This document shows positions 1 through 64,000 of a stretch of DNA of 64,000 nt, piece by piece; positions within the stretch are counted from its first letter, which is position 1, and every line of letters begins with the position of its first letter. The notes beneath the pieces are model-generated. The model was not told the origin of the DNA and made no database searches. It saw only the letters and a list, made by a program, of their open reading frames with translations. The position numbers and the translations under genes were made by a program. This DNA comes from Kocuria salsicia (lineage in GTDB: Bacteria; Actinomycetota; Actinomycetes; Actinomycetales; Micrococcaceae): positions 1 to 64,000 of the forward strand of contig NZ_VELE01000009.1 of NCBI RefSeq assembly GCF_007681555.1. Reading direction: 5' to 3'.

Positions 1-80
1 CTAGGCCACTACTCAAAGCCGGCGACTTCCAGACCGCGACTACACCCTCGATTGGGATCAGCCCCGAAACCCATCCCGCG

Positions 81-1058
81 GTGCTCAGGCGCGCCACCCT
101 GGGGGGTGCCCTGGCCGCGGTGCTCGTGGCGGGCGCCGTCGCCCCCGCCCAGGCCCTGGACGTCCCGCCGCGGCCCGAGGTGGGCGCCGTTCAGGACCAG
201 GCCGACCTGCTGACGGACGGCCAGGAGGAGCAGCTCAACCGGTTGATCGGCGAGAAGAATGATGAAAACGAATACATCCGCGCGGCGGTCCTCACCGTGA
301 ACGACACCCAGGGCGAGAACATCGAGGATTACTCGCGCAAGGTCGCCACAGACTGGGGCGTGGGGGACGACGGGCGCAACAACGGCGTGCTGATCGTCGC
401 GGACATGGGGGAGCGCGAGCTGCGCATCGAGGTCGGGGACGGCGCCCGGGAGGTGCTCTCGGACTCGGACGCCGAGAACATCATGGAGAACCAGCTCGAG
501 CCCGGGTTCAAGGACGGGGACTACGCGGACGCGTTCACAAAGACGGTCACCAAGGTCTACGACGAGGCCGATCCGCAGGCCGCGGCGGACCGGGCGGCGA
601 AGGGGCGCACGGTGGCCACGGTCATTTTGTCGATCGTCGGCGTGGTCGTGGTCGTGGTCGTGCTCGGGGTCCTGGTGATCGTCTGGCGCTGCCGCCGGAG
701 CACCAGGCAGATCATGGATCAGGCGAAGCGGGAGATTGAGCAGTACGAGCGGGAGCATCCGGGCGAGGGGATCAGCGCGAGCATGCGCCGGGCCTACCTG
801 AAGTACCGCCTGCAGAACCCCAAGGCGCCGGGCCTCAACGACGATCCCGTGCGCCGCACGGGCAAGGACGGCATCGAGCGGGAGGTGCACTACGCGCCCA
901 CCTTCCAGAGCTGGCTGCCGCTCTACGCGGTTTCCCCATCCCTGTACTCCGGGGGCGTGGTCAACGCCTCGAGCTCGTCGTCCGGCAGCTCCGGCGGCAC
1001 GAGCTCGTTCGGCGGGGGCGGCGGCTTCACCGGGGGCGGGGCGTCCGGGAGCTTCTGA
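81..1058 (+). CDS. TPM-domain membrane-anchored protein (YgcG-like)
   Basis: The 325-residue product has an N-terminal signal peptide (hydrophobic stretch ending in AQA near residue 25). A TPM domain (PF04536 type) spans about residues 35-165, with the typical TDWGVG and GVLIVADMGERELRIEVG elements. A transmembrane helix rich in Val follows at about 176-203. The C-terminus is a Ser/Gly tail ending in repeated GGGG units. Such proteins are extracytoplasmic and membrane-anchored; some TPM proteins act as phosphatases or in photosystem or envelope maintenance, but no reaction can be assigned here. The start is a GTG at 81, chosen because it gives an intact signal peptide; there is no clear Shine-Dalgarno. 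A degraded paralogue follows directly downstream. Confidence 0.85.
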   Translation: MLRRATLGGALAAVLVAGAVAPAQALDVPPRPEVGAVQDQADLLTDGQEEQLNRLIGEKNDENEYIRAAVLTVNDTQGENIEDYSRKVATDWGVGDDGRNNGVLIVADMGERELRIEVGDGAREVLSDSDAENIMENQLEPGFKDGDYADAFTKTVTKVYDEADPQAAADRAAKGRTVATVILSIVGVVVVVVVLGVLVIVWRCRRSTRQIMDQAKREIEQYEREHPGEGISASMRRAYLKYRLQNPKAPGLNDDPVRRTGKDGIEREVHYAPTFQSWLPLYAVSPSLYSGGVVNASSSSSGSSGGTSSFGGGGGFTGGGASGSF

Positions 1059-1139
1059 GCGGCACCCCCGCGGCCTGAACTGTTTTCGCGATGGCAAATC
1101 AGGTCGTGGCCAGGGGGTCATGACGAGACCCGCTGTGCC

Positions 1140-1530
1140 CCTGGTCACCCAGGGCGGCCATCGTGATCGCCATGCTCCCGTTCGGGTCCTGAGGCTGCCG
1201 GATCCTCCTACGACCGCGCTGCGGGACACCCTCACCGCGGTGTACGACCGGGCGACCTCGCAGGCCGCCTCCGACCGCGCCTTCTCGAAGTCGGGGTTCA
1301 TTCTCCGATCGGGGCGGTGCTGCTCCTTGTCGTGGCGGACGTGCCGACCTTGGTGATGCGGGGCCTGCCGCGGAGTCCCGCCGAAGGGCGGCTCCAGCGG
1401 CCCCGCGTACGGCAACAGCTCGGGCCCGTCCGATGCCTCCGGTTCCTCATGCTCGTTCGGCGGCGGTGGAGGATTCTCCGGGGGTGGCCCCTCGGGGGGG
1501 CGTGGGATCCGGCCCGGTGCGCGGTTCACA
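1140..1530 (+). pseudogene. Decayed second copy of the TPM protein (C-terminal part)
   Basis: Frame 1 reads TALRDTLTAVYDRATSQAAS near 1215-1275, which parallels the intact neighbour's DAFTKTVTKVYDEADPQAAA. About 1310-1345 a hydrophobic GAVLLLVVADV segment matching its transmembrane helix appears in another frame. From about 1387 frame 1 again gives a tail with SFGGGGGFSGGG, the hallmark of the intact gene. A TGA at 1354 and at least one frameshift interrupt it, and the signal peptide and most of the TPM domain are missing. It is best read as the remains of a tandem duplicate or a related gene. Confidence 0.7.
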
Positions 1531-2026
1531 CTTCCCGGTTCACGACGACCCGGTGGCCGAGGAAGATCTCCCCCCCCACGAGGACCACCCGGTCACCAAG
1601 AGTTCCTGTTCACCGGGCTCCTGGAGCTGTGCGCATCACACGCACCGGCGGAGGCCCCGCACCTACAGGGAGGCGGATGGCCGCCGATCCTGTGCGGACA
1701 GGGGAGGTCCGGGGAAAGCGGGGCACCATGAAGCCGATCGAGCACCTGCGGCCGTCCCGGCTGCCGGCGGGACCGCTGCTGTCCGCCGTGGTCCTGGGGG
1801 CCGGCACCCACGTGCTGGTCTCCCTGGGCGACACGGGCGCCTGCCGCCGCGCTCACGGCCGTCTGGCACGCGTCCCGTCCGCGGCACCGCGAGTTCGACG
1901 CCCGCTGTGGAGGCAGGGTGCCGTGGAGATATCACGCCGTAGCGGTACCACGGGCAGCACCCGCACCGGGCGTCGTCGTCGGCACCCGCCGCCACCGGCA
2001 CCGCCGCAACGGCGGGCGTCACGGGC
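1531..2026. other. Intergenic stretch with no recognisable intact gene
   Basis: About 500 bases between the TPM remnant and the ABC operon end. A short open frame from ATG 1730 has a hydrophobic run (AGPLLSAVVLGAGTHVLVSL), and a neighbouring frame further on reads LTAVWHAS. This could be another frameshifted membrane-protein remnant, but no family is recognised. Confidence 0.3.
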
Positions 2027-2764
2027 TCACACGGCGTCGAAGACGTTGAGGTAGCGCCGGATCCGTTCACTGTCCGAGGCAAAGAAGTCCTCCGGGGCGC
2101 CGTCGAAGCCGATCCCGCCGTCCGCGAGGAAGACGATGCGGTCCGCGACCCGGCGGGCGAAGCCGATGTTGTGCGTGACCACCACCAGGGAACGGCGCTC
2201 GCGGGCCAGGTCCACCATGACCCTGATGACCTCGGCCTCCAGCTCGGGGTCCAGGGCGGAGGTGGGCTCGTCGAAGAGCAGGTAGTCCGGCTCCACGGCC
2301 AGGGCCCTGGCGATCGCCACGCGCTGCTGCTGCCCGCCGGAGAGGTTGTCCGGGTACTCCTCCAACCGGTGGCCCATTCCCACGGACTCCAGCAGCTCCA
2401 CTGCGCGAGCCCGGGCCGTGACGCGGTCCGCCTTGCCGTTCAGTGCCGGGGGCATGGCCACGTTGTCCAGCACCGTCTCGTGCGGGAAGAGGTTGTAGCC
2501 CTGGAAGACCATGGCGGAGCGGCGGCGGATCGCGGAGATCTGCCTGCGGGTCAGCTGCGCCCCGAAGGTCACGGAGTCCCCGTTGATGTCCAGGCGCCCG
2601 GACTCGGGGACCTCGAGCAGGTTCATGGTGCGCAGCAGGGTGGACTTCCCGGAGCCGGACGGCCCGAGGATCACGGTGGTCTCCCCGTTGGGCAGCGCCA
2701 GAGTGATCCCCCGCAGGACGGTGGTGTCCCCGAAGCTCTTGGAGACGTCTGTCAGCTCAAGCAT
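2027..2764 (-). CDS. Amino-acid (cystine-type) ABC transporter, ATP-binding subunit
   Basis: A 245-residue PAAT-family ATPase that powers uptake of a polar amino acid, probably cystine, at the inner face of the membrane. Visible motifs are Walker A GPSGSGKST (about residues 34-42), Q-loop VFQGYNLFPH, signature LSGGQQQR (about 142-149), Walker B YLLFDEP and switch His in VVVTHN. Length is normal for the family. It is the last gene of the leftward operon metB-like / binding protein / permease / ATPase, and its start overlaps the permease 3' end by 8 bases, which indicates translational coupling. The resemblance to TcyN and the link to a Cys-Met metabolism PLP enzyme support cystine, but substrate is inference. 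Confidence 0.9.
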   Translation of the reverse strand: MLELTDVSKSFGDTTVLRGITLALPNGETTVILGPSGSGKSTLLRTMNLLEVPESGRLDINGDSVTFGAQLTRRQISAIRRRSAMVFQGYNLFPHETVLDNVAMPPALNGKADRVTARARAVELLESVGMGHRLEEYPDNLSGGQQQRVAIARALAVEPDYLLFDEPTSALDPELEAEVIRVMVDLARERRSLVVVTHNIGFARRVADRIVFLADGGIGFDGAPEDFFASDSERIRRYLNVFDAV

Positions 2765-3431
2765 GGGAACTCCTGATGTAGCGGTTGGACACCCGTTCGA
2801 GGCGGGACTGCAGCAGCGAGAGGACAGTGAAGATCGCCAGGTAGATCACAGCCACCTCCGCGTAGAGCGCGAGGGGCTGGAAGTTGGTCGCGGCGATCTG
2901 ACGGCCCACCTGGAACACGTCCGCCAGGGTGATGACCATGACCAGGGAGGTGCCCTTGACCAGGTCGATGAGGTCGTTGCCCAGGGGAGGCAGCGCGATC
3001 CGCAGGGCCTGGGGCGCGACGACGTGGCGCACCGTCTGCCAGCCCGTGTAGTTCAGCGTCCGGGCGGCTTCGAGCTGGCCCCGGGGGATGGACTGCACGG
3101 AGGCCCGCAGGGTCTCCGCCGCGTAGGCCCCCGTGTTCAGGGTGAACGCGAGGATCGCGGAGGTCCACGCGGAGAGCGTGATGCCGGCGGCGGGCAGCCC
3201 GTAGAAGATGATGAACAGCTGCACCAGGATCGGGGTGCCGCGGAACAGCCACACGTAGAAGCGGGAGATCCACTGCAGGGGGCGGATGCCGCTCAGGCGC
3301 ATGGCGGTGGCGAGCACCGCCACCACCAGGGCGAGGACGAAGGCGATGATGCTCAGCGGGATGGTCACCTTGACGGTGGCCAGCAGCAGCTGCGGAAGGG
3401 AATCGGCCCAAAGGCTCAGGAAATCGGTCAT
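2757..3431 (-). CDS. Amino-acid (cystine-type) ABC transporter, permease
   Basis: A 224-residue membrane permease of the His/Glu/Gln/Arg/opine (HEQRo) ABC family. The N-terminus has a long helix (LLLATVKVTIPLSIIAFVLA). The characteristic EAA-type loop reads SIPRGQLEAARTLNYTGWQT at about 115-134, followed by the AP/LP segment and C-terminal helices. Four or five transmembrane helices are apparent. It forms the channel with the ATPase encoded downstream. Its start overlaps the end of the binding-protein gene by 4 bases (ATGA), as expected in a tight operon. Confidence 0.9.
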   Translation of the reverse strand: MTDFLSLWADSLPQLLLATVKVTIPLSIIAFVLALVVAVLATAMRLSGIRPLQWISRFYVWLFRGTPILVQLFIIFYGLPAAGITLSAWTSAILAFTLNTGAYAAETLRASVQSIPRGQLEAARTLNYTGWQTVRHVVAPQALRIALPPLGNDLIDLVKGTSLVMVITLADVFQVGRQIAATNFQPLALYAEVAVIYLAIFTVLSLLQSRLERVSNRYIRSSHA

Positions 3432-4255
3432 GACTCCGGGGTGAGGTCGGTGGACACGTATTTCTCGAAGATCTTGGCCAGATCGCCGTTGTCCATGTGG
3501 GTGGTCAGGGACTTGTCCACGGCGGCTCGCAGCCGTGGCTGGTTGCGGGCCATGAGCACCGCGGACTCCGAGGCGTCTCCCACCTGGCCGTCCAGGAGAC
3601 GGATCCTGGCGTCAGGGCGCTGCTCGAAGAACGCCTGGAACGTCACGAAATCGTTGGCGGTCATCTCCACGCGCCCGAAGGTCACGAGCATGATGGCCTC
3701 GTCGAACCCCGTGGTGGGCACCAGCTGGGCCCCCAGGGCGGCCATGCTCTTGCCGAAGTTGGAGGTCTCGGTCTGGGCGGAGGTGTGCCCGGAGATCTCG
3801 TCAACGGACGTCAGCGGGGAGTCCTGGGCGACCCCGGCGCGGCCCTGGGAGATCGCGTAGGGGATGGAGAAGTCGAAGTTCTCCCTGCGCTCGGCCGTGG
3901 GCGCGATGTTGTTCATGACAAGGTCGTAGCGGCCCGCGTCCACCCCCGCGATCAGCGAGTCCCACTGGGTCTCAACGTAGGTGGCGCGCACCCCGAGGTC
4001 CTTGGCGATCAGGTCCCCGATCTCCTTTTCATAGCCCACCAGGGCGCCGGAGTCGTCGTGGTAGCCGTACGGGCGGAACGTGCCCTCCATGCCGATGCGC
4101 ACCTCACCGGTGCGCTGGATCCTGGTCAGCAGGTCCTCGGAGGCACCCGAGTCCTCGGAGCCGCCGCCCGGTGAGCAGGCGGCCAGCACGGCAACCAGCC
4201 CCGCCAGGCCGGTGCCGCTGAGCACGGCCCGGCGGGATGCTCGACGTGAGTCCAC
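3428..4255 (-). CDS. Amino-acid (cystine-type) ABC transporter, substrate-binding lipoprotein
   Basis: A 275-residue extracellular solute-binding protein (SBP_bac_3 fold). The N-terminus carries a twin-arginine-like SRRAVLSG followed by a hydrophobic core and a lipobox VLAAC (Cys27), so it should be membrane-tethered. The family segment GYEKEIGDLIAKDLGV and the DLVMNNI / TAERRENFDFSIPY region of the ligand-binding cleft are clear. It delivers ligand to the permease and ATPase encoded immediately downstream. It lies 14 bases after the MetB-like gene, so the two are probably co-transcribed. Cystine is the favoured ligand from context only. Confidence 0.9.
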   Translation of the reverse strand: MDSRRASRRAVLSGTGLAGLVAVLAACSPGGGSEDSGASEDLLTRIQRTGEVRIGMEGTFRPYGYHDDSGALVGYEKEIGDLIAKDLGVRATYVETQWDSLIAGVDAGRYDLVMNNIAPTAERRENFDFSIPYAISQGRAGVAQDSPLTSVDEISGHTSAQTETSNFGKSMAALGAQLVPTTGFDEAIMLVTFGRVEMTANDFVTFQAFFEQRPDARIRLLDGQVGDASESAVLMARNQPRLRAAVDKSLTTHMDNGDLAKIFEKYVSTDLTPES

Positions 4256-4269
4256 GGTGGGTTCCCCTC

Positions 4270-5403
4270 TCAGGCCGCGTCGAGGGCCTGGGCGAGGTCC
4301 GCGATGAGGTCCTCGACGTCCTCGATGCCCACGGCCACGCGCAGCAGGTTCTCGCTCAGGTGCGCCAGCTCGCGGTCCTCAGGTGAGTATGCCCCATGGG
4401 TCATGGATGCGGGGAGGCAGATCAGAGACTCGATGCCGCCCAGGCTCACTGCGAAGCCGAAGATCTCCAGGCGGCCGAGGAACGCCCGGACGTCCTTGCC
4501 TGGGAGGAGCTCGAAGGAGAACAGCCCCCCGAGCCCGTCCGCCTGGGCCTCCTGGATCCGGGCCTCCTCCTCGTCGAAGGATCCGGGGACGAGGACTCGC
4601 GCCACCTCGTCCCGGCCGCGCAGGAACTCTACGATCCGGTGGGCGTTCTCCTGCTGGCGGTCCAGGCGGATGCCGAGGGTCTTCACGGACTGGATCAGTC
4701 GGTAGGAGTCGATGGGGGAGAGCACCCCGCCCGAGACCATCTGTGCCAGGTGCAGCTGCTGGGCCATCTCGTCGTCGTTGGTGCTGACCACGCCGCCCAG
4801 CAGGTCCCCGTGGCCGCCGAGGTACTTGGTGGCGGACTGCACGGTGACGTCCGCGCCCAGCTCCAGCGGGCGCTGCAGGTACGGGGTGAGGAACGTGTTG
4901 TCCACGACCACCATGGCGCCGTGGCGGTGGGCAAGCTCGACGACACGTCGGATGTCGGTCACGCGCAGCGTGGGGTTGGACGGCGTCTCGAGGAACACGA
5001 TGCGCGTGCTCTCGTCGAAGTCCTCGTCCGAGAGCCGGTTGAGGTCGTCGTGGAAGTGCGTGGTGATCCCGCGCTTGGGCAGCTCAATGGTGGCCCACCG
5101 GTAGTTGCCGCCGTAGACGGGCAGGCCCATGATCACCGAGTCACCGGCGTGCAGGGTGCCGAGCACGGCCCCGGTGGCAGCCATGCCGGTGGCGAACGCG
5201 AAGGAGTGCCGGGCGCCCTCGAGCGCCGCCAGGGTGGTCTCGGCATCGGTGCGCGTGGGGTTCGACCCGCGCTGGTACTCGAAGGGACCCTCGCCGCCCT
5301 CGGTGGGCTGCAGGAACGTGGAGGCGGTGTGGATCGGGGGCACCACGGCACCCAGGGCGACGTCGTGCAGCGCGTGGATGGTGCGTGTGGTGAAGCCGGC
5401 CAA
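4270..5403 (-). CDS. Cystathionine gamma-synthase / gamma-lyase family PLP enzyme
   Basis: A 377-residue Cys/Met metabolism PLP enzyme. Evidence is the YQRGSNPTR region that binds PLP phosphate, FLETPSNPTLRVTDI, VVDNTF, and the Schiff-base lysine in SATKYLGGH (Lys193). It would make cystathionine from an activated homoserine or cleave cystathionine/cystine; the sequence does not separate these roles. Being first in an operon with a cystine-type importer favours use of imported cystine or transsulfuration. The start is a TTG preceded by a strong GGAGGA at about 7 bases, so it is preferred over internal ATGs, which would delete the N-terminal arm. Confidence 0.85.
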   Translation of the reverse strand: MAGFTTRTIHALHDVALGAVVPPIHTASTFLQPTEGGEGPFEYQRGSNPTRTDAETTLAALEGARHSFAFATGMAATGAVLGTLHAGDSVIMGLPVYGGNYRWATIELPKRGITTHFHDDLNRLSDEDFDESTRIVFLETPSNPTLRVTDIRRVVELAHRHGAMVVVDNTFLTPYLQRPLELGADVTVQSATKYLGGHGDLLGGVVSTNDDEMAQQLHLAQMVSGGVLSPIDSYRLIQSVKTLGIRLDRQQENAHRIVEFLRGRDEVARVLVPGSFDEEEARIQEAQADGLGGLFSFELLPGKDVRAFLGRLEIFGFAVSLGGIESLICLPASMTHGAYSPEDRELAHLSENLLRVAVGIEDVEDLIADLAQALDAA

Positions 5404-5494
5404 GAGTTCCTCCGTCGTGAGTAGTCAGAGAGGCCAGGTCTACACGGATCGGCGCGCCGGTGCGAGTCTGTTGCGCCGGAAGTCGTGATGTGGC

Positions 5495-5519
5495 GCACCG
5501 GGGTTTCCCGTCCCGGTGC
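5495..5519 (-). terminator. Hairpin between pdxT and the MetB operon
   Basis: Inverted repeat GCACCGGG / CCCGGTGC with a short loop lies about 60 bases after the pdxT stop on the minus strand and about 90 bases before the next gene. It lacks a clean U-run. It could terminate pdxST or act in the leader of the MetB operon. Confidence 0.4.
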
Positions 5520-5581
5520 TGGTCGGGGGGGGGCGTCCTGCGCCCTGCCCGAGTTCGTCTGGGCGCTCACCCCGACCGTGC

Positions 5582-6268
5582 TCACCCCCGGCGGGCGGCC
5601 ACCTGCTCCAGCAGCATCCGGTGCAGGGTGGTGTCCCCCGTGAGCTCCGGGTGGAAGCTGATGCCCAGCACGCTGCCCTGGCGCACCGCCACCACCGCAC
5701 CCCGGTGGCGCGCGAGAACTTCCACGCCGTCGCCCGCACGGGTCACTTCGGGGGCGCGGATGAAGGCCGCGCGCACCACGTCACCGGGCGCCACGACGTC
5801 GCTCGCTGGGCCCTCCCACGCCAGCTCCACCTCCGCAGAGGCCACCTGCGAACCGAACGCGTTGCGGTTCACGCTCACGTCCAGCACCCCGAGGGACTGC
5901 TGGCCGGGGGCCGGATCCTCGATCTCGGAGGAGAGCATGATGAGCCCGGCGCACGTGCCGAGCGTGGGCAGGCCTCCGCGGACCACCCGTTGCAAGGAGT
6001 CGAACAGTCCGAACGTACGGCACAGCCGGTCCACCGTGGAGGACTCCCCGCCGGGCAGGATCAGCGCGTCGATGCGGGGGGCGCCGTCCGGGTCCACGAG
6101 ATCGTCGGCGGAGCGCACCTTCACGGCGTGGGCGCCCAGGGACTCCACCGCGCGCACGTGCTCCACGACGCCGCCCTGCAGGGCGAGCACGCCCACAGTG
6201 GGGTGGGCGCTCGGGCCCGGCAGGGCGGCGTCGTCGTGCGGGTGGTGCTGCGAGGGGGACCCGCTCAC
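5582..6268 (-). CDS. pdxT: Pyridoxal 5'-phosphate synthase glutaminase subunit
   Basis: Releases ammonia from glutamine and channels it to PdxS for direct PLP synthesis in the cytoplasm. The 228-residue protein has [12 protein letters not shown] at about 26-37, the oxyanion/substrate motif LPGGEST-like (PGGESSTV), nucleophile Cys106 in [10 protein letters not shown] and the His-Glu pair in SFHPEL. The GTG at 6268 overlaps the pdxS stop (GTGA), with GGAG upstream, and is preferred to the TTG one codon earlier. About 23 residues precede the conserved start region, so the N-terminus is longer than usual. Confidence 0.93.
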
Positions 6269-7203
6269 CAACCGCGCTCCGCGAGGCGGTGCGGTGCGGG
6301 CAGGTCCGCCACGTTGATGCCGACCATGGCCTCGCCCAGGCCTCGGGAGGCCTCCGCGATGCGGGCGGGATCGTCGTAGTAGGCGGTCGCGGCCACGATG
6401 GCGCGGGCGCGCTCGGCGGGGTTGCCGGACTTGAAGATGCCCGAGCCCACGAACACTCCGTCCGCGCCGAGCTGCATCATCATCGCCGCGTCCGCGGGGG
6501 TGGCCACGCCGCCGGCGGTGAACATCACGACCGGCAGGGACCCGGCGCGGGCCACCTCGGCCACGAGCTCGTACGGCGCCTGCAGCTCCTTGGCCTTGAC
6601 GTACAGGGCGTCCGGGGCAGCGGTGTACAGCGCCTGCAACTCCGCGATCTGCGCTCGGATGGTGCGGATGTGCTTGGTGGCCTCGGAGACGTCGCCCGTG
6701 CCGGCCTCGCCCTTGGAGCGGATCATGGCCGCGCCCTCGGTGATCCGGCGCAACGCCTCACCCAGGTTGGTGGCGCCGCACACGAACGGGACGTCGAAGC
6801 GGTGCTTGTCGATGTGGTTGGCGTAGTCCGCGGGAGAGAGCACCTCGGACTCGTCGATGTAGTCCACTTTGAGGTGCTGCAGCACCTGCGCCTCCACGAA
6901 GTGCCCGATCCGCGCCTTTGCCATCACGGGGATGGAGACGGTGTCGATGATGGACTCGATGAGGTCCGGATCGCTCATCCGGGCCACACCGCCCTGGGAG
7001 CGGATGTCCGCGGGCACACGTTCCAGTGCCATGACGGCCACGGCACCGGCGTCCTCGGCGATCCGTGCCTGCTCCGCGGTGACCACGTCCATGATCACGC
7101 CGCCCTTGAGCATGTCTGCGAGACCGCGCTTCACGAGGCGCGAGCCGGTCACAGGGGTGGGGTTCTGGGCGGAGGTCTGGGTGGCTTCAGTCATGCCCAC
7201 CAT
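6265..7203 (-). CDS. pdxS: Pyridoxal 5'-phosphate synthase lyase subunit
   Basis: Condenses ribulose/ribose 5-phosphate, glyceraldehyde 3-phosphate and PdxT-derived ammonia to PLP; a dodecameric beta-barrel enzyme. Family hallmarks are [27 protein letters not shown], the catalytic lysine in [11 protein letters not shown] (Lys96), and the phosphate-binding GEAGTGDV. The C-terminal [13 protein letters not shown] ends it. Two in-frame ATGs (7203 and 7194) are possible, neither with a good Shine-Dalgarno; the shorter form begins MTEA. The promoter region is shared with divergent pdxR and contains repeated TGGTCCA elements. Confidence 0.95.
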
Positions 7204-7213
7204 CGTGGCCCGG

Positions 7214-7264
7214 AAAGTGGTCCAATGGTAGGACCAGAATTTGAGAGATCGACTGGTCCACTCT
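7214..7264. promoter_or_regulatory. Probable PdxR operator region between pdxS and pdxR
   Basis: The 104-base divergent gap carries AAAGTGGTCCA at 7214-7224, a reverse-oriented TAGGACCAGAAT at 7229-7240 and TGGTCCACTCT at 7254-7264, which on the other strand reads AGAGTGGACCA. The first element closely matches the PdxR motif described in Corynebacterium glutamicum (AAAGTGGW-type followed by CTA), as I recall it. Arrangement as direct plus inverted copies is typical of dimeric MocR regulators. Confidence 0.65.
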
Positions 7265-7307
7265 GAAGGACGCGCGGTGCGTCCGCCACCGAGCCCGAGG
7301 AGAGCCC

Positions 7308-8900
7308 GTGCGCCATCCCCGCGAGATCGACCTGCCGCTCACGCTGGACCGCACCCCGGGTGCGCCCCTGGGCGAGCAGCTCGTCCGGCAGGTCCGCGAG
7401 CTCGTGGCCCGGGGCGTGCTGCACCCTGGTGATCCCCTGCCGTCCTCGCGTGCGCTCGCAGCCCGGCTCGGCATCTCGCGCGGGACTGTCACGGCCGCGT
7501 GGGATGTTCTGAACGGCGAGGGCTATCTGGTGGCCGACCGCGGCGCCACGCGGATCACACCCTCCCTCGCGCCGGTCGTGCGGTCGGCTCCGAGCCTCCG
7601 CACGACCTCACCGGGGGAGCAGCGCAACGCCGCCGCGCGGCGTGGGGGTTCGGGTACGACGTCGCCCGGCGATCCTTCCAAGGCATCGGCGGGGTGGACG
7701 CCGGCACGGCGGGGCGCGGCAGGTTCGGCGCGGAACCGGGTCGCTCGGTCCGGCTCCCACCTCGACCTCCGGCCGGGCGCAGGCCCCGTGGTTGCCCTGG
7801 ACACCCCCGCCTGGCGCGGTGCGTGGCGGGACGCCGCGGGAGCCACGGCCTTGGGCGACAGCGCGGAAACATCCCTGCGGGGGCATCTGTCCGACCATCT
7901 GCGGCTGAACCGGGGGATTGTCCGCGCGCCCGAAGAGATCCTCGTGACCGCCGGAGTGCGGGACGGGCTGCAGCTGGTGCTGCGCGTGCTGGGTACCGCG
8001 CGCCGTCGTCCCCTGCGCGTGGCGGTGGAGAATCCCGGCTACCCGGCCCTGCGCCGCGTGGTCGAGGCCACCGGGCACACCGCGCTGCCCGTGCGGGTGG
8101 ACCAGCACGGGCTGGACCCTGCGGTGCTGCCCGCCGGTCGTTGGGGCGGGGCCGGCAGGTGGGACGTGGCCGCACTCCCGGACGTCCTGGTGGTCACACC
8201 CGGGCACCAGTATCCCCTGGGCGGCACCATGACGGTGGATCGCCGGGTGGAGCTGCTCGGCTGGGCCCGTGAGCACGGCACGGTGGTGGTCGAGGACGAC
8301 TACGACTCCGAGCTGCGCCACACCGGCCAGCCGCTGCCCGCGCTCGGGGCCCTGGACACCCCCGCGGACACCGTGGTCACCCTGGGCAGCTTCTCCAAGG
8401 TCCTGGGCGGCTCGGTGGCACTCGGGCACCTGGTGGCCCCCGCACCGCTGCTGCCCGGGCTGCTCGCCGCCCGCGCAGACCTGGGCTCGCCCGTCTCGCT
8501 CGTGGGTCAGGACGCGCTGGCCCGTTTCATGGGCTCGGGCGAGTTCCAGCGGCACACGGCCAGGATGCGCCGATCCTTCCGACGACGCCGCTCGCTCGTC
8601 TCCGCCGCCCTCGCCGGGATCCCCGGTGTGGCCGTGGCGCCCATGGCCGGCGGGGCCCACGCGGTGGTGGAGGTGGCGGACGAGTCCCGGGTGCTCGCGC
8701 TCGCCCGGGAGCGCGGCGTGCTGGTGAGCGGGCTGCGGGAGTACTGGACCGCGCGCCCCGGCGAGGACGGCGTGGGAGGGGGCGCGGCGGCGGTGTCCTC
8801 CGCGGAAGGGCTTGTCCTGGGACTCACGGCATCGGACGAGGACCTCACGCGCGGAACCGCGGTGCTGCGCCGGATCCTGAGGGAGGCGGGCGGCTCCTAG
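7308..8900 (+). CDS. pdxR: MocR/GntR-type transcriptional regulator with aminotransferase domain
   Basis: A 530-residue fusion of a winged-helix GntR domain (residues about 8-80; [20 protein letters not shown]) and a class I aminotransferase-like domain. The PLP lysine lies in the segment [10 protein letters not shown]. Known MocR regulators of this type sense PLP and activate pdxST. The gene is divergent from pdxS with likely shared operators, so control of PLP synthesis is the natural reading. The GTG start has GAGGAG upstream. The linker between domains (about residues 90-155) is long and Gly/Ala/Arg rich, making the protein about 50 residues longer than usual. Confidence 0.88.
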
Positions 8901-8964
8901 GCAACTCCCCGGGGCGCCCTCGTTAGACTGGCCGGAACAACCACGGCAGATCAGGAGTTTCGGC

Positions 8965-9606
8965 GTGCCCCAGCAGATTTCCGCCCCGCACGGTGGGCAG
9001 AGCCGCCCCGGCACCAGCGCGGCGGACGTGCGCCACGACCTGTGGGCGCCCGTGCTGCTGCGCGCCGTGGTTGCGCTGGTCTTCGCGGCGGTGACCGTGT
9101 TCTGGCAGCAGCCGTCCCTGACCACCGGCCGGTGGCTCATGGCGTTCTTCCTGGTGGGCACCGGGATCTCCGCAATCTTCCTGCAGGTGCGCCTGAACCG
9201 CCGGGAGGACGTGGACCTTGGGGCGAGCCGCAGCATCCCCCAGTCCTACGGCGTGCTCTACGTGCTCGGCGGAGCGCTCACCGCCGTGGTCGCCAACAGC
9301 GACTGGCTGCTCGTCCTGCTCTGCGCCGTGATCATGGGGCTGTGCGGCATTACAGAGCTCGTCCTGGGCATGCGCTTCCGCCGCGAGTTCCCCCTGGGGC
9401 GGGACTGGAGCCTGTGCGGCGTCGTGACCGTGTTCGCGGCCATGGGCATGGTGCTCGTGGAGAACCTGGGGACCAAGGCGGAGCTCGGGGTCGCGGGCGG
9501 CGCCGCTATCATCCTCGGCGTGAGCCAGCTGGTTGCCGCACTGAGCCTGCGCCACGATGCGCGGGCGGCGGACGGCACCGGCCGGGGCCCGGAGCGCGTG
9601 GCCTGA
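8965..9606 (+). CDS. HdeD/DUF308-like membrane protein
   Basis: A 213-residue integral membrane protein with about six hydrophobic segments (for example VLLRAVVALVFAAVTVF, YGVLYVLGGALTAVVA, WLLVLLCAVIMGLCGITELV, LGVAGGAAIILGVSQLVAAL). The repeated two-helix pattern with a short Arg-containing loop (GMRFRREF) resembles the HdeD/DUF308 family of unknown mechanism. The GTG start has AGGAG 10 bases upstream, and a TTAGACT -10-like element lies near 8924. No operon partner apart from the next small membrane protein in the same direction, 78 bases away. Confidence 0.7.
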   Translation: MPQQISAPHGGQSRPGTSAADVRHDLWAPVLLRAVVALVFAAVTVFWQQPSLTTGRWLMAFFLVGTGISAIFLQVRLNRREDVDLGASRSIPQSYGVLYVLGGALTAVVANSDWLLVLLCAVIMGLCGITELVLGMRFRREFPLGRDWSLCGVVTVFAAMGMVLVENLGTKAELGVAGGAAIILGVSQLVAALSLRHDARAADGTGRGPERVA

Positions 9607-9684
9607 CCGCGTAGACTGACATGTCGGGTTGATGGGCGTGACCCACCCCCGAACCACACCCAGAGCATCGCCAGGAGGAATCAC

Positions 9685-10113
9685 GTGGCCCAGCGCAGTG
9701 AGCACGACGGCCGGCGCAAAACCGACATCAAGGGGCCCCTGGTCATCTCCGTGGTCCTGGCGGTCGTGGCGTTCGTGGTCGTCTCCACGGTGGCCGCCGG
9801 TGGCACCGACAACGCCGCACGCGTGGGCCTCGGCCTGATCGCGGCGGGCATCGCGTTCATCGCCTCCGTGGTCGTGTGCGCCACCCTCATGCTGCTCGAG
9901 AAGCCCAACGCCGAGGAGCTGGGACAGGGCACCGGGGTGAACCGTTCCTCCGCCAGGATCTTCGCCGAGAGCCAGGCTCGGCGAGAGGCGGAGCGCGTCC
10001 GCACCGAGGCGACCGACGGGGCGGCCGAGGGGAAGACCTCCGGCGAGCCTGAGTTCGGCCAGCGCGTGCGCCCCGACACCACGGGCGAGGAACCGGGTTC
10101 GAGCGCCCGCTGA
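9685..10113 (+). CDS. Small two-helix membrane protein of unknown function
   Basis: A 142-residue protein with two hydrophobic helices (VISVVLAVVAFVVVSTVAAG at about 19-38 and GLIAAGIAFIASVVVCATLML at about 50-70). A polar, charged C-terminal tail of about 70 residues follows and is presumably cytoplasmic. The GTG start has AGGAGG about 7 bases upstream. A strong rho-independent terminator follows 60 bases after the stop, so it ends a short transcript with the preceding membrane-protein gene. Function not recognised. Confidence 0.65.
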   Translation: MAQRSEHDGRRKTDIKGPLVISVVLAVVAFVVVSTVAAGGTDNAARVGLGLIAAGIAFIASVVVCATLMLLEKPNAEELGQGTGVNRSSARIFAESQARREAERVRTEATDGAAEGKTSGEPEFGQRVRPDTTGEEPGSSAR

Positions 10114-10173
10114 CAGATCTTTGGTGCGCGGCCGTGGCGACGCCGCCACGACGCCGTCGCGTCCCGTGACGAA

Positions 10174-10209
10174 GGGCCCCGGAGAACCGTTCTGGTTCTC
10201 CGGGGCCCC
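10174..10209. terminator. Strong hairpin terminator between convergent genes
   Basis: A 15-base perfect stem (GGGCCCCGGAGAACC / GGTTCTCCGGGGCCC) with a 6-base loop lies between the rightward membrane-protein gene and leftward copA. Suitable for termination from both sides. Confidence 0.8.
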
Positions 10210-10303
10210 TCCCATGTGCCGGTGGGTTCAATCGGGTGCACCGGTTTCCTCGGCGTCCGTGGTCCCACTGGGGTCGCCCGGGGTGTCGTGCCGGGCCCCG
10301 TGC

Positions 10304-12808
10304 TCAGCGGGCGAAGCCCCGCAGCCGCAACGAGTTGAGGACCACGAACACTGAGCTGAAGGCCATGGCCGCACCCGCGACCATCGGGTTCAGCAGGCCC
10401 AGCGCAGCCACCGGAATGGCCACCGTGTTGTAGGCGAAGGCCCAGAACAGGTTGGACTTGATGGTGGCCAGCGTCCTGCGGGACAGCCTGATGGCCAGGG
10501 GGATCGCGGTCAGCTCGCTGCGCACCACGGTGATGTCCGCGGCCTGCATGGCGGCGTCCGTGCCGGAGCCCATGGCGATGCCCAGGTCTGCGCGGGTGAG
10601 CGCGGGGGCGTCGTTGACGCCGTCGCCCACCATGGCCACCACGCGGCCCTGCGACTGCAGCTTTTCCACGGCCTCGACCTTGCCGTCCGGGGTGACGTCC
10701 GCGACCACGTCCTGCGGGTCGATCCCCACGGCGGCGGCAACGGAGCGTGCCACCGCGGCGTTGTCACCGGTGAGCAGCATGGGGCGCAGACCCAGACGAC
10801 GCAGCTCGGCAATGGCCTCCGGCGCCTCCTCCTTGATCGTGTCCTGCAGGTCCACGAATCCGGCCAGCCGCCCGTCGACCGCCACGAGGATGGTGGTGGC
10901 GCCGTTCTGTCGGGCGCGGCTCAGGGCCGTGGCCTCCTCGGAGTCGAGCTTCACGCCGTTCTTCGCGAGCCACGACTCCCGCCCGACGACGACCGCCCGG
11001 GCGTTCATGCCGTCCGGGACGTATCCGCGCACCCCGCCGCCGGGGGCGGACTCGAAGCGGGTGACGTCGTAGCGGTGCGGGGTCGCCGCGGCGATGGCCT
11101 GGGCGATCGGGTGCTCCGAGTAGCGCTCCACGGCCGCCGCGAAGTCCAGGACCTGGTCCTTCGACCACGAGTTCAGCGGGGCTACCTCGCTCACGGCCAT
11201 GCTTCCGTGGGTCACCGTGCCGGTCTTGTCGAGCACCACGGTGTCCACGGAGCGGGTGTCCTCGAGAACTTCCGCGGAGGTGATGAGGATGCCCAGTTGG
11301 GCGCCGCGCCCGGTGCCCGTGAGCATGGCGGTGGGGGTCGCCAGGCCCAGGGCGCACGGGCAGGCGATCACCAGTACGGAGACGGCCGCGACGAACGCGC
11401 GGTTGAGGTCTCCGGTGACGACCAGCCACACCACCAGGGTCAGCAGGGCGACCCCCATGACTACGGGTACGAACACGGAAGAGATGCGATCCGCAAGCCG
11501 GGCCACGGGGGCCTTGGTCGCCTGGGCGCGGGCCACTGTGCGGCCCATCGAGGCGAGGACGGTGTCCGCACCAACGTGGGTGGCGCGGGCCAGGAGCCGT
11601 CCGGTGGTGTTGACGGTGGCGCCGGTCAGTTCGTCCCCGGGGCCCACCTCCACCGGGACGGATTCCCCGGTCAGCATGGAGGCGTCCACGGCGGACTCAC
11701 CCTCCACCACCACGGCATCCGTGGCGATCTTCTCCCCCGGGCGCACCAAGAAGGTGTCACCCACGGCGAGCTCGGACACGGGGACGGTGCGCTCGGTGCC
11801 GTCCTGGTCGACCACGGTCGCCTGCTGCGCGCCGAGGTCCAGCAGCGCCCTGAGCGCCTCGCCGGAACGGGACTTGGCGCGTGCCTCGAGCCAGCGGCCG
11901 AGTAGGAGGAAGGTGGTCACGAGTGCTGCGGATTCGAAGTACAGCTGGTGGCTGGACATGTCCATGGGCGTGCCCGGGTGGGCATGGGCGGTCATGCCGG
12001 GGTCCACCACCAGGTGCCACACCGAGAACAGGTAGGCCGCCGCCACGCCCAGGGACACGAGGGTGTCCATGGTGGTGGAGAGGTGGCGTGCGCCCACTGC
12101 GGTGGCCCGGTGGAACGGCCAGGCCGCCCATGTGACCACGGGCAGGGCGAGCAGCGCGGCCACCCAGCCCCAGTGCGGGAACTGCGCGCCGGGGACCATC
12201 GACATCACGAGCACCGGCACGGAGAACGCGGCGGCCACCCAGAACCGCTTCCGCAGGTCGGCCATCCGCCGCTGGGCGGGGGTGGTCTCGAGAGCGGGGT
12301 CGCGGTGCTCGTTCGCCTCGCGGTCGCCGGGGTCCTGGCGCGGTGCGGCGCCCGGGGACGGCGACGACGTCGTGCCCCGCGCGCCTGCCGCGCGGACACC
12401 GGGTGCCCCGCCGGAGTCTGACGACGAACCGGAGAGTCGCGCGGTCCTGGAACCGGCGGCGTCGGAACCCGAGTTGTCGGAACCCGCCGCGCCGGGGGAC
12501 GTCGCCTCGGCGCTCTCCCCGCGCGACGTCGTCGGCTGCCCGCCTCCAGTGATGGTGGCCTGGTAGCCGGCGCGCTTGACGGTGTCGAGGATCTGCTGGT
12601 CGCTGACATCCGCCGGCACCTGGACCGCGGCGGACTCGAGCGCAAGGTTGACCGCGGGCTGCACCCCCTCGATCTTGCGCAGCTTCCGCTCGATCCGGCC
12701 CACGCAGGACGCGCAGGTCATGCCGGTGATCTCCAGGTCCAGCTCGCGAAGGGGTCCGTGGACCTGGGGGTCCACGGTGGCTGTGCGGGAGGTGTCGGGG
12801 TCAGACAA
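10304..12808 (-). CDS. copA: Copper-exporting P1B-type ATPase
   Basis: An 834-residue heavy-metal P-type ATPase that pumps Cu(I) out of the cytoplasm. One N-terminal HMA domain has the metal site TCASC (Cys32, Cys35). The membrane site is CPC in [14 protein letters not shown]. The phosphorylated Asp is in DKTGT, the P1B-specific SEHPIAQAI motif is present, and [20 protein letters not shown] forms the hinge. A low-complexity Ser/Gly/Arg linker at about residues 85-165 separates the HMA from the first helix, longer than usual. The TTG start overlaps the end of copZ, implying coupled translation. It is the last gene of csoR-copZ-copA. Confidence 0.95.
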
Positions 12809-13010
12809 CGCTGTACCCGGCTTCCGCCACGGCCTCGGTGACAGCCTGCAGGTCCAGGTCCCCGGTGCTCTCGATGGTCACGGGGGAGATCCCGCCGGAG
12901 TTCAGGTCCACGTCCACGGCGGTGACGCCGGGGACCTCGGCGAGTTCTTCCTTCACGGACGAGACGCAGTGCCCGCAGGTCATTCCGGAAACGTTCACGG
13001 TGGTGGTCAT
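12801..13010 (-). CDS. copZ: Copper chaperone, HMA domain
   Basis: A 69-residue single HMA-domain protein with the metal-binding GMTCGHC motif (Cys12 and Cys15). It delivers Cu(I) to CopA or buffers it in the cytoplasm. The fold pattern ([20 protein letters not shown], then [11 protein letters not shown]) and length are typical. It lies 66 bases downstream of csoR and overlaps copA by 8 bases, so it is part of the same copper-induced unit. An ATG with GGAGAACACC upstream supports the start. Confidence 0.93.
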
Positions 13011-13076
13011 GGTGTTCTCCTTGGTTCTCGAGGGTTCTCGGGGGGGGGGCTGACGGCCCCGTGTGGTCTGGGGCGC

Positions 13077-13394
13077 TCAGCTCTTGACCAGGCGTGCGAT
13101 GGCCGCGTTGGCCTCCGCGAGCTTGCTGTCCATCTCGGAGGTGTCCCCGGTGTCGTGTGCGTGCTCCACGGCGTGCTTGACGCAGTGGCCCAGGTGCTCC
13201 TCCATGAGCCCGAGACTCACGGACTTCAGGGCGGACTGGATGGCGGAGATCTGGGTGAGGACGTCGATGCAGTACGCGTCCTCCTCGACCATGCGCTGGA
13301 TGCCGCGCACCTGGCCCTCGATGCGCTTGAGGCGGCGGGCGTACGCGGTCTTGTCCTGGGTGTAGCCGGGGGACGGGGTCTCGGAAGCGCTCAT
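13077..13394 (-). CDS. csoR: Copper-sensing transcriptional repressor
   Basis: A 105-residue CsoR/RcnR-family repressor. The Cu(I) ligand triad Cys42-His67-Cys71 (AYCIDVL, EEHLGHC) is intact, with the typical KRIEGQVRGIQRMVEED helix. It represses the copper operon until Cu(I) binds. An operator-like pseudopalindrome lies 12 bases upstream of its start. A TATAAC hexamer is separated from the ATG by 8 bases with no Shine-Dalgarno, suggesting a leaderless message starting at or very near the ATG. Confidence 0.95.
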   Translation of the reverse strand: MSASETPSPGYTQDKTAYARRLKRIEGQVRGIQRMVEEDAYCIDVLTQISAIQSALKSVSLGLMEEHLGHCVKHAVEHAHDTGDTSEMDSKLAEANAAIARLVKS

Positions 13395-13402
13395 GCCTCG
13401 AA

Positions 13403-13422
13403 GTTATACCCTAGGGGGGTAT
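13403..13422 (-). promoter_or_regulatory. CsoR operator and -10 of the copper operon
   Basis: On the plus strand 13406-13422 reads ATACCCTAGGGGGGTAT, a G/C-tract pseudopalindrome with TAT ends like known CsoR sites (the Bacillus subtilis type is nearly the same). On the minus strand TATAAC (13408-13403) is a good -10 overlapping it, 8 bases before the csoR ATG. Bound CsoR would cover the promoter. The site is also the 3' end of the upstream tetR gene. Confidence 0.8.
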
Positions 13423-14030
13423 TGTCGCAATGTGGTGGTGGACATGTGCGGGTGCAGGACGGTGCGCATCGAGGCGCGCAGCAGGTCGGTCATCGCGGTC
13501 GTGCTGGCCGTGGCGGTGGCCGCGCGCGCCTGCCGCCCGAGCACGGTGGCGAGCCCACCGGCCACGAAGTAGGCGCGCGCCCGGCGCTCGGTGTCCAGGT
13601 CCTCGAGCGCGGTGCCGTAGGAGGCCAGGGAGATCCGTTCGGTGAGCCACTGCTCCACGATGGGCCGCACCCGTGAGGCCAGCTGCTGGTTGCTGATCAT
13701 CACCACGGGGCCGGTGCCGCGGGCGTGCACGAACGTCACCAGGCGCTCCAGGGGGTCGTGGCCGGGCGTGCCCTCGAACTCCTCGAGATCCTTCGCGGTG
13801 CGGGCGAGTTCCTGGCGCACGATGTCCGCGTACACGTCGTCGAGCCCGCAGTGGTGCTGGTAGAAGGTGCCGCGGGAGATCCCTGCCTGCTTGCACAGCT
13901 GGCTGATGGTGATGCTGCGGGCGTCGTGCGCCTCCAGCAGCTCCAGGCACGCTTCGCGGATCGTACTGCGCGTGTGGGTCACACGGATGTCCTGCGGGCG
14001 GTCCGGGTGGGGGTCGGCGGGGTCGTCCAT
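13404..14030 (-). CDS. TetR-family transcriptional regulator
   Basis: A 208-residue one-component regulator. The N-terminal helix-turn-helix is clear (SITISQLCKQAGISRGTFYQHH, about residues 39-60). The C-terminal ligand/dimerisation region is generic (TetR_C-like), so the effector is unknown. The frame is open much further upstream, but the ATG at 14030 places the start correctly relative to the HTH. The final codons (QYPPRV-stop) are written in the CsoR operator of the next operon. No obvious target operator was found near it. Confidence 0.8.
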   Translation of the reverse strand: MDDPADPHPDRPQDIRVTHTRSTIREACLELLEAHDARSITISQLCKQAGISRGTFYQHHCGLDDVYADIVRQELARTAKDLEEFEGTPGHDPLERLVTFVHARGTGPVVMISNQQLASRVRPIVEQWLTERISLASYGTALEDLDTERRARAYFVAGGLATVLGRQARAATATASTTAMTDLLRASMRTVLHPHMSTTTLRQYPPRV

Positions 14031-14608
14031 GACGTCCAGGGTACGGCGACGCCGCGGGCGCGCTCCGCGCGCCCGGCAGGTCTCAGGGCGGGCGGGGTCC
14101 TTGGGGGCTGTTGGGTGGCGGGCGTGAGGGTCTTTGGCGCGACCGCGGATTGCAGGGAGGTGCGCCGAACCAGGGCGGGATCCGGGCCGAAGGGTTCGTC
14201 GCGATGAGGAGGCGGCTGGAGCAGTGGAAGAGCGCGCCCCGATGATGCGCAGCACGATGCCAACCGTTGTCCGTTCCGCTTCTCACTTCCCTTCCGAGGA
14301 GCCGGAGGGGCTCGGTATGAAGCCCCCCCGTTACCGGGGGGGGCAACGGTGCCGATGTGCAGTGGGGGCCGCCCGGGCCGACGTCGAGGCTCCCGTGTTC
14401 TGGGAGGCCGGGCCTCTGCGCGCCTCGGTGCCATGGGGCTTCACGGTGCGGGCGGCGGCGTCATCCACTCGCAGATCCGGACGCGCGGTCGGCGGACCGG
14501 ATGGCTGGAGATCGTGGCGACCCAGGGCTTTCGTCCTGCCCGGTGTTGTCGGCGGGTGAAGCGCGCTAGTGTGACCCAAATCATAGCCTAGCCACATCAG
14601 GGAGTGAC
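14031..14608. other. 578-base intergenic region with a G/C-tract hairpin
   Basis: Divergent gap between tetR and the flavoprotein gene. It contains CCCCCCCG-TTA-CCGGGGGGG at 14323-14343, a hairpin able to act on either strand. A promoter-like GCTAGTGTGACCC lies near 14566, about 40 bases before the monooxygenase start. No convincing coding region is seen. Confidence 0.5.
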
Positions 14609-16459
14609 ATGACTCAGACCCACGACCGTGCAACCGATCCCGGCGAGAGCTCCGCAGTGAGTGACGACCCGCAGGCGGCCAGCAGCGCCGTCGAGACGTG
14701 GCTCGCCGCCTTCGACCGGGCACTCCGTGCGCCCGACGAGGACGCGTTGCGGGAACTCTTCGCCGAGGACTGCTACTGGCGTGACTTCGTGGCATTCACG
14801 TGGAACCTCAAGACGCTCGAAGGCATCGATGAGATCGCGGCGATGCTCCAGGCCCAGCTGCCGACGGTCGATCCGCACGATTGGCAGCTCGCCGAGCCCG
14901 CATCGGGCACGGCCGAGAACGCAGAGGCATGGCTCAACTTCATGACCGCCGCCGGGCGTGGCTGGGCTCACCTGAGGCTCGTGGACGGACGTTGCTGGAC
15001 ACTGCTGACCACCCTGCAGGAACTGACGGGGCACGAGGAGAAGAAGGGCCCCCGCCGTGAGCTCGGCGTCACCCACGAGATCACCCGGGGGCGCAAGACG
15101 TGGAAGGAGTCCCGGGCGGAGCGGGACGCCCGGCTCGGTTTCGATGAGCAGCCGTACGTGCTGATCATCGGCGGGGGTCAGGGTGGCATCGGGCTCGCCG
15201 CACGGCTGCGACGTCTCGGCGTGCCGACGATTGTCGTCGAGAAGAACGAGCGGGCGGGTGACTCGTGGCGCAAACGCTACAAGTCGCTGCACCTGCACGA
15301 CCCGGTCTGGTACGACCACATGCCCTACCTGCCCTTCCCCGACGACTGGCCGATCTTCCCGTCGAAGGACAAGATGGGGGACTGGCTCGAGCACTACGTG
15401 GACATCATGGAACTCGACTACTGGGCTGGCACACGGTGCCTGGGCGCGCAGTTCGACCAGGGCACGGGCACGTGGACCGTGCGGGTGGACCGCCGTGGCG
15501 AGGAGGTCGTCCTGCACCCCACCCAGCTCGTCTTCGCACTGGGTGTCTCCGGTTACCCGAACACCCCCCGTTTCGAAGGTGCCGATGACTTCGCCGGATG
15601 GCAGGGTCACTCCTCCGAGTTCACGGGTGGGGAAGAAGATCTCGAGGGCAGGCGAGCTGTGGTCATCGGGTCGAACAACTCGGCCCACGACATCGCGGCG
15701 ACCCTGTGGGAGAAGGGCGCCGAGGTCACGATGATCCAGCGTTCCTCCACGCACATCTCCCGCAGCGACTCCCTGCGGGAGCTGGCGCTGGGCGCGCTTT
15801 ACTCGGAGGAGGCCCTGGAGAACGGGGTGACCACGGAGAAGGCCGACATGCTCTTCGCCTCGTGGCCGTACCGGCTGCTGCCGGCTGCGCAGATTCCCGT
15901 GTACGAGCAGATGGCTGAGCGGGATGCGGACTTCTACCGTGCGCTCACCGATGCCGGTTTCGAGTTGGACTTCGGCGAGGACGGTTCAGGCCTGTTCTTG
16001 AAGTACCTGCGACGGGGATCCGGGTATTACATCGACGTGGGAGCATCGCAGCTGATCATCGACGGCCGGATCCAGCTGGAGCGCGGTCAGGTCACCAAGG
16101 TCGTGCCGGAGGGGGTGGTCATCGACGGCGACCGGCTGGTCCCCGTGGACCTGCTCGTCTATGCGACCGGGTACGGGTCGATGAATGCGTGGCTCGCGGA
16201 TCTCGTCTCGCCGGAGGTTGCCGACGCAGTGGGCAAGTGCTGGGGGTACGGCTCGGACACGACCCGCGACCCCGGTCCCTGGGAAGGGGAGCTGCGCAAC
16301 ATGTGGAAGCCCACAGCGGTGCCGCAGTTGTGGATTCACGGCGGCAATCTGCACCAGTCCCGCCACTACTCGAAGTACCTCGCGCTGCAGCTCAAGGCCC
16401 GGGAGCTGGGGATGGACACGCCCGTCTATCAGCTGCAGGAATCGCACCATGTGCGGTGA
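14609..16459 (+). CDS. Flavin-dependent monooxygenase with N-terminal NTF2/SnoaL-like domain
   Basis: A 616-residue NAD(P)/FAD-dependent oxidoreductase. Residues 1 to about 150 have a SnoaL/NTF2-like pattern (ETWLAAFDRALRAPDEDALRELF, CYWRDFVAF). The FAD-binding GGGQGGIG follows at about 180, the Baeyer-Villiger/FMO-type segment around YDHMPYLPFPDDWP, and a second nucleotide-binding motif VVIGSNNSAHDIA near 350 for NADPH. It should oxygenate a small organic substrate; which one is not evident. The ATG has GGGAGTG 7 bases upstream. It stands alone, not in an operon. The two-part architecture is known in soil actinobacteria and proteobacteria. Confidence 0.8.
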   Translation: MTQTHDRATDPGESSAVSDDPQAASSAVETWLAAFDRALRAPDEDALRELFAEDCYWRDFVAFTWNLKTLEGIDEIAAMLQAQLPTVDPHDWQLAEPASGTAENAEAWLNFMTAAGRGWAHLRLVDGRCWTLLTTLQELTGHEEKKGPRRELGVTHEITRGRKTWKESRAERDARLGFDEQPYVLIIGGGQGGIGLAARLRRLGVPTIVVEKNERAGDSWRKRYKSLHLHDPVWYDHMPYLPFPDDWPIFPSKDKMGDWLEHYVDIMELDYWAGTRCLGAQFDQGTGTWTVRVDRRGEEVVLHPTQLVFALGVSGYPNTPRFEGADDFAGWQGHSSEFTGGEEDLEGRRAVVIGSNNSAHDIAATLWEKGAEVTMIQRSSTHISRSDSLRELALGALYSEEALENGVTTEKADMLFASWPYRLLPAAQIPVYEQMAERDADFYRALTDAGFELDFGEDGSGLFLKYLRRGSGYYIDVGASQLIIDGRIQLERGQVTKVVPEGVVIDGDRLVPVDLLVYATGYGSMNAWLADLVSPEVADAVGKCWGYGSDTTRDPGPWEGELRNMWKPTAVPQLWIHGGNLHQSRHYSKYLALQLKARELGMDTPVYQLQESHHVR

Positions 16460-16498
16460 CCGCGAGAGAAGGGTCGAAGGGCGGCTCCCGCCGCCCCG

Positions 16499-16867
16499 TC
16501 AGGCGGCGGTCTCGGGTGCCGGGGTGAAGGCGGGTGCTGCATCCGTGTAGTCCAGCGTCACCCGGGCGAACGGGGCGCCGATGATGACTTCCAGCCCCGG
16601 GATGAGTTCGTAGCGGATCTCGTCCTTGATCCGCTGGTTCTTCAGGGCGGGAGTGAAGACCAGCGTGACCGTGAGCTCGGGAGCCAGAGGGCTGCCCGTG
16701 ATGCTGAACTGCGCGGAGGCCACGGAGGGGTAGATCTGGATGCCCCTCGTGGCGGCGCGGGCCACGGCGTCGAGCGGCACGCCTGGTACGCGGGCGGGAA
16801 CGGGAGAAGAGGGCTCGGCTGCGGTCGTCCCGAGGGGGCTCGACGTCGGTTCATGAGGGGGCAGCAC
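16499..16867 (-). CDS. Hypothetical protein, possible AmaP/Asp23-associated type
   Basis: A 122-residue product if translation starts at the GTG at 16867, which has GGAGGGGAGG about 7 bases upstream; the frame is open further but without a good site. After a Pro/Ser-rich N-terminus, residues from about 40 read as a compact alpha-beta domain (AVARAATRGIQIYPSVASAQFSITG, then ELTVTLVFTPAL and GAPFARVTLDY). The strand pattern recalls the C-terminal domain of alkaline-shock membrane-anchor-like proteins, but that is only a resemblance. It ends close to the convergent monooxygenase gene. Function unknown. Confidence 0.5.
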   Translation of the reverse strand: MLPPHEPTSSPLGTTAAEPSSPVPARVPGVPLDAVARAATRGIQIYPSVASAQFSITGSPLAPELTVTLVFTPALKNQRIKDEIRYELIPGLEVIIGAPFARVTLDYTDAAPAFTPAPETAA

Positions 16868-17060
16868 GGCAGCCCCTCCCCTCCACCTGTAAACCGCCTG
16901 GCGGGGCGGTGGCAGGTTAGTGTGACTTCCACCCAAGCGGGTGGTCTACCGGAGTGTATGCGCACGACATGAACTTCCCGCACCAGGACGCGCCGTGGAG
17001 CGCCTGCATGACGTCTGGTTGCTCGGTGCGAGGTTCTCTGCCTTGCTAGAGTCTCCCACC

Positions 17061-17747
17061 ATGTCGGTCGCAAAGCTCTCGGTGAGCCACCAGAACTACC
17101 TGAGGGCCATCTGGAACCTGGGGGAGTGGTCCGCGGAGCCCATCAGCACATCGGCGCTGGCCGCGAAGGTCGGTCTGCGGCTGTCCACCGTCTCGGATGC
17201 GCTCAAGAAGCTCACGGAGCAGGGTCTCGTGGCGCACAGCCCGTACGGCGCCATCGAGCTCACCGAGCAGGGCCGGGCGCTCGCGGTGGAGATGGTGCGC
17301 AGGCACCGGCTGATCGAGACGTTCCTGGTGGAGATGCTCGGCTACCGCTGGGACCAGGTGCACGACGAGGCGGAGCACCTGGAGCACGCCGTCTCGGACT
17401 TCATGATCGACCGCCTGGACGACCTCCTGCGGCACCCCTCGCGCGACCCGCACGGCGATCCGATCCCCGCCAAGGACGGCACCATCACCCCTCCCGACGC
17501 CGTCTCCCTCACCACCGTCCCGGACGGTTCCCGCGTGCGCGTGGAACGGATCTCGGACCGGGACTCGGGACTGCTGCGCTTCTTCGCCGAGCAGGGCATC
17601 GGCGTGGGGGTCCCCCTGGACATCCGCTCCGGCGGCCCCTACTCGGGTTCGGTCCAGGCCGTACTGGACGACGGCGCTCGCAGCGTCCCCCTCGGGCAGA
17701 CCGCCACCGACGCGGTCTGGGTCTCGCTGGGCGAGGTCGGTTCCTGA
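17061..17747 (+). CDS. DtxR-family metal-dependent regulator (MntR/IdeR-like)
   Basis: A 228-residue metalloregulator. The N-terminal winged helix (NYLRAIWNLGEWSAEPISTSALAAKVG...) is followed by the metal-binding/dimerisation domain (RHRLIETFLVEMLGYRWDQVHDEAEHLEHAVSD). A C-terminal SH3/FeoA-like domain starts at about residue 150. It should bind DNA when Mn(II) or Fe(II) is loaded. The Mn-type ABC importer 1.3 kb away has a palindrome that is the obvious target. The start at ATG 17061 gives the canonical N-terminus; TAGAGT at 17047-17052 ends 8 bases before it and there is no Shine-Dalgarno, so the mRNA is probably leaderless. Confidence 0.85.
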   Translation: MSVAKLSVSHQNYLRAIWNLGEWSAEPISTSALAAKVGLRLSTVSDALKKLTEQGLVAHSPYGAIELTEQGRALAVEMVRRHRLIETFLVEMLGYRWDQVHDEAEHLEHAVSDFMIDRLDDLLRHPSRDPHGDPIPAKDGTITPPDAVSLTTVPDGSRVRVERISDRDSGLLRFFAEQGIGVGVPLDIRSGGPYSGSVQAVLDDGARSVPLGQTATDAVWVSLGEVGS

Positions 17748-17861
17748 CAGGACCGGGGCCGTCGAGGCGAGCCCGGCAAGCCCAACGACAGAGAGAGGGG
17801 TGCGAGGGCGGAGACTTTCTGTCCCCTGGCCCTCGGGCGCCACCCTGCGCCAGGCCGCGGG

Positions 17862-18215
17862 TCAGAGGATGCAGAACTCGTTGCCCTCGGGGTCCGCCAT
17901 GACGGCCCAGCCCAGGTCGTGGCGGCGGTCGTCGACCATGACTGCCCCCAGTCGAAGTGCCCGCGCGACCTCCTCCTCCTGGGAGGCTCCCTGGGGAATG
18001 AGGTCCATGTGGGCCCGGTTCTTCACCTTCTTGGCGTCCGGGACCCGGAAGAAGAGCACGATGTAGCCGTCGGGGGTCACCAGGTAGCACTCGTCGGAGC
18101 CCGGGTGGTAGCAGTCGGGTTCGTGGATCGCCCAGTTCGTGAGCTCGCGCCAGAACTCGGCGACGGCGTGCGGGTCGATGGCGTCCCAGGTGGTGTGCGA
18201 CAGGCGGAGCGACAT
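17862..18215 (-). CDS. VOC-family (glyoxalase/bleomycin-resistance-like) protein
   Basis: A 117-residue single-module vicinal-oxygen-chelate protein (LSHTTWDAIDPHAVAEFWREL... DPEGNEFCIL). The pairing of an early His and a terminal PEGNEFC motif is typical of the glyoxalase-like/dioxygenase_6 subgroup. Substrate is unknown; members bind or modify small toxic molecules. The ATG at 18215 with GAAAAGAGG upstream is preferred. It is divergent from a CGNR regulator gene across 126 bases that contain an inverted repeat and a good TTGACT -35, so the pair probably forms a regulated unit. Confidence 0.75.
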   Translation of the reverse strand: MSLRLSHTTWDAIDPHAVAEFWRELTNWAIHEPDCYHPGSDECYLVTPDGYIVLFFRVPDAKKVKNRAHMDLIPQGASQEEEVARALRLGAVMVDDRRHDLGWAVMADPEGNEFCIL

Positions 18216-18274
18216 GAGGGGCCTCTTTTCTCGAGTGGTCGGCCGGTGCGTGGCTCTCACGGGTGAAATTGATG

Positions 18275-18314
18275 TTGCTTGTGAGAGTCAAACCCGGATC
18301 CCCCTCACATGCAA
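18275..18314. promoter_or_regulatory. Inverted repeat in the VOC/CGNR divergent promoter
   Basis: TTGCTTGTGAG at 18275-18285 and CTCACATGCAA at 18304-18314 are inverted copies with one mismatch in 11, centres 29 bases apart. A TTGACT -35 element for the VOC gene (plus-strand AGTCAA at 18286-18291) sits between the arms. A further CTGTGAGG near 18327 could be a third half-site. Likely operator for the CGNR regulator or another dimer. Confidence 0.55.
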
Positions 18315-18341
18315 GACTTGACCTGTCTGTGAGGAGGGTGC

Positions 18342-18956
18342 ATGGCGGCGTTCAGCCACATTTCGGGCGACCGGATGCTCGACCTGGTCAATACCGTGGA
18401 GTGGCGGCTCGGCGGCCCCGCGCGGGAGGAGGATCTGACCTCCTACGACCGCGTGCTCACGTGGTGCCGGGAGTCCGGGCTGCTCGATGCGACTGAGCAG
18501 GAACAGCTCCGGGTTCTTGCCGGAGAGGATCCGTGCACCGCCGCCGCTGAACTGGATCGGGTCGTTGCGCTGCGCGAGCGGCTCTACGAGGCCCTGTTCC
18601 ACGGTGACGAGCACGCCGCAGAGACCATTGCCACTGCCTTCCGGGACACCTTGGGCCACTCCCACCTGTCCCGGCGCGGTGCGGGCTGGTGCTGGTCCGA
18701 CAACGAGCTCACGCTGGCGACCGTCCGCCACCGCATCACGCGCGGCCTGGTGGAACTCATGAACCGGGACGACCTCGACCGCCTCCACCAGTGCGAGGAC
18801 GCCACCTGCGGATGGGTCTACCTCGACACGTCCCCCCGGCGGAACCGGCGCTGGTGCGTCACGAGAGATTGCGGGGACCGGAACCGCTCCCGCGCCTACT
18901 ACGCTCGGCAGCAGGAACGGAAGCGAGCCGCCCGGGCCAGGGACCGGAGCTCATAG
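18342..18956 (+). CDS. CGNR zinc-finger / ABATE-domain putative regulator
   Basis: A 204-residue protein with the ABATE (stress-response ligand-binding) region at the N-terminus (ISGDRMLDLVNTVEWR). A C-terminal treble-clef-like CGNR zinc finger follows (CEDATCGWVYLDTSPRRNRRWC...CGDRNRSRAYYAR), here with CGDR in place of the usual CGNR signature. These proteins are thought to be ligand-responsive DNA-binding regulators. Divergence from the VOC-protein gene and the shared inverted repeat suggest that it controls that gene and itself. The ATG has GAGGAGGG 6 bases upstream. Confidence 0.8.
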   Translation: MAAFSHISGDRMLDLVNTVEWRLGGPAREEDLTSYDRVLTWCRESGLLDATEQEQLRVLAGEDPCTAAAELDRVVALRERLYEALFHGDEHAAETIATAFRDTLGHSHLSRRGAGWCWSDNELTLATVRHRITRGLVELMNRDDLDRLHQCEDATCGWVYLDTSPRRNRRWCVTRDCGDRNRSRAYYARQQERKRAARARDRSS

Positions 18957-19078
18957 CGCTGCCGCCCGGGCAACCTTGGCCCGGCGGGGATCGACGCCTG
19001 CCCGACGCGCACACGCAGGTCTCGTGTCGCAGGGGAAGGGCACGGGACGCCCCGACCCCGCCCGGGCGCGGAGGCGAC

Positions 19079-19948
19079 CTACCCCGCCACCGCCCGCCGG
19101 CGACGTCGTGCCGCCAGCCTGCTGCCCAGCACCCCGTGCGCGGGGCTGAGCAGGTACGCGAGCGCGAAGACCGCCGCGTGGACGAGCACCACCAGCCCGC
19201 CGGGGGAGGCGTTGAGCCAGTAGCTGAGGTAGATGCCCAGCACCGCGGACGTGGCCGAGACGCACGGCGCGATCACCAGCATGACCCCGAACCGGTCGGT
19301 GAGCAGGTGCGCGGTGGCGCCCGGGATGATGAGCATGGCCACCACGAGCACCACCCCCACCACCTGCAGGGCGGCCACGGAGGTGACCGCGAGCAGCCCC
19401 AGCAGCAGCCCGCCCAGGAACCGGGGGGAGAGGCCGATCGCGTGCGCGTGCTGGGGGTCGAACGCGTAGAGGGTGAGGTCCCGCCGCTTGAGCACCATCA
19501 CCGCCAGCGCCACCACTGCCAGCGCGCAGATCTGCAGCTGCTCCGCCGCGGAGATGCCCAGCACGTTGCCGAAGACGATGTGGCTGAGGTTCGTCTGGCT
19601 CGGCGTGACGGAGATGAGCACGAGCCCCAGTGCGAACAGGGACGTGAACACGATCCCGATGGACGCGTCCTCCTTGACCCTGCTGGTCCCGCGCAGCCCG
19701 CCGATCAGCACCACGGCCAGTACGCCCGCGACCAGTGCCCCCACGGTGAACGGGATGCCCAGGATGTAAGCGAGCACCACGCCGGGCAGCACCGCGTGGG
19801 ACACGGCGTCCCCCATGAGCGACCACCCCACGAGCACCAGCCAGCACGAGAGCACCGCGCACACGGACGCCGCCGCCACGGTGGTGACCAGCGCGCGCAG
19901 CATGAACTCGTACTCCAGCGGCTGGGTGAACAGCTCCAGGGCGCTCAT
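19079..19948 (-). CDS. Manganese/zinc-type ABC transporter, permease
   Basis: A 289-residue ABC-3 family permease with eight or nine hydrophobic helices (for example VLSCWLVLVGWSLMGDAVSHAVLPGVVLAY, which contains the family's SHAVLPG motif, and ALQVVGVVLVVAMLIIPGATA). It forms the divalent-metal channel of the importer. Its ATG overlaps the ATPase stop (ATGA). Together with the binding protein and ATPase it forms a three-gene leftward operon under a palindromic operator. Confidence 0.92.
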   Translation of the reverse strand: MSALELFTQPLEYEFMLRALVTTVAAASVCAVLSCWLVLVGWSLMGDAVSHAVLPGVVLAYILGIPFTVGALVAGVLAVVLIGGLRGTSRVKEDASIGIVFTSLFALGLVLISVTPSQTNLSHIVFGNVLGISAAEQLQICALAVVALAVMVLKRRDLTLYAFDPQHAHAIGLSPRFLGGLLLGLLAVTSVAALQVVGVVLVVAMLIIPGATAHLLTDRFGVMLVIAPCVSATSAVLGIYLSYWLNASPGGLVVLVHAAVFALAYLLSPAHGVLGSRLAARRRRRAVAG

Positions 19949-20895
19949 GCGCGGCCTCCTCGGTGCGTGGTGGGTGCGCCGGGTCCCGTCACGGCGGCGG
20001 ATCCGTTGCGCGGGGGCACGACGCCGCCCGGGGCCGTGACGGCGCCCGGCGCCGGGGTGTCCCCCGCGGCAGGGCCCGGTGGCGGACCCTCGTGGGCCGC
20101 GCCCGCGGTGAGCGGCGTGCGGTCCGCGGGAGCGGCGTCGTCGTCCCCCGGGGACCGCGTGGAGGACGGGTCGGAGAGCACGTCCATGCCGAACGCGCGC
20201 ACGAGGTGCTCGGGTGTGAGCCCCTCCGCGACCGGCCCGTGGAAGAGCACATGGCGGCGCAGCAGGACCACGCTCTCGGCGAGCTGCGGCAGTGCGTGCA
20301 GGTCGTGGGTGGCCACCACCACCGCGCAGCCCTGTGCGGCGAGCTCGTGCAGCAGCCTCACGATGGTCGCCTCGCTGCGCTTGTCCACGCCCGCGAACGG
20401 TTCGTCCAGGAGCAGGGTCCGCGCGCCCTGGGCGATCGCCCGGGCCACGAACACGCGCTTGCGCTGCCCGCCGGACAGCCGCCCGATCTGCCGCCCGGCC
20501 AGCTCCGTGAGCTCCACCCGTTCCAGCGCGTCCGCCACGGCGGTCCGGTCCGCGGGACGCGCCCGCCGGGTGGGGCCCATGTGCCCGTAGCGCCCGGTCA
20601 TGACCACGTCCCGCACGGACAGTGGGAACGTCCAGTCCACGTCCTCGCTCTGCGGCACGTACCCCACCACGCCCTGCTTCCGCGCGGTGCGGGGATCCAG
20701 CCCGTCCAGCCGCACCTCGCCGGCCTCCAGGCGCACGGTGCCCATGAGCGCCTTGAACAGCGTGGACTTCCCGGAGCCGTTCATGCCCACCAGCCCGGTG
20801 ACCTGCCCGTGGGCGATCTCCAGGTCCACGCCGTCCAGGGCGCGCACGCGGCCGTAGTCGACGACGACGCCGCTCGCCCGGATCGCGGGCGTCAC
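19945..20895 (-). CDS. Manganese/zinc-type ABC transporter, ATP-binding subunit
   Basis: A 316-residue metal-family ABC ATPase. Walker A GMNGSGKST, Q-loop VPQSEDVDW, signature LSGGQRKRV, Walker B LLLDEP and switch His in VVVATHD are all present in residues 1-225. The last about 75 residues form a Pro/Ala/Gly-rich low-complexity tail with no known domain, making the protein longer than the usual 240-260. Overlaps at both ends with the neighbouring importer genes show tight coupling. Confidence 0.92.
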   Translation of the reverse strand: MTPAIRASGVVVDYGRVRALDGVDLEIAHGQVTGLVGMNGSGKSTLFKALMGTVRLEAGEVRLDGLDPRTARKQGVVGYVPQSEDVDWTFPLSVRDVVMTGRYGHMGPTRRARPADRTAVADALERVELTELAGRQIGRLSGGQRKRVFVARAIAQGARTLLLDEPFAGVDKRSEATIVRLLHELAAQGCAVVVATHDLHALPQLAESVVLLRRHVLFHGPVAEGLTPEHLVRAFGMDVLSDPSSTRSPGDDDAAPADRTPLTAGAAHEGPPPGPAAGDTPAPGAVTAPGGVVPPRNGSAAVTGPGAPTTHRGGRA

Positions 20896-21809
20896 CGCGC
20901 CCTCCCGGACAGGCCGTTGGCAATGGTGTCCGCGTCGTGGCGCAACAGGTCCAGGTAGGTGGGCACCGGGCCGTCCTGCTCCGAGAGGGAGTCCACGTAG
21001 AGGGTGCCGCCGTAGCGGGCGCCGGTGGCCTCCGCGACCTGCTGCATGGGCTTGTCCGAGACGGTGGACTCGCAGAACACCGCGGGCACCCTGTGCCGGT
21101 CCACGAACTCGATGGCGGAGCTGACCTGCTGCGGGGTGGCCTCCTGCTCCGCGTTGACGGGCCAGATGTACTTCTCAGTGAGCCCGGTGTCCCGCGCCAG
21201 ATAGGAGAACGCGCCCTCGCACGTGACCAGCGCGCGCTCGTTGCGGGGCAGGGCCTCCAGCTTCCGGGTCAGGTCCGTGCCGATCGCGCGGATCTGCTCC
21301 TTGTACTTCTCCCCGTTGTCCCGGAACTGCTGGGCGTGCTCTCCGTCCAGCTCGCTGAGTGCGGTGACGATGTTGTCCACGTAGCGCTCGCCGTTGCGCG
21401 GGCTCATCCACGCGTGGGGGTTGGGGGTTCCGGGGGTGTCGGCGATGTCCAGGGCTTCCACGCCCTCGGAGACCACCTTGTGGGCCACGTTGGCGGACGA
21501 GGTGAACTGCTCGAGCCACTGCTCCAGGTGCAGGCCGTTGTCCAGCACCAGGTCCGCGCGGGAGGCCTTGGTGACGTCCTGTGGAGTGGGTTCGTAGTCG
21601 TGGATCTCCGCGCCCGGTTTGGTGATGGACTCCACGCTCACGTGGTCACCGGCCACCGCGGCGGTCATGTCCTGCAGCACCGTGAACGTAGTCAGCACGG
21701 TGGGCTTCTCGGAGCTGCCGCCGCCGGGCTCGGCCCCCGCGCAGCCTCCCAGCACCAGCACACCCGCGGCTGCGGTAGCCGCCACTGCCCATCCCGGACG
21801 ACGTCCCAT
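20892..21809 (-). CDS. Manganese/zinc-type ABC transporter, metal-binding lipoprotein
   Basis: A 305-residue cluster-A-I (TroA/ZnuA-fold) binding protein. The lipobox is LVLGGC (Cys23). Metal-ligand positions are recognisable: His70 in AEIHDYEPT, His132 in NPHAWMSP and an acidic residue in YVDSLSEQDG. The His-rich loop typical of zinc-specific ZnuA proteins is absent, which favours manganese. It is the first gene of the importer operon. A near-perfect palindrome 26 bases upstream of the ATG and the nearby DtxR-family regulator indicate metal repression. Confidence 0.9.
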   Translation of the reverse strand: MGRRPGWAVAATAAAGVLVLGGCAGAEPGGGSSEKPTVLTTFTVLQDMTAAVAGDHVSVESITKPGAEIHDYEPTPQDVTKASRADLVLDNGLHLEQWLEQFTSSANVAHKVVSEGVEALDIADTPGTPNPHAWMSPRNGERYVDNIVTALSELDGEHAQQFRDNGEKYKEQIRAIGTDLTRKLEALPRNERALVTCEGAFSYLARDTGLTEKYIWPVNAEQEATPQQVSSAIEFVDRHRVPAVFCESTVSDKPMQQVAEATGARYGGTLYVDSLSEQDGPVPTYLDLLRHDADTIANGLSGRAR

Positions 21810-21834
21810 CCCAATTCCTCGCTCCCGTGGATCC

Positions 21835-21858
21835 TAAAGTTCGGTGTACCGAACTTTA
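21835..21858 (-). promoter_or_regulatory. Palindromic metal-regulator operator of the Mn-type ABC operon
   Basis: Arms TAAAGTTCGGT and ACCGAACTTTA are exact inverted repeats with a 2-base centre. On the minus strand TAGGAT follows within the right arm and can serve as -10. A dimeric DtxR-family repressor (gene at 17061) is the likely ligand. Position just upstream of the operon start fits repression by replete metal. Confidence 0.8.
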
Positions 21859-21895
21859 GACCGGGGAGGTGGCCCGGGCAAGGAGCGACGTGGTC

Positions 21896-22369
21896 CTACC
21901 TCCCGGCGGGCATGACGGTCCCGGGGGCGGGCTGGGCGTCGAAGCGCACGCCCCGCGGGTCCGGGGGCAGGGCGGCCATGATCAGCAGGGCGATGCTGCC
22001 CAGGAACGGCACGAGGATCAGCAGGAACCACAGCCCGGAGAGGTTGCAGTTGTGCAGGCGTCGCACGGACAGGGCGGCGGTGAAAATGGCCAGCAGTACC
22101 ACCGCGAGCAGCAGGACCAGAGACAGCAGCAGCAGAGCGATCGCGAATCCGCCGTCCACGTCCGGCCAGGCCAGGTAGCCGCGGTCCTCCGCGAGCACGT
22201 AGGCCCCCGAGAGCAGGACCGTGTACAGCGCGATCCACCAGTACTCGGAACGGGAAGCCCGCCCGGAGAACGTGGTGCCCCTGCGGACGAAGTTCTTGAC
22301 GGCCTGCCACGGACCCACGGGTTCGCCGGGCTGGGTGTCGTAGTACACGGGCTGAGGGGGCAAGCTCAT
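21896..22369 (-). CDS. DUF805 membrane protein
   Basis: A 157-residue integral membrane protein of the DUF805 family (YhaH-like). It shows the family markers RGTTFSGRASRSEYWW near residue 30, four hydrophobic helices, and the RRLHNCNLSGLW signature preceding the last pair. Function is unknown in general. The ATG at 22369 has AGGAGGACACC upstream. It is not obviously linked to the neighbouring importer or glycosidase. Confidence 0.85.
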   Translation of the reverse strand: MSLPPQPVYYDTQPGEPVGPWQAVKNFVRRGTTFSGRASRSEYWWIALYTVLLSGAYVLAEDRGYLAWPDVDGGFAIALLLLSLVLLLAVVLLAIFTAALSVRRLHNCNLSGLWFLLILVPFLGSIALLIMAALPPDPRGVRFDAQPAPGTVMPAGR

Positions 22370-22548
22370 GGGTGGTGTCCTCCTGCGGGGTTATCGGATG
22401 CGCGCGGTCCGCCGGCCGGCCCGGAACGAACCCGACCGGCACGGGGTGAACCACCCACCGTATCGAGGAACCACCCAGCCCACATCGGCCGCACGGCCAG
22501 TGTCCCGTGCGAGGTGAGCCGCCCGCGCGTTCGTGAGATTCTGGGGGC

Positions 22549-24639
22549 ATGGCTTCAAAGATCGAGGACTACGCCCTGCTGTCCAACATGCGCAGCGGGC
22601 CGCTGGTCTCCCGGCACGGGTCGGTGGACTGGTGGTGCGTGCCGCGCTTCGACTCCCCGGCACTGTTCGCGGCTTTGTTGGGCACCCCGGACCACGGACG
22701 CTGGCTGCTCGCGCCGTACTGCGCGGTGGACGACGACGCCGCGGTGGACATGTCCCTGCCCGGTGTGATCGCGGTGGAGCGCTTCTACGCGGAGAACACG
22801 TTCGTGCTGCACACGGTGTGGTCCACGGACACCGGCACGGTGCGCGTCACGGACTTCATGCCGCTCAACGCCCGCACCGAGCTGATCCGCCGGGTGGAGG
22901 GCCTCACGGGTGAGGTGGAGATGTTCCAGGACCTCCGGCTGCGCTTCAACTACGGCTCGTCCGTGCCGTGGCTGAGCCGCTTCGACGTGCTCGAGGACGA
23001 GTCGGAGGACGCCGAGGCCGAGTCCGTGCTGGTGGGCATGGCCGGTCCGGACTCCGTGGTCTTCCACGGCGATCCGCTGCCGGAGGCGGATCCGGACAAG
23101 ACCAAGCGCCGCCACGCGGGCTCGTTCACGGTGGCGGCCGGTCAGACCCGGGACTTCACGCTCACGTGGTTCCCGTCCCACGGCGTGCCCCCGGAGGCGA
23201 TGGACGTGAACGAGACGCTGACGGCCACCGTGAACCTGTGGCAGGAGTGGACAGAGCGCTACGAGCCCTACGACCCCCTCACGGATCCCGCGGCCATGAA
23301 CCACACGGACCCGGACGAGCAGCCGCCCGCGCTGCACGCCTCCGGTGCGGGCGCCGGGGACCTCGACACCTCCGAGCGCCCCTCGGCACGGGACGTGGGT
23401 CGTCACGGGGACCGCCCCCACCACGAGGGCGCCGCCCTGGGCGGGTTCACGCTCACGGCCACGGACGACGAGCCCGCGGACCTCGTCCGGCGCAGCCTGC
23501 TGGTGGTGCGCGGACTGATGCACCAGGCCACGGGCGGGCTGATCGGCGCCCCCACCACGTCACTGCCGGAGGTCGTGGGTGCGGAGCGCAACTGGGACCA
23601 CCGGCTTTCGTGGCCCCGGGATGCCGCGTCCGCGCTGGAGGTCATGCTGGACCACGGCCACGACCGCGAGGCCGCCCAGCTGCGCAACTGGCTGCTGCGC
23701 GCGGTGGCCGGGGACGTCAACAACCCCTCCAACATCTACACCCTGGACGGCTCACCCCAGATCCGTGAGCGCCTGGTGGACCTGCCGGGCTACGAGCGCT
23801 CGCGGCCCGTGCGCGACGGCAACTCCTCCGGCAGCCACTACCAGTCGGACGTGGCCGGGCACGTGCTGCGCGTGTTCGAGATGCTGCGCCGGCGCGGTGT
23901 GCAGGAGGACCACCTCTCGTGGCCGCTGCAGCAGGCGCTGCTGCGCGCCGTGGTGGCCAACTACGAGGAGAAGGACCAGGGAATCTGGGAGATGCGCGGT
24001 GAGCCCCAGTACTACACGCACTCGCGCGTGATGATGTGGGCCGCCATGCAGGCGGGTGTGGACGCCGTGCGCATCCACGGCCTGCCCGGGGACGTGGAGA
24101 CCTGGGAGGAGCACCGCGACCAGCTCGCGCACGAGATCTGGACCAGCGGCTACGACCCCCAGGTGGGCTCGTTCGTGCAGTACTACGGCTCCACGGACGT
24201 GGACGCCTCCCTGCTGCAGCTGCCCATGGTGGGTTTCGTGGCCTACGACGACGAGCGCATGCTCGGCACCGTGGAACGCATCCGCACCGAGCTCACCGAT
24301 AGCTCGGGGCTGCTGCACCGTTACCGCAACCTGCCGCAGCTCACGGACCTGGACGACGCCGAGGCGTTCGCGTCCTCGATCGGCCAGGACGGCTTCGCGG
24401 GGCAGTCCGCCCCGTCCATCTCCGCCACGCTGCAGCTCGCGGAGCAGCTGGCCATGTGCGGGCACACGGAGGAGGCCGTGCGGGTCACGGATCTCGTGCT
24501 CTCCACGGCCAACGATCTGGGTCTGCTGGCCTCCACCTACTCGCCGTCCCAGCACCGCGCCACGGGCAACTTCCCGCAGGCCGAGGCGCACCTGCACCTG
24601 ATCCGCGTGATCGACATTCTGCAGGCGGAGCTCGGCTGA
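22549..24639 (+). CDS. Glycoside hydrolase family 15 protein (trehalase/glucoamylase-like)
   Basis: A 696-residue cytosolic GH15 enzyme. It begins with the typical IEDYALLSNMRSGPLVSRHGSVDWWCVPRFDS. The (alpha/alpha)6 catalytic barrel is marked by RNWDHRLSWPRDAA-like sequence near 346, GIWEMRGEPQYYTHSRVMMW near 477 (general-acid Glu region), and a C-terminal AEAHLHLIRVIDILQAEL. In actinobacteria such proteins act on trehalose or alpha-glucans; the substrate is not fixed by sequence. An Asp/His-rich insertion (about residues 248-300) interrupts the N-terminal super-sandwich. A GH13 alpha-glucosidase is elsewhere in the window. Confidence 0.85.
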   Translation: MASKIEDYALLSNMRSGPLVSRHGSVDWWCVPRFDSPALFAALLGTPDHGRWLLAPYCAVDDDAAVDMSLPGVIAVERFYAENTFVLHTVWSTDTGTVRVTDFMPLNARTELIRRVEGLTGEVEMFQDLRLRFNYGSSVPWLSRFDVLEDESEDAEAESVLVGMAGPDSVVFHGDPLPEADPDKTKRRHAGSFTVAAGQTRDFTLTWFPSHGVPPEAMDVNETLTATVNLWQEWTERYEPYDPLTDPAAMNHTDPDEQPPALHASGAGAGDLDTSERPSARDVGRHGDRPHHEGAALGGFTLTATDDEPADLVRRSLLVVRGLMHQATGGLIGAPTTSLPEVVGAERNWDHRLSWPRDAASALEVMLDHGHDREAAQLRNWLLRAVAGDVNNPSNIYTLDGSPQIRERLVDLPGYERSRPVRDGNSSGSHYQSDVAGHVLRVFEMLRRRGVQEDHLSWPLQQALLRAVVANYEEKDQGIWEMRGEPQYYTHSRVMMWAAMQAGVDAVRIHGLPGDVETWEEHRDQLAHEIWTSGYDPQVGSFVQYYGSTDVDASLLQLPMVGFVAYDDERMLGTVERIRTELTDSSGLLHRYRNLPQLTDLDDAEAFASSIGQDGFAGQSAPSISATLQLAEQLAMCGHTEEAVRVTDLVLSTANDLGLLASTYSPSQHRATGNFPQAEAHLHLIRVIDILQAELG

Positions 24640-24897
24640 GCGCGGTGGTTCCAGGGCGCGCCGCCGGGGTCGACGACGCCGCGTGGCCCGCTGCCGGACG
24701 ACGGGCCGGGGAGATGCGCGGGCGGCGTCGTGCGAAGCGTGAGGTGTGTTGCACGGCGCCGTGAGGGAGATTACTGGCGATGCCGCGCGCCACGGTAGCG
24801 TGGTGAGACCAGCCACGCCGGGCCCGGTGAGACTTGGCTGGTGGCCGAGGGAATGCCTCGGCACCTTCCCCGGGCCGAGACTCTTGGAGGCGCTGCA

Positions 24898-27800
24898 ATG
24901 GCACGCACCGTCAATACCGGATCCGATCCCCATTCGCTCGCAGATCCCGCCGTGGATCTCGTGCGCACGTGGCTGCAGAAGGCTCAGGACAACGAGCGCA
25001 AGAGCAGGCAGAAGAACCCTGCCGAGGACCGCCTCGCCGCCGTGCTGCAGGACCCCAACGGGCTGGAGTTCACGGTGGGTTTCGTGGACCGCGTGATCCG
25101 CACGGAGGACACGAAGGCTGCGGCAAAGGCGCTGCAGGACATCGCCAAGCTGACCCCGCAGTCCATGCCGGCCGCGGACCGGGCCCAGATCCAGGCGGGC
25201 GTCGTGCTCTCCGGCGCGCTGCCCTCCGTGGTGGTCCCCGCGGCGCGCACCCGTCTGCGTCAGATGGTCGGCCACATGGTCGTGGACGCCCGCCCGGGCC
25301 CGTTCGGCAAGTCCGTGAAGGGCCTCAAGCAGCACGGTCACCGGCTGAACATCAACCTCCTGGGCGAGGAGGTGCTCGGCGAGGACGAGGCGAAGAAGCA
25401 CCTCGCGGACGCCGAGGGCCTGTTGCGCCGCGAGGATGTGGACTACGTCTCCCTGAAGGTTTCCTCCGTGGTGCCGCAGCTGTCCCACTGGGGCTTCGAA
25501 CGCACCGCCGAGCGCGTCGTCGAGCGCTTGCTGCCGCTGTATGAAACGGCCGCCACCAAGGGCACCGGCAAGATGTTCATCAACCTGGACATGGAGGTCT
25601 ACTCGGACCTCGAACTGACCATCGAGGTGTTCCAGCGGCTGCTGAACAAGCCCCAGCTGAAGAACCTCGAGGCCGGCATCGTCATCCAGGCCTATCTCCC
25701 GGACGCCCTCGGCGCCATCCAGCGGCTCTCCGAGTGGTCCGGGCAGCGCGTCGCGGACGGCGGCGCACAGATCAAGGTCCGCCTGGTCAAGGGCGCGAAC
25801 CTCGCCATGGAGAACGTGGACGCGGAAATGCACGGCTGGCCGCTGGCCACCACGGAGTCCAAACAGGCCACGGACACCAACTACAAGCGCGTGCTCACCT
25901 GGCTGTTTCAGCTCGAGCGCATGAAGGGCATGCGGCTGGGCGTGGCCGGTCACAACCTCTTCGACATCGCCTTCGCCCACCTGCTGGCCGGGCAGCGCGG
26001 CGTCACCGACCGCATCGAGTTCGAGATGCTCCAGGGCATGGCCACCTCCCAGAGCGAGGCCGTGTCCACGGACGTGGGCCAGCTGCTGCTGTACGTGCCG
26101 GCCGTGAAGCCCGCGGAGTTCGACGTCGCCGTGTCCTACCTGGTGCGCCGCCTCGAGGAGAACTCCGCGAACGAGAACTTCATGTCCGGGATCTTCGAGC
26201 TGGGTCCGGACAACTGGGTGTTCCAGCGCGAGGAGGGCCGCTTCCGGGCCGCGCTCGCCGAGCTGGAGACAGAGCCGCAGGCCCCGGGTCCGCGCCGCGT
26301 GCAGGACCGCACCACGGAGACCGCGGGGGAGCAGGCCACCCTGCCGCTGGACGAGCCGTTCCGCAACGAGCCGGACACGGACGTCTCCGTGCCCGCCAAC
26401 CAGCGCTGGGCCGGGGGCCTGGCCGAGAAGATCGGCAGCAGCGAATGGTACGCCTCCGTGGCCGTGCCCGAGCTGCTGAAGGACATGGACCAGGACTCGG
26501 ACGAGGCGATGCAGGCCGTGAACGACGTCGTGGCCACCGCCAAGGCCGCCGGCAAGCACTGGGCAGCCACCCCCGCCCGTGAGCGCGCCGAGATCCTCAA
26601 CCGCGCCGCGGACATTCTCGCCGCGCGCCGTGGCCACCTCATGGCCGTGGCCGGTGCGGAGACCGGCAAGGTTCTGGAGCAGAGCGATCCCGAGGTCTCC
26701 GAGGCCGTGGACTTCTGCCGCTACTACGCCCGCCGCGCGCTGGAGCTGGAGTTCGTGGACGGCGGGGACTTCGTGCCGCACGCCGTGACCGTGGTGACCC
26801 CGCCGTGGAACTTCCCGCTGGCCATCCCCACGGGCACCACCGTGGCGCCTCTGGCCACAGGTTCGGCCGTGATCCACAAGCCGTCCCCCGAGTCTCGCCG
26901 CTGCTCCACCGCGGTGTGCGAGGCGCTGTGGGAAGCCGGTGTGCCGCGCGATGTGCTGCAGCTCGTGGACGCCGTGGAGGGTGAGGCCGGCAAGGCGCTG
27001 ATCTCCCACCCGGACGTGGAGCGCGTGGTGCTCACCGGCGCGTACGAGACCGCGCAGCTGTTCGCCTCGTGGGACCCGGAGCGTCCGCTCACCGCGGAGA
27101 CCTCCGGCAAGAACTCCCTGGTGATCACCCCCAGCGCGGACCGTGACCAGGCGGTGTGGGACCTCGTCTCCAGCGCCTTCGGCCACGCGGGGCAGAAGTG
27201 CTCCGCGGCGTCGCTCGGCATCCTGGTGGGCTCCGTGGCGAAGTCCGAGCGCTTCCGCCGCCAGCTCGTGGACGCGGCGTCGTCGATGGTCGTGGACTGG
27301 CCCGAGAACCTGCAGGCCACCGTGGGCCCCACGGTGCAGCAGCCCTCCGGCAAGCTGCTGAAGGCGCTCACCGAGCTGGAGCCCGGCGAGGAGTGGCTGA
27401 TCGAGCCCAAGCAGCTGGACGACTCCGGCCGCCTGTGGCGCCCCGGGATCCTCACCGGCGTGAAGCCCGGGTCCTTCTTCCACCTGACCGAGTGCTTCGG
27501 CCCCGTCCTGGGGCTCATGTCCGCGGACAGTCTTGACGAGGCCGTGAAGCTGCAGAACGCCACGGACTACGGGCTCACGGCGGGCATCCACTCGCTCGAC
27601 GCGGACGAGATCCTGCGCTGGATCGACACCGTGCAGGCCGGCAACCTCTACGTGAACCGCGGCATCACGGGCGCGATCGTGCAGCGCCAGCCCTTCGGCG
27701 GCTGGAAGCGCTCCTCCGTGGGCCTCGGCGCCAAGGCCGGCGGTCCGAACTACCTGGCCTTCCTGGGCCGGTGGACGCGGGCACCGTTCTCGGACTCGAG

Positions 27801-28506
27801 CACGGACCGCGGCGCGGCCGGCGCATGGGTCCTGGACCCGCGCGTGCACCGTGCGCTGGACGCCGTGACCCCGCTGATCTCGGACAATGACCTCGTGTGG
27901 CTGCGCCGTGCCGCGCAGTCCGACCAGTCCGAGTGGCAGCGTGAGTTCGGCCAGGTCAAGGACCCCACGGCTCTGCGCAGCGAGGCCAACCTGTTCCGCT
28001 ACCGCCCCCGGACCGTGACGGTGCGCGCCCGTGAGGGTGCGTCCCTCACGGACGTCCTGCGCGTGGGCCTCGCGGCGGTGCGCTCCGGCTCGCAGGTGGT
28101 GCTCAGCGCCGCCGAGTCCCTGCCGGAGGCCGTGAACGGGCTGTTCGCCACCGTGCTGAACCCGGCCACGGACGCCGAGTTCGCGCACGCCCTGGACAGC
28201 GGCTCCCTGGGTGCGCTCGGCCAGCTCTCGGACCTGCGCGTCCTCGGCGACGACGCCCTGGACGTCCGCCACGGCGCCCGCGTCCGCGTGATCTCCCCGT
28301 GGGGCGGTTCCGAGGAGGACCTCAAGGACCTCTATGCGGTGCGCGCCGAGCACCCGGACATAGCCCTGATCACCGAGGACGTGGTGGGCACCGGGCGCGT
28401 GGAGATGATGTACATGCTGGCTGAGCAGGCCGTGTCCATCACCATGCACCGCTTCGGCAACCACAGCCAGTCCATGCAGCGGGTGGTGGACGAGATGGTG
28501 CGGTGA
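24898..28506 (+). CDS. putA: Bifunctional proline dehydrogenase / L-glutamate gamma-semialdehyde dehydrogenase
   Basis: A 1202-residue enzyme that oxidises proline to P5C (FAD) and then to glutamate (NAD+). The proline dehydrogenase barrel covers about residues 60-440, with VKGANLAMENVDAEMHGW and the C-terminal RRLEEN-type arginine pair (YLVRRLEENSAN). The aldehyde dehydrogenase half starts near 510: TPPWNFPLAIP, catalytic Cys in GHAGQKCSAAS and NRGITGAIVQRQPFGGWKRS. No DNA-binding ribbon-helix-helix domain is present, so it is not the autoregulatory type. The ATG at 24898 has TTGGAGG 9 bases upstream, so upstream in-frame starts are rejected. Confidence 0.93.
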   Translation: MARTVNTGSDPHSLADPAVDLVRTWLQKAQDNERKSRQKNPAEDRLAAVLQDPNGLEFTVGFVDRVIRTEDTKAAAKALQDIAKLTPQSMPAADRAQIQAGVVLSGALPSVVVPAARTRLRQMVGHMVVDARPGPFGKSVKGLKQHGHRLNINLLGEEVLGEDEAKKHLADAEGLLRREDVDYVSLKVSSVVPQLSHWGFERTAERVVERLLPLYETAATKGTGKMFINLDMEVYSDLELTIEVFQRLLNKPQLKNLEAGIVIQAYLPDALGAIQRLSEWSGQRVADGGAQIKVRLVKGANLAMENVDAEMHGWPLATTESKQATDTNYKRVLTWLFQLERMKGMRLGVAGHNLFDIAFAHLLAGQRGVTDRIEFEMLQGMATSQSEAVSTDVGQLLLYVPAVKPAEFDVAVSYLVRRLEENSANENFMSGIFELGPDNWVFQREEGRFRAALAELETEPQAPGPRRVQDRTTETAGEQATLPLDEPFRNEPDTDVSVPANQRWAGGLAEKIGSSEWYASVAVPELLKDMDQDSDEAMQAVNDVVATAKAAGKHWAATPARERAEILNRAADILAARRGHLMAVAGAETGKVLEQSDPEVSEAVDFCRYYARRALELEFVDGGDFVPHAVTVVTPPWNFPLAIPTGTTVAPLATGSAVIHKPSPESRRCSTAVCEALWEAGVPRDVLQLVDAVEGEAGKALISHPDVERVVLTGAYETAQLFASWDPERPLTAETSGKNSLVITPSADRDQAVWDLVSSAFGHAGQKCSAASLGILVGSVAKSERFRRQLVDAASSMVVDWPENLQATVGPTVQQPSGKLLKALTELEPGEEWLIEPKQLDDSGRLWRPGILTGVKPGSFFHLTECFGPVLGLMSADSLDEAVKLQNATDYGLTAGIHSLDADEILRWIDTVQAGNLYVNRGITGAIVQRQPFGGWKRSSVGLGAKAGGPNYLAFLGRWTRAPFSDSSTDRGAAGAWVLDPRVHRALDAVTPLISDNDLVWLRRAAQSDQSEWQREFGQVKDPTALRSEANLFRYRPRTVTVRAREGASLTDVLRVGLAAVRSGSQVVLSAAESLPEAVNGLFATVLNPATDAEFAHALDSGSLGALGQLSDLRVLGDDALDVRHGARVRVISPWGGSEEDLKDLYAVRAEHPDIALITEDVVGTGRVEMMYMLAEQAVSITMHRFGNHSQSMQRVVDEMVR

Positions 28507-28533
28507 CCGGGCGGCGTCATGCCTGCCGCCCGG
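28507..28533 (+). terminator. Terminator-like hairpin after putA
   Basis: A perfect 9-base stem CCGGGCGGC / GCCGCCCGG with a 9-base loop starts immediately after the putA TGA. No U-run follows, as is common in high-GC actinobacteria. Confidence 0.6.
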
Positions 28534-28716
28534 CGGCCTGCGGGTCGCGGGCGCCTGGCGCTCCAGGGCGGACCGGCTGCTGACCCCGGACTCTCGAGGT
28601 CTGGCATCGGAACGGACGCGAGCCGCGCTCCCGGGGGACCGGGGGCGCCGCTCGTGCTGTGCCCGGACTCGGCAGGGGCGATGCGATACCGCGAAGCACG
28701 GGGCGTTTCGCGGGCC

Positions 28717-28944
28717 TCAGATCCGGTGGGTGTGCCTCCGTTGCTGACCGCGCCGGATCCCGCCACTCACCACCAGGAGCAGCGTCACCAGCAGCGGCCA
28801 GCCGATGAAGCCGCGCCAGGCCAGGTCGGTGAACGCGATCGGAGCCGCCGTCACGACGGCCACGAGGGCGCGCAGCCAGGGAAGTGGGATGTCGTTGTGG
28901 TAGCCATCCCACCGCGCTAGAAGGACACGTGACGGCGGCACCAT
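28717..28944 (-). CDS. Possible small membrane protein
   Basis: A 75-residue open frame with two hydrophobic stretches (WLRALVAVVTAAPIAFTDLAW and FIGWPLLVTLLLVVSGG) and a basic C-terminus. No Shine-Dalgarno and no recognised family. It may be a small membrane protein or the C-terminal remnant of a larger one. It lies between putA and a dehydrogenase pseudogene, a degraded stretch. Confidence 0.3.
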   Translation of the reverse strand: MVPPSRVLLARWDGYHNDIPLPWLRALVAVVTAAPIAFTDLAWRGFIGWPLLVTLLLVVSGGIRRGQQRRHTHRI

Positions 28945-29031
28945 GGTCGCTCGGCCAGTTGTTGGCGGCTTGCACCATGGACCCATGACGGGATTCGGGA
29001 CTGCTACCTGTCACCTATCCGTGCAGCAGAC

Positions 29032-30035
29032 CCGTTCGGCCACGAGAACATGGGGGAGGTCGTCGAGGTCGGTAGTGGCGTGGAGAAGGTCAGGGTCGGA
29101 GACCGGGTTGTGCTGCCGTTCAATATCTCGTGCGGATTCTGTAAGAACTGCGAACGCGGGCTCACGAACTATTGCCTGACGACGCAACCCGACCCGTCGA
29201 CCGCCGGTGCGGCCTACGGGTTCGCCGCAATGGACCCGTACGGCGGTGGCCAAGCGGAACTGCTCCGGGTGCCTTTCGGTGATCACAACGCGCTGCGCCT
29301 GGGTGAAGATGCGGAGGAGAAGGAGAACGACTACGTCATGCTCTCCGACATCTTCCCCACCGACTACCACGCCACCGAGATGGCCGGCGTGATCCCGGGC
29401 GACAGTGTTGTTATCGCCGGGGCGGGTCTGGTCGGGCTGATGGCCGCCCTGTTCGCGATGATCAAGGGCGCCGCGAAGGTGATGGTGGTCGATCGTCACC
29501 CTGACCGGCTCGCGTTGGCCGAGCAGATCGGCGCGATCGCCATCGATGACTCCAAGGTCGATCCCGTGCAAACCGTTCTCGACGAGACGATGGGGCTGGG
29601 AGCCGACCGGGGCTGCGAATGCGTGGGTTACCAGGCCCACGATCCCCAGGGAAACGAAGACACGGCCGCTACCCTGAACATGCTCATCAACGCGGTGCGC
29701 TTCACCGGACGAATCGGCACCGTCGGCGTGTTCGTCCCCCAGGGCCCCGGAAGCAAGGATGACCTGCGCCAAGCAGGGAAAGGCGGCCATCGACTTCGGC
29801 ACGCATTGGTTCACGGGTCAGACCATGGGTAGCGGTCAGGCCCCGGTCAAGCGGTACAACCGCCAGCTGCGGGACTTGATCGCCGCCGGCAAGGCGACCC
29901 CCTCGTGGATCGTCTCCCACGAGGGGGTCGCTGGACCAGGCCGCCGATGCCTACAAGAACTTCGACGCCAGGTCCGAGGGTTGGACGAAGGTCCTCATCA
30001 AGCCCGGGATGTCGACGGAGAAGAAGGCGAGCTGA
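29032..30035 (+). pseudogene. Frameshifted zinc-dependent alcohol/formaldehyde dehydrogenase
   Basis: The frame opens at FGHENMGEVVEVG and runs through a structural-zinc cluster (CGFCKNCERGLTNYC), FAAMDPYGGGQAE and the NAD-binding GAGLVGLMAAL. At about 29750 the reading shifts to another frame (AIDFGTHWFTGQTMGSGQAP), and near 29930 it shifts again (LDQAADAYKNFDARSEGWTK) to a TGA at 30033. The first about 60 residues, including the catalytic-zinc Cys, are absent. It resembles glutathione-independent formaldehyde dehydrogenases and is distantly similar to the intact enzyme at 36210. Two frameshifts and the missing N-terminus make a functional product unlikely. Confidence 0.85.
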
Positions 30036-30057
30036 TATGTCCGAGACGCTATAGGGC

Positions 30058-30606
30058 ATGAGAGTCGCCATCCTCGCCGCGGACGGGGTCGAGCGAGTCG
30101 AGCTCGAACAGCCCCGCGAGGCACTGGAGCGGGCCGGCGCACAGACCGAGGTGCTGTCGATCCATGACGGTGAGATTCAGACGCGTGAGAACGATCTGGA
30201 TGCAGCAGGCACGTTCACCGTTGACGGGTTGGTCGCGGACGCCTCTGTCACCCACTATGACGCCCTGCTTCTCCCGGGCGGCACGGTGAACCCCGACCAC
30301 CTCCGGGTTGACCCCGACGCGGTCTCCTTCGTCCGCGAGGTCGTCGAAAGCGGTAAGCCCGTTGCGGCGATCTGTCACGGGCCGTGGACGCTGATCGAGG
30401 CCGGTGTGGTCGAAGGCCGCACCTTGACGTCCTTCCCGAGCATCCGCACGGACCTGCGCAACGCCGGTGCTGACGTCGTCGACCAGGACGTCGTGGTGGA
30501 CGGGAACCTGATCACCAGCCGCTCGCCCGATGACCTGCCTGTGTTCTGCGATACAATCGTGACGCAATTTGCGAGCAATTCGACCCAGGAAGAGGTGATG
30601 TCATGA
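30058..30606 (+). CDS. DJ-1/PfpI-family protein
   Basis: A 182-residue class I glutamine-amidotransferase-like protein of the PfpI subgroup. The nucleophile Cys is in AAICHGPWTLIEAG (about residue 105), preceded by LLLPGGTVNPD, which carries the Glu/Asp-proximal loop. Related proteins act as deglycases, glyoxalases or proteases under carbonyl stress. It is followed by a small monooxygenase gene with an ATGA overlap, so the two are one operon. Its position after a dehydrogenase remnant suggests a former aldehyde-detoxification cluster. Confidence 0.85.
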   Translation: MRVAILAADGVERVELEQPREALERAGAQTEVLSIHDGEIQTRENDLDAAGTFTVDGLVADASVTHYDALLLPGGTVNPDHLRVDPDAVSFVREVVESGKPVAAICHGPWTLIEAGVVEGRTLTSFPSIRTDLRNAGADVVDQDVVVDGNLITSRSPDDLPVFCDTIVTQFASNSTQEEVMS

Positions 30607-30905
30607 GCGTGACCAAGGGACTGCTTGTCAGGCTGGAGGCCCTGCCCGGCAAGGAAGACGAGGTCCAGGAATTCCTCGGCATCGGGCGAGGGCTCGTTGA
30701 GGAGGAACCGGCCACCGTCGCGTGGTTCGCGATCCGTCTCGGTCCGTCCTCCTTCGGAATTTTCGACGTGTTCCCCGATGACGCCGGCCGCGACGCGCAC
30801 CTGTCCGGCGCAGTTGCGACCGCTCTCGGCGAGCAGACCGGCAAACTGTTCAGCGAGCCCACGATCGAGAAGCTCGACGTCCTGGGCTCCAAGCTCCCCG
30901 CCTGA
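30603..30905 (+). CDS. Antibiotic-biosynthesis-monooxygenase (ABM) domain protein
   Basis: A 100-residue dimeric alpha+beta-barrel protein of the ABM/YgiN type (KGLLVRLEALPGKEDEVQEFL, then PATVAWFAIRLGPSSFGIFDVF). Such proteins oxidise quinones or aromatic substrates without cofactor, or act as small stress proteins. The start ATG overlaps the PfpI gene stop by 4 bases and has GAAGAGGTG upstream. Substrate cannot be inferred. Confidence 0.8.
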   Translation: MSVTKGLLVRLEALPGKEDEVQEFLGIGRGLVEEEPATVAWFAIRLGPSSFGIFDVFPDDAGRDAHLSGAVATALGEQTGKLFSEPTIEKLDVLGSKLPA

Positions 30906-31046
30906 CACCACAGACCGGGAGTACTGGCCCAGAGAGGAAGGGTCGCTGCGCGCGGTGACTTCGGGCTTACACAGCCCGCTGACGTCGTGGCAGCGGCCCC
31001 TTCTCTTGCGGCCTATCGCTAATCACCAACAGATCGAGGAACCGCG

Positions 31047-32177
31047 ATGACAGGAACTGACGACGGCGCTGCCACGACGCGTTCACCCGAGGTAGCAGTG
31101 ATCGGGGGCGGGATCATCGGTCTGTCGACGGCGTACGCGCTGCAGGAGCAGGGCGTGCCGGTGCGCTTGTACGAGGCTGGTCTGCCCGGGACGGGTCAGT
31201 CCGCAGGCGAGTCGCGGATCTTCCGGCATGCCCACGACGACCCGCGACTCGTCGCTTTCGCGCGCGAAAGCCGCGGGGTATGGGATGAGTGGGCCGAACA
31301 CTTCGACGTCGAGCTGGTCTCATCAGACGGTGTCCTGGCGATCGGAGACAGCGCCCTGGCGCGGCTGCGGGTGCTCGACCAGGTCGGCGGCGTGGAAGCG
31401 CACGAGATCGACGCGGCCGAGGTCGCCCAGCGGATGCCGCTGCTCGCTGGGTACTCGGGGCCAGCGGTGCTCGACGAGTCGGGCGGCGCGATCCGCACCC
31501 GCGCCGCGATCAAGGCACTCACGGGTGCCCTCGCAGATGCGGTCACCACCGGTGAGGTCATCTCCATCGATCCCCTCGCCGACGGGACGGTCGAGGTGCG
31601 CAGCGTCACCGACCGGGCTGTCTACTCCAAGGTGGTCGTGTGCGCCGGCCGCGAAACCGCCCGCCTGGCACGCAGCGTCGGCCTGTCGCTGCCGGTTCGC
31701 CTCGCCGCACACGTACGGCTGACCTTCGACGTGAAAGCCGCCGCCCCGGCACGAGTCGCGTGCCTGCAGGACAGCAGCGGCGTCTTCGGCGAAGTCGGCG
31801 TCTACGCGACACCGCTACCGGGCAACAGCAGCTATTCGGTTGGACTCAGCGACACCGTCGGCGTCCGCGACGACGGAACTTTCATCGACCCGGCGGCGAT
31901 TCGATCGCTGGACGAACGCGCACGCGAATACGTGACACGGGCGCTGCCCGGTCTCCACCCAGAGCCGCGCGACTTCCTCCACTGCTGGGTGACCGACCTC
32001 CCGTGGAGTGAGGACGGCGTGGCCGTGTGGGAGGCAGACTCTGTCTTCTTCGTGGCCGGTCACAATTTGTTCAAGCAGGCACCTGCACTGGGTCGCGCTC
32101 TTGCCCGGGCTGCGACCGGCGGCGGTCTCCGCGCCGAGCTCACGCCCGAAGCGCGCCTCGGCGAGGCCCAGGGCTAG
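31047..32177 (+). CDS. FAD-dependent amino-acid oxidase-family (DAO; SolA/sarcosine oxidase-like)
   Basis: A 376-residue flavoprotein. The N-terminal dinucleotide-binding motif is VIGGGIIGLSTAYALQEQG with an acidic end (RLYEAG). Then come GESRIFRHAHDD, characteristic of the MTOX/sarcosine-oxidase group, and a C-terminal FVAGHNLFKQAPALGRALA covering the flavin. It likely oxidises a secondary amine or N-methyl amino acid, releasing peroxide. The ATG at 31047 follows ATCGAGGAACCGCG. It stands alone between the PfpI/ABM pair and an IS remnant. Confidence 0.8.
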   Translation: MTGTDDGAATTRSPEVAVIGGGIIGLSTAYALQEQGVPVRLYEAGLPGTGQSAGESRIFRHAHDDPRLVAFARESRGVWDEWAEHFDVELVSSDGVLAIGDSALARLRVLDQVGGVEAHEIDAAEVAQRMPLLAGYSGPAVLDESGGAIRTRAAIKALTGALADAVTTGEVISIDPLADGTVEVRSVTDRAVYSKVVVCAGRETARLARSVGLSLPVRLAAHVRLTFDVKAAAPARVACLQDSSGVFGEVGVYATPLPGNSSYSVGLSDTVGVRDDGTFIDPAAIRSLDERAREYVTRALPGLHPEPRDFLHCWVTDLPWSEDGVAVWEADSVFFVAGHNLFKQAPALGRALARAATGGGLRAELTPEARLGEAQG

Positions 32178-32329
32178 CCCCCGGTCTTTCATGACGGCGG
32201 TCGGGATCGTGTCGGAGCCGTGTGGTCGAGTGCGCCCGTGTGCGGAGTGATTGCGGGTATGACGACGGGCCGGCTGGCGCTGCCGGGCTGCGGTTTTCCG
32301 GGTGGTGATGTCGTGGGCGGACGGGCCAG

Positions 32330-32740
32330 GTCGGGCCGGTTGCGGGATGGCGGCGATGTTCGCGAAGGCCGCGACGATGGCGGTTGCCCAGGGCCATGAC
32401 TCCGGGATCTTGAGGCGACGTCGGCGTTGCCTGCCTGCAGCTTGGCGGCGAGGAACTCACTGGTGTTGTCGCACCAAACCCCGATCGGGTGGTAGCCGAA
32501 GGGCCGTTTGAACGTGGCGGCCGCGTTCTCCTTCTGGCTGTGCGCGATCACGCTCGTGGCGTCGATCTCTAGCACGATGACGTCGGCGAGGTTGGTCCCG
32601 GCGACCTTGGAGGCCGGGATGCCGCCGGGCAGTTGGGCCCACATGTGGCGCCGGACCCGAGCACGGGCGGCCGCGATCTTATTCCGTCGACCGGGCGTCA
32701 TCGACTTCAGCGTGCGCCACACCGTCGGCCGTCACGGACA
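32330..32740 (-). mobile_element. IS1380-family transposase remnant
   Basis: From about 32722 leftward the frame reads VWRTL-like MWRTLKSMTPGRRNKI, PASKVAGTNLADVIVLEIDA, SVIAHSQKENAAATFKRPFG and CDNTSEFLAAKLQAGNA. This is the middle of an IS1380-type DDE transposase, including the catalytic-Asp strand. Homology in this frame stops near 32398. A C-terminal-like segment (WPWATAIVAAFANIAAIP) appears shortly after in another frame, implying an internal deletion. The N-terminal about 100 residues and the inverted repeats are not found. The element is dead. Confidence 0.75.
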
Positions 32741-32859
32741 GGCCCGTCTTCCACGAAGTACGCTTCACCTACGGAGTGCCTTCCAACGCGGAGAACTTGG
32801 GACATCGCAATCACAAGTTTCCCCTGCTGTGCAGGCGCTTCCGTGCTTCTACGCGCCGA

Positions 32860-33012
32860 TCACTCCGCGGCGTCGTGAACGATCCGGGCTAGCAGTTTAG
32901 TTGCGGTGGCAGCTCCAGCTCCTCCTGCAAAGAGGCCTCCGAAGCACTGCACCGTAGCCGCGTGCTCGTCAGGGGAGGGGCCTTGACCTCGAAATTTGGA
33001 CCCGTGAGCCAT
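32860..33012 (-). CDS. 50-residue peptide ORF with glycine-rich hydrophobic core
   Basis: A short open frame begins at ATG 33012 (weak AGG upstream) and ends at TGA 32860-32862. The product has a polar N-terminus (MAHGSKFRGQGPSPDEHAAT). A glycine/alanine-rich hydrophobic core follows (CFGGLFAGGAGAATATKLLA), then a charged tail. It lies on the same strand just after the terminator of the glycine-zipper locus. It could be a second small peptide of that locus, or chance. No family recognised. Confidence 0.3.
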   Translation of the reverse strand: MAHGSKFRGQGPSPDEHAATVQCFGGLFAGGAGAATATKLLARIVHDAAE

Positions 33013-33125
33013 GCATGCCCTGCATCGGGGTGCGATCAGCCGGTCAAGGGCAGGGGGTACTGCTCATCCCACTACGACAAGTGGCAACGGCAGCGTCCGA
33101 AGGAACAGTAATAGGCCTACAAGAA

Positions 33126-33160
33126 ATCGCCCCCGGCCTAAGGATTCTGGCCGGGAGCGA
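33126..33160 (-). terminator. Rho-independent terminator of the glycine-zipper locus
   Basis: On the minus strand the arms CCCGGCC and GGCCGGG enclose a 10-base loop (AGAATCCTTA), with extended partial pairing of TCGC/GCGA, followed by TTTCTT. It lies directly after the stop of the 58-residue membrane protein. Confidence 0.7.
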
Positions 33161-33166
33161 TCGGGT

Positions 33167-33343
33167 TCAACTCAAATGCTGCGATTTTCTGGCCCAGTAC
33201 GATGTTACCGAAATCGCAATGATTGCTGTAGCTATCAACAGGACCACAAACGGCCCCCCATTTGAAAGCGTCAGAGCCAAGGCGAGGGCAACGCTGACCC
33301 AAGCTGCGATGATTGCATACATGCCAGTTCTTTGCTGGTTCAC
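33167..33343 (-). CDS. 58-residue two-helix membrane protein (candidate immunity protein)
   Basis: The GTG at 33343 has GGAAGG 7 bases upstream. The product is VNQQRTG followed by two hydrophobic helices (MYAIIAAWVSVALALALTL and PFVVLLIATAIIAISVTSYW) and a short basic tail RKSQHLS. It lies only 19 bases after the stop of the glycine-zipper precursor gene and before a terminator, so the two are co-transcribed. Small two-helix proteins next to bacteriocin precursors are often self-protection proteins; that role here is inference. No homologous family is recognised. Confidence 0.6.
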   Translation of the reverse strand: MNQQRTGMYAIIAAWVSVALALALTLSNGGPFVVLLIATAIIAISVTSYWARKSQHLS

Positions 33344-33362
33344 TTGCAGTCCTTCCAGGTCA

Positions 33363-33911
33363 TCAGCAGGATGCAGCAGCGCCCACAGCGCCCACAGCGC
33401 CACCGCCAACGGCCCCGCCAATGGCGGTGCCAGTGGCCCATCCTGCAGCAGTTCCGGCCCCGGGCACGACGCTGCCGATGGTAGCCCCGGCAGTGCCACC
33501 TGCGATGTCCCCGGTCCCAGCACCCCCGCCGGTGCCGAGTGCGCACTTCCAGCCTCTGCTCACGGCTGCAGTCGCCATCGGATTATTGGTTGCCCTCGTC
33601 TTGGGATTCCACTGCAGGACGTTGATTGTCACAACGCCGTCTTTTTCCGCGTACTTCAAGGCGACGGTCTTGCCATTCTCGTCCTTCTCCTGAGAGGGAA
33701 GCGCCTGCTTGGTACCGTCCTTGGCGACCACAGCAGAGCCATCCTGGGCAGGCTTGTCGCCCTTGGAAAGACGGAACGCCATGTTGGAGTCATCAACCTT
33801 CTTGATGTTCCCCTGAACCTTTGCCACGTCGGCCTGGCTCGCTTGCTGTGACTGAGGGGCAGGTGCTTCGGCCGCCATTGACGCAGCGGCCATACCGCCA
33901 AGTAGTCCCAA
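33363..33911 (-). CDS. Secreted glycine-zipper protein, class II bacteriocin-like precursor
   Basis: The 182-residue product begins with a hydrophobic, signal-like segment (LLGGMAAASMAAEAPA). A hydrophilic middle domain follows (about residues 25-115, Lys/Asp-rich). Its C-terminal 62 residues start GWKCALGTGGG and end GAAASC, densely filled with Gly/Ala repeats (TAIGGAVGGGAVGAVG). Cys123 and Cys182 frame this zipper and could form a disulfide, as in lactobin/cerein-type class II bacteriocins. The start is uncertain: TTG at 33911 has AGGAG 10 bases before it, and open frame extends a little further without a start codon. Base composition is lower in GC than the surroundings, suggesting acquisition. 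Confidence 0.65.
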   Translation of the reverse strand: MGLLGGMAAASMAAEAPAPQSQQASQADVAKVQGNIKKVDDSNMAFRLSKGDKPAQDGSAVVAKDGTKQALPSQEKDENGKTVALKYAEKDGVVTINVLQWNPKTRATNNPMATAAVSRGWKCALGTGGGAGTGDIAGGTAGATIGSVVPGAGTAAGWATGTAIGGAVGGGAVGAVGAAASC

Positions 33912-34302
33912 GGAGAGAGCCGCTCCTGGTGGCGCGGTGATTAGTGTGCATCACGAGAACTTACGGAGGAGGCCGTGGTGATCGCAAACACAGGAGGGTC
34001 AATGCTACCAAATAGTTACATAAATTGGCCGTTTGGCTAGACTTCAAAAATTTTGAAATGACCAACCGGTTTGACTTCATCCTCAAACGGGCTTACGGCT
34101 TGCAAAGCCGATACACCTTTGGTGGTGGCGCGATAGCCATCATCTCGCGGGATGAGGGTGGGTGGAGGGGGAGCGGAAAAACGCTCATAACAGACATGAT
34201 GTTAAATATGGGGCGTGAGGTGCAGCTCCACACCCCCCAGAATGGCCGATAATCGGGGCAGAACCTCTCCTTATGCGCTGCGCACGCGCCCGGCGGCGCC
34301 CC
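33912..34302. other. 391-base lower-GC intergenic region with promoter and palindrome
   Basis: This is the most A/T-rich part of the window. It contains the palindrome TTCAAAA-A-TTTTGAA at 34043-34057. On the minus strand TTGAAG overlapping it is followed 18 bases on by TTATGT, a plausible promoter for the glycine-zipper gene. A 75-codon rightward frame here has no Shine-Dalgarno or family and is not called. Probably horizontally acquired regulatory DNA. Confidence 0.45.
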
Positions 34303-35634
34303 TCACGCCCCCGTCAACGCGTCCACGAACACCTTCTGGATGTCCTGCGGCGTACGCGCCACATGGGACGAGCCACCGGTGGCTTCCGCGATCTGCTGCA
34401 GCACCGTGGCGTCCGCGTCCTTCGAGACCCCCACGGTGATGATCCGCACCGGGTTCTCGGTGTCCTGCTCGGCCTTCAGCGTGCTCAGCAGCTCGTCCAG
34501 CGCAATGGAGCCGGGGTCGTGGTTCATGCCGTCGGAGAGCACGATCACCGTGCGCAGGTGATCTGGGGCGTCGTCGTGGAGTACCTGGCGGTAGGCAGCC
34601 AGGGTGGTGTCGTACAGCCCTGTGTAGCCGTCCGGGGAGAACGTCAGGGACTGCGCGTCCCGGGAGAGCTGGTCCCGCTGGGTACCGCCGCGCACCGGTG
34701 CGGAGAGCTCGCGCACGGGGGTCACCGACCGGTAGTCCTTGTCTCCGTCCAGGTGCCGCTCGAACGTCCAGAGCCCAAGCGCATCGTGCTCGGGGAACAG
34801 CCCCACGGCAGTGGCGGCTGCGGCCTTGGTGAGGTCCATGCGCGTGGAGCCGTCGGGCAGTGCCGTGGTGCCCATGGAACCTGAGATGTCGATGGCCACG
34901 AGCGCGTGGAAAGGCTCCGCGAGGTGCTGCCACTGCTCCAGGGCATGCGTCAGAGCGGCGTCATCCGCGGTGGGAGCCTCCGAGACGGGGCGGCTGCCCG
35001 GGGTGCTGGCCACGAGCGAGGTGTCCGCGTGCTGGGCGCGGTAGTCCTGCCACTCGCCGCGCGTGACCACGGTGGTCGAGGGGTGCTCTGCACCCGCGGC
35101 GTAGGCGGGGGCGCTCGGGTCTGCAGGCGCCGGAGAGCTCGGTGCAGGGTCCTCCGCGATCTGCTGCAGGCGCTGTGCTGCGTCCTGGACGGGGGCGGCG
35201 TCCCCCTCGGAGCGGGCCCGCCGTTTCAGTGCCTGCTCGGTGACCGACCGGTCCGCCTGGCCGACCTGCACCTCGCCCAGCGCGCGCGAGATCAGCTCGC
35301 GGGTCCCGGTGTCCTCGCCCGGGGCGCCCAGCTCCACGGCAGGGTCCTGCAGCACGGCGGACCAGGTCTTCGCGTCCGTCTCGGAGCCGGCGACGACGAC
35401 GGGCTCGTCACCGCCCCCACTCGTCTCCCCGGAGGCGCCGGACGCCGTCGGAGAGCCGCCGTCCGTGGGATCGCCGCTCGCGTCGTTGTCCCCCCGTGGG
35501 ATCAAGAAGATCGCGGCGAGCAGGAGCAGCACGGCCACCACCCCGAGGGCCAGCCAGATCAGCAGTGTGCGGCTCAGCCCCCGGCGTTCGGCGCGGTGCG
35601 CCCCGCGGTCTCGGTGCATTCCAGGCTCGGTCAT
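34303..35634 (-). CDS. Membrane-anchored von Willebrand factor A-domain protein
   Basis: A 443-residue protein. A transmembrane helix at about residues 22-46 (LLIWLALGVVAVLLLLAAIFLI) is followed by a Ser/Gly-rich linker and a predicted extracellular region. The C-terminal vWA domain holds the MIDAS motif DISGSM (from Asp249), with the later Thr and Asp in DGYTGLYD and VIVLSDGMNHD. Such proteins bind ligands through a divalent cation; the partner is unknown. The ATG at 35634 is chosen over an upstream frame because it precedes the short basic N-terminus and helix. Single gene. Confidence 0.85.
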   Translation of the reverse strand: MTEPGMHRDRGAHRAERRGLSRTLLIWLALGVVAVLLLLAAIFLIPRGDNDASGDPTDGGSPTASGASGETSGGGDEPVVVAGSETDAKTWSAVLQDPAVELGAPGEDTGTRELISRALGEVQVGQADRSVTEQALKRRARSEGDAAPVQDAAQRLQQIAEDPAPSSPAPADPSAPAYAAGAEHPSTTVVTRGEWQDYRAQHADTSLVASTPGSRPVSEAPTADDAALTHALEQWQHLAEPFHALVAIDISGSMGTTALPDGSTRMDLTKAAAATAVGLFPEHDALGLWTFERHLDGDKDYRSVTPVRELSAPVRGGTQRDQLSRDAQSLTFSPDGYTGLYDTTLAAYRQVLHDDAPDHLRTVIVLSDGMNHDPGSIALDELLSTLKAEQDTENPVRIITVGVSKDADATVLQQIAEATGGSSHVARTPQDIQKVFVDALTGA

Positions 35635-35736
35635 CGTCTCGGTCCCCCATCCCAGGCGGCAGGCCTGCGCCGAGGCGCTACCGGGCCCCGACACCCACTC
35701 GGAAACCACACTACGTGGCCGGGACCCGGTGCGGGG

Positions 35737-35980
35737 TCATCCGGGTATCGGCACAGATGGGGACAACGCGTCGGCCACCTGCGGTCCCGGGTCCGCGAGA
35801 CGGATCAGCTCCGTCATGAGCCGTGACCCGATGCCCTCCCACTGCCGCTCGGGTGCGACCGAGACCGGTCCGATCCCGCGCACGGGGGTTTACCCGCATG
35901 CCCCTCCCCGTGGCCTTGAGGCGGACCATGAATTCCGGGCCGTCGTCGTCGGGGAGCGCGCGGCGGATGTCGAGGTTCAT
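35737..35980 (-). pseudogene. GNAT acetyltransferase remnant
   Basis: The start reads MNLDIRRALPDDDGPEF, a typical GNAT N-terminus. In a second frame follows IGPVSVAPERQWEGIGSRLM, the acetyl-CoA-binding motif A, then TELIRLAD and a stop at 35737. Only about 80 codons remain of a family of about 150, so an internal deletion with frameshift has removed the middle. Confidence 0.65.
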
Positions 35981-36209
35981 GGCGCCACTGCGCGCAGGGT
36001 GGCGCAGGGTTCGCCCAACGTTCATTCGAGGGTGCGATGAGAATCGTTCACAGCGCGCTGGGGAATGGTTCTCACCGAGGCGGCCGTTCCGACGAATGCT
36101 GGCGCTCTCCTTGGTTTTTGCGAATATGAGCGCGGTGCTACCGATTGGCGGCACCGTCACCTATGGCCTGCGTGCTCTACGATGCGGCAGGCCCAAAGGA
36201 GCTAAGACG

Positions 36210-37403
36210 ATGGCAAATGGCAATCGCGCAGTGGTGTTCCACGGCACCGGCAACATGCAGGTGGACACGGTGGAGTACCCAAAGCTCGTCATGCCGAATG
36301 GGAAGAAGGCCCCGCACGGCGTCATCCTCAGGATCGTGGCCACGAACATTTGCGGTAGCGACCTGCACATCTACCGCGGCTCGTTCCCCGTGCCTGAGGG
36401 CATGCGCATGGGCCACGAGATGACCGGGGAGGTCGTGGAAGTAGGCTCGGACGTCGAGTTCTTGAGCGAGGGGGACCTCGTCTCCGTGCCGTTCAACGTG
36501 GCGTGCGGCCGTTGCCGTAACTGTCGTGCCGGACGCACCGAAGTGTGCGAGACCACCAACCCGGACACCGCGTGCGCCGCGTACGGGTTCAACCTGGGCA
36601 ACTGGGACGGCGGACAGTCTGAGTACATGTTCGTGCCGTACGCGGACTTCCAGCTGCTGCGCTTCCCGGACCGGGACCAGGCCATGGAGAAGATCCGGGA
36701 CCTCGCTCTCCTCTCCGACATCCTGCCCACCGCATTCCACGGCCTCATGGAGGCGGGCGCCAAGCCCGGTTCTACGGTCTACATCGCGGGCGCCGGGCCC
36801 GTGGGCCGCTGCGGGGCCGCCGCGGCACGGCTGCTCGGGGCGTCCTGCATCATTGTGGGCGACTACAGCAAGGAGCGGCTGGATCTCGTGCGGCAGAACG
36901 GCTGCGAGACCATCGACCTCTCCGAAGACGTCCCGCTGACCGAGCAGATCGAGGCGATCCTGGGCGAGCCCATGGTCGACTGCGCGGTGGACTACGTGGG
37001 CACCGAGGCCCACGGCATCGGCTCCGAGGCGGAGAAGACGGATCCCGCATATGCCGTGAACCAGGTCCTGGACGCCACCCGCGCGGGCGGTGCCACGGGT
37101 ATCATCGGCGTCTACGGCCCGGATCCGCTGGCGTCCTCGAAGGCGGAGCAGGAGGGTACGTACCCCATCGACTTCGGCAAGGCATGGATCAAGTCCCCGC
37201 GCATCTCTGCTGGCCAGGCGCCCATCATGCACTACAACCGTGAGCTCATGATGTCGATCCTCTGGGACCGCATGCCGTACCTGAGCAAGATGCTCAACAC
37301 CAAGGTCATCAGCCTCGACGAGGTGCCTGAGGCCTACGCGGCCTTCGACGCGGGCTCGGATGACAAGTACATCATCGACCCGCACGGCATGATCAAGGCC
37401 TGA
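36210..37403 (+). CDS. fdhA: Zinc-dependent alcohol dehydrogenase, glutathione-independent formaldehyde dehydrogenase type
   Basis: A 397-residue MDR-family enzyme. Catalytic zinc ligands are Cys48 (NICGSDLH) and His69-Glu70 (MGHE). The structural zinc lobe is CGRCRNCRAGRTEVC. The NAD-binding motif is GAGPVGRCGAAAA. Length and the long insertions match dismutating/glutathione-independent formaldehyde dehydrogenases, which oxidise formaldehyde with bound NAD+. The ATG has AAAGGAG about 9 bases upstream; an in-frame upstream extension lacks support. A double-hairpin terminator follows. A decayed relative lies at 29032. Confidence 0.88.
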   Translation: MANGNRAVVFHGTGNMQVDTVEYPKLVMPNGKKAPHGVILRIVATNICGSDLHIYRGSFPVPEGMRMGHEMTGEVVEVGSDVEFLSEGDLVSVPFNVACGRCRNCRAGRTEVCETTNPDTACAAYGFNLGNWDGGQSEYMFVPYADFQLLRFPDRDQAMEKIRDLALLSDILPTAFHGLMEAGAKPGSTVYIAGAGPVGRCGAAAARLLGASCIIVGDYSKERLDLVRQNGCETIDLSEDVPLTEQIEAILGEPMVDCAVDYVGTEAHGIGSEAEKTDPAYAVNQVLDATRAGGATGIIGVYGPDPLASSKAEQEGTYPIDFGKAWIKSPRISAGQAPIMHYNRELMMSILWDRMPYLSKMLNTKVISLDEVPEAYAAFDAGSDDKYIIDPHGMIKA

Positions 37404-37410
37404 GCAGCCA

Positions 37411-37497
37411 CCGTCTGACCGGACCGAGTCCGGACAGACGGAGGAACCGCGGACGACGACGAGCCCCACCGTACGGCACTCACGGTGGGGCTCGTCG
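37411..37497. terminator. Double hairpin terminator between convergent fdhA and uvrA2
   Basis: First hairpin: CCGTCTGACCGGAC / GTCCGGACAGACGG at 37411-37441, with one A/A mismatch. Second: CGACGAGCCCCACCGT / ACGGTGGGGCTCGTCG at 37457-37497, a perfect 16-base stem. They serve the rightward dehydrogenase and leftward UvrA-like gene. Confidence 0.8.
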
Positions 37498-37516
37498 CTG
37501 CTTGAGAAGGTCTCCG

Positions 37517-40189
37517 TCAGGCCATGACGGCCTTCAGGTACGGTGCCGTGGCGCTGTCCGCGTGCGCGGCGACGTCGTGCGGCGTGCCCGCCGCGACCAC
37601 ATGGCCGCCGTCGGCTCCCGCACCGGGGCCCATGTCCACCACGTGGTCCGCCTGGGCAACCACGCGCATGTCCAACTCGGCCATGACCACCGTGTTGCCT
37701 GCGTCCGCCAGGCCCTGCAGATGGTTCATGAGCCGGTCGCTGTCCGAGGGATGCAACCCGGCGGTGGGCTCGTCCAGCACGTAGAGGGTGTCCCCGCGCG
37801 AGGCCCGCTGCAGCTCGGAGGCGAGCTTGACCCGCTGCGCCTCACCGCCGGAGAGCTCCGTGGCGGGCTGGCCCAGCCGGAGGTAGCCGAGTCCCACGTC
37901 CCGAAGCACGCCCAGGGTGTGGTGGATGGCGTCCTCGCCCTCGAAGAACGTGTGCGCCTCGTCCACGCTCATGGCCAGCACATCCGCCACGGAGCGCTCC
38001 CGCCACAGCACCTCCAGAGTCTCGGCCTTGTAGCGGGTGCCGTGGCAGTCCGGGCAGGGTGCGTAGATGCTCGGCAGGAACAGCAGCTCCACCATCACGC
38101 TGCCCTCGCCCTCGCACGTGGGGCAGCGACCGCCGGCCACGTTGAACGAGAACCGCCCGGCCTTGTAGCCGCGCCGTTTCGCCTCGTCGGTTGCCGCGTA
38201 GAGCTTGCGGACGGCGTCGAACAGCCCGGTGTAGGTGGCCACGTTGGAGCGCGGGGTGCGCCCGATGGGCTTCTGGTCGATCACGACGACGCGCCGCACG
38301 CTCCCCGGCAGGGAGACGACGTGCCCGCGCACCTCGTCCGCGGCGTCGTCGGCGGTCAGCAGGTCCGCCTCCGGGTCCCCGGTGATCTCCGTGTCCTCCT
38401 GGCCGCCGTGGCCCAGCCGCTCGCGCACCAGCACCGGCAGCGCCTGACTGACCAGGCTGGACTTGCCCGAGCCGGAGATGCCGGTGACGGCGGTGAGGCA
38501 CCCAGCGGGGAGGCTCACGTCCAGGCCGCGCAGGTTGTTGCGCGTGACGCCTTCGAGCTGCAGCCACCCCTGCGGCGTGCGGGGCTCGCGCGCCTCGGCC
38601 GACGGCGCATGCTCGGCGAAGAGGTAGCGGCGTGTCGCGGACTCGGGAACGTCCGCGAGACCGCTCGGCTTACCGCTGTAGAGCACCCGCCCGCCGCGCT
38701 CGCCGGCGTCCGGGCCGATGTCCACGAGCCAGTCCGCCTCGTGGATCACGGTCAGGGAGTGCTCCACCACGAACAGACTGTTGCCGCGATCCTTGAGCCC
38801 GTGCAGGATCCCGATGAGCGCGTCCAGATCCCGGGGGTGCAGGCCCGCGGAGGGCTCGTCGAGCACGTAGACCACCCCGAAGAGCTGGGAGGAGAGCTGG
38901 GTGGCCAGCCGCAACCGCTGCCGCTCACCACCGGAGAGTGTGGGTGTGGTGCGGTCCAGGGAGAGGTAGCCCAGGCCCAGGTCGATCATGGGCTCCAGCC
39001 GCGCCACGAGGTCCGCCGCGAGGCGCTGCGCGGCGGCACGTTTCTCCACCGAGAGGTTCGGGGTGCGCCGGACGTCCGGTGCGGCGTCGTGCGAGGCACC
39101 TCCCTCCGCGACCCGCGAGGCGGTGGAGGCGGCGCGGGCCTCGGCGTCGAGCAGGTGGTCCTCCAGGTGCTGGGCCTCACCCGGGGTCCAGTCCTCCGCG
39201 GTCACCGAGCGCGCGATCTCCGCCACGCGCGCGAGCGGCAGGTGCGAGAACTCCGCGATGTCCAGGCCCTCGAACGTCACGGACAGGGACTCGTGCTTGA
39301 TCTTCTTGCCGTGGCACTCCGGGCACAGTTCGCTCGTGAGGTACTGGGCCGCGCGCTTCTTGGTGCTCGGGCTCTTCGCGTTGGCGAAGGTGTCCAGCAC
39401 GTAGCGCCGCGCCCCGATGAACGTGCCCTGGTACGTGGCCTCCGCACCTTCCTCCTGGGCCTTGCGCGTCTGGTTCGGGGTGAGCCCGCGGTACACGCCC
39501 ACCGTGGGACGGTCCTCGGTGTAGAGGATCCAGTCCCGGTCCTTCTTCGGCAGGTCCTTCCAGGGAGTGTCCACGTCGTAGCCCAGGGAGACCAGGATGT
39601 CCCGCTGGTTCTGCCCCGCCCACGCCACGGGCCAGGAGGCGACAGCGCGCTCGCGGATGGTCAGCGACGGGTCCGGGACCATGGTGTCCTCGGTAACCTC
39701 GTAGACCCGCCCGATCCCGTGGCAGGTGGGGCAGGCGCCCTGCACGGTGTTCGCGGAGAAGTCCTCCGCGTAGAGCATGGCCTGATCCGGCGGGTACCAG
39801 CCGGCGCGGGAGTACAGCATCCGGACCAGGCTCGACAGCGTGGTCACCGTGGCCACGTCCGAGCGCGCTCCACCCCCGCCGCGCTGCTGCTGGAGCGCGA
39901 CGGCGGGCGGCAGCCCCTCAATCACGTCAACGTCCGGGACACCCGCCTGGTCGATCAGCCGGCGCGCGTACGGCGCCACGGACTCCAGGTAGCGTCGCTG
40001 CGACTCCGCGAACAGCGTGCCGAAGGCGAGGGAGGACTTCCCCGAGCCGGACACCCCCGTGAACACCACGATGGCGTCCCGGGGGAGGTCCAGAGAGACG
40101 TCCCGGAGGTTGTTCTGGCGCGCGCCGCGCACCACTACGCCGTGCTGCCAGGATGCGGTGTCGTTCTGTTCAGTAGTCACCTGGTCCAC
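37517..40189 (-). CDS. UvrA-like excinuclease ABC subunit (UvrA2 class)
   Basis: An 890-residue protein with two UvrA-type ABC ATPase modules. Walker A motifs are GVSGSGKSS and GISGSGKSS; signatures are LSGGERQRL and LSGGEAQRV. Zinc-cluster pairs are CPTCHG, CPECHG, CPTCEG and CPDCHG. The shorter length and altered region after the first Walker A suggest loss of the UvrB-binding domain, as in UvrA2 proteins linked to resistance to DNA-binding drugs. It starts at ATG 40189. It is not next to other repair genes. Specific lesion or drug is unknown. Confidence 0.88.
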   Translation of the reverse strand: MDQVTTEQNDTASWQHGVVVRGARQNNLRDVSLDLPRDAIVVFTGVSGSGKSSLAFGTLFAESQRRYLESVAPYARRLIDQAGVPDVDVIEGLPPAVALQQQRGGGGARSDVATVTTLSSLVRMLYSRAGWYPPDQAMLYAEDFSANTVQGACPTCHGIGRVYEVTEDTMVPDPSLTIRERAVASWPVAWAGQNQRDILVSLGYDVDTPWKDLPKKDRDWILYTEDRPTVGVYRGLTPNQTRKAQEEGAEATYQGTFIGARRYVLDTFANAKSPSTKKRAAQYLTSELCPECHGKKIKHESLSVTFEGLDIAEFSHLPLARVAEIARSVTAEDWTPGEAQHLEDHLLDAEARAASTASRVAEGGASHDAAPDVRRTPNLSVEKRAAAQRLAADLVARLEPMIDLGLGYLSLDRTTPTLSGGERQRLRLATQLSSQLFGVVYVLDEPSAGLHPRDLDALIGILHGLKDRGNSLFVVEHSLTVIHEADWLVDIGPDAGERGGRVLYSGKPSGLADVPESATRRYLFAEHAPSAEAREPRTPQGWLQLEGVTRNNLRGLDVSLPAGCLTAVTGISGSGKSSLVSQALPVLVRERLGHGGQEDTEITGDPEADLLTADDAADEVRGHVVSLPGSVRRVVVIDQKPIGRTPRSNVATYTGLFDAVRKLYAATDEAKRRGYKAGRFSFNVAGGRCPTCEGEGSVMVELLFLPSIYAPCPDCHGTRYKAETLEVLWRERSVADVLAMSVDEAHTFFEGEDAIHHTLGVLRDVGLGYLRLGQPATELSGGEAQRVKLASELQRASRGDTLYVLDEPTAGLHPSDSDRLMNHLQGLADAGNTVVMAELDMRVVAQADHVVDMGPGAGADGGHVVAAGTPHDVAAHADSATAPYLKAVMA

Positions 40190-40369
40190 GCTACCCGGGG
40201 GTGCCGTCAGACGGAGCGGACCTGCCGTTCGGAGGTGTCCGGCATGGGGGACAACCAGCCATACAGCGTCCTCGGCACCGTCGACATCCCCGCGGGCGCC
40301 GCACGACCGCCGACCACGGGGCGCAGTCGAGTGCTGCTCGAACGCCCCGCAGAGCGACCCGGACCGGGG

Positions 40370-40971
40370 CCGCGCTCGCCCCGATTGAGCACCATGGGAA
40401 GGACGTGGAATTCGAGCGCACGGGTAATCTCAACCTGGCCGGGGAGCCTCACCGGGTGCGGTGGCTGAACGAGCCCACTGCCGAGGACGGTTCCAGCGTC
40501 TTCCTGGATGAGCGCGCAGTGCGTGGGCAGGTTCGCCCCCACGCACCCCGCCGGCGGTGGAGGAAGCGAACGTGTGCCATGGTCCACCCCGCCAAACTGG
40601 CCCGGGTGGTCACGGAGCTGGGTGGCGAGATCCACGAATACAGCCGCGCGACCGACCTGGGCACCTCGGTGACGGCGTGGTGGCCCACACCGACGCCGGG
40701 CTCGTGCGGGCGCCTCGCGCCGTGCTGGCCACCAACGTGTTCTCGTCCTGCTCAAGCACAACAGGCTCAAGTCCGCACCGGTCTACGACTACGCGATGAT
40801 GACCGAGCCGCTCACCGACGGGCAGCTGGACCCGATCGGGGGGCGCAACAGGCAGGGCCTGGCGGATCTGGTCAACCTACCGGCTCAGCGGGGACAACGG
40901 GGTCCTCTTCGGCGGCTACACCCCCGCTGCTCAAGACCCTGGGCGCCATGGGCCTCGGCCTCGACTCCTGA
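40370..40971 (+). pseudogene. Decayed FAD-dependent oxidoreductase (DAO/OrdL-like)
   Basis: Pieces of one flavoprotein appear in all three frames in the right order: DVEFERTGNLNLAGEPH, KRTCAMVHPAKLARV, EIHEYSRATDLG, RAVLATNVF, VYDYAMMTEPLTDGQLDPIG, NRQGLADLVNL and LFGGY. After a deletion comes the terminal LLKTLGAMGLGLDS-stop. These match gamma-glutamylputrescine-oxidase-like DAO proteins. The N-terminal FAD-binding motif is gone and several frameshifts are present. The 180 bases before 40370 hold nothing recognisable. Confidence 0.8.
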
Positions 40972-40998
40972 GCCCGGCGGGGGGCGGTCCTACCGCGG

Positions 40999-42048
40999 TC
41001 AGAACAGCAGCACCAGCACCACGATGACCGCCACGATCACTGCGAACACGATGGCCCAGTTGCGGGCCACGTGGCGGTCCTCGGCCCGGGTCTGCTCGCT
41101 GTCCGGGTCCCGGTCCGCGTACCGGTCGCTGCCCACGCCGTAGTACAGCTCGTTGGTGGACGGTTCGCGCGGGGGCGCCGGCGGTCCGTGGCGGTCGGAC
41201 GAGCCCGAGGGACTGGACGGGTGGGCGGCGTCGTTCCCGTCCTGGGACTCGCCGCTGGTGGGACGTCCCGAGAGGCTGCCCGGCTCCCAGGTCTGCAGCG
41301 GTGCGTTGACGCCAGGGCCTGCGATCGAGTCGCGCACGGGCACGCCCTCACCCGGGTAGCGGTGTCCGGGCCGGGAGGGCTCGTCCAGCTCGTCCTCGCC
41401 CAGCATCTCGGAGGCCGGGATGCCGGTGGTCGTGACCGCGGGGCCCTGCGAGCCGACGGGAGCCTGCGGCGTCGGCATCGAACCGGGCGCGGACGCCGCC
41501 GCCCCACCGTCCCGGGGGTTGTGCGCCGCCGCGCGCAGCACCTCCGAGAAACGGGCCAGTGGCTCCCGCTGTGCGGGTGCCACGTCGTGGGCGACCTGGT
41601 CCGCGCGATCCGCGACGGAACGCAGCACTGCAGCGTCGGACAGCCCGAGATCCCGGGCCGCCATGGCGAGTTCGAGGGGCGGGTGAGAAGGGTCCGCGGT
41701 GGTGGCCCACTCCAGCAGGCCGGTGCGGACGAGGGAGGACAGGGATTCCCGCAGGGCGGGCTGGAGCGCCGGGACGTCCGCGAGCGCGAGCAGTTCGAGT
41801 GGCGGGGTGCTGCCGTAGCCGTGGGCGGCCTGGTCCAGCGGGCCGCGGTGGCCGAAGAGGGCTGCGAGCATGGCGGCCGCCGCGTACCGGTCCTCCACAG
41901 TGCGCACGTCCGAAACGCGGCGCATCAGTTCCGCCTGGGCAGGGGAACCCGCCTGGCGGACCGTGTCCAGCAGTGCGGGGTCCGCGCGCACCAGCCGCGC
42001 CGGTTCCTGCAGGGCCCGGGCGAGCTCCGGATCCAGTGAGTCACTCAT
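40999..42048 (-). CDS. Tail-anchored protein of unknown function
   Basis: A 349-residue protein. An Ala/Leu-rich helical N-terminal domain covers about residues 1-180 (ELARALQEPARLVRADPALL, LELLALADVPALQPALRESL), with repeat-like helices. A disordered Pro/Ser/Gly-rich linker follows from about 180 to 320, then a single C-terminal transmembrane helix (NWAIVFAVIVAVIVVLVLLF) ending the chain. The architecture implies a cytoplasmic domain tethered to the membrane by its tail. No family is recognised with certainty. The ATG at 42048 has GAGAAAG upstream. It diverges from an MFS transporter. Confidence 0.7.
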   Translation of the reverse strand: MSDSLDPELARALQEPARLVRADPALLDTVRQAGSPAQAELMRRVSDVRTVEDRYAAAAMLAALFGHRGPLDQAAHGYGSTPPLELLALADVPALQPALRESLSSLVRTGLLEWATTADPSHPPLELAMAARDLGLSDAAVLRSVADRADQVAHDVAPAQREPLARFSEVLRAAAHNPRDGGAAASAPGSMPTPQAPVGSQGPAVTTTGIPASEMLGEDELDEPSRPGHRYPGEGVPVRDSIAGPGVNAPLQTWEPGSLSGRPTSGESQDGNDAAHPSSPSGSSDRHGPPAPPREPSTNELYYGVGSDRYADRDPDSEQTRAEDRHVARNWAIVFAVIVAVIVVLVLLF

Positions 42049-42123
42049 GGCGTCCGCCTTTCTCAGTCGTGGAGAAAGCCTACGGGAGGTCGAGGGCGCG
42101 GTGCGGGTCTAGGGTGATCGACT

Positions 42124-43362
42124 GTGACCCGCACCCCATCTTCGCCGACGCGCAATGCCCCCGGAATCCTGCTGGCGGTGCTCATGGCCGCAATGGCCGC
42201 CGGGCCGGTGTTCAACTACGGGGTGGGTGCGCTGAGCGCCACCATCGTGGAGAGCTACGGGATCACCGAGGGGCAGTATGGGTTCATCATCACGGCGGTG
42301 TTCGTGGTAGCGGGTCTCGCGGCGCCACTGCTGGGAGTGCTCGCGGACCGCATCGACACCCGCGTGCAGCTCACCCTGATCTTCGGGGGTGTGCTGGTGG
42401 CGTTCCTGCTCAGCGCCACGTGGCAGTCCTACGCCATGCTGCTGGTTGCGGCCCTGATTGCGGGTCTCGCGCAGTCCTTCTCCAACCCGGTGACCAACCG
42501 CATCGTCGCGCAGCGCGTGCCGCTGGCCCAGCGCTCCGCGTGGATGGGGTGGAAGCAGTCCGGGGTGCAGGTGGGTCTGCTGGTCGCGGGCCTCACGTTC
42601 CCGGTGGCGGGCGCGGCGTTCGGCTGGCGGGGTGCCGCACTGTTCGGCGCGCTGCTGTGCGTTCCCCTGCTCGTCACGGGGTGGACCGTGGTCACCCGGC
42701 TGCAGCGCCGCGCCCGCGAGAACACCCCGACGACGCCGCCCGCTCCCTCTCCCGCCGCACCCTCCGCCACGGCGTCGTCGGGGGCGCTGCCGCCCGCGGT
42801 GTGGCTGCTGACGCTGACGTCCTTCCTCAACGCGGTGGGCACGCAGGGCGTGAACGTGTACGCGTCCCTGTTCGCGGTGCGTGCCATGGGGTACACCGTC
42901 ACGGTGGCCGGGCTCCTTCTGGGCGCGATGGGAGTGATCGGGATCGGAAGCCGGATCGGGTGGGGCCGGGTGAGCGGCAGGCTCGGCAGACCCGCACCGC
43001 TGATCCAGGTCATGAGCCTGGGCGGGATCGTGGGGCTCGGGCTGCTCGTGCTCGCGGAGACGACGCAGCAGCACTGGCTCATGTGGCTGGGCGTCGCCTT
43101 CCACGCCGCGCTGCCGCTGGCCGCAAACGTTGTGATCAACTCGGGAATCGTCGCCGCCGTGTCCGGGGAACGGATCGGTGTGGCGTCCGGACTGGTGGCC
43201 ACCGGGATGTACCTGGGCTTCGCGCTGGGGCCCGTGGTGGTGGGCCAGCTCGTGGACCTCACGGAGGCGTTCACCGCCGGATGGGCCGCCGTCGCTGGGG
43301 CATACGTGCTGTGCTTTGTGGCCGCGCTGGTGCTCGGGCGGGTGCAGGCACGCAGAGCCTGA
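42124..43362 (+). CDS. Major facilitator superfamily transporter
   Basis: A 412-residue polytopic protein with twelve predicted helices and a central cytoplasmic loop rich in Pro/Ala/Thr (about residues 198-222). The MFS loop 2-3 motif reads GVLADRIDTRVQL. Oxalate/formate-antiporter-like and CynX-like families are possible; the substrate is unknown. The GTG start is preceded by TAGGGT only 8 bases away and no Shine-Dalgarno, so it is probably translated from a leaderless mRNA. Confidence 0.85.
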   Translation: MTRTPSSPTRNAPGILLAVLMAAMAAGPVFNYGVGALSATIVESYGITEGQYGFIITAVFVVAGLAAPLLGVLADRIDTRVQLTLIFGGVLVAFLLSATWQSYAMLLVAALIAGLAQSFSNPVTNRIVAQRVPLAQRSAWMGWKQSGVQVGLLVAGLTFPVAGAAFGWRGAALFGALLCVPLLVTGWTVVTRLQRRARENTPTTPPAPSPAAPSATASSGALPPAVWLLTLTSFLNAVGTQGVNVYASLFAVRAMGYTVTVAGLLLGAMGVIGIGSRIGWGRVSGRLGRPAPLIQVMSLGGIVGLGLLVLAETTQQHWLMWLGVAFHAALPLAANVVINSGIVAAVSGERIGVASGLVATGMYLGFALGPVVVGQLVDLTEAFTAGWAAVAGAYVLCFVAALVLGRVQARRA

Positions 43363-43493
43363 GATGTGAACGGGGCCCGGGGCGCGCAGCGCTCGCTTGG
43401 GCCTGGTCCCCCGGCCCGTTGCTTGTGGGAAACCGCACGGGGAGGCGGCCCTGCCGCGTGCCCCGGCCCCCGCACATGTGGTGCGATGGACCC

Positions 43494-45296
43494 ATGAGCA
43501 CACCTCGCACGGACCTCTCGCAGACCCTCCCCCGCCTGGATGGCAGCAGCTACAGCGCGTACAAGCAGCTCAAGGGTTTGTGGCGGCTCGGGGAGGTGGA
43601 GCTCGTCCTGGACCGCGTGCAGTCGGACCCGTACGCCCCGCCGTCCCTCGCGCGCGTGCGGCTGCCCCTGCGCAGCACGGGGATCCCGAGTGGGCTGATC
43701 GCCTCGAAGGACCGACGCGTGGCGGCCGGGGACTTCCTCACCCGGCAGTTCTCCCGTGCCGCCCGTGAGCTGGGCCCGCGCGGTGGCAAGGACTCGGGCG
43801 GGATCTCCATCCAGAGCACTGGCCAGGAGATCCTCGAGCGCTCGTCCGTCCTGGTGCCGGACCCCGCGGCCACGGATGCGCACGTGGAGGTGCGCTGCGA
43901 GATCGCCCTGCCCGCCGCGGGCCGCCGCATCAGGGGCCATGCCGCGCACCGGCTGCTCACCGAGGTGCTGCCGGGCGTCGTCGAGCGCGCGCTGCGGTAC
44001 GAGAACCTGGACGCCCACGCCCTGCAGGCCCACGTGACCTCCCACCTGGACGCCCAGCACCTGCGGAAGCAGCTGCCGCAGCGTGGACTCGTGGCGTTCG
44101 TCGCGGACAGCGCCGTGCTGCCGCGCGCCTCGGGGCACCGGGACGAACCGCTGGCCCGGGGCGCCGTCCCGTTCGAGACGCCTCCGGAGCTGCGCGTGGA
44201 GCTCGAGCTCGAAGACGGGTCGACCGTGAGCGGCATGGGGATCCCCGAGGGCGTCACGGTGGTCGTGGGTGGCGGCTACCACGGCAAGTCCACGCTGCTG
44301 CAGGCCCTGGAGCGCGGGGTCTACAGCCACGTGCCTGGCGACGGCCGCGAACGCGTGGTCACCCTGCCGAGCGCCATGTCCGTGCGCGCGGAGGACGGCC
44401 GGGCCGTGAACCACACGGACGTCTCGCCGTTCATCAACAACCTGCCCACCGGCGCGGACACCCGCGACTTCAGCACGTCCAACGCCTCCGGCTCCACGTC
44501 CCAGGCGGCCGCCACTGTGGAGGCCGTCGAGGCACAGGCGGCGGTGCTCCTGCTGGACGAGGACACGTGCGCCACCAACCTCATGGTGCGGGACGAGCGG
44601 ATGAGGGCCATGGTTCCGGGCGAACGCGAGCCCATCACCCCGTTCGTGGACCGCGTGGGCGCCCTCTACACGGAGCGTGGGGTGTCTTCCATCCTGGTCA
44701 CGGGGGGCTCCGGGGCGTTCCTGGACGTCGCGGACCTGGTGGTGGCCATGGACGCCTACCGCGCCGTGGATGTCACCGACCGCGCCCGGCAGGTGGTGCG
44801 GGACTTCCCGCGCCCCGAGGACATTTGTCCTGCGGCATCCTTCGGGGAGATCCGCCCGCACGTTCCTGGCGGTGCCTCGGAAGCACCCGGCACGGTCCCG
44901 GCCGAACGCGGTGCCACCCCGTCCGGACCAGGTGCCGCGGGGCACGACGCCTCCCGGCCCGGTCCGCGCCATGGCGCCACCCAGCGGGGCGGCAGGGACA
45001 AACCCGCTCGCGCTCGCGGTCTCGACACCATCCAGTGGGGCCGCGAGGACGTGGACCTCTCCGCTCTGAGCCAGCTCGTGGACCCTTCGCAGACGGAAGC
45101 GATTGCGCGGCTTCTGGAGGAGGTCGAGCGCACGGCCGACGGCCGCACTCCTCTGACCGAGCTGGTGGACGCGGCACTGGAGCGGGTGGTGCGGGACGGA
45201 CTGGACGCCCTGGCCCACCACCGCGGCCACCCGGGCCATCTGGCCCTGCCCCGTGCGCAGGACGTGGTGGCGGCCTACCACCGGGTGCGCCGATGA
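43494..45296 (+). CDS. Predicted ABC-class ATPase (COG3044 type)
   Basis: A 600-residue P-loop ATPase of the ABC_ATPase family (PF09818), a stand-alone soluble class of unknown role. Features are an N-terminal domain starting LPRLDGSSYSAYKQLKG, Walker A GGGYHGKSTLLQAL at about residue 261, FINNLPTG, the ABC-like STSNASGSTSQAA, Walker B LLLDEDTCATNLMVRD and a sensor segment ILVTGGSG. A low-complexity Pro/Gly/Arg stretch at about 460-510 precedes a C-terminal helical region. The ATG at 43494 is the natural start because upstream frame lacks homology. Confidence 0.85.
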   Translation: MSTPRTDLSQTLPRLDGSSYSAYKQLKGLWRLGEVELVLDRVQSDPYAPPSLARVRLPLRSTGIPSGLIASKDRRVAAGDFLTRQFSRAARELGPRGGKDSGGISIQSTGQEILERSSVLVPDPAATDAHVEVRCEIALPAAGRRIRGHAAHRLLTEVLPGVVERALRYENLDAHALQAHVTSHLDAQHLRKQLPQRGLVAFVADSAVLPRASGHRDEPLARGAVPFETPPELRVELELEDGSTVSGMGIPEGVTVVVGGGYHGKSTLLQALERGVYSHVPGDGRERVVTLPSAMSVRAEDGRAVNHTDVSPFINNLPTGADTRDFSTSNASGSTSQAAATVEAVEAQAAVLLLDEDTCATNLMVRDERMRAMVPGEREPITPFVDRVGALYTERGVSSILVTGGSGAFLDVADLVVAMDAYRAVDVTDRARQVVRDFPRPEDICPAASFGEIRPHVPGGASEAPGTVPAERGATPSGPGAAGHDASRPGPRHGATQRGGRDKPARARGLDTIQWGREDVDLSALSQLVDPSQTEAIARLLEEVERTADGRTPLTELVDAALERVVRDGLDALAHHRGHPGHLALPRAQDVVAAYHRVRR

Positions 45297-45466
45297 GGGG
45301 CAGCGCGTGATCTCGGCAGCGGTGTGCGTCCCCTCGTACGGCTGCTCCCTCGGGGCAGAGGAGGGGCAGAAATCCGCGGCGGTGGAGCGCCGGCGGTGCA
45401 CAGGCCGAGACTCGCGGAGGAGAAGGGGAGGAGAGACGCGCAGGTGGGGAGCGACGTCGTCCGGGG

Positions 45467-47029
45467 TTAGTTATCCACCGCGCGGCGAATGTCCTCCAGC
45501 GAAGTCAGCTCGCCCGCGTTGATGCGTTCGCGCACCGACTCGTACTGCTCCTGGGAGGACGCGAACGGGATCTCTCGCCCCTGGGCGTCCAGCAGGCGGC
45601 CGTCCACGAACTGGTCGCCGTCCTGCAGTGCGCCGGCCTCGCGCGGGGAGAGCACCCGCAGCCCCACGGTGTTCATGCCCATGGCCTCGGTGGTGCGCCG
45701 GCTGCGGCCCACCTCGTTGAAGAAGAAGTTCAGGAGCAGCGCGGCCACGGCGGCGGACGAGATACCGGAGGAGAAGATGATGCCCACCCAGTCGGGGAAC
45801 GCGTCGTAGAAGGTGGGGACCACGATTGGGACCATGCCGAAGGACAGGGAGACGGCCACGATGATCAGGTTCATGCCGCCCCGGTAGTCCACGCGGGCCA
45901 GCGTGCGGATGCCCGAGGACATCACGGTGCCGAAGAGCACAAAGCCCGCACCGCCCATCACCGGCAGGGGGATGGCGGCGATGACCTGGCCGAGCACGGG
46001 CAGCATGCCCAGTAGCACCATGAACACGCCGCCCAGTGCCACCACGTAGCGGCTCTTGACCTTGGTGATCGCCACCAGCCCCACGTTCTGCACGAACGCC
46101 GTCTGCGTGAACGAGTTGAACACGGGTGCTACGGCGGAGGAGAGCATGTCCGCGCGCAGCCCGTCCGCGATGCGTGCGGAGTCGATCCGCGAGCCCGTGA
46201 TCTCGGACAGGGCCAGGATGTCAGCGGTGGTCTCCGCCATGTTCACCAGGATCACAATGCCCATGGCCACGATCGCCGCCATGTGGAACGTGGGCGCACC
46301 GAAGTGGAACGGCGAGGGCAGTGCGACCCACGGCCCCTGACCCACCTGCGAAAAGTCCGCCATCCCCGTGGCCCACGCGAGCACTGTGCCGGCCACGATG
46401 GCCACAAGGATGGCCAGACGCGAGAGCACGGCACCCCCGAACTTCGAGAGCAGCAGCACGGCGAGCAGGGTGAACCCGGCCAGGCCGATGTTGGCGAGGG
46501 AGCCGTAGTCCGGTGCGGCGGCGTCGTCGCCCATGGACCACCCGGCCGCCACCGGGACCAGGGTGACGCCGATGGTCGTGATGATGGAGCCCGTGACCAC
46601 GGGTGGGAAGAAGCGCAGCACGCGGGCGAAGAACGGTGCCACCAGGAAGCCGAACGCGGAGGCCACCATGATGGAGCCCATCACCGACTGCATCCCGCCA
46701 CCGGTGGCCAGCACGGAGAGCATCGTGGCGATGCCCGTGAAGGACACCCCCTGCACGAGCGGCAGCTGCGAACCCACCCGCGGCAGCCCCCACGACTGCA
46801 GGAACGTGGCGAAACCGCCCACGAACAGGGCGGCAGCCACCAGCAGGGCTGTGGTCGAGGCGTCGTACCCGGCGGCACTGGCCACCACGAGCGGAACAGC
46901 GATCAGCCCGCCGTACATCGTCAGGATGTGCTGCACCGCGTACGCCACCGTGCGCCCGGCCCCCAGCCGTTCGTCCTCCGGGCGGGCGACCCGCTCGCCG
47001 GGCAGGGTGGACGGTGCTGAACTGGCCAT
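45467..47029 (-). CDS. NCS2-family nucleobase permease (xanthine/uracil type)
   Basis: A 520-residue nucleobase:cation symporter-2 protein with about 12-14 helices. The N-terminus has the family QHILTMYGGLIAVPLVV. A QSWGLPRVGSQLPLVQGVSF segment and an NMAETTADILALSEI-type substrate-site loop (VNMAETTADILALSE) are visible. The divergent phosphoribosyltransferase gene 156 bases away suggests xanthine or hypoxanthine salvage. A C-terminal cytoplasmic tail of about 70 residues follows the last helix. Confidence 0.88.
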   Translation of the reverse strand: MASSAPSTLPGERVARPEDERLGAGRTVAYAVQHILTMYGGLIAVPLVVASAAGYDASTTALLVAAALFVGGFATFLQSWGLPRVGSQLPLVQGVSFTGIATMLSVLATGGGMQSVMGSIMVASAFGFLVAPFFARVLRFFPPVVTGSIITTIGVTLVPVAAGWSMGDDAAAPDYGSLANIGLAGFTLLAVLLLSKFGGAVLSRLAILVAIVAGTVLAWATGMADFSQVGQGPWVALPSPFHFGAPTFHMAAIVAMGIVILVNMAETTADILALSEITGSRIDSARIADGLRADMLSSAVAPVFNSFTQTAFVQNVGLVAITKVKSRYVVALGGVFMVLLGMLPVLGQVIAAIPLPVMGGAGFVLFGTVMSSGIRTLARVDYRGGMNLIIVAVSLSFGMVPIVVPTFYDAFPDWVGIIFSSGISSAAVAALLLNFFFNEVGRSRRTTEAMGMNTVGLRVLSPREAGALQDGDQFVDGRLLDAQGREIPFASSQEQYESVRERINAGELTSLEDIRRAVDN

Positions 47030-47185
47030 GGGGATCCTCGATCAGGAAGGGCAGGAGGGGACAGGGAAAGTGTAGGCGCGGTGGGACCGGGTTCCGATCT
47101 GGGGCAGGGAGGGCAGAGCGACCGGGCGGCACCGTGGGCCGGACGGCTGCACGTGCGTGCCGTGAAAACCGACTAACCTACGGGA

Positions 47186-47689
47186 ATGGCCTTTCACGCG
47201 GACTCCACCGAACTGGACAACAAGGAAATCCTGACCTGGGAGGGGTTCGGCGCCGCCAGCCGTGAACTCGCCCAGCAGATCGTGGACTCGGAATTTGTGC
47301 CGGACATCATCATCGCGGTGGCGCGCGGTGGTCTGCTGCCCGCCGGGGCGCTGTCCTACGCAATGGGCGTGAAGCTCTCGGACGCCGTGAACGTCGAGTT
47401 CTACACGGACGTCCACGAGACCCTTCCGGACCCGGTGCTGCTCGCCCCCATGCTGGACACGGACTCCATCAGCGACAAGAAGGTCCTGGTCGTGGACGAC
47501 GTCGTGGACTCCGGACGCACCCTTTCCCTCGTCCTGGAGCTGCTGCGCGGCTATGGCGCCGAGTGCCGCTCCGCCGTGGTCTACGAGAAGCCCCGCTCGG
47601 AGGTCCGTCCAGACTTCTCCTGGAAGTCCACGGACGAGTGGATTGTCTTCCCGTGGTCCGCGCAGGAGCCGGTGGCCAAGCAGGGCTGA
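47186..47689 (+). CDS. Purine-type phosphoribosyltransferase
   Basis: A 167-residue PRTase. The PRPP-binding motif is VLVVDDVVDSGRTLSLV, and the loop IIIAVARGGLLPAGAL is the N-terminal PRPP-contact region. The Asp in the WIVFPW C-terminal region fits Gpt/xanthine-type enzymes. It converts a free base plus PRPP to a nucleotide; the divergent NCS2 permease supports xanthine/hypoxanthine. TAACCT at 47174-47179 ends 6 bases before the ATG and no Shine-Dalgarno is present, so the mRNA should be leaderless. Confidence 0.85.
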   Translation: MAFHADSTELDNKEILTWEGFGAASRELAQQIVDSEFVPDIIIAVARGGLLPAGALSYAMGVKLSDAVNVEFYTDVHETLPDPVLLAPMLDTDSISDKKVLVVDDVVDSGRTLSLVLELLRGYGAECRSAVVYEKPRSEVRPDFSWKSTDEWIVFPWSAQEPVAKQG

Positions 47690-47727
47690 TCCGCCCGTCG
47701 ACGCCGCCCCGCGCGCTGCAGAAGCTC

Positions 47728-47765
47728 AGCAGGTGCCGTCTACCGAACAGCAGATGGCACCTGCT
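47728..47765. terminator. Hairpin between the PRTase gene and ackA
   Basis: AGCAGGTGCC / GGCACCTGCT are perfect 10-base arms with an 18-base loop, between convergent genes. A short TTA follows. Probable bidirectional terminator. Confidence 0.6.
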
Positions 47766-47821
47766 CCGTTAAAGCACGCGATTGCGGGGGGCGGGGCGTG
47801 GGGGTGCTGGTGCGTGAGGTG

Positions 47822-49054
47822 CTACTTCTTGACCCGCTCCCACACCAGCCCGGCCGTGGCCTCCGCAATGGCCCGCTCCTCGTCCGTGGTCACCACGAGG
47901 ACCTCGATTGCGGAGGTCTCCGTACTGATGCGGGCCACGTCCCCCCGGGGGGCTCCGTTGAGCGTGGGGTCCAGGGTGATCCCGAGCGCGCCCAGCTGGT
48001 CGCACACCAGGGCGCGGAACTCGGGGGAGTTCTCGCCGATGCCCGCGGTGAAGATCAGCGCGTGGGCTCCACCGACTGCCACGTGGTAGCCGCCGATGTA
48101 CTTCGCCAGGCGGTAGGCGGCCATGTCCAGCGCGATCTGCGCCCGCCGGTCCCCGGAGCCGGCCCGCTGCGCCACGGCCCGCATGTCCGAGTTCCCGCAG
48201 ACGCCCTGCAGACCGGACTCGTTGTTGAGGATCCGGTTCATGTCCTGGGCGCTCATCCCGGGGTTGCGCTCCAGCATGGCGGTGACCACGGAGGGGTCCA
48301 GGTCCCCGCTGCGGGTGCCCATGACCAGTCCGGCCAGGGGGGTGTAGCCCATGGAGGTGTCGTAGGAGCGGCCCTCGCGGATGGCGGTGGCCGAGGCGCC
48401 GTTGCCCAGGTGGGCCACCACGGCGTTGAACTGCTCCCGCGGGATGCCCAGGAACTCGCAGGCCTTGCCGGTCACGTAGTCGTGCGAGGTGCCGTGGAAC
48501 CCGTAGCGGCGCATCCCGTCCATCTCGTACCACTGCTCGGGAATGGCGTAGCGCCAGGCCTTCTCGGGCATCGTGCGGTGGAAGGCGGTGTCGAACACGC
48601 ACACCTGCGGCATGCCCGGATACGTCTTCTGGATGGCACGCAGCCCGAGGGCGTGCGCGGGGTTGTGCAACGGGGCGAGCGGTGCGAGGCGCTCGATCGC
48701 GCGGATGATCTCGTTGTTGACCAGCACGGGCGCGGAGAAGCGCTCGCCGCCGTGGACCACGCGGTGCCCCGCGGCGTCAATGGTGCGCCCGCCGAGCTCC
48801 TCGTCCAGGCGACGCGAGAGGATCTGCAGGGCCTGGGTGTGGTCCTTGACGTCCGAGGTGCCGATGTTCTCGATGAGCCCCTTGGTGATCACCTCACCGC
48901 CTGCCATGCCCGCGGTGGCCGTGGCGAGGGGGACGTTCTCGTTGATCGCGGGCATGGAGGAGGTGTACACGCTGGGCTCGGAGCCCTCCGGCGTGACCTC
49001 CCGCACCTGGTACTTGATGGACGAGGAACCGCAGTTGACGACGAGCACGAGCAT
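47822..49054 (-). CDS. ackA: Acetate kinase
   Basis: A 410-residue ASKHA-fold kinase converting acetyl phosphate and ADP to acetate and ATP. Markers are VLVVNCGSSSIKY at the start, HRVVHGG, VFDTAFHRTMPE, RYGFHGTSH, HLGNGASATAI, and GVCGNSDMR. The frame is open upstream, but ATG 49054 with GGAGGATCTC before it starts the conserved domain. It pairs functionally with pta upstream on the same strand; the 431-base gap between them contains a decayed antisense SDR fragment, so ackA may have its own promoter. Confidence 0.95.
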   Translation of the reverse strand: MLVLVVNCGSSSIKYQVREVTPEGSEPSVYTSSMPAINENVPLATATAGMAGGEVITKGLIENIGTSDVKDHTQALQILSRRLDEELGGRTIDAAGHRVVHGGERFSAPVLVNNEIIRAIERLAPLAPLHNPAHALGLRAIQKTYPGMPQVCVFDTAFHRTMPEKAWRYAIPEQWYEMDGMRRYGFHGTSHDYVTGKACEFLGIPREQFNAVVAHLGNGASATAIREGRSYDTSMGYTPLAGLVMGTRSGDLDPSVVTAMLERNPGMSAQDMNRILNNESGLQGVCGNSDMRAVAQRAGSGDRRAQIALDMAAYRLAKYIGGYHVAVGGAHALIFTAGIGENSPEFRALVCDQLGALGITLDPTLNGAPRGDVARISTETSAIEVLVVTTDEERAIAEATAGLVWERVKK

Positions 49055-49134
49055 GACGAGATCCTCCGGGATCGGCGGGCGGGCGAACACCTCCGATTTT
49101 CTCACGGCCCCCCGCTGGGTCCGCCGCGAGTCGG

Positions 49135-49331
49135 CCACGCCGCAGTGGGCCGGGCAGGGGATACGGCTCAACGCCGTGGTGCCGGGGGTGGTGACCGGCC
49201 CCGTGCTGCTGTGGCTCGCGAACCCCGCGAACGCCCACACCACGGGCCAGACCATCGTCTGCGACGGCGGCGCGGACATGGTGCTGCGCGGTGACGACGT
49301 CTGGGCCTGGAACGACACGATCCGGGACTGA
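49135..49331 (+). pseudogene. C-terminal remnant of a short-chain dehydrogenase
   Basis: The frame reads AGQGIRLNAVVPGVVTGP, then directly VLLWLANPANAHTTGQTIVCDGGAD and VLRGDDVWAWN to a stop. In SDR enzymes these two blocks are separated by about 30 residues, so there is an internal deletion. The Rossmann N-terminus and catalytic Ser/Tyr-Lys region are missing. The VLRGDDVW tail recalls 3-alpha-hydroxysteroid-dehydrogenase-like SDRs. It lies antisense in the pta-ackA gap. Confidence 0.75.
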
Positions 49332-49345
49332 CCCGCCCGGGCAAC

Positions 49346-49378
49346 GCCGTCGTCCCGTGGGGCCCCGCGGACGACGGC
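49346..49378. terminator. Hairpin in the pta-ackA gap
   Basis: GCCGTCGTCC / GGACGACGGC, perfect 10-base arms around a 13-base GC-rich loop, lies 15 bases after the SDR-remnant stop and about 110 bases after the pta stop on the other strand. It may end pta transcription or be left from the SDR gene. Confidence 0.5.
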
Positions 49379-49485
49379 GCTCGCGGCCTTCCCGGCGCAG
49401 CCCACCGGCGTGCCCCCGGACGCGACACGCGTTGGCGTGACCCCGCCAGTACGACTCCCGGCGCGGCGGGCTCAGCCCCGCGGGC

Positions 49486-51579
49486 TCACAGCGTCTGCGC
49501 CTGGATCGCGGTGATGGCCACCGTGTTGACGATGTCGTCCACGGTGCAGCCGCGGGAGAGGTCGTTCACGGGCTTGCGCAGTCCCTGCAGCACGGGGCCC
49601 ACGGCCACCGCGCCCGCGGACTGCTGCACGGCCTTGTAGGTGTTGTTGCCGGTGTTCAGGTCCGGGAACACGAACACGGTGGCCTGCCCCGCGACGTGCG
49701 AGCCCGGCAGCTTGGACCTGGCTATCGAGGCGTCCACGGCAGCGTCGTACTGGATGGGGCCCTCCACCTCGAAGTCCGGGTTCGCGGCGCGCACGAGCTC
49801 GGTGGCCGCGCGCACCCGCTCCACGTCCTCGCCGGAGCCGGAACCGCCGGTGGAGTAGGAGAGCATGGCCACGCGGGGGTCCACGCCGAACTCGCGGGCG
49901 GTCTGCGCGGAGGCCAGGGCGATGTCCGCGAGCTGCCGCTCGTCCGGGTTCGGGTTTACAGCGCAGTCGCCGTAGACGAGCACGCGGTCTGCGAGCAGCA
50001 TGAAGAACACCGAGGAGACGATGTTCACGCCCTCCCGGGTCTTCACAAACTCGAGGGCCGGGCGGATGGTGTTCGCGGTGGTGTGTGCGGCGCCGGAGAC
50101 CATGCCGTCCACGTCCCCCATCTGGACCATCATGGTGCCGAAGTAGGAGCCGTCCATCATGCGCTCGAGCGCCTGCCCCGTGCTCACGCCCTTGTGGGAG
50201 CGCAGCCGCACGTACTCGTCCGCGTACTTCTCGCGCAGGGCGTCGTCGTGCTGGAAGTCCACGAGGTCCAGGCCGTCGGCGTCGAAGTCGAGCTCGATGC
50301 CCTCGGACTGCGCGAGCGATCGGACCGTCTCGGGATCGCCCAGCACGGTGAGGTCGCAGAAGTTGCGCCGGTGGATGAGCTCCGCGGCGCGCAGGATGCG
50401 GGGGTCGTCGCCCTCGGGCAGCACGATCCGCTTGCGGTCCGCCCGCGCGGACTCCACGAGCTCGTGCAGGAACCGCAGGGGGGTGCGCCGCACGGGCCGC
50501 GGCAGGGTGAGCCGCCCCGAGAGCTCGTCGCTGTCCACGTGCTCCGCCCACGCGCCGCGCGCGGCGGCGATCTTGCGGGAGTGCGCGCCGGCCAGGGTGC
50601 CGCGCGTGCCGGCCACGGCCTGCGCGGTGGTGAAGGTGTCCCGCTCGGTGGTCAGCACGGGGAACGGAGCCGCGCCCAGCAGCGAGCCCACCGCGCCGGC
50701 GGGCCGGAAGCCTCCGGTCAGCAGCATCCCGGCGGGCACCGGCAGCGTGGGCGCCAACGACGACGCCAGGGTTGCCGAGACCACGTCCGTCCGGTCCCCG
50801 GGGGTGATCACCAGGTCCCCGTCCGCAATCTGGTCCAGGAAGTTCCCGGCGGTCATCGCGGCCACCTTCACGGCCTTGATGTCGCGGTCCAGGGGCGTGG
50901 AGTTGAAGTCCGTGCCGTAGCCCTGGGCATCCACGAGCTCGGCGACGGTGGGGTTCGAGATCGCGGGGATCTCCGGGATCACGTACGCGGGGAGGTTGTG
51001 GTTGCCGGGCTTGGCCTCCCGGCGGATCTGCTCCGCCTGCTCCGGGTCCGCGCGGTTGACGATCACGGCGTAGATGTCGCACCCGGCCTGGCGCAGCTCG
51101 GTGCGGGTCACGTCGATCGCGTTGAGCACGTCCTTCACACGCCCGGACTCGTGGGCTCCGATCACCGCGGCCACGGAGCAGCCCATGTTGTTGGCCAGGC
51201 GGGCGTTGAGGTCGAACTCGGCGGTGACAGCGTTGTGGGCCAGCAGGTCGGTGCCGTCCACGACGATCACATCGCACTCCAGCGCCATCTCGGAGTACAC
51301 GGCCATGGCGGCGGAGTCGAGGTCGTCGTGCTCACCGGAGGCGAGGATCTCGCGGCAGCGCTCCAGAGACACCGCGCCCCGGCACCGGGAGTCCGGGAGG
51401 TCGAAGGTGCGCTTCATGAGCTGCAGGACGGAGTCGTCTTCCGGTGCCGCGCCGTCGAAGACCGGACGAAAGAAACCCAGGGCGTCCGTGCGCTTGAACA
51501 TGGTGTCCGCGAGGCCCAGTGCCACCAGCGTCTTGCCGCTCCGCGGTGTCATGGCGGAAATGTAGATGCCCTGCGTCAT
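49486..51579 (-). CDS. pta: Phosphate acetyltransferase (long, BioD-DRTGG-PTA form)
   Basis: A 697-residue enzyme interconverting acetyl-CoA and acetyl phosphate. The N-terminal P-loop/BioD-like domain has TPRSGKTLVALG. A DRTGG domain lies in the middle (ITPGDRTDVV). The catalytic PTA/PTB domain begins near residue 370: RIVLPEGDDPRI, GDVDGMVSGAAHTTANTIRPAL and VFVFPDLNTGNNTYKAVQ. The full length matches the class II Pta. ATG 51579 has GAGGGAGCACGTTCC upstream. Operates with AckA encoded downstream. Confidence 0.95.
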   Translation of the reverse strand: MTQGIYISAMTPRSGKTLVALGLADTMFKRTDALGFFRPVFDGAAPEDDSVLQLMKRTFDLPDSRCRGAVSLERCREILASGEHDDLDSAAMAVYSEMALECDVIVVDGTDLLAHNAVTAEFDLNARLANNMGCSVAAVIGAHESGRVKDVLNAIDVTRTELRQAGCDIYAVIVNRADPEQAEQIRREAKPGNHNLPAYVIPEIPAISNPTVAELVDAQGYGTDFNSTPLDRDIKAVKVAAMTAGNFLDQIADGDLVITPGDRTDVVSATLASSLAPTLPVPAGMLLTGGFRPAGAVGSLLGAAPFPVLTTERDTFTTAQAVAGTRGTLAGAHSRKIAAARGAWAEHVDSDELSGRLTLPRPVRRTPLRFLHELVESARADRKRIVLPEGDDPRILRAAELIHRRNFCDLTVLGDPETVRSLAQSEGIELDFDADGLDLVDFQHDDALREKYADEYVRLRSHKGVSTGQALERMMDGSYFGTMMVQMGDVDGMVSGAAHTTANTIRPALEFVKTREGVNIVSSVFFMLLADRVLVYGDCAVNPNPDERQLADIALASAQTAREFGVDPRVAMLSYSTGGSGSGEDVERVRAATELVRAANPDFEVEGPIQYDAAVDASIARSKLPGSHVAGQATVFVFPDLNTGNNTYKAVQQSAGAVAVGPVLQGLRKPVNDLSRGCTVDDIVNTVAITAIQAQTL

Positions 51580-51675
51580 GGAACGTGCTCCCTCGCGATC
51601 GGTCGGCTGTGCCTCCAGTCTATGGACCGGGGTGGGGGGGTCGCGCCCGCGCAGTGCCGGTGCCACACTGGTTAC

Positions 51676-52134
51676 ATGCTGGTTGCCTTCTCAGTCTCCC
51701 CGAGCGGTGGGGACAATCCCGATGCCTCCGTCCACGACGCCGTCGCCGCGGCCGTCCACGTGGTGCGCGAGTCGGGACTGCCCAACCGCACCGACTCCAT
51801 GTTCACCACCATCGAGGGTGAGTGGGACGAGTGCATGGCGGTGGTCAAGGAGGCCACCGCCGCCGTGGCCGAGTACGGCCCGCGCGTCTCGCTCGTGCTC
51901 AAGGCGGACATCCGCCCCGGCCACACCGGTGAGCTCACGGGCAAGCTCGAGCGCCTGGAGTCCGCGCTGCACAGCCACGAACTTGGCCGCTCGAAGGAGC
52001 GCCGAGGGATCACCGCAGGGGGTTTCGACGGCGCCGCCGGGCAGGATTCCGACGGCCAGGATTCGGCGGCTCGACGCACTGCAGGCAAGCACGCCGCCGA
52101 GCGGAACGAACCGTCCGCGGACGGCCGGCAGTGA
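51676..52134 (+). CDS. Thiamine-binding protein (MTH1187/YkoF-like)
   Basis: A 152-residue protein whose first about 100 residues match the MTH1187/UPF0045 thiamine-binding fold (MLVAFSVSPSG..., MFTTIEGEWDECMAVVKEA, VSLVLKADIRPGH). Members bind thiamine or related molecules; the biological role is unclear. A charged, Ala/Gly/Asp-rich tail of about 45 residues is unusual for the family. The next gene starts 17 bases after the stop on the same strand and is probably co-transcribed. Confidence 0.75.
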   Translation: MLVAFSVSPSGGDNPDASVHDAVAAAVHVVRESGLPNRTDSMFTTIEGEWDECMAVVKEATAAVAEYGPRVSLVLKADIRPGHTGELTGKLERLESALHSHELGRSKERRGITAGGFDGAAGQDSDGQDSAARRTAGKHAAERNEPSADGRQ

Positions 52135-52150
52135 CCCCTCGCCGCGCTCT

Positions 52151-53095
52151 GTGAGCAGGAAGGGCCAGAAGAAGAACCGGAAGCAGGCTGCTGAACCCGC
52201 GCGGGTGACGTCGTCGGACGCCCCCGGTCTCGTGGAGCGCACCTGGGTCACGGACACCGGCACTGTGGAGCTGCAGCAGGACACGTACGTGCCTGGCGCG
52301 TGGGTGCTGCGCGTGAACGGGGTGCCGTCCTCGCACATCGTTCCGGACCACCCGGAGCAGCTGGAGTTCGAGTACATGCGCTGGTTCTCCGCGGTGGCCG
52401 AGGAGCACGTCTCTTCCCGCCTGGATCCCACCGCGCTACGCGTGCTGCACCTGGGCGGTGGCGCGTGCTCGATGGCCCGCTACCTCGCGTGGCGCTACCC
52501 GCAGGCGCGGCAGGTGGTCGTGGAGCTCGACGCCGCCCTCGCCCGCCTGGTGCGCGAGTGGCTGGACCTGCCCCGCGCGCCCCTGCTGCGGATCCGGGCG
52601 GGGGAGGCCCGCGCGGTGACCGAGTCCCTCTCTGAGGGGTCACGGGACCTGGTGATCCGCGATGTCTTCGCCGGTGAGCAGACGCCTGGGCACCTGCGCA
52701 CACTGGAGTTCGCGCACCACGTGGACCGGGTGATGGCCCCGGCCGGTCTCTACCTGCTCAACGTGGGGGACACCCGCAACCTCAAGGGGACGCGCGCGGA
52801 GATCGCGGCGCTGCTGGAGGTCTTCGAGCACGTGGCCGCCGTGGCGGACGCCGCGATGCTCAAGGGCCGCCGCTACGGCAACGTGGTGCTCGCCGCTTCC
52901 CACGCACCGCTGCCGCAGGCCGGTTCCGCCGACGCCGCCGCGCTGGCCCGCGAGCTGCTCGTCGGTTCCCTGCCGGCCCAGTACAAGGACACCGCGTGGT
53001 GCCGCGAACTGGCCGCCGGCACCCAGCCGTGGCACGACAAGCCGGCGGACCCGGTGCCCGAGGGGCCGGTGGCGGGCGGGGACGACGCCGCGTAG
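52151..53095 (+). CDS. Spermidine-synthase-fold methyltransferase-like protein
   Basis: A 314-residue protein of the polyamine aminopropyltransferase/spermidine synthase superfamily. The SAM-like cofactor motif is VLHLGGGACSMARYLA, with the acidic strand VVVELD and GEARAV further on. After the GTG start a basic KGQKKNRKQ leader precedes the domain. The Asp pair needed for aminopropyl transfer is not clearly conserved (DLVIRDVF is present), so it could instead be a methyltransferase. Such stand-alone genes are common in actinobacteria; function unverified. The C-terminal tail is acidic/Pro-rich. Confidence 0.7.
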   Translation: MSRKGQKKNRKQAAEPARVTSSDAPGLVERTWVTDTGTVELQQDTYVPGAWVLRVNGVPSSHIVPDHPEQLEFEYMRWFSAVAEEHVSSRLDPTALRVLHLGGGACSMARYLAWRYPQARQVVVELDAALARLVREWLDLPRAPLLRIRAGEARAVTESLSEGSRDLVIRDVFAGEQTPGHLRTLEFAHHVDRVMAPAGLYLLNVGDTRNLKGTRAEIAALLEVFEHVAAVADAAMLKGRRYGNVVLAASHAPLPQAGSADAAALARELLVGSLPAQYKDTAWCRELAAGTQPWHDKPADPVPEGPVAGGDDAA

Positions 53096-53120
53096 CGCCG
53101 TCGTCGTCAGGGAACGGGCG

Positions 53121-54581
53121 TCAGGCCGCCCAGCCCTCGATGACGCCCACGCCGAAGAACATCACGAAGGCCAGCGCCACCACGTACATCAGCGGGTGGA
53201 TGTCTTTTGCGCGGCCCTGGACGAGACGGATGAAGACGTAGGAGACGAAGCCCGCGCCGATGCCGTCCGCGATGGAGTAGGTGAACGGCATGACGGCGAA
53301 GGTGAGGAAAGAGGGCACGGCCACGCCCCAGTCCTGCCAGTCGATGTCGACGACGTTGCGGGCCATCAGGAAGCCCACGACGACCATGGCGGGGGCCACG
53401 GCCTCGAACGGGACCAGGCTGACCAGTGGCGTCAGGAACATCGCAGCCAGGAACAGTGCGCCCGTGACGACGTTCGCGAGACCCGTGCGGGCGCCGTCGG
53501 CGATGCCCGTGGAGGACTCCACGAAGATCTGGTTGGAGGACGCGGACCCGGCGCCACCGGCAACGGCACCCAGCGCGTCCACGAGCAGCACACGGTCCAC
53601 GTGCTCGATCTGGCCGTCCTCGGCCACAAGACCGGCCTGCTGGGAGAGCCCGACCATCGTGCCCATCGCGTCGAAGAACACGGACAGCAGGATGGTGAAG
53701 ATCAGCAGCAGGCAGGAGATCGCCCCGAGCTGCTGGAACGCCTCCAGGGGCGCCGCCGAGCCGATCAGGGAGAGGTCCGGGAGGCCGAAGAACCCGTCCG
53801 GAGTGGCGGGCACCACGAGCGACCAGCCGTGCGGGTTCTCGGTGGAGGATCCCGAGGGTGCCACCGCCTCCAGCACGTGCGCCAGGACGGTGGTGAGCAC
53901 CACCGAGATCAGGATTCCGCCCTTCACGTTGCGCACCATCAGCGCCACGGTCAGCAGCAGCCCCACCACGAAGGTCAGAGTGGGCCACCCGAAGAGCTGG
54001 CCCCCGCTGCCCAGCTGCACGGGCACGGTGGTCCCGGCGGCGTCCGGCATGCGGCGCACGAACCCGGCGTTGACAAAGCCGATCAGGGCGATGAACAGCC
54101 CGATGCCCACCACGATGGCCGTCTTCAGCGACGCCGGCACCGCGTTGAACACGGCGGTGCGGAAGCCGGTGAGCACCAGCACCACCATGATCACGCCGGC
54201 CCAGATCACCAGGCCCATCACCTCGGGCCACGTGAGCCCTGGGTTGGTGGCGATGGTGACGGCGAGGAACGCGTTTACGCCCAGCCCCGCGGCCATGCCG
54301 AACGGGGACCGGGCCCACACGCCCATGACGATGGTCATCACGCCGGCCACCAGGGCCGTCACGGCGGCCACCCGCGCGCCACCCAGGGTGTTGCCCGCCG
54401 CGTCCTGGCCGTAGCCGAGTACCAGCGGGTTGAGCACCACGATGTAGCTCATGGCGATGAACGTGGCCACGCCACCGCGGACCTCCCGGCCCACAGTGGA
54501 ACCGCGCCGGGTGATGGAGAAGAAGCGGTCCAGCCCGCCTCGGGGCTCGCTGCGCTGAGCGGGCGGGGTGGATGACGACAT
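53121..54581 (-). CDS. AzgA-type purine (adenine/guanine/hypoxanthine) permease
   Basis: A 486-residue NCS2 permease of the AzgA/GhxP branch. Hallmarks are RGSTVGREVRGGVATFIAMSYIVVLNP at the N-terminus, GMAAGLGVNAFLAV, VFFDAMGTMVGLSQQAGL and SSNQIFVESSTGIADGARTGLA. About 12-14 helices. It imports purines with protons. The ATG at 54581 has GAGGATCCCT upstream; the open frame continues further upstream without homology. It is the second purine permease in the window. Confidence 0.92.
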   Translation of the reverse strand: MSSSTPPAQRSEPRGGLDRFFSITRRGSTVGREVRGGVATFIAMSYIVVLNPLVLGYGQDAAGNTLGGARVAAVTALVAGVMTIVMGVWARSPFGMAAGLGVNAFLAVTIATNPGLTWPEVMGLVIWAGVIMVVLVLTGFRTAVFNAVPASLKTAIVVGIGLFIALIGFVNAGFVRRMPDAAGTTVPVQLGSGGQLFGWPTLTFVVGLLLTVALMVRNVKGGILISVVLTTVLAHVLEAVAPSGSSTENPHGWSLVVPATPDGFFGLPDLSLIGSAAPLEAFQQLGAISCLLLIFTILLSVFFDAMGTMVGLSQQAGLVAEDGQIEHVDRVLLVDALGAVAGGAGSASSNQIFVESSTGIADGARTGLANVVTGALFLAAMFLTPLVSLVPFEAVAPAMVVVGFLMARNVVDIDWQDWGVAVPSFLTFAVMPFTYSIADGIGAGFVSYVFIRLVQGRAKDIHPLMYVVALAFVMFFGVGVIEGWAA

Positions 54582-54834
54582 AGGGATCCTCACGGGTGGG
54601 CGCGTTCGGGCGCCGAACGGGACGGGTGGGGGATGTTTGTGTAGAAATACTACGACGACGCCGCCCGCGTACCGTGCTGCCCCGCCGGTTCCGCAGGGCG
54701 GGGCGCGCATGTGGTGCGGGCGGCCACGCGAGCTCCTCCGCGTGGTTAGGCAAGACTGACCCGCGTTCACTACCGTTGATCCCAGTCCCTGCCAGCACGC
54801 GGGATCCGTGTGCGCGTCGAAAGGAGTCACCACC

Positions 54835-56247
54835 GTGACAACCCCCAGCTCCCGCCCGCTCCGCGTGGCCGTGATCGGTGCAGGCCCCGCCGGCATCTAC
54901 GCCGCGGACATGATCACCAAGACCGAGGCGGTGCGCGAGGGTGAGATCGAGGTCAGCGTGGACCTCTTCGACCGCTACCCCACCCCCTTCGGCCTCATCC
55001 GCTACGGGGTGGCCCCGGACCACCCCCGCATCAAGGGGATCGTCACCGCGCTGCGCTCGATCCTCAGCCGCGGGGACATCCGCTTCTTCGGCAACGTGGA
55101 GTACGGCCGGGACATCACCCTGGGTGAGTTCCTGACCCACTACGACGCCGTCATCTTCGCCACCGGCGCCGTCAACGACGCCCCGCTGGACATTCCCGGC
55201 GCGGACCTGGACGGCTCCTACGGCGCCGCCCGCTTCGTCGCCTGGTACGACGGGCACCCGGACTACCCCCGCACCTGGCCGCTGGAGGCCAAGGAGATCG
55301 CGGTCATCGGCAACGGCAACGTGGCCCTGGACGTTGCGCGTGTGCTGTCCAAGCACGCCGAGGACATGCTTGTCACCGAGATCCCGGAGAACGTGTACGA
55401 GGGGTTGCGGAAGTCCCCGGTCACGGACGTGCACATCTTCGGACGCCGCGGCCCCGCCCAGATCAAGTTCACGCCCCTGGAGCTGCGCGAGCTGGCGAAG
55501 TCCCGGGACGTGGACATCGTGGTCTACGACGAGGACTTCGAGTTCGACGAGGCCTCCGAGAAGGCCATGGCGGAGAACAACCAGACCAAGGTCATGATGA
55601 AGACCTTGCAGAAGTGGCGCGAGGACGACTCGCCCAAGACGGCCTCGCGCCGGTTGCACCTGCACTTCCTGCAGACCCCGGAGGAGATCCTCGGGGACGA
55701 GAACGGCAAGGTGCGGGGCATCCGCATGGAGCGCACCCGCCTCAACGGGGACGCATCCGTGACGGGCACCGGAGAGTACACGCAGTACCCGGTGCAGGCT
55801 GTCTACCACGCGATCGGCTACCTGGGCTCGCCGCTGCCCGAGCTGCCCTTCGACCCCGAGCGCGGGGTGATCCTCAACGAGGAGGGCCGCGTGGTGGACG
55901 CCGACGGCGCCCCGCTGCCCGGCGTGTACGCCACCGGCTGGATCAAGCGCGGACCGGTGGGTCTGATCGGTGCCACCAAGTCGGACGCGCTGGAGACCGT
56001 GAACCACCTGATCGAGGACCACGCCTCCCTGGCGGACCCCGAGAACCCCGAGCCCGAGGCCGTGGTGGCGCTGCTCGAGGAGAAGGGCGTGCCCTACACG
56101 ACGTGGGAGGGCTGGCTCGCCCTGGACGAGCACGAGCAGGGTCTCGGCCAGGCCTCGCAGGACGCCCAGGGCAACCCGCGTGAGCGCGTGAAGGTCGTGG
56201 AGCGGGACGAGATGGTGGCGGTCTCCCGCGGAGCTGTCCAGCAGTAG
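54835..56247 (+). CDS. fprA: Ferredoxin/flavodoxin-NADP+ reductase (FprA, adrenodoxin-reductase type)
   Basis: A 470-residue FAD enzyme that transfers electrons between NADPH and ferredoxin. Motifs are FAD-binding VIGAGPAGIYAADM, DRYPTPFGLIRYGVAPDHP, NADP-binding VIGNGNVALDVARVL, RRGPAQIKFTPLELRE and the C-terminal GWIKRGPVGLIGATKSDA. Length fits mycobacterial FprA. The GTG at 54835 has AAAGGAG 9 bases upstream and gives the canonical N-terminus. Single gene, divergent from the AzgA permease. Confidence 0.95.
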   Translation: MTTPSSRPLRVAVIGAGPAGIYAADMITKTEAVREGEIEVSVDLFDRYPTPFGLIRYGVAPDHPRIKGIVTALRSILSRGDIRFFGNVEYGRDITLGEFLTHYDAVIFATGAVNDAPLDIPGADLDGSYGAARFVAWYDGHPDYPRTWPLEAKEIAVIGNGNVALDVARVLSKHAEDMLVTEIPENVYEGLRKSPVTDVHIFGRRGPAQIKFTPLELRELAKSRDVDIVVYDEDFEFDEASEKAMAENNQTKVMMKTLQKWREDDSPKTASRRLHLHFLQTPEEILGDENGKVRGIRMERTRLNGDASVTGTGEYTQYPVQAVYHAIGYLGSPLPELPFDPERGVILNEEGRVVDADGAPLPGVYATGWIKRGPVGLIGATKSDALETVNHLIEDHASLADPENPEPEAVVALLEEKGVPYTTWEGWLALDEHEQGLGQASQDAQGNPRERVKVVERDEMVAVSRGAVQQ

Positions 56248-56412
56248 CGCCCATCGGGTCGTCCTCCCCTCCCCTGCACGCCGTTGGGCCGCCGCCTGCC
56301 CAGGCGCGCAGTGGGATCGGGTTGTGTGTCCTTGAGTGACGTGACGCATAGGCCTCAGCTCCCTCAGCCGTAGCGTGGCCTGGACCGGACAGCTACGACA
56401 GGAGTGTTTCCC

Positions 56413-57507
56413 ATGGCCCCGATTTCCCTCCACTGGTTCCTCCCCACCGCGTCGGATTCCCGCGGCATTGTGGGCGGAGGCCACGGGGCGAGCATTCAGG
56501 CCACGGAGACCCTGCGTGGACCGCGTCTGCCCTATTTGGTGCAGGTGGCGCAGGCGGCGGAATACAACGGTTTCGAATCCGTGCTCTCGCCCACGGGCCT
56601 GTGGTGCCAGGACGCCTGGTTGACCACGGCCGCCATCTCCCAGCACACGGAAAGACTCAAGTTCCTCGTGGCGTTGCGTCCCGGAGCCATGTCCCCCACC
56701 CTGGCGGCCCAGATGGCGGCCACGTACCAGGACCTCACGGGGGGACGGCTCAACGTCAACGTGGTGGCCGGTGGGGAGTCCACCGAGCAGCGCGCCTTCG
56801 GAGACTTCCTGGACAAAGACGGTCGCTACGCTCGGACCGGAGAGTTCCTGGACATCGTGTCCCGCCTGTGGGATCACGAGCCACCCTTCGACTACCGAGG
56901 TGAGCACCTCGCCGTGGAGCAGGCCAGGCTGGACTTCCCGCCTGCGCCCCGTCCGCAGGTGTACTTCGGGGGTTCCTCCGCAGCTGCGGCCACCGTGGCT
57001 GCGGAACACGCGGATGTCTTCCTCACGTGGGGTGAACCACCGCAACAGGCAAAGGAGAAGATCGACCGGATCCGTGAACTCGCAAGGGCACGCGGACGCA
57101 GCGTGCGCTTTGGCATCCGTCTGCACACCATTTCGCGGGAGACGTCGGCTCAGGCATGGGCGGTGGCCGAGGGCATGCTCGCGGGCGTGGACGAACGGAT
57201 GATCCAGGAGCAGCAGGAAGCGCTGCGCCGTTCAGAGTCCGAGGGGCAGCGCCGGATGCTGGATCTGCACGGTGGTTCCGCAACCAAGTTGCAGGTCCAC
57301 CCCGGCCTGTGGGCAGGAGTGGGCCTGCTGCGTGGTGGAGCGGGGACGGCCATGGTGGGGTCCCACCGGGAGGTGGCCGACCTCATCGCGGAGTATGTTG
57401 CCGCGGGCATCGACGAGTTCGTGCTCTCCGGATACCCGTGCCTCGAGGAGGCCTACTGGTTCGGCGAGGGCGTCCGTCCGCTCCTCCAAGCCGACGGTCT
57501 GCTCTGA
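56413..57507 (+). CDS. Alkanesulfonate monooxygenase-like (SsuD, luciferase family)
   Basis: A 364-residue FMN-dependent TIM-barrel monooxygenase of the bacterial luciferase-like family. It matches SsuD: an early SLHWFLPT, GFESVLSPTGLWCQDAW with the active-site Cys region, FLVALRPGAMSPTLAAQM, NVNVVAGGESTEQRAFGD and VYFGGSSAAA. It would desulfonate alkanesulfonates using FMNH2 supplied by a separate reductase. No ssuABC importer or reductase is adjacent, so it is an orphan. The ATG has CAGGAGTGTTTCCC upstream. Confidence 0.85.
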   Translation: MAPISLHWFLPTASDSRGIVGGGHGASIQATETLRGPRLPYLVQVAQAAEYNGFESVLSPTGLWCQDAWLTTAAISQHTERLKFLVALRPGAMSPTLAAQMAATYQDLTGGRLNVNVVAGGESTEQRAFGDFLDKDGRYARTGEFLDIVSRLWDHEPPFDYRGEHLAVEQARLDFPPAPRPQVYFGGSSAAAATVAAEHADVFLTWGEPPQQAKEKIDRIRELARARGRSVRFGIRLHTISRETSAQAWAVAEGMLAGVDERMIQEQQEALRRSESEGQRRMLDLHGGSATKLQVHPGLWAGVGLLRGGAGTAMVGSHREVADLIAEYVAAGIDEFVLSGYPCLEEAYWFGEGVRPLLQADGLL

Positions 57508-57545
57508 GCAGTGCAGGCTCCGCGCAGGGGCGGAACGAGCGGGCA

Positions 57546-58907
57546 TCAGAGTCCCAGCAGCCTCCGGAGGTGGGGGTTGAGCAGGGTGCCCTGGGGGTCC
57601 ATGGCGGCGCGCAGGGTGAGGAACTCGTCCCACTGGGTGTAGAGGGGCGCGAGTTCCTCGGCGGTGCGGGTGTGCAGCGTGCCCCAGTGGGGGCGGCCGC
57701 CGTGGTCCACGAGGATCTGCTCGGCGGCGGTGAGGAAGGTCTGGCTGGGGCGCCGGCCGTACTGGCGCAGGTTGATCCACCCCGTGTACCGGCCTCCCGC
57801 GGGGGAGAGGTGCCCCTGGTCCGGCGGGGAGCAGCGCACGGTCATGGGGAACGCGAGGTCGTACACGTGCGCGTCCACCAGGGTGCGCAGCTCCCGCACC
57901 GCGGAGGCGGTGGCCTCCAGCGGCAGGGCGTACTCGGTGGCCACGTAGCGCACCGGGCGGGCCACCGTGAACACGCGGTAGGACACGTCCGTGTAGCGCC
58001 GGGAGCTCTCCGCGAGGGACTCGATCCGGTTGAGCCGGCTCACCGCGCGCGGGATCAGGTTCCCGACGCGGCCCAGCCCGGCGGTCAGGGAGGTGCGCAG
58101 GACGGCGTCGTCCGCGCGGCGCAGCGCGCGGGAGATGGGCGAGGCGGGGCGCGTGTAGGTGTCCGGGAGGCGGTGCAGCCGGCTCAGGATGCGGGTGTGG
58201 GCCACGGTGGTGCCCGGCATCCACGAGAACTCGAAGTGGTCCGCGCCGGACATCCGCTCCTGCATGGTGTCCAGCAGGGATCCGATCGGCTCGCGGAACT
58301 CGGCGCAGTGCAGCCGGAAGGCGTTGACGCACTGGAACGTCACGGAGACCACCACGCCCAGCACGCCCAGGTTCACCCGGGCGGCGTCGAGCAGCTCGGG
58401 GCGGTGGGTCTCGGAGCAGGAGATCAGCTCGCCCTCCGGGGTCGCGAGGCTCAGCCCGATCACCTGCCCACCCAGGGACGGCTGGCCCAGCCCGGTGCCG
58501 TGGGTGCCCGTGGCCAGCGCCCCGCCCACGCTCATGTGCGAGGAGTCCGGGAGGTTGGCCAGCGCCAGCCCGTGCTGCTCCAGGACCACGTTCAGCTCCT
58601 GCAGGGTGGTCCCGGCGAACACGGTGACCTGCTGGCGGTCCTCGTCCACGGACACCAGACCCTTGAGCGCGGAGGTGTCCAGCAGCACGCCCCCGGTGGG
58701 GACCAGCGGGGAGCAGCTGTGCCCGGACCCGGCGGGGCGCACCGCCACGCCCTGCGAGGCGGCCTCCTGGAGAACCTCCAGCACCTGGTCCGAGTCCGTG
58801 GGGCGCACGGTCACGGCCGGCTCGATGCTGAGGTTGCCGCCCCACGACCGCCACGTGCCGCCCCTGACCTGCGCCGTCATGGTGGGGTGCTCGGATCTTG
58901 CGCTCAC
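57546..58907 (-). CDS. FAD-linked aldonolactone oxidase-like (D-arabinono-1,4-lactone oxidase family)
   Basis: A 453-residue PCMH/VAO-type flavoprotein. The FAD-binding domain shows VRPAGSGHSCSPLVPTGGVLLD, SVGGALATGTHGTG and VIGLSLATPEGE. The C-terminal ALO domain carries RPHWGTLH near residue 410. Related enzymes oxidise aldonolactones or sugar alcohols to products such as ascorbate analogues, passing electrons to O2 or a carrier. The GTG at 58907 has GGAGGCGAACC upstream and is preferred. Convergent with the SsuD-like gene (38-base gap). Confidence 0.85.
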   Translation of the reverse strand: MSARSEHPTMTAQVRGGTWRSWGGNLSIEPAVTVRPTDSDQVLEVLQEAASQGVAVRPAGSGHSCSPLVPTGGVLLDTSALKGLVSVDEDRQQVTVFAGTTLQELNVVLEQHGLALANLPDSSHMSVGGALATGTHGTGLGQPSLGGQVIGLSLATPEGELISCSETHRPELLDAARVNLGVLGVVVSVTFQCVNAFRLHCAEFREPIGSLLDTMQERMSGADHFEFSWMPGTTVAHTRILSRLHRLPDTYTRPASPISRALRRADDAVLRTSLTAGLGRVGNLIPRAVSRLNRIESLAESSRRYTDVSYRVFTVARPVRYVATEYALPLEATASAVRELRTLVDAHVYDLAFPMTVRCSPPDQGHLSPAGGRYTGWINLRQYGRRPSQTFLTAAEQILVDHGGRPHWGTLHTRTAEELAPLYTQWDEFLTLRAAMDPQGTLLNPHLRRLLGL

Positions 58908-59068
58908 GGTTCGCCTCCGTTCCGGGGGTTCGGCCCCTCGATGTCGTCCTCCGGGACGCGCTGCGTGGAGCACGCCCGGGGCGCGTCCATCATCTCACCG
59001 CCTCCGCGGTGTGGGGGGAGCACGCGACTAGGCTGGAACCAGGACATCCTGCCCAGGGAGGGAGCACC

Positions 59069-60016
59069 ATGAACGCACGTGAGGCCGAGATCGTCGTGGG
59101 TGTGGACGGTTCCGAGCAGAGCCTGGCCGCCCTGCACTGGGCCGCCCGGGAGGCCCACCGCCGCGGGGCGCCGCTGCACGTGGTGACCGCCTACTCGGTG
59201 CCGATGGTCGGGGGCTCCACCTTCGACGTCGGCTACGCCGCGTTCGACGACGCCGCCATGAACCGCGCCGTGCAGGAGCTCGTGGACGACGCCCGACGCC
59301 GCGTGGCAGAGCTGGACGTGGACGTCCGGTCCACGGTCGAGGCCGGGGACCCCTCCGGCGTGCTCGTGGAGCTGAGCAGGGATGCGCAGCTGCTGGTGCT
59401 GGGCTCCCGAGGCCGGGGCGGTCTGATCGGACGTCTACTGGGCTCGGTCTCAACGGCCGTTCCCGCGCACGCGCACTGCCCCGTGGGGATCATCCCCCTC
59501 CAGTGGGGCACCGAGTACCGGCTCCACGAGAACGTGAGCCGTCACGGAGCTTTCGTGGACGGTGTGACCGTGGGCTCCGACGGCTCCGAGCGGGCCAGTG
59601 CCGCCATGCTGTGGGCCGCGGAGGAGGCCGAGCAGCTCGGTGTGCCGCTGACCGTGGTGTGCGCCGCACCCTCCGAGTCCGGGTCCTCGGTGTGGCTGCC
59701 CTCCCCGGTGGACTTCGACGACCTCCGCGGACAGGTCCAGAACGCGCTGGACGCCAGCGTCGAGTGGTTGCGCGGGCACTTCCCGGACCTGGAGATCACC
59801 GGCGTGCTCGCGGACGGGTCCCCCATCCACGTGCTCGTGGAGCGTTCCGCGCAGAACCAGCTGGTGGTCACCGGAACCCGCGGGCGCGGCGGCTTCGCCG
59901 GGATGCTGCTGGGCTCCACGTCCCAGGGCGTGCTGCACAATTGCGTGGGCCCGGCCATGATCGTCCCGTGCTTCGCGGACCCGCGGCTCGCGGACCGCCC
60001 GGACGTGGGCATCTGA
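59069..60016 (+). CDS. Tandem universal stress protein (two UspA domains)
   Basis: A 315-residue cytoplasmic protein with two Usp domains. Each has the start VVGVDGSEQSLAAL / VTVGSDGSERASAAM and an ATP-binding G-x2-G-x9-G loop (GSRGRGGLIGRLLGSVS near 130 and GTRGRGGFAGMLLGSTS near 285). Such tandem proteins are common in actinobacteria and respond to hypoxia or starvation. ATG 59069 has GGGAGGGAGCACC upstream; a TAGGCT hexamer lies about 37 bases upstream. Confidence 0.92.
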   Translation: MNAREAEIVVGVDGSEQSLAALHWAAREAHRRGAPLHVVTAYSVPMVGGSTFDVGYAAFDDAAMNRAVQELVDDARRRVAELDVDVRSTVEAGDPSGVLVELSRDAQLLVLGSRGRGGLIGRLLGSVSTAVPAHAHCPVGIIPLQWGTEYRLHENVSRHGAFVDGVTVGSDGSERASAAMLWAAEEAEQLGVPLTVVCAAPSESGSSVWLPSPVDFDDLRGQVQNALDASVEWLRGHFPDLEITGVLADGSPIHVLVERSAQNQLVVTGTRGRGGFAGMLLGSTSQGVLHNCVGPAMIVPCFADPRLADRPDVGI

Positions 60017-60180
60017 ACCGTCCGCGGCCGGGCAGGGAACCGGGGCGCGCGGTCGTCACAGGGCTCCCGCTGCGGTTTCCGCAGGCTCACGGTCCGTTTG
60101 TGAAAGACGGCACCTTCCCTCTAAGCTACTGACGGTCCATCGTCCGAGGGGTGGCCTGTTACCACTCGGAGGAGGTTCTG

Positions 60181-60253
60181 GCCCCCATCGTCTAGCGGCC
60201 TAGGACACCGCCCTTTCACGGCGGCAGCACGGGTTCGAATCCCGTTGGGGGTA
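60181..60253 (+). tRNA. tRNA-Glu (anticodon UUC)
   Basis: A 73-base cloverleaf: acceptor GCCCCCA/TGGGGGT, D-arm with TAGCGGCCTAG, anticodon stem CCGCC/GGCGG around CTTTCAC with TTC, T-arm GGTTCGAAT. CCA is not encoded. First of a three-tRNA array. Confidence 0.95.
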
Positions 60254-60342
60254 CGTTTTCCCACGGGGGCTCCCGCGGGGGCGCCGATTTGCACAGTGAG
60301 TCGGTTGTCCTGGTAAGATCTTCTCTCGTTGGAAACAATCAA

Positions 60343-60416
60343 GGCCCTGTAGCGCAGTTGGTTAGCGCGCCGCCCTGTCACGGCGGAGGTCGCGGGTTCA
60401 AGTCCCGTCAGGGTCG
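60343..60416 (+). tRNA. tRNA-Asp (anticodon GUC)
   Basis: A 74-base cloverleaf: acceptor GGCCCTG/CAGGGTC, anticodon stem CCGCC/GGCGG around CTGTCAC with GTC, T-arm CGGGTTCAAGTCCCG. CCA is not encoded. Confidence 0.95.
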
Positions 60417-60491
60417 CTCAGGCGGCGATGAAAAGGCAACTTTTCGCGCCGTCGCGGCATATCACCGTGGGTTTCACCCCGGCGTGTGCCT

Positions 60492-60564
60492 GGCTCTGTA
60501 GCTCAGTTGGTAGAGCGTACGACTGAAAATCGTAAGGTCACCGGATCGACGCCGGTCGGAGCCA
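60492..60564 (+). tRNA. tRNA-Phe (anticodon GAA)
   Basis: A 73-base cloverleaf: acceptor GGCTCTG/CGGAGCC, D-arm AGCTCAGTTGGTAGAGC, anticodon stem ACGAC/TCGTA region around TGAAAA with GAA, T-arm ACCGG-ATCGACG-CCGGT. The first T-loop base is A rather than the usual T. Confidence 0.93.
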
Positions 60565-60566
60565 CT

Positions 60567-60599
60567 GAACCCTCGCGTGGCTTCTACACGCGGGGGTTC
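60567..60599 (+). terminator. Terminator after tRNA-Phe
   Basis: GAACCCTCGCGTG / CACGCGGGGGTTC arms (one G-U pair) with a 7-base loop, followed by TTCTC, begin 3 bases after the tRNA 3' end. Confidence 0.8.
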
Positions 60600-60755
60600 T
60601 TCTCATTCCCGGCCACATCTGCCAGCCACCCCACCCTCAGCCTGCGCGGAGGTTCGCGCCCTAGCGTGTGGTTCACCGGACCCGCCCCGTCGCCGAACCT
60701 GGCGGACGCGCATGGGCGGGCTTCTGGGCAGCGGGAACGTGGGAAAGGACCGGGC

Positions 60756-61226
60756 ATGGACCAGCGAGCGCGAGCGCTGTGCGCGGGTGCGGCGGCACTC
60801 GTCGTCGCCGCCCTGGTGAGCGGGTGCAGCGTCCACAGGGACCAGGCCACGACCATCGATCTGGTCCCTGCATCCTCCTCGCCCTCTCCCTCCGCCGCGG
60901 CGGCGACCCCCCAGGGGCACGCGGACACCACCGCCTGCTTCGACGTGGCCGAGGCCTACAGCGGGCTGGAGCTGCTACCACTCACGGACCAGGACGGCGA
61001 CGGGGACGAGGGGGACGACGACGCCCTCGGCCAGGCGCGGGACTCCCTCACCTCGGTGCGTGAGCACCTCCCGGACGCCGTGCGACCGGCGTTCGACGAC
61101 GTCCAATCCATCCTCGACGACGCCGGCGGCACCCTCCAGCCCCGCGAGGCCGTGCGGCTGCACCGGGCCCTGGAGCCCGCGGAGTCATGGCTGCAGGCCA
61201 ACTGCGCGAGCACGCCGTCCGGCTGA
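60756..61226 (+). CDS. Small secreted lipoprotein of unknown function
   Basis: A 156-residue protein with a signal sequence ending in a lipobox (AALVSGC, Cys at about residue 24), so it is predicted to be exported and lipid-anchored. A Ser/Pro/Ala-rich linker precedes a helical domain with two Cys residues (TTACFDVAEAYSGLELL near 60 and LQANCAS near the end) that could form a disulfide. No family recognised. ATG 60756 has GGAAAGGACC upstream. It is convergent with the alpha-glucosidase gene across a strong hairpin. Confidence 0.7.
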   Translation: MDQRARALCAGAAALVVAALVSGCSVHRDQATTIDLVPASSSPSPSAAAATPQGHADTTACFDVAEAYSGLELLPLTDQDGDGDEGDDDALGQARDSLTSVREHLPDAVRPAFDDVQSILDDAGGTLQPREAVRLHRALEPAESWLQANCASTPSG

Positions 61227-61301
61227 GCCGCGCCCCTGCCCTCCGCTCGCCGCCTTCGAGACGCCGCACCCGGCTTGGGCGCAGGTCTGCCGCGCATGCG
61301 A

Positions 61302-61337
61302 ACGGCCGGGCGGAGGGGACACCTCCTGCCCGGCCGT
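61302..61337. terminator. Bidirectional hairpin between lipoprotein and alpha-glucosidase genes
   Basis: ACGGCCGGGC-GGAGG pairs with CCTCC-T-GCCCGGCCGT, with a single bulged T and a 5-base loop. Placed midway in the convergent gap. Confidence 0.75.
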
Positions 61338-61355
61338 GCGCGCCGCGTCAGCCGC

Positions 61356-63224
61356 TCAGAGCTTGAGCCACACTGCGCTGTCCACGCTCAGGCGGTCACC
61401 CACCACGGCGTCCTGACCGCTCGCGAGCAGCAGCTCGCCGCGGGAGAGCTCCTCAAAGCCCATGGCGGACTCGCCCAGGTTGGCGGCCACCAGGACGTCG
61501 CCCTCTGCGCGAGGGAGCACGTACGCGAGAATGCCCTGCTCGTCCTGGCTCAGGGGATGCCATGCAAAGCCGGTGGCGCCCAGACCCAGCTCGTGGCGCA
61601 GCCGCAGGGCACGCCGGTAGAGGTTCAGGGTGGACTGCGGATCGCCGAGCTGGTGGTCCACTGTGATCTCGGCGAAGGACTCCGGCTGGGGTAGCCACGG
61701 CGCGGGACCGAAACCCAGCCCCTCGCCCACGGGAGACCACGGAAGGGGTACGCGAGCGCCGTCGCGCCCCAGCTCCGCGCCCAGGGTGCGGTGGAACGTG
61801 GGGTCCTGGCGGGCGTCGTCGGGCAGCTCGGTGTGCTCCGGCAGGCCCAGCTCGTCCCCCTGGTACACGTACGCGGAACCGGGCAGGGAGAGCTCCACGA
61901 GTGCGGCGGCCCGGGCCCTCCGCAGGCCCTGGCCGTGGTGGGGCTGCTCGTCCTGCGCGCCGATGCCGTTCGGGTACGCGGTGCGCGAGCTCAGGCCGTA
62001 GCGGGAGGGGTGACGGACCGTGTCGTGGTTGGACAGCACCCACGTGCACGGCGCACCCACCTCGGCGTTCGCGCGCAGGGAGGTCTCGATGGTGTCCCGC
62101 ATGCGGTCCCGGTGCCACCCGGCCACCAGGAAGTCGAAGTTGAACGCCTGCTGGGCCTCGTCCTCCCGCACGTAGCGGGCCAGCCGCGACGCCGGGCCCA
62201 CCCACGCCTCGACCACCAGCATCCGTTCACCGGGGTACTCCTGCAGCACACGGTTCCAGTCCCGGTATATCTCGTGCACACCGTCCTGGTCGAAGTACGG
62301 GCCGGTGTCCATGGTCTTGGTGGGGGCGGCCTCCTCGGCGTCGGCTGCGGGGGCGGCGGCGCCCTCGGCGCTTCCGGCCGCGAGGTCACCCTGCTCGACC
62401 CCGACCGTCTCAGGGCCGAGCGCCGCGGCATCGTCGTTCCCGGAATCCACGGTCGACGCCGAGGCGACGTCTGTGGGGCGGGTGGCCGCGGCGTCATCGT
62501 CCTCGGCGGCGTCCGTGCCCTCGACCATGTGGACCTGCTCGTCCCAGTCCGGCAGGCCATCCGCCTTGATCATTCCGTGGGCCACATCCACCCGGAAGCC
62601 GTCCGCACCGCGGTCCAGCCAGAAGCGCAGGATCGCGCGGAACTCCTCCCAGACCTCCGGGTTCTCCCAGTTCAGGTCCGGCTGCGAAGAGTCGAAGAGG
62701 TGCAGGTACCACTGCCCGTCCGGCACGCGGGACCACGCGGCGCCGCCGAAAAGGGACTTCCAGTTGTTGGGCGGCAGCTCGCCGTTCTCGCCGGTGCCCT
62801 CGCGGAACATGTAGCGCTCGCGCTCGGGTGAGCCCGGGCCGGCGGCGAGAGCGGCCTGGAACCACTCGTGGTCCTCGGAGGTGTGGTTGGGGACCAGGTC
62901 CACGATGATCTTCAGGCCCAGCCGGTGGGCCTCCTCGCGCATGCGGTCGAAGTCCTCGAGGGAGCCGAAGCGCGGATCGACGGTGCGGTAGTCCGCGACG
63001 TCGTACCCGGCGTCGTGCTGCGGCGAGAGGTAGAAGGGGGAGAGCCAGACGGCGTCCACGCCCAGGTCCTTGAGGTACGGCAGCTTCTCGGTGACACCGC
63101 CGAGGTCACCCATGCCGTCCCCGTTGGAGTCCTTGAAGGAGCGGGGATACACCTGGTAGATGACGGCGTCGCGCCACCACTCGGAACCGGCCGGGGCTGA
63201 GAAAACTGTTTGCGAAGAAGACAC
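61356..63224 (-). CDS. GH13 alpha-glucosidase (oligo-1,6-glucosidase type)
   Basis: A 622-residue cytosolic alpha-amylase-superfamily enzyme. Conserved regions are WWRDAVIYQVYPRSFKDSNGDG, DLVPNHTS, nucleophile Asp in DGFRVDVAHG, acid Glu in MLVVEAWVG, and LSNHD. It hydrolyses alpha-glucosidic bonds of maltose/isomaltose-like sugars. A 65-residue Ala/Asp/Glu low-complexity insertion (about residues 238-302) lies between the nucleophile and acid strands, so it is longer than the usual about 560. GTG start; an AGGCTA (TAGCCT on the coding strand) ends 7 bases upstream, suggesting a leaderless mRNA. Confidence 0.9.
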   Translation of the reverse strand: MSSSQTVFSAPAGSEWWRDAVIYQVYPRSFKDSNGDGMGDLGGVTEKLPYLKDLGVDAVWLSPFYLSPQHDAGYDVADYRTVDPRFGSLEDFDRMREEAHRLGLKIIVDLVPNHTSEDHEWFQAALAAGPGSPERERYMFREGTGENGELPPNNWKSLFGGAAWSRVPDGQWYLHLFDSSQPDLNWENPEVWEEFRAILRFWLDRGADGFRVDVAHGMIKADGLPDWDEQVHMVEGTDAAEDDDAAATRPTDVASASTVDSGNDDAAALGPETVGVEQGDLAAGSAEGAAAPAADAEEAAPTKTMDTGPYFDQDGVHEIYRDWNRVLQEYPGERMLVVEAWVGPASRLARYVREDEAQQAFNFDFLVAGWHRDRMRDTIETSLRANAEVGAPCTWVLSNHDTVRHPSRYGLSSRTAYPNGIGAQDEQPHHGQGLRRARAAALVELSLPGSAYVYQGDELGLPEHTELPDDARQDPTFHRTLGAELGRDGARVPLPWSPVGEGLGFGPAPWLPQPESFAEITVDHQLGDPQSTLNLYRRALRLRHELGLGATGFAWHPLSQDEQGILAYVLPRAEGDVLVAANLGESAMGFEELSRGELLLASGQDAVVGDRLSVDSAVWLKL

Positions 63225-63265
63225 GTCCCCCAGGCTACGCCGCGGCCCCGCCCACCCTCACGTGC

Positions 63266-64000
63266 ATGTGCTCCGCTGATGCAGATCGAGGGGTCTCAAA
63301 GCGCATTTGCTCCGTCAAAGCAGCGGGTGGGGTGCGGGTGGCGGGCGACGGCGGCTGTGGACAACGTCTCCTGTCTCCCCTTGCGAGCATCTACAGTCCG
63401 AGCACGGGGCCGTGCCAGCAGCATCTCGTGGGGTTCCCCGTCGAGCGTCATGTGGTCACCACCGCGGAGACGGGCAGCCGGGCCTCGCAATTCGTGAAGA
63501 ATCCTCAGATCCAGCGCCTCGCGCGGGGGCTCTGGATGCTTCGAAGGGAACCGTTGACGCTTTCTAAGGGGGCGCTGCTGCGGCAGAAGCACCTCGCGGG
63601 GCCGGATTCGGGGCCTCTGGTGAGCGGTGTGAGCGCACTCGATCTGATGCGCATGCCGGTGGGCGGAACGGATCCGTGGGTGGAAGTGGCACTCGGACGT
63701 GGCCGTTCTGCGAGTGTTCTGACCCGGAGGAGCGCGAACAGCGAGGGGCTCGCGGCGACCGGGCAGCGGGTGGAGCTGCTCTGGACCACACACCGGATCC
63801 AGTCCCAGCGGGACAGCGTGCGGATCGCGGAGTCCCGTTGGTTCGCCGCTCTTCCCGGACCGTGGGAAACGCAGATCGTGCATCCGCTGGAGGTCCTGGC
63901 GCGCCTGGCAGGACGCGCGTGTGGCGGTGGAGTTCAACGGCGCCGTCCACGCCAGGGAGGTCGCGCAGTACCGTGACGAGATGCACCGGATCTCGCTGCT
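63266..64000 (+). pseudogene. Frameshifted DUF559-type protein, cut by the window edge
   Basis: One frame gives an N-terminal region typical of actinobacterial AbiEi-like/DUF559 proteins (QIQRLARGLWMLRREPLT... SGVSALDLMRM) up to about 63895. The next frame then reads AWQDARVAVEFNGAVHAREV and QYRDEMHRISLL, the start of the Vsr-like endonuclease domain. A +1 shift and an apparently missing stretch of about 60-100 residues separate the two parts. The true start is uncertain (ATG 63266 or a later GTG). The 3' end is outside the window. Confidence 0.55.

Follow-up and report, generated by a model that had tools for sequence, protein, structure and literature searches.

A putative two-gene bacteriocin-immunity cassette in Kocuria salsicia with relatives on chromosomes, plasmids and phages

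Two adjacent genes in a 64,000-nucleotide stretch of the Kocuria salsicia contig NZ_VELE01000009.1 (assembly GCF_007681555.1, positions 1 to 64,000; hereafter the window) are read here as a putative cassette for an unmodified bacteriocin of an undescribed type and its immunity protein. We place the probability of this reading at about 0.7, judging from sequence comparison. The first gene encodes a precursor with a long pro-region and a glycine-rich core, and the second encodes a small protein with two transmembrane (TM) segments. The precursors probably form a new family of unmodified bacteriocins that lies outside the lactobin/cerein class.

Table 1. Features at the gene pair in the window.
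Feature	Position	Strand	Remarks
Precursor frame, 182 aa	33363-33911	(-)	TTG start, 5' end uncertain
Candidate signal: hydrophobic N-terminal residues, about 1-18	33858-33911	(-)	aligns with signal-like starts of relatives
Pro-region, about residues 19-122	33546-33857	(-)	modelled as beta-rich, low to moderate confidence
C-terminal core (residues 123-182), a Gly/Ala-rich zipper with a Cys at either end	33366-33545	(-)	
58-aa two-TM protein, candidate immunity protein	33167-33343	(-)	GTG start
Terminator-like hairpin 3' of the pair	33125-33162	(-)	-28.3 kcal/mol, z -3.64
Transposase fragment (DDE_Tnp_1_4)	32189-32722	(-)	E 5.4e-10, match limited to profile positions 138-198 of 435
Ambiguous 5' end	33912-33954	(-)	read directly from sequence

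The precursor has no cysteines besides those at 123 and 182 (Table 1). The core, counted from Cys to Cys, is 60 residues long with 62% Gly+Ala and one charged residue, and a detector for such cores (two Cys, the second close to the C-terminus, G+A of at least 42% and few charges) matched this frame alone in the whole window. The stop codon of the precursor is separated from the GTG of the 58-residue frame by 19 nt, with GGAAGGA (33350-33356) 6 nt 5' of this GTG. AlphaFold2, run on the single sequence, modelled the 58-residue protein as two helices (2-28 and 31-56; mean pLDDT 75.8). These results bear out the initial annotation of a GTG-started, two-helix protein of this size and position, and its other elements held with qualifications. 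The signal-bearing 182-residue protein it described has 182 open codons, but its N-terminus starts at TTG and carries no basic residue ahead of its hydrophobic stretch; the Gly/Ala domain between the two cysteines was correct in frame and composition, but is shorter than the 62 residues given. Where a U-run terminator had been called, the hairpin is strong but the T-run 3' of it is short, and a simple terminator scan with a loop limit of 8 did not list it.

The G+C content at the pair is 60.4% compared to 70.1% for the window, which places the locus at the 1.1 percentile among equal-sized stretches. The transposase fragment is about 450 nt from the pair, and its presence there is consistent with mobility. 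Neither a promoter scan nor an Rfam search returned anything at the locus, no ABC transporter was found in the seven neighbouring frames scanned with Pfam, and no modification enzyme or exporter adjoining the pair was noticed in the stretches read. The low-GC stretch is flanked by two zinc alcohol-dehydrogenase-like frames, 29050-29832 (+) and 35823-37403 (+); the former looks truncated, with its ADH_N match starting only at profile position 41. The interval from the transposase fragment to the pair has a small Cys-containing frame of 49 aa (32962-33111, (+)), for which Pfam at E <= 0.01 and NCBIfam gave no match.

The 5' end of the window copy is doubtful on account of its TTG start and poor signal peptide, and this copy may be impaired or misassembled. 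Although hydrophobic, its N-terminus lacks a basic residue ahead of the hydrophobic stretch, unlike the ordinary signal-like starts of the aligned relatives. There is an in-frame TGA (33951-33953) 14 codons 5' of the TTG, and an ATG (33949-33951) opens a frame with a basic N-terminus in a different register from the precursor. An assembly slip, a real lesion and a true TTG start, with an AGGAG (33923-33927) eleven nt upstream, are all possible. In the tree, where 7 of 16 inner branches were starred, the window protein is on a long branch and its placement is not firm, so no donor is named. The pair could be a decaying remnant beside the transposase fragment, as the lack of an in-frame start with a basic n-region, the upstream TGA, the long branch and the adjoining fragment would suggest. 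However, the 182 codons are open, both cysteines and the core are retained, the partner frame and the hairpin are intact, and a TTG start with the AGGAG ahead of it is possible. We consider the chance of decay substantial, if short of even; it would concern this copy only and is compatible with the other readings, among them the cassette.

We compiled 22 full-length members of the precursor family: the window copy, three from its taxonomic family (G231, G059 and G184), those of Alkalicoccobacillus gibsonii and Bacillus sonorensis, three from the bacilli G889, G746 and G838, eight from Staphylococcus plasmids, two from Priestia plasmids and three from phage records (PT1028, SPbeta-like 2 and one IMG/VR SPbeta-like copy). 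PT1028 is a phage-related island. Left outside the 22 were L052, whose record ends just past the gene; L061, annotated in two pieces; L079, with the core end only; L080, which is divergent and has no second Cys; ten copies (L062-L069, L071 and L072) that match a PT1028 or SPbeta-like member at 95-100% identity; and 17 of the 29 plasmid and 3 of the 5 phage records matched by the S. epidermidis precursor. L070 was rejected as a member since it sits within a 1373-aa frame that by eye resembles a tape-measure protein. In L061 (NZ_CP077871.1, a Staphylococcus aureus plasmid) the two annotated pieces overlap and lie near a cadmium-resistance gene. L079 (G666) is an open frame of 93 aa covering the core region only and is followed by a 59-aa hydrophobic frame, and L080 (G829) keeps the first Cys as well as a two-TM frame of at most 76 aa downstream.

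Members were found rarely in any one sample. Among 245 genomes from the family of the window, a search with the window protein matched 9, with G231 and G059 full-length besides the window copy; a three-row profile added G184 and gave some match in 13 of the 245. The 17-row profile A4 found a full-length member in 4 of 240 genomes of the same family and any match in 17, the other 13 being weak and mostly on Gly-rich parts of longer frames. For the order of B. sonorensis the figures were 5 of 299 full-length, two of them already known, and 13 of 299 for any match, with G666 and G829 as partial or divergent matches. Of 296 genomes in the class sample, the window's own was alone in having a full-length member (any match, 6), and profile A1 found 2 of 396 in the order sample (any match, 8), these two samples containing only part of the genomes named as members. 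Of two scans of genome contigs, one returned no loci and the other two, those of A. gibsonii and B. sonorensis. By tblastn, the G059 protein matched one plasmid record, S. epidermidis pKSE124-2-1 (E 0.03). The S. epidermidis precursor matched 29 plasmid records (26 Staphylococcus, 3 Priestia) and five Staphylococcus phage records, including PT1028 and SPbeta-like phages. Plasmid searches by tblastn with the window protein and with L003, and a search of viral contigs with profile A1, gave no match. The records that carry members annotate them as hypothetical, 'Pathogenicity island protein' or ORF011.

The family distribution is thus broad but sparse, and mobile. It is not specifically actinobacterial, as had been supposed, since 18 of the 22 members are in Bacillota or in phages and plasmids of Bacillota. 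With many members on plasmid and phage records, the pair might instead serve the mobile element itself as an addiction module or in phage or plasmid exclusion, with the precursor acting at the envelope. We find this improbable: members of both phyla have a signal-like start, and the members of G231, G746 and G838 are on megabase contigs and are therefore chromosomal.

The anatomy of the precursor is conserved across these hosts. Both cysteines are kept in all 22 full-length members (21 besides the window copy) and in 17 of 17 aligned rows, in which the invariant columns are Cys123, Cys182, G126, G129, G142, G165 and G177 for the core and G58, P72 and Y87 for the pro-region. The core starts at the first Cys and is 49-60 residues long, with the second Cys at or just before its end, and the pro-region is very roughly 100 residues; a third Cys occurs in 3 of the 22 members and is in the signal region. 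By table count over the 22 members, an Arg (15), Met (3) or Gln (4) is found 4-9 residues before the first Cys, and Lys (18), Gln (3) or Arg (1) immediately precedes it. This residue pattern suggests a putative cleavage site after Arg119 in the window protein. No twin-arginine start was visible by eye in the 17 aligned N-termini. In the model of the window precursor (mean pLDDT 44.2), strands are suggested in residues 36-99 at a pLDDT of roughly 50-70; the core was modelled without confidence (pLDDT about 30), and the ring and helices proposed below are therefore inferred.

Most of the tblastn hits listed for the S. epidermidis precursor ended at about residue 126, which prompted the idea that cores are exchangeable. 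We ruled this out upon reading 12 of the proteins, all of which have the Cys-framed core, and took the low-complexity filter of BLAST as the cause.

A two-TM frame of 51-66 residues, its TM segments called by hydropathy, begins -13 to +79 nt from the precursor stop in all 22 members. We compared this with other genes of at least 120 residues, using home-made gene callers and control loci some of which are closely related. A first control gave 1 of 184 genes followed by such a frame, and at ten high-GC loci the number was 1 of 168, both with a caller that favours high-GC genes; the one case among the 168 is an orphan related to the 58-aa gene of the window. With a longest-frame caller the numbers were 3 of 164 at high GC, two of the three again being orphan relatives of this gene, and 3 of 46 at fifteen AT-rich loci. 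Since small two-TM frames follow 3 of 46 other AT-rich genes, single cases prove little. In the AT-rich control, genes 7406-7807 and 11153-11827 of L048 (pKSE124-2-1) also have small two-TM frames after them. The partners show no visible homology across subgroups. The pairing first proposed, of a secreted precursor and its cognate two-helix membrane protein, is well supported by the 22 of 22 members that keep both the Cys pair and the small neighbour, a result that the initial annotation had named as a test of its own reading.

Relatives of the 58-aa protein occur in 5 of 17 congeneric genomes and in 2 other genomes of the window's family. None of these seven loci, examined over 13-19 kb each (with one flank below 2.5 kb in L021 and L024), has a core frame, and the seven genomes are absent from the matches of the precursor searches. 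In four congeners (L021-L024) the gene is between a nitrilase-like gene and a conserved small one, an interval that in L023 and L024 has further genes. In the window's genome (L100) these two genes are side by side with no 58-aa-like gene between them. This arrangement fits accessory, orphan immunity genes. Alternatively, the orphans could be ordinary, unrelated membrane proteins from which the immunity gene was recruited.

Selection was examined by the Nei-Gojobori method in seven pairs of members. Omega for the core was 0.00-0.11 in five of the seven, and that of the pro-region was never lower in these five; some members enter more than one pair, and dS approaches saturation in several cases, for example in the core of L049/L059. 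The cores of these five pairs look purified. No purifying signal was seen in the other two, each with few changes: the L049/L050 core has 5 nonsynonymous and 0 synonymous changes, and the L060/L073 core has an omega of 1.57. Among 17 members less than 85% identical, the distance between partners correlated with that between cores (Spearman 0.36, Mantel p 0.0013) and with that between pro-regions (Spearman 0.24, Mantel p 0.007), and the partial correlations were 0.32 for core and partner versus 0.17 for pro-region and partner. The modest core-partner correlation would fit a partner that recognises the core.

No family of Pfam or NCBIfam (14 precursors scanned) or of PHROGs (4 precursors) covers the protein, none scoring beyond a curated cut-off or matching strongly along more than a minor part of its profile. 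The window protein matched no Pfam family at E <= 5 and nothing in NCBIfam. The strongest Pfam score in the family was that of L057 to the N-terminal domain of RTX, at 21.7 bits and thus below the cut-off of 26.8, and the strongest NCBIfam score was a sub-threshold one of ExtJ on the N-terminus of L047 (E 0.0015). The PHROGs matches of the four precursors (tail, lysis, connector and unknown; best E 1.9e-5) were set aside because they are mostly on the Gly-rich part and cover small parts of long profiles, and in the PDB the family profile had two matches, with E values of 2.3 and 3.1. The SAR2788 family of putative toxins (NF038340), whose namesake is called an extracellular protein of S. aureus (PMC9973311), was rejected as the home family: L046 scored 13.9 bits against 50 (residues 11-108, E 0.035), none of three member-carrying records matched it at E <= 1, and the window protein did not match. 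No description of the precursor family was recognised in literature searches that covered few subscription papers.

The same libraries bear on whether the precursor is instead a structural or aggregating glycine-zipper protein of the surface, in envelope or matrix, with the small protein aiding its placement in the membrane. Glycine zippers are known in envelope proteins (PMC5380434), and L046 has a weak score to PF13441 YMGG (E 0.0052, 16.9 bits where the cut-off is 28.9), the best for any envelope zipper. However, none of the envelope families Rick_17kDa, YMGG and Gly-zipper_Omp was matched at cut-off by the 14 precursors, an outcome the initial annotation had also set as a test, and a sparse, mobile distribution with a variable partner gene does not suit such a role, which we regard as quite improbable. 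The bacteriocin reading is in our view the better one.

The initial annotation placed the pair in class II, with bacteriocins of the lactobin/cerein type (PF10439), and this assignment did not hold. Class II bacteriocins usually have a small immunity protein encoded next door, and the lactobin/cerein type shares with the window family a Gly-rich, hydrophobic core and a small neighbouring gene. It has a double-glycine leader, however, which the alignments show to be absent here in favour of a signal-like start and a long pro-region, the latter as first noted, and of cysteines at the core ends. PF10439 Bacteriocin_IIc itself was matched by 2 of 14 precursors at 16.5 and 17.2 bits, below the cut-off of 27.1, and not by the window protein. 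Circular bacteriocins of the AS-48 type close the backbone into a ring of hydrophobic helices; compared with these, the window core would be closed by a disulfide, nearly end to end, if its terminal cysteines pair.

Other systems resemble parts of the cassette. The archaeal halocin C8 is the released antimicrobial part, 76 aa, of a long exported precursor, which leaves by Tat and includes the immunity peptide HalI (PMC11509114); the window family would share the long exported precursor, whereas its immunity candidate is a separate two-TM gene. Dysgalacticin and streptococcin A-M57 are plasmid-encoded class III bacteriocins, the former exported by a leader (220 aa with the leader), disturbing the membrane potential and having the membrane-associated immunity protein DysI next door (PMC8308785). 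Compared by description only, dysgalacticin differs in being a large protein of 21.5 kDa. In the contact-dependent Cdz system of Caulobacter the killing proteins have glycine zippers and immunity comes from CdzI, a small transmembrane protein (PMC5380434); unlike the window family, its killing proteins are a pair of short ones (86 and 84 aa) that use type I secretion and form surface aggregates. The immunity proteins of two-peptide bacteriocins have one to four TM domains (PMC6957408).

Based on the family anatomy and on what is known of Cdz/CdzI, dysgalacticin/DysI, halocin C8 and the two-peptide immunity proteins, we propose how the cassette might work. The precursor would be exported by Sec, with the pro-domain holding the core soluble and inactive. 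Proteolysis at the conserved Arg, Met or Gln 4-9 residues before the first Cys would free the core, whose two cysteines may pair as a disulfide and close it into an almost end-to-end ring. In the membrane of a sensitive cell the glycine zipper could then pack the helices and lead to depolarisation, while the two-TM protein would protect the producer. More tentatively, and with less than even confidence, the family as a whole may consist of mobile, cross-phylum, Sec-exported bacteriocins that are silenced by the pro-domain and ringed through a disulfide between the terminal cysteines, that are traded on plasmids, phage islands and SPbeta-like phages, and that leave orphan immunity genes behind. 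As part of this same joint reading, the ring might be a disulfide-made counterpart of the circular bacteriocins.

That the core is a membrane-active peptide with a different role, for instance in signalling or on eukaryotic membranes, is very improbable, for although many hosts are staphylococci, the composition is membrane-active and the best Pfam score of the family is the sub-threshold RTX score of L057, members are also found in A. gibsonii, B. sonorensis, Priestia plasmids and actinobacteria, and a membrane partner that tracks the core argues for bacterial self-protection.

If the cassette reading is correct, staphylococci, bacilli and actinobacteria would have in common an unannotated class of killing peptides that current family libraries miss, with PT1028 and SPbeta-like phages among its carriers. 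Its two genes would make a scaffold for antimicrobials that is simple genetically, and one in which recognition of a peptide by its membrane immunity protein could readily be tested. Downstream of the pair on the PT1028-like contig L069, the frame at 4973-5905 resembled by eye an iron-siderophore binding lipoprotein.
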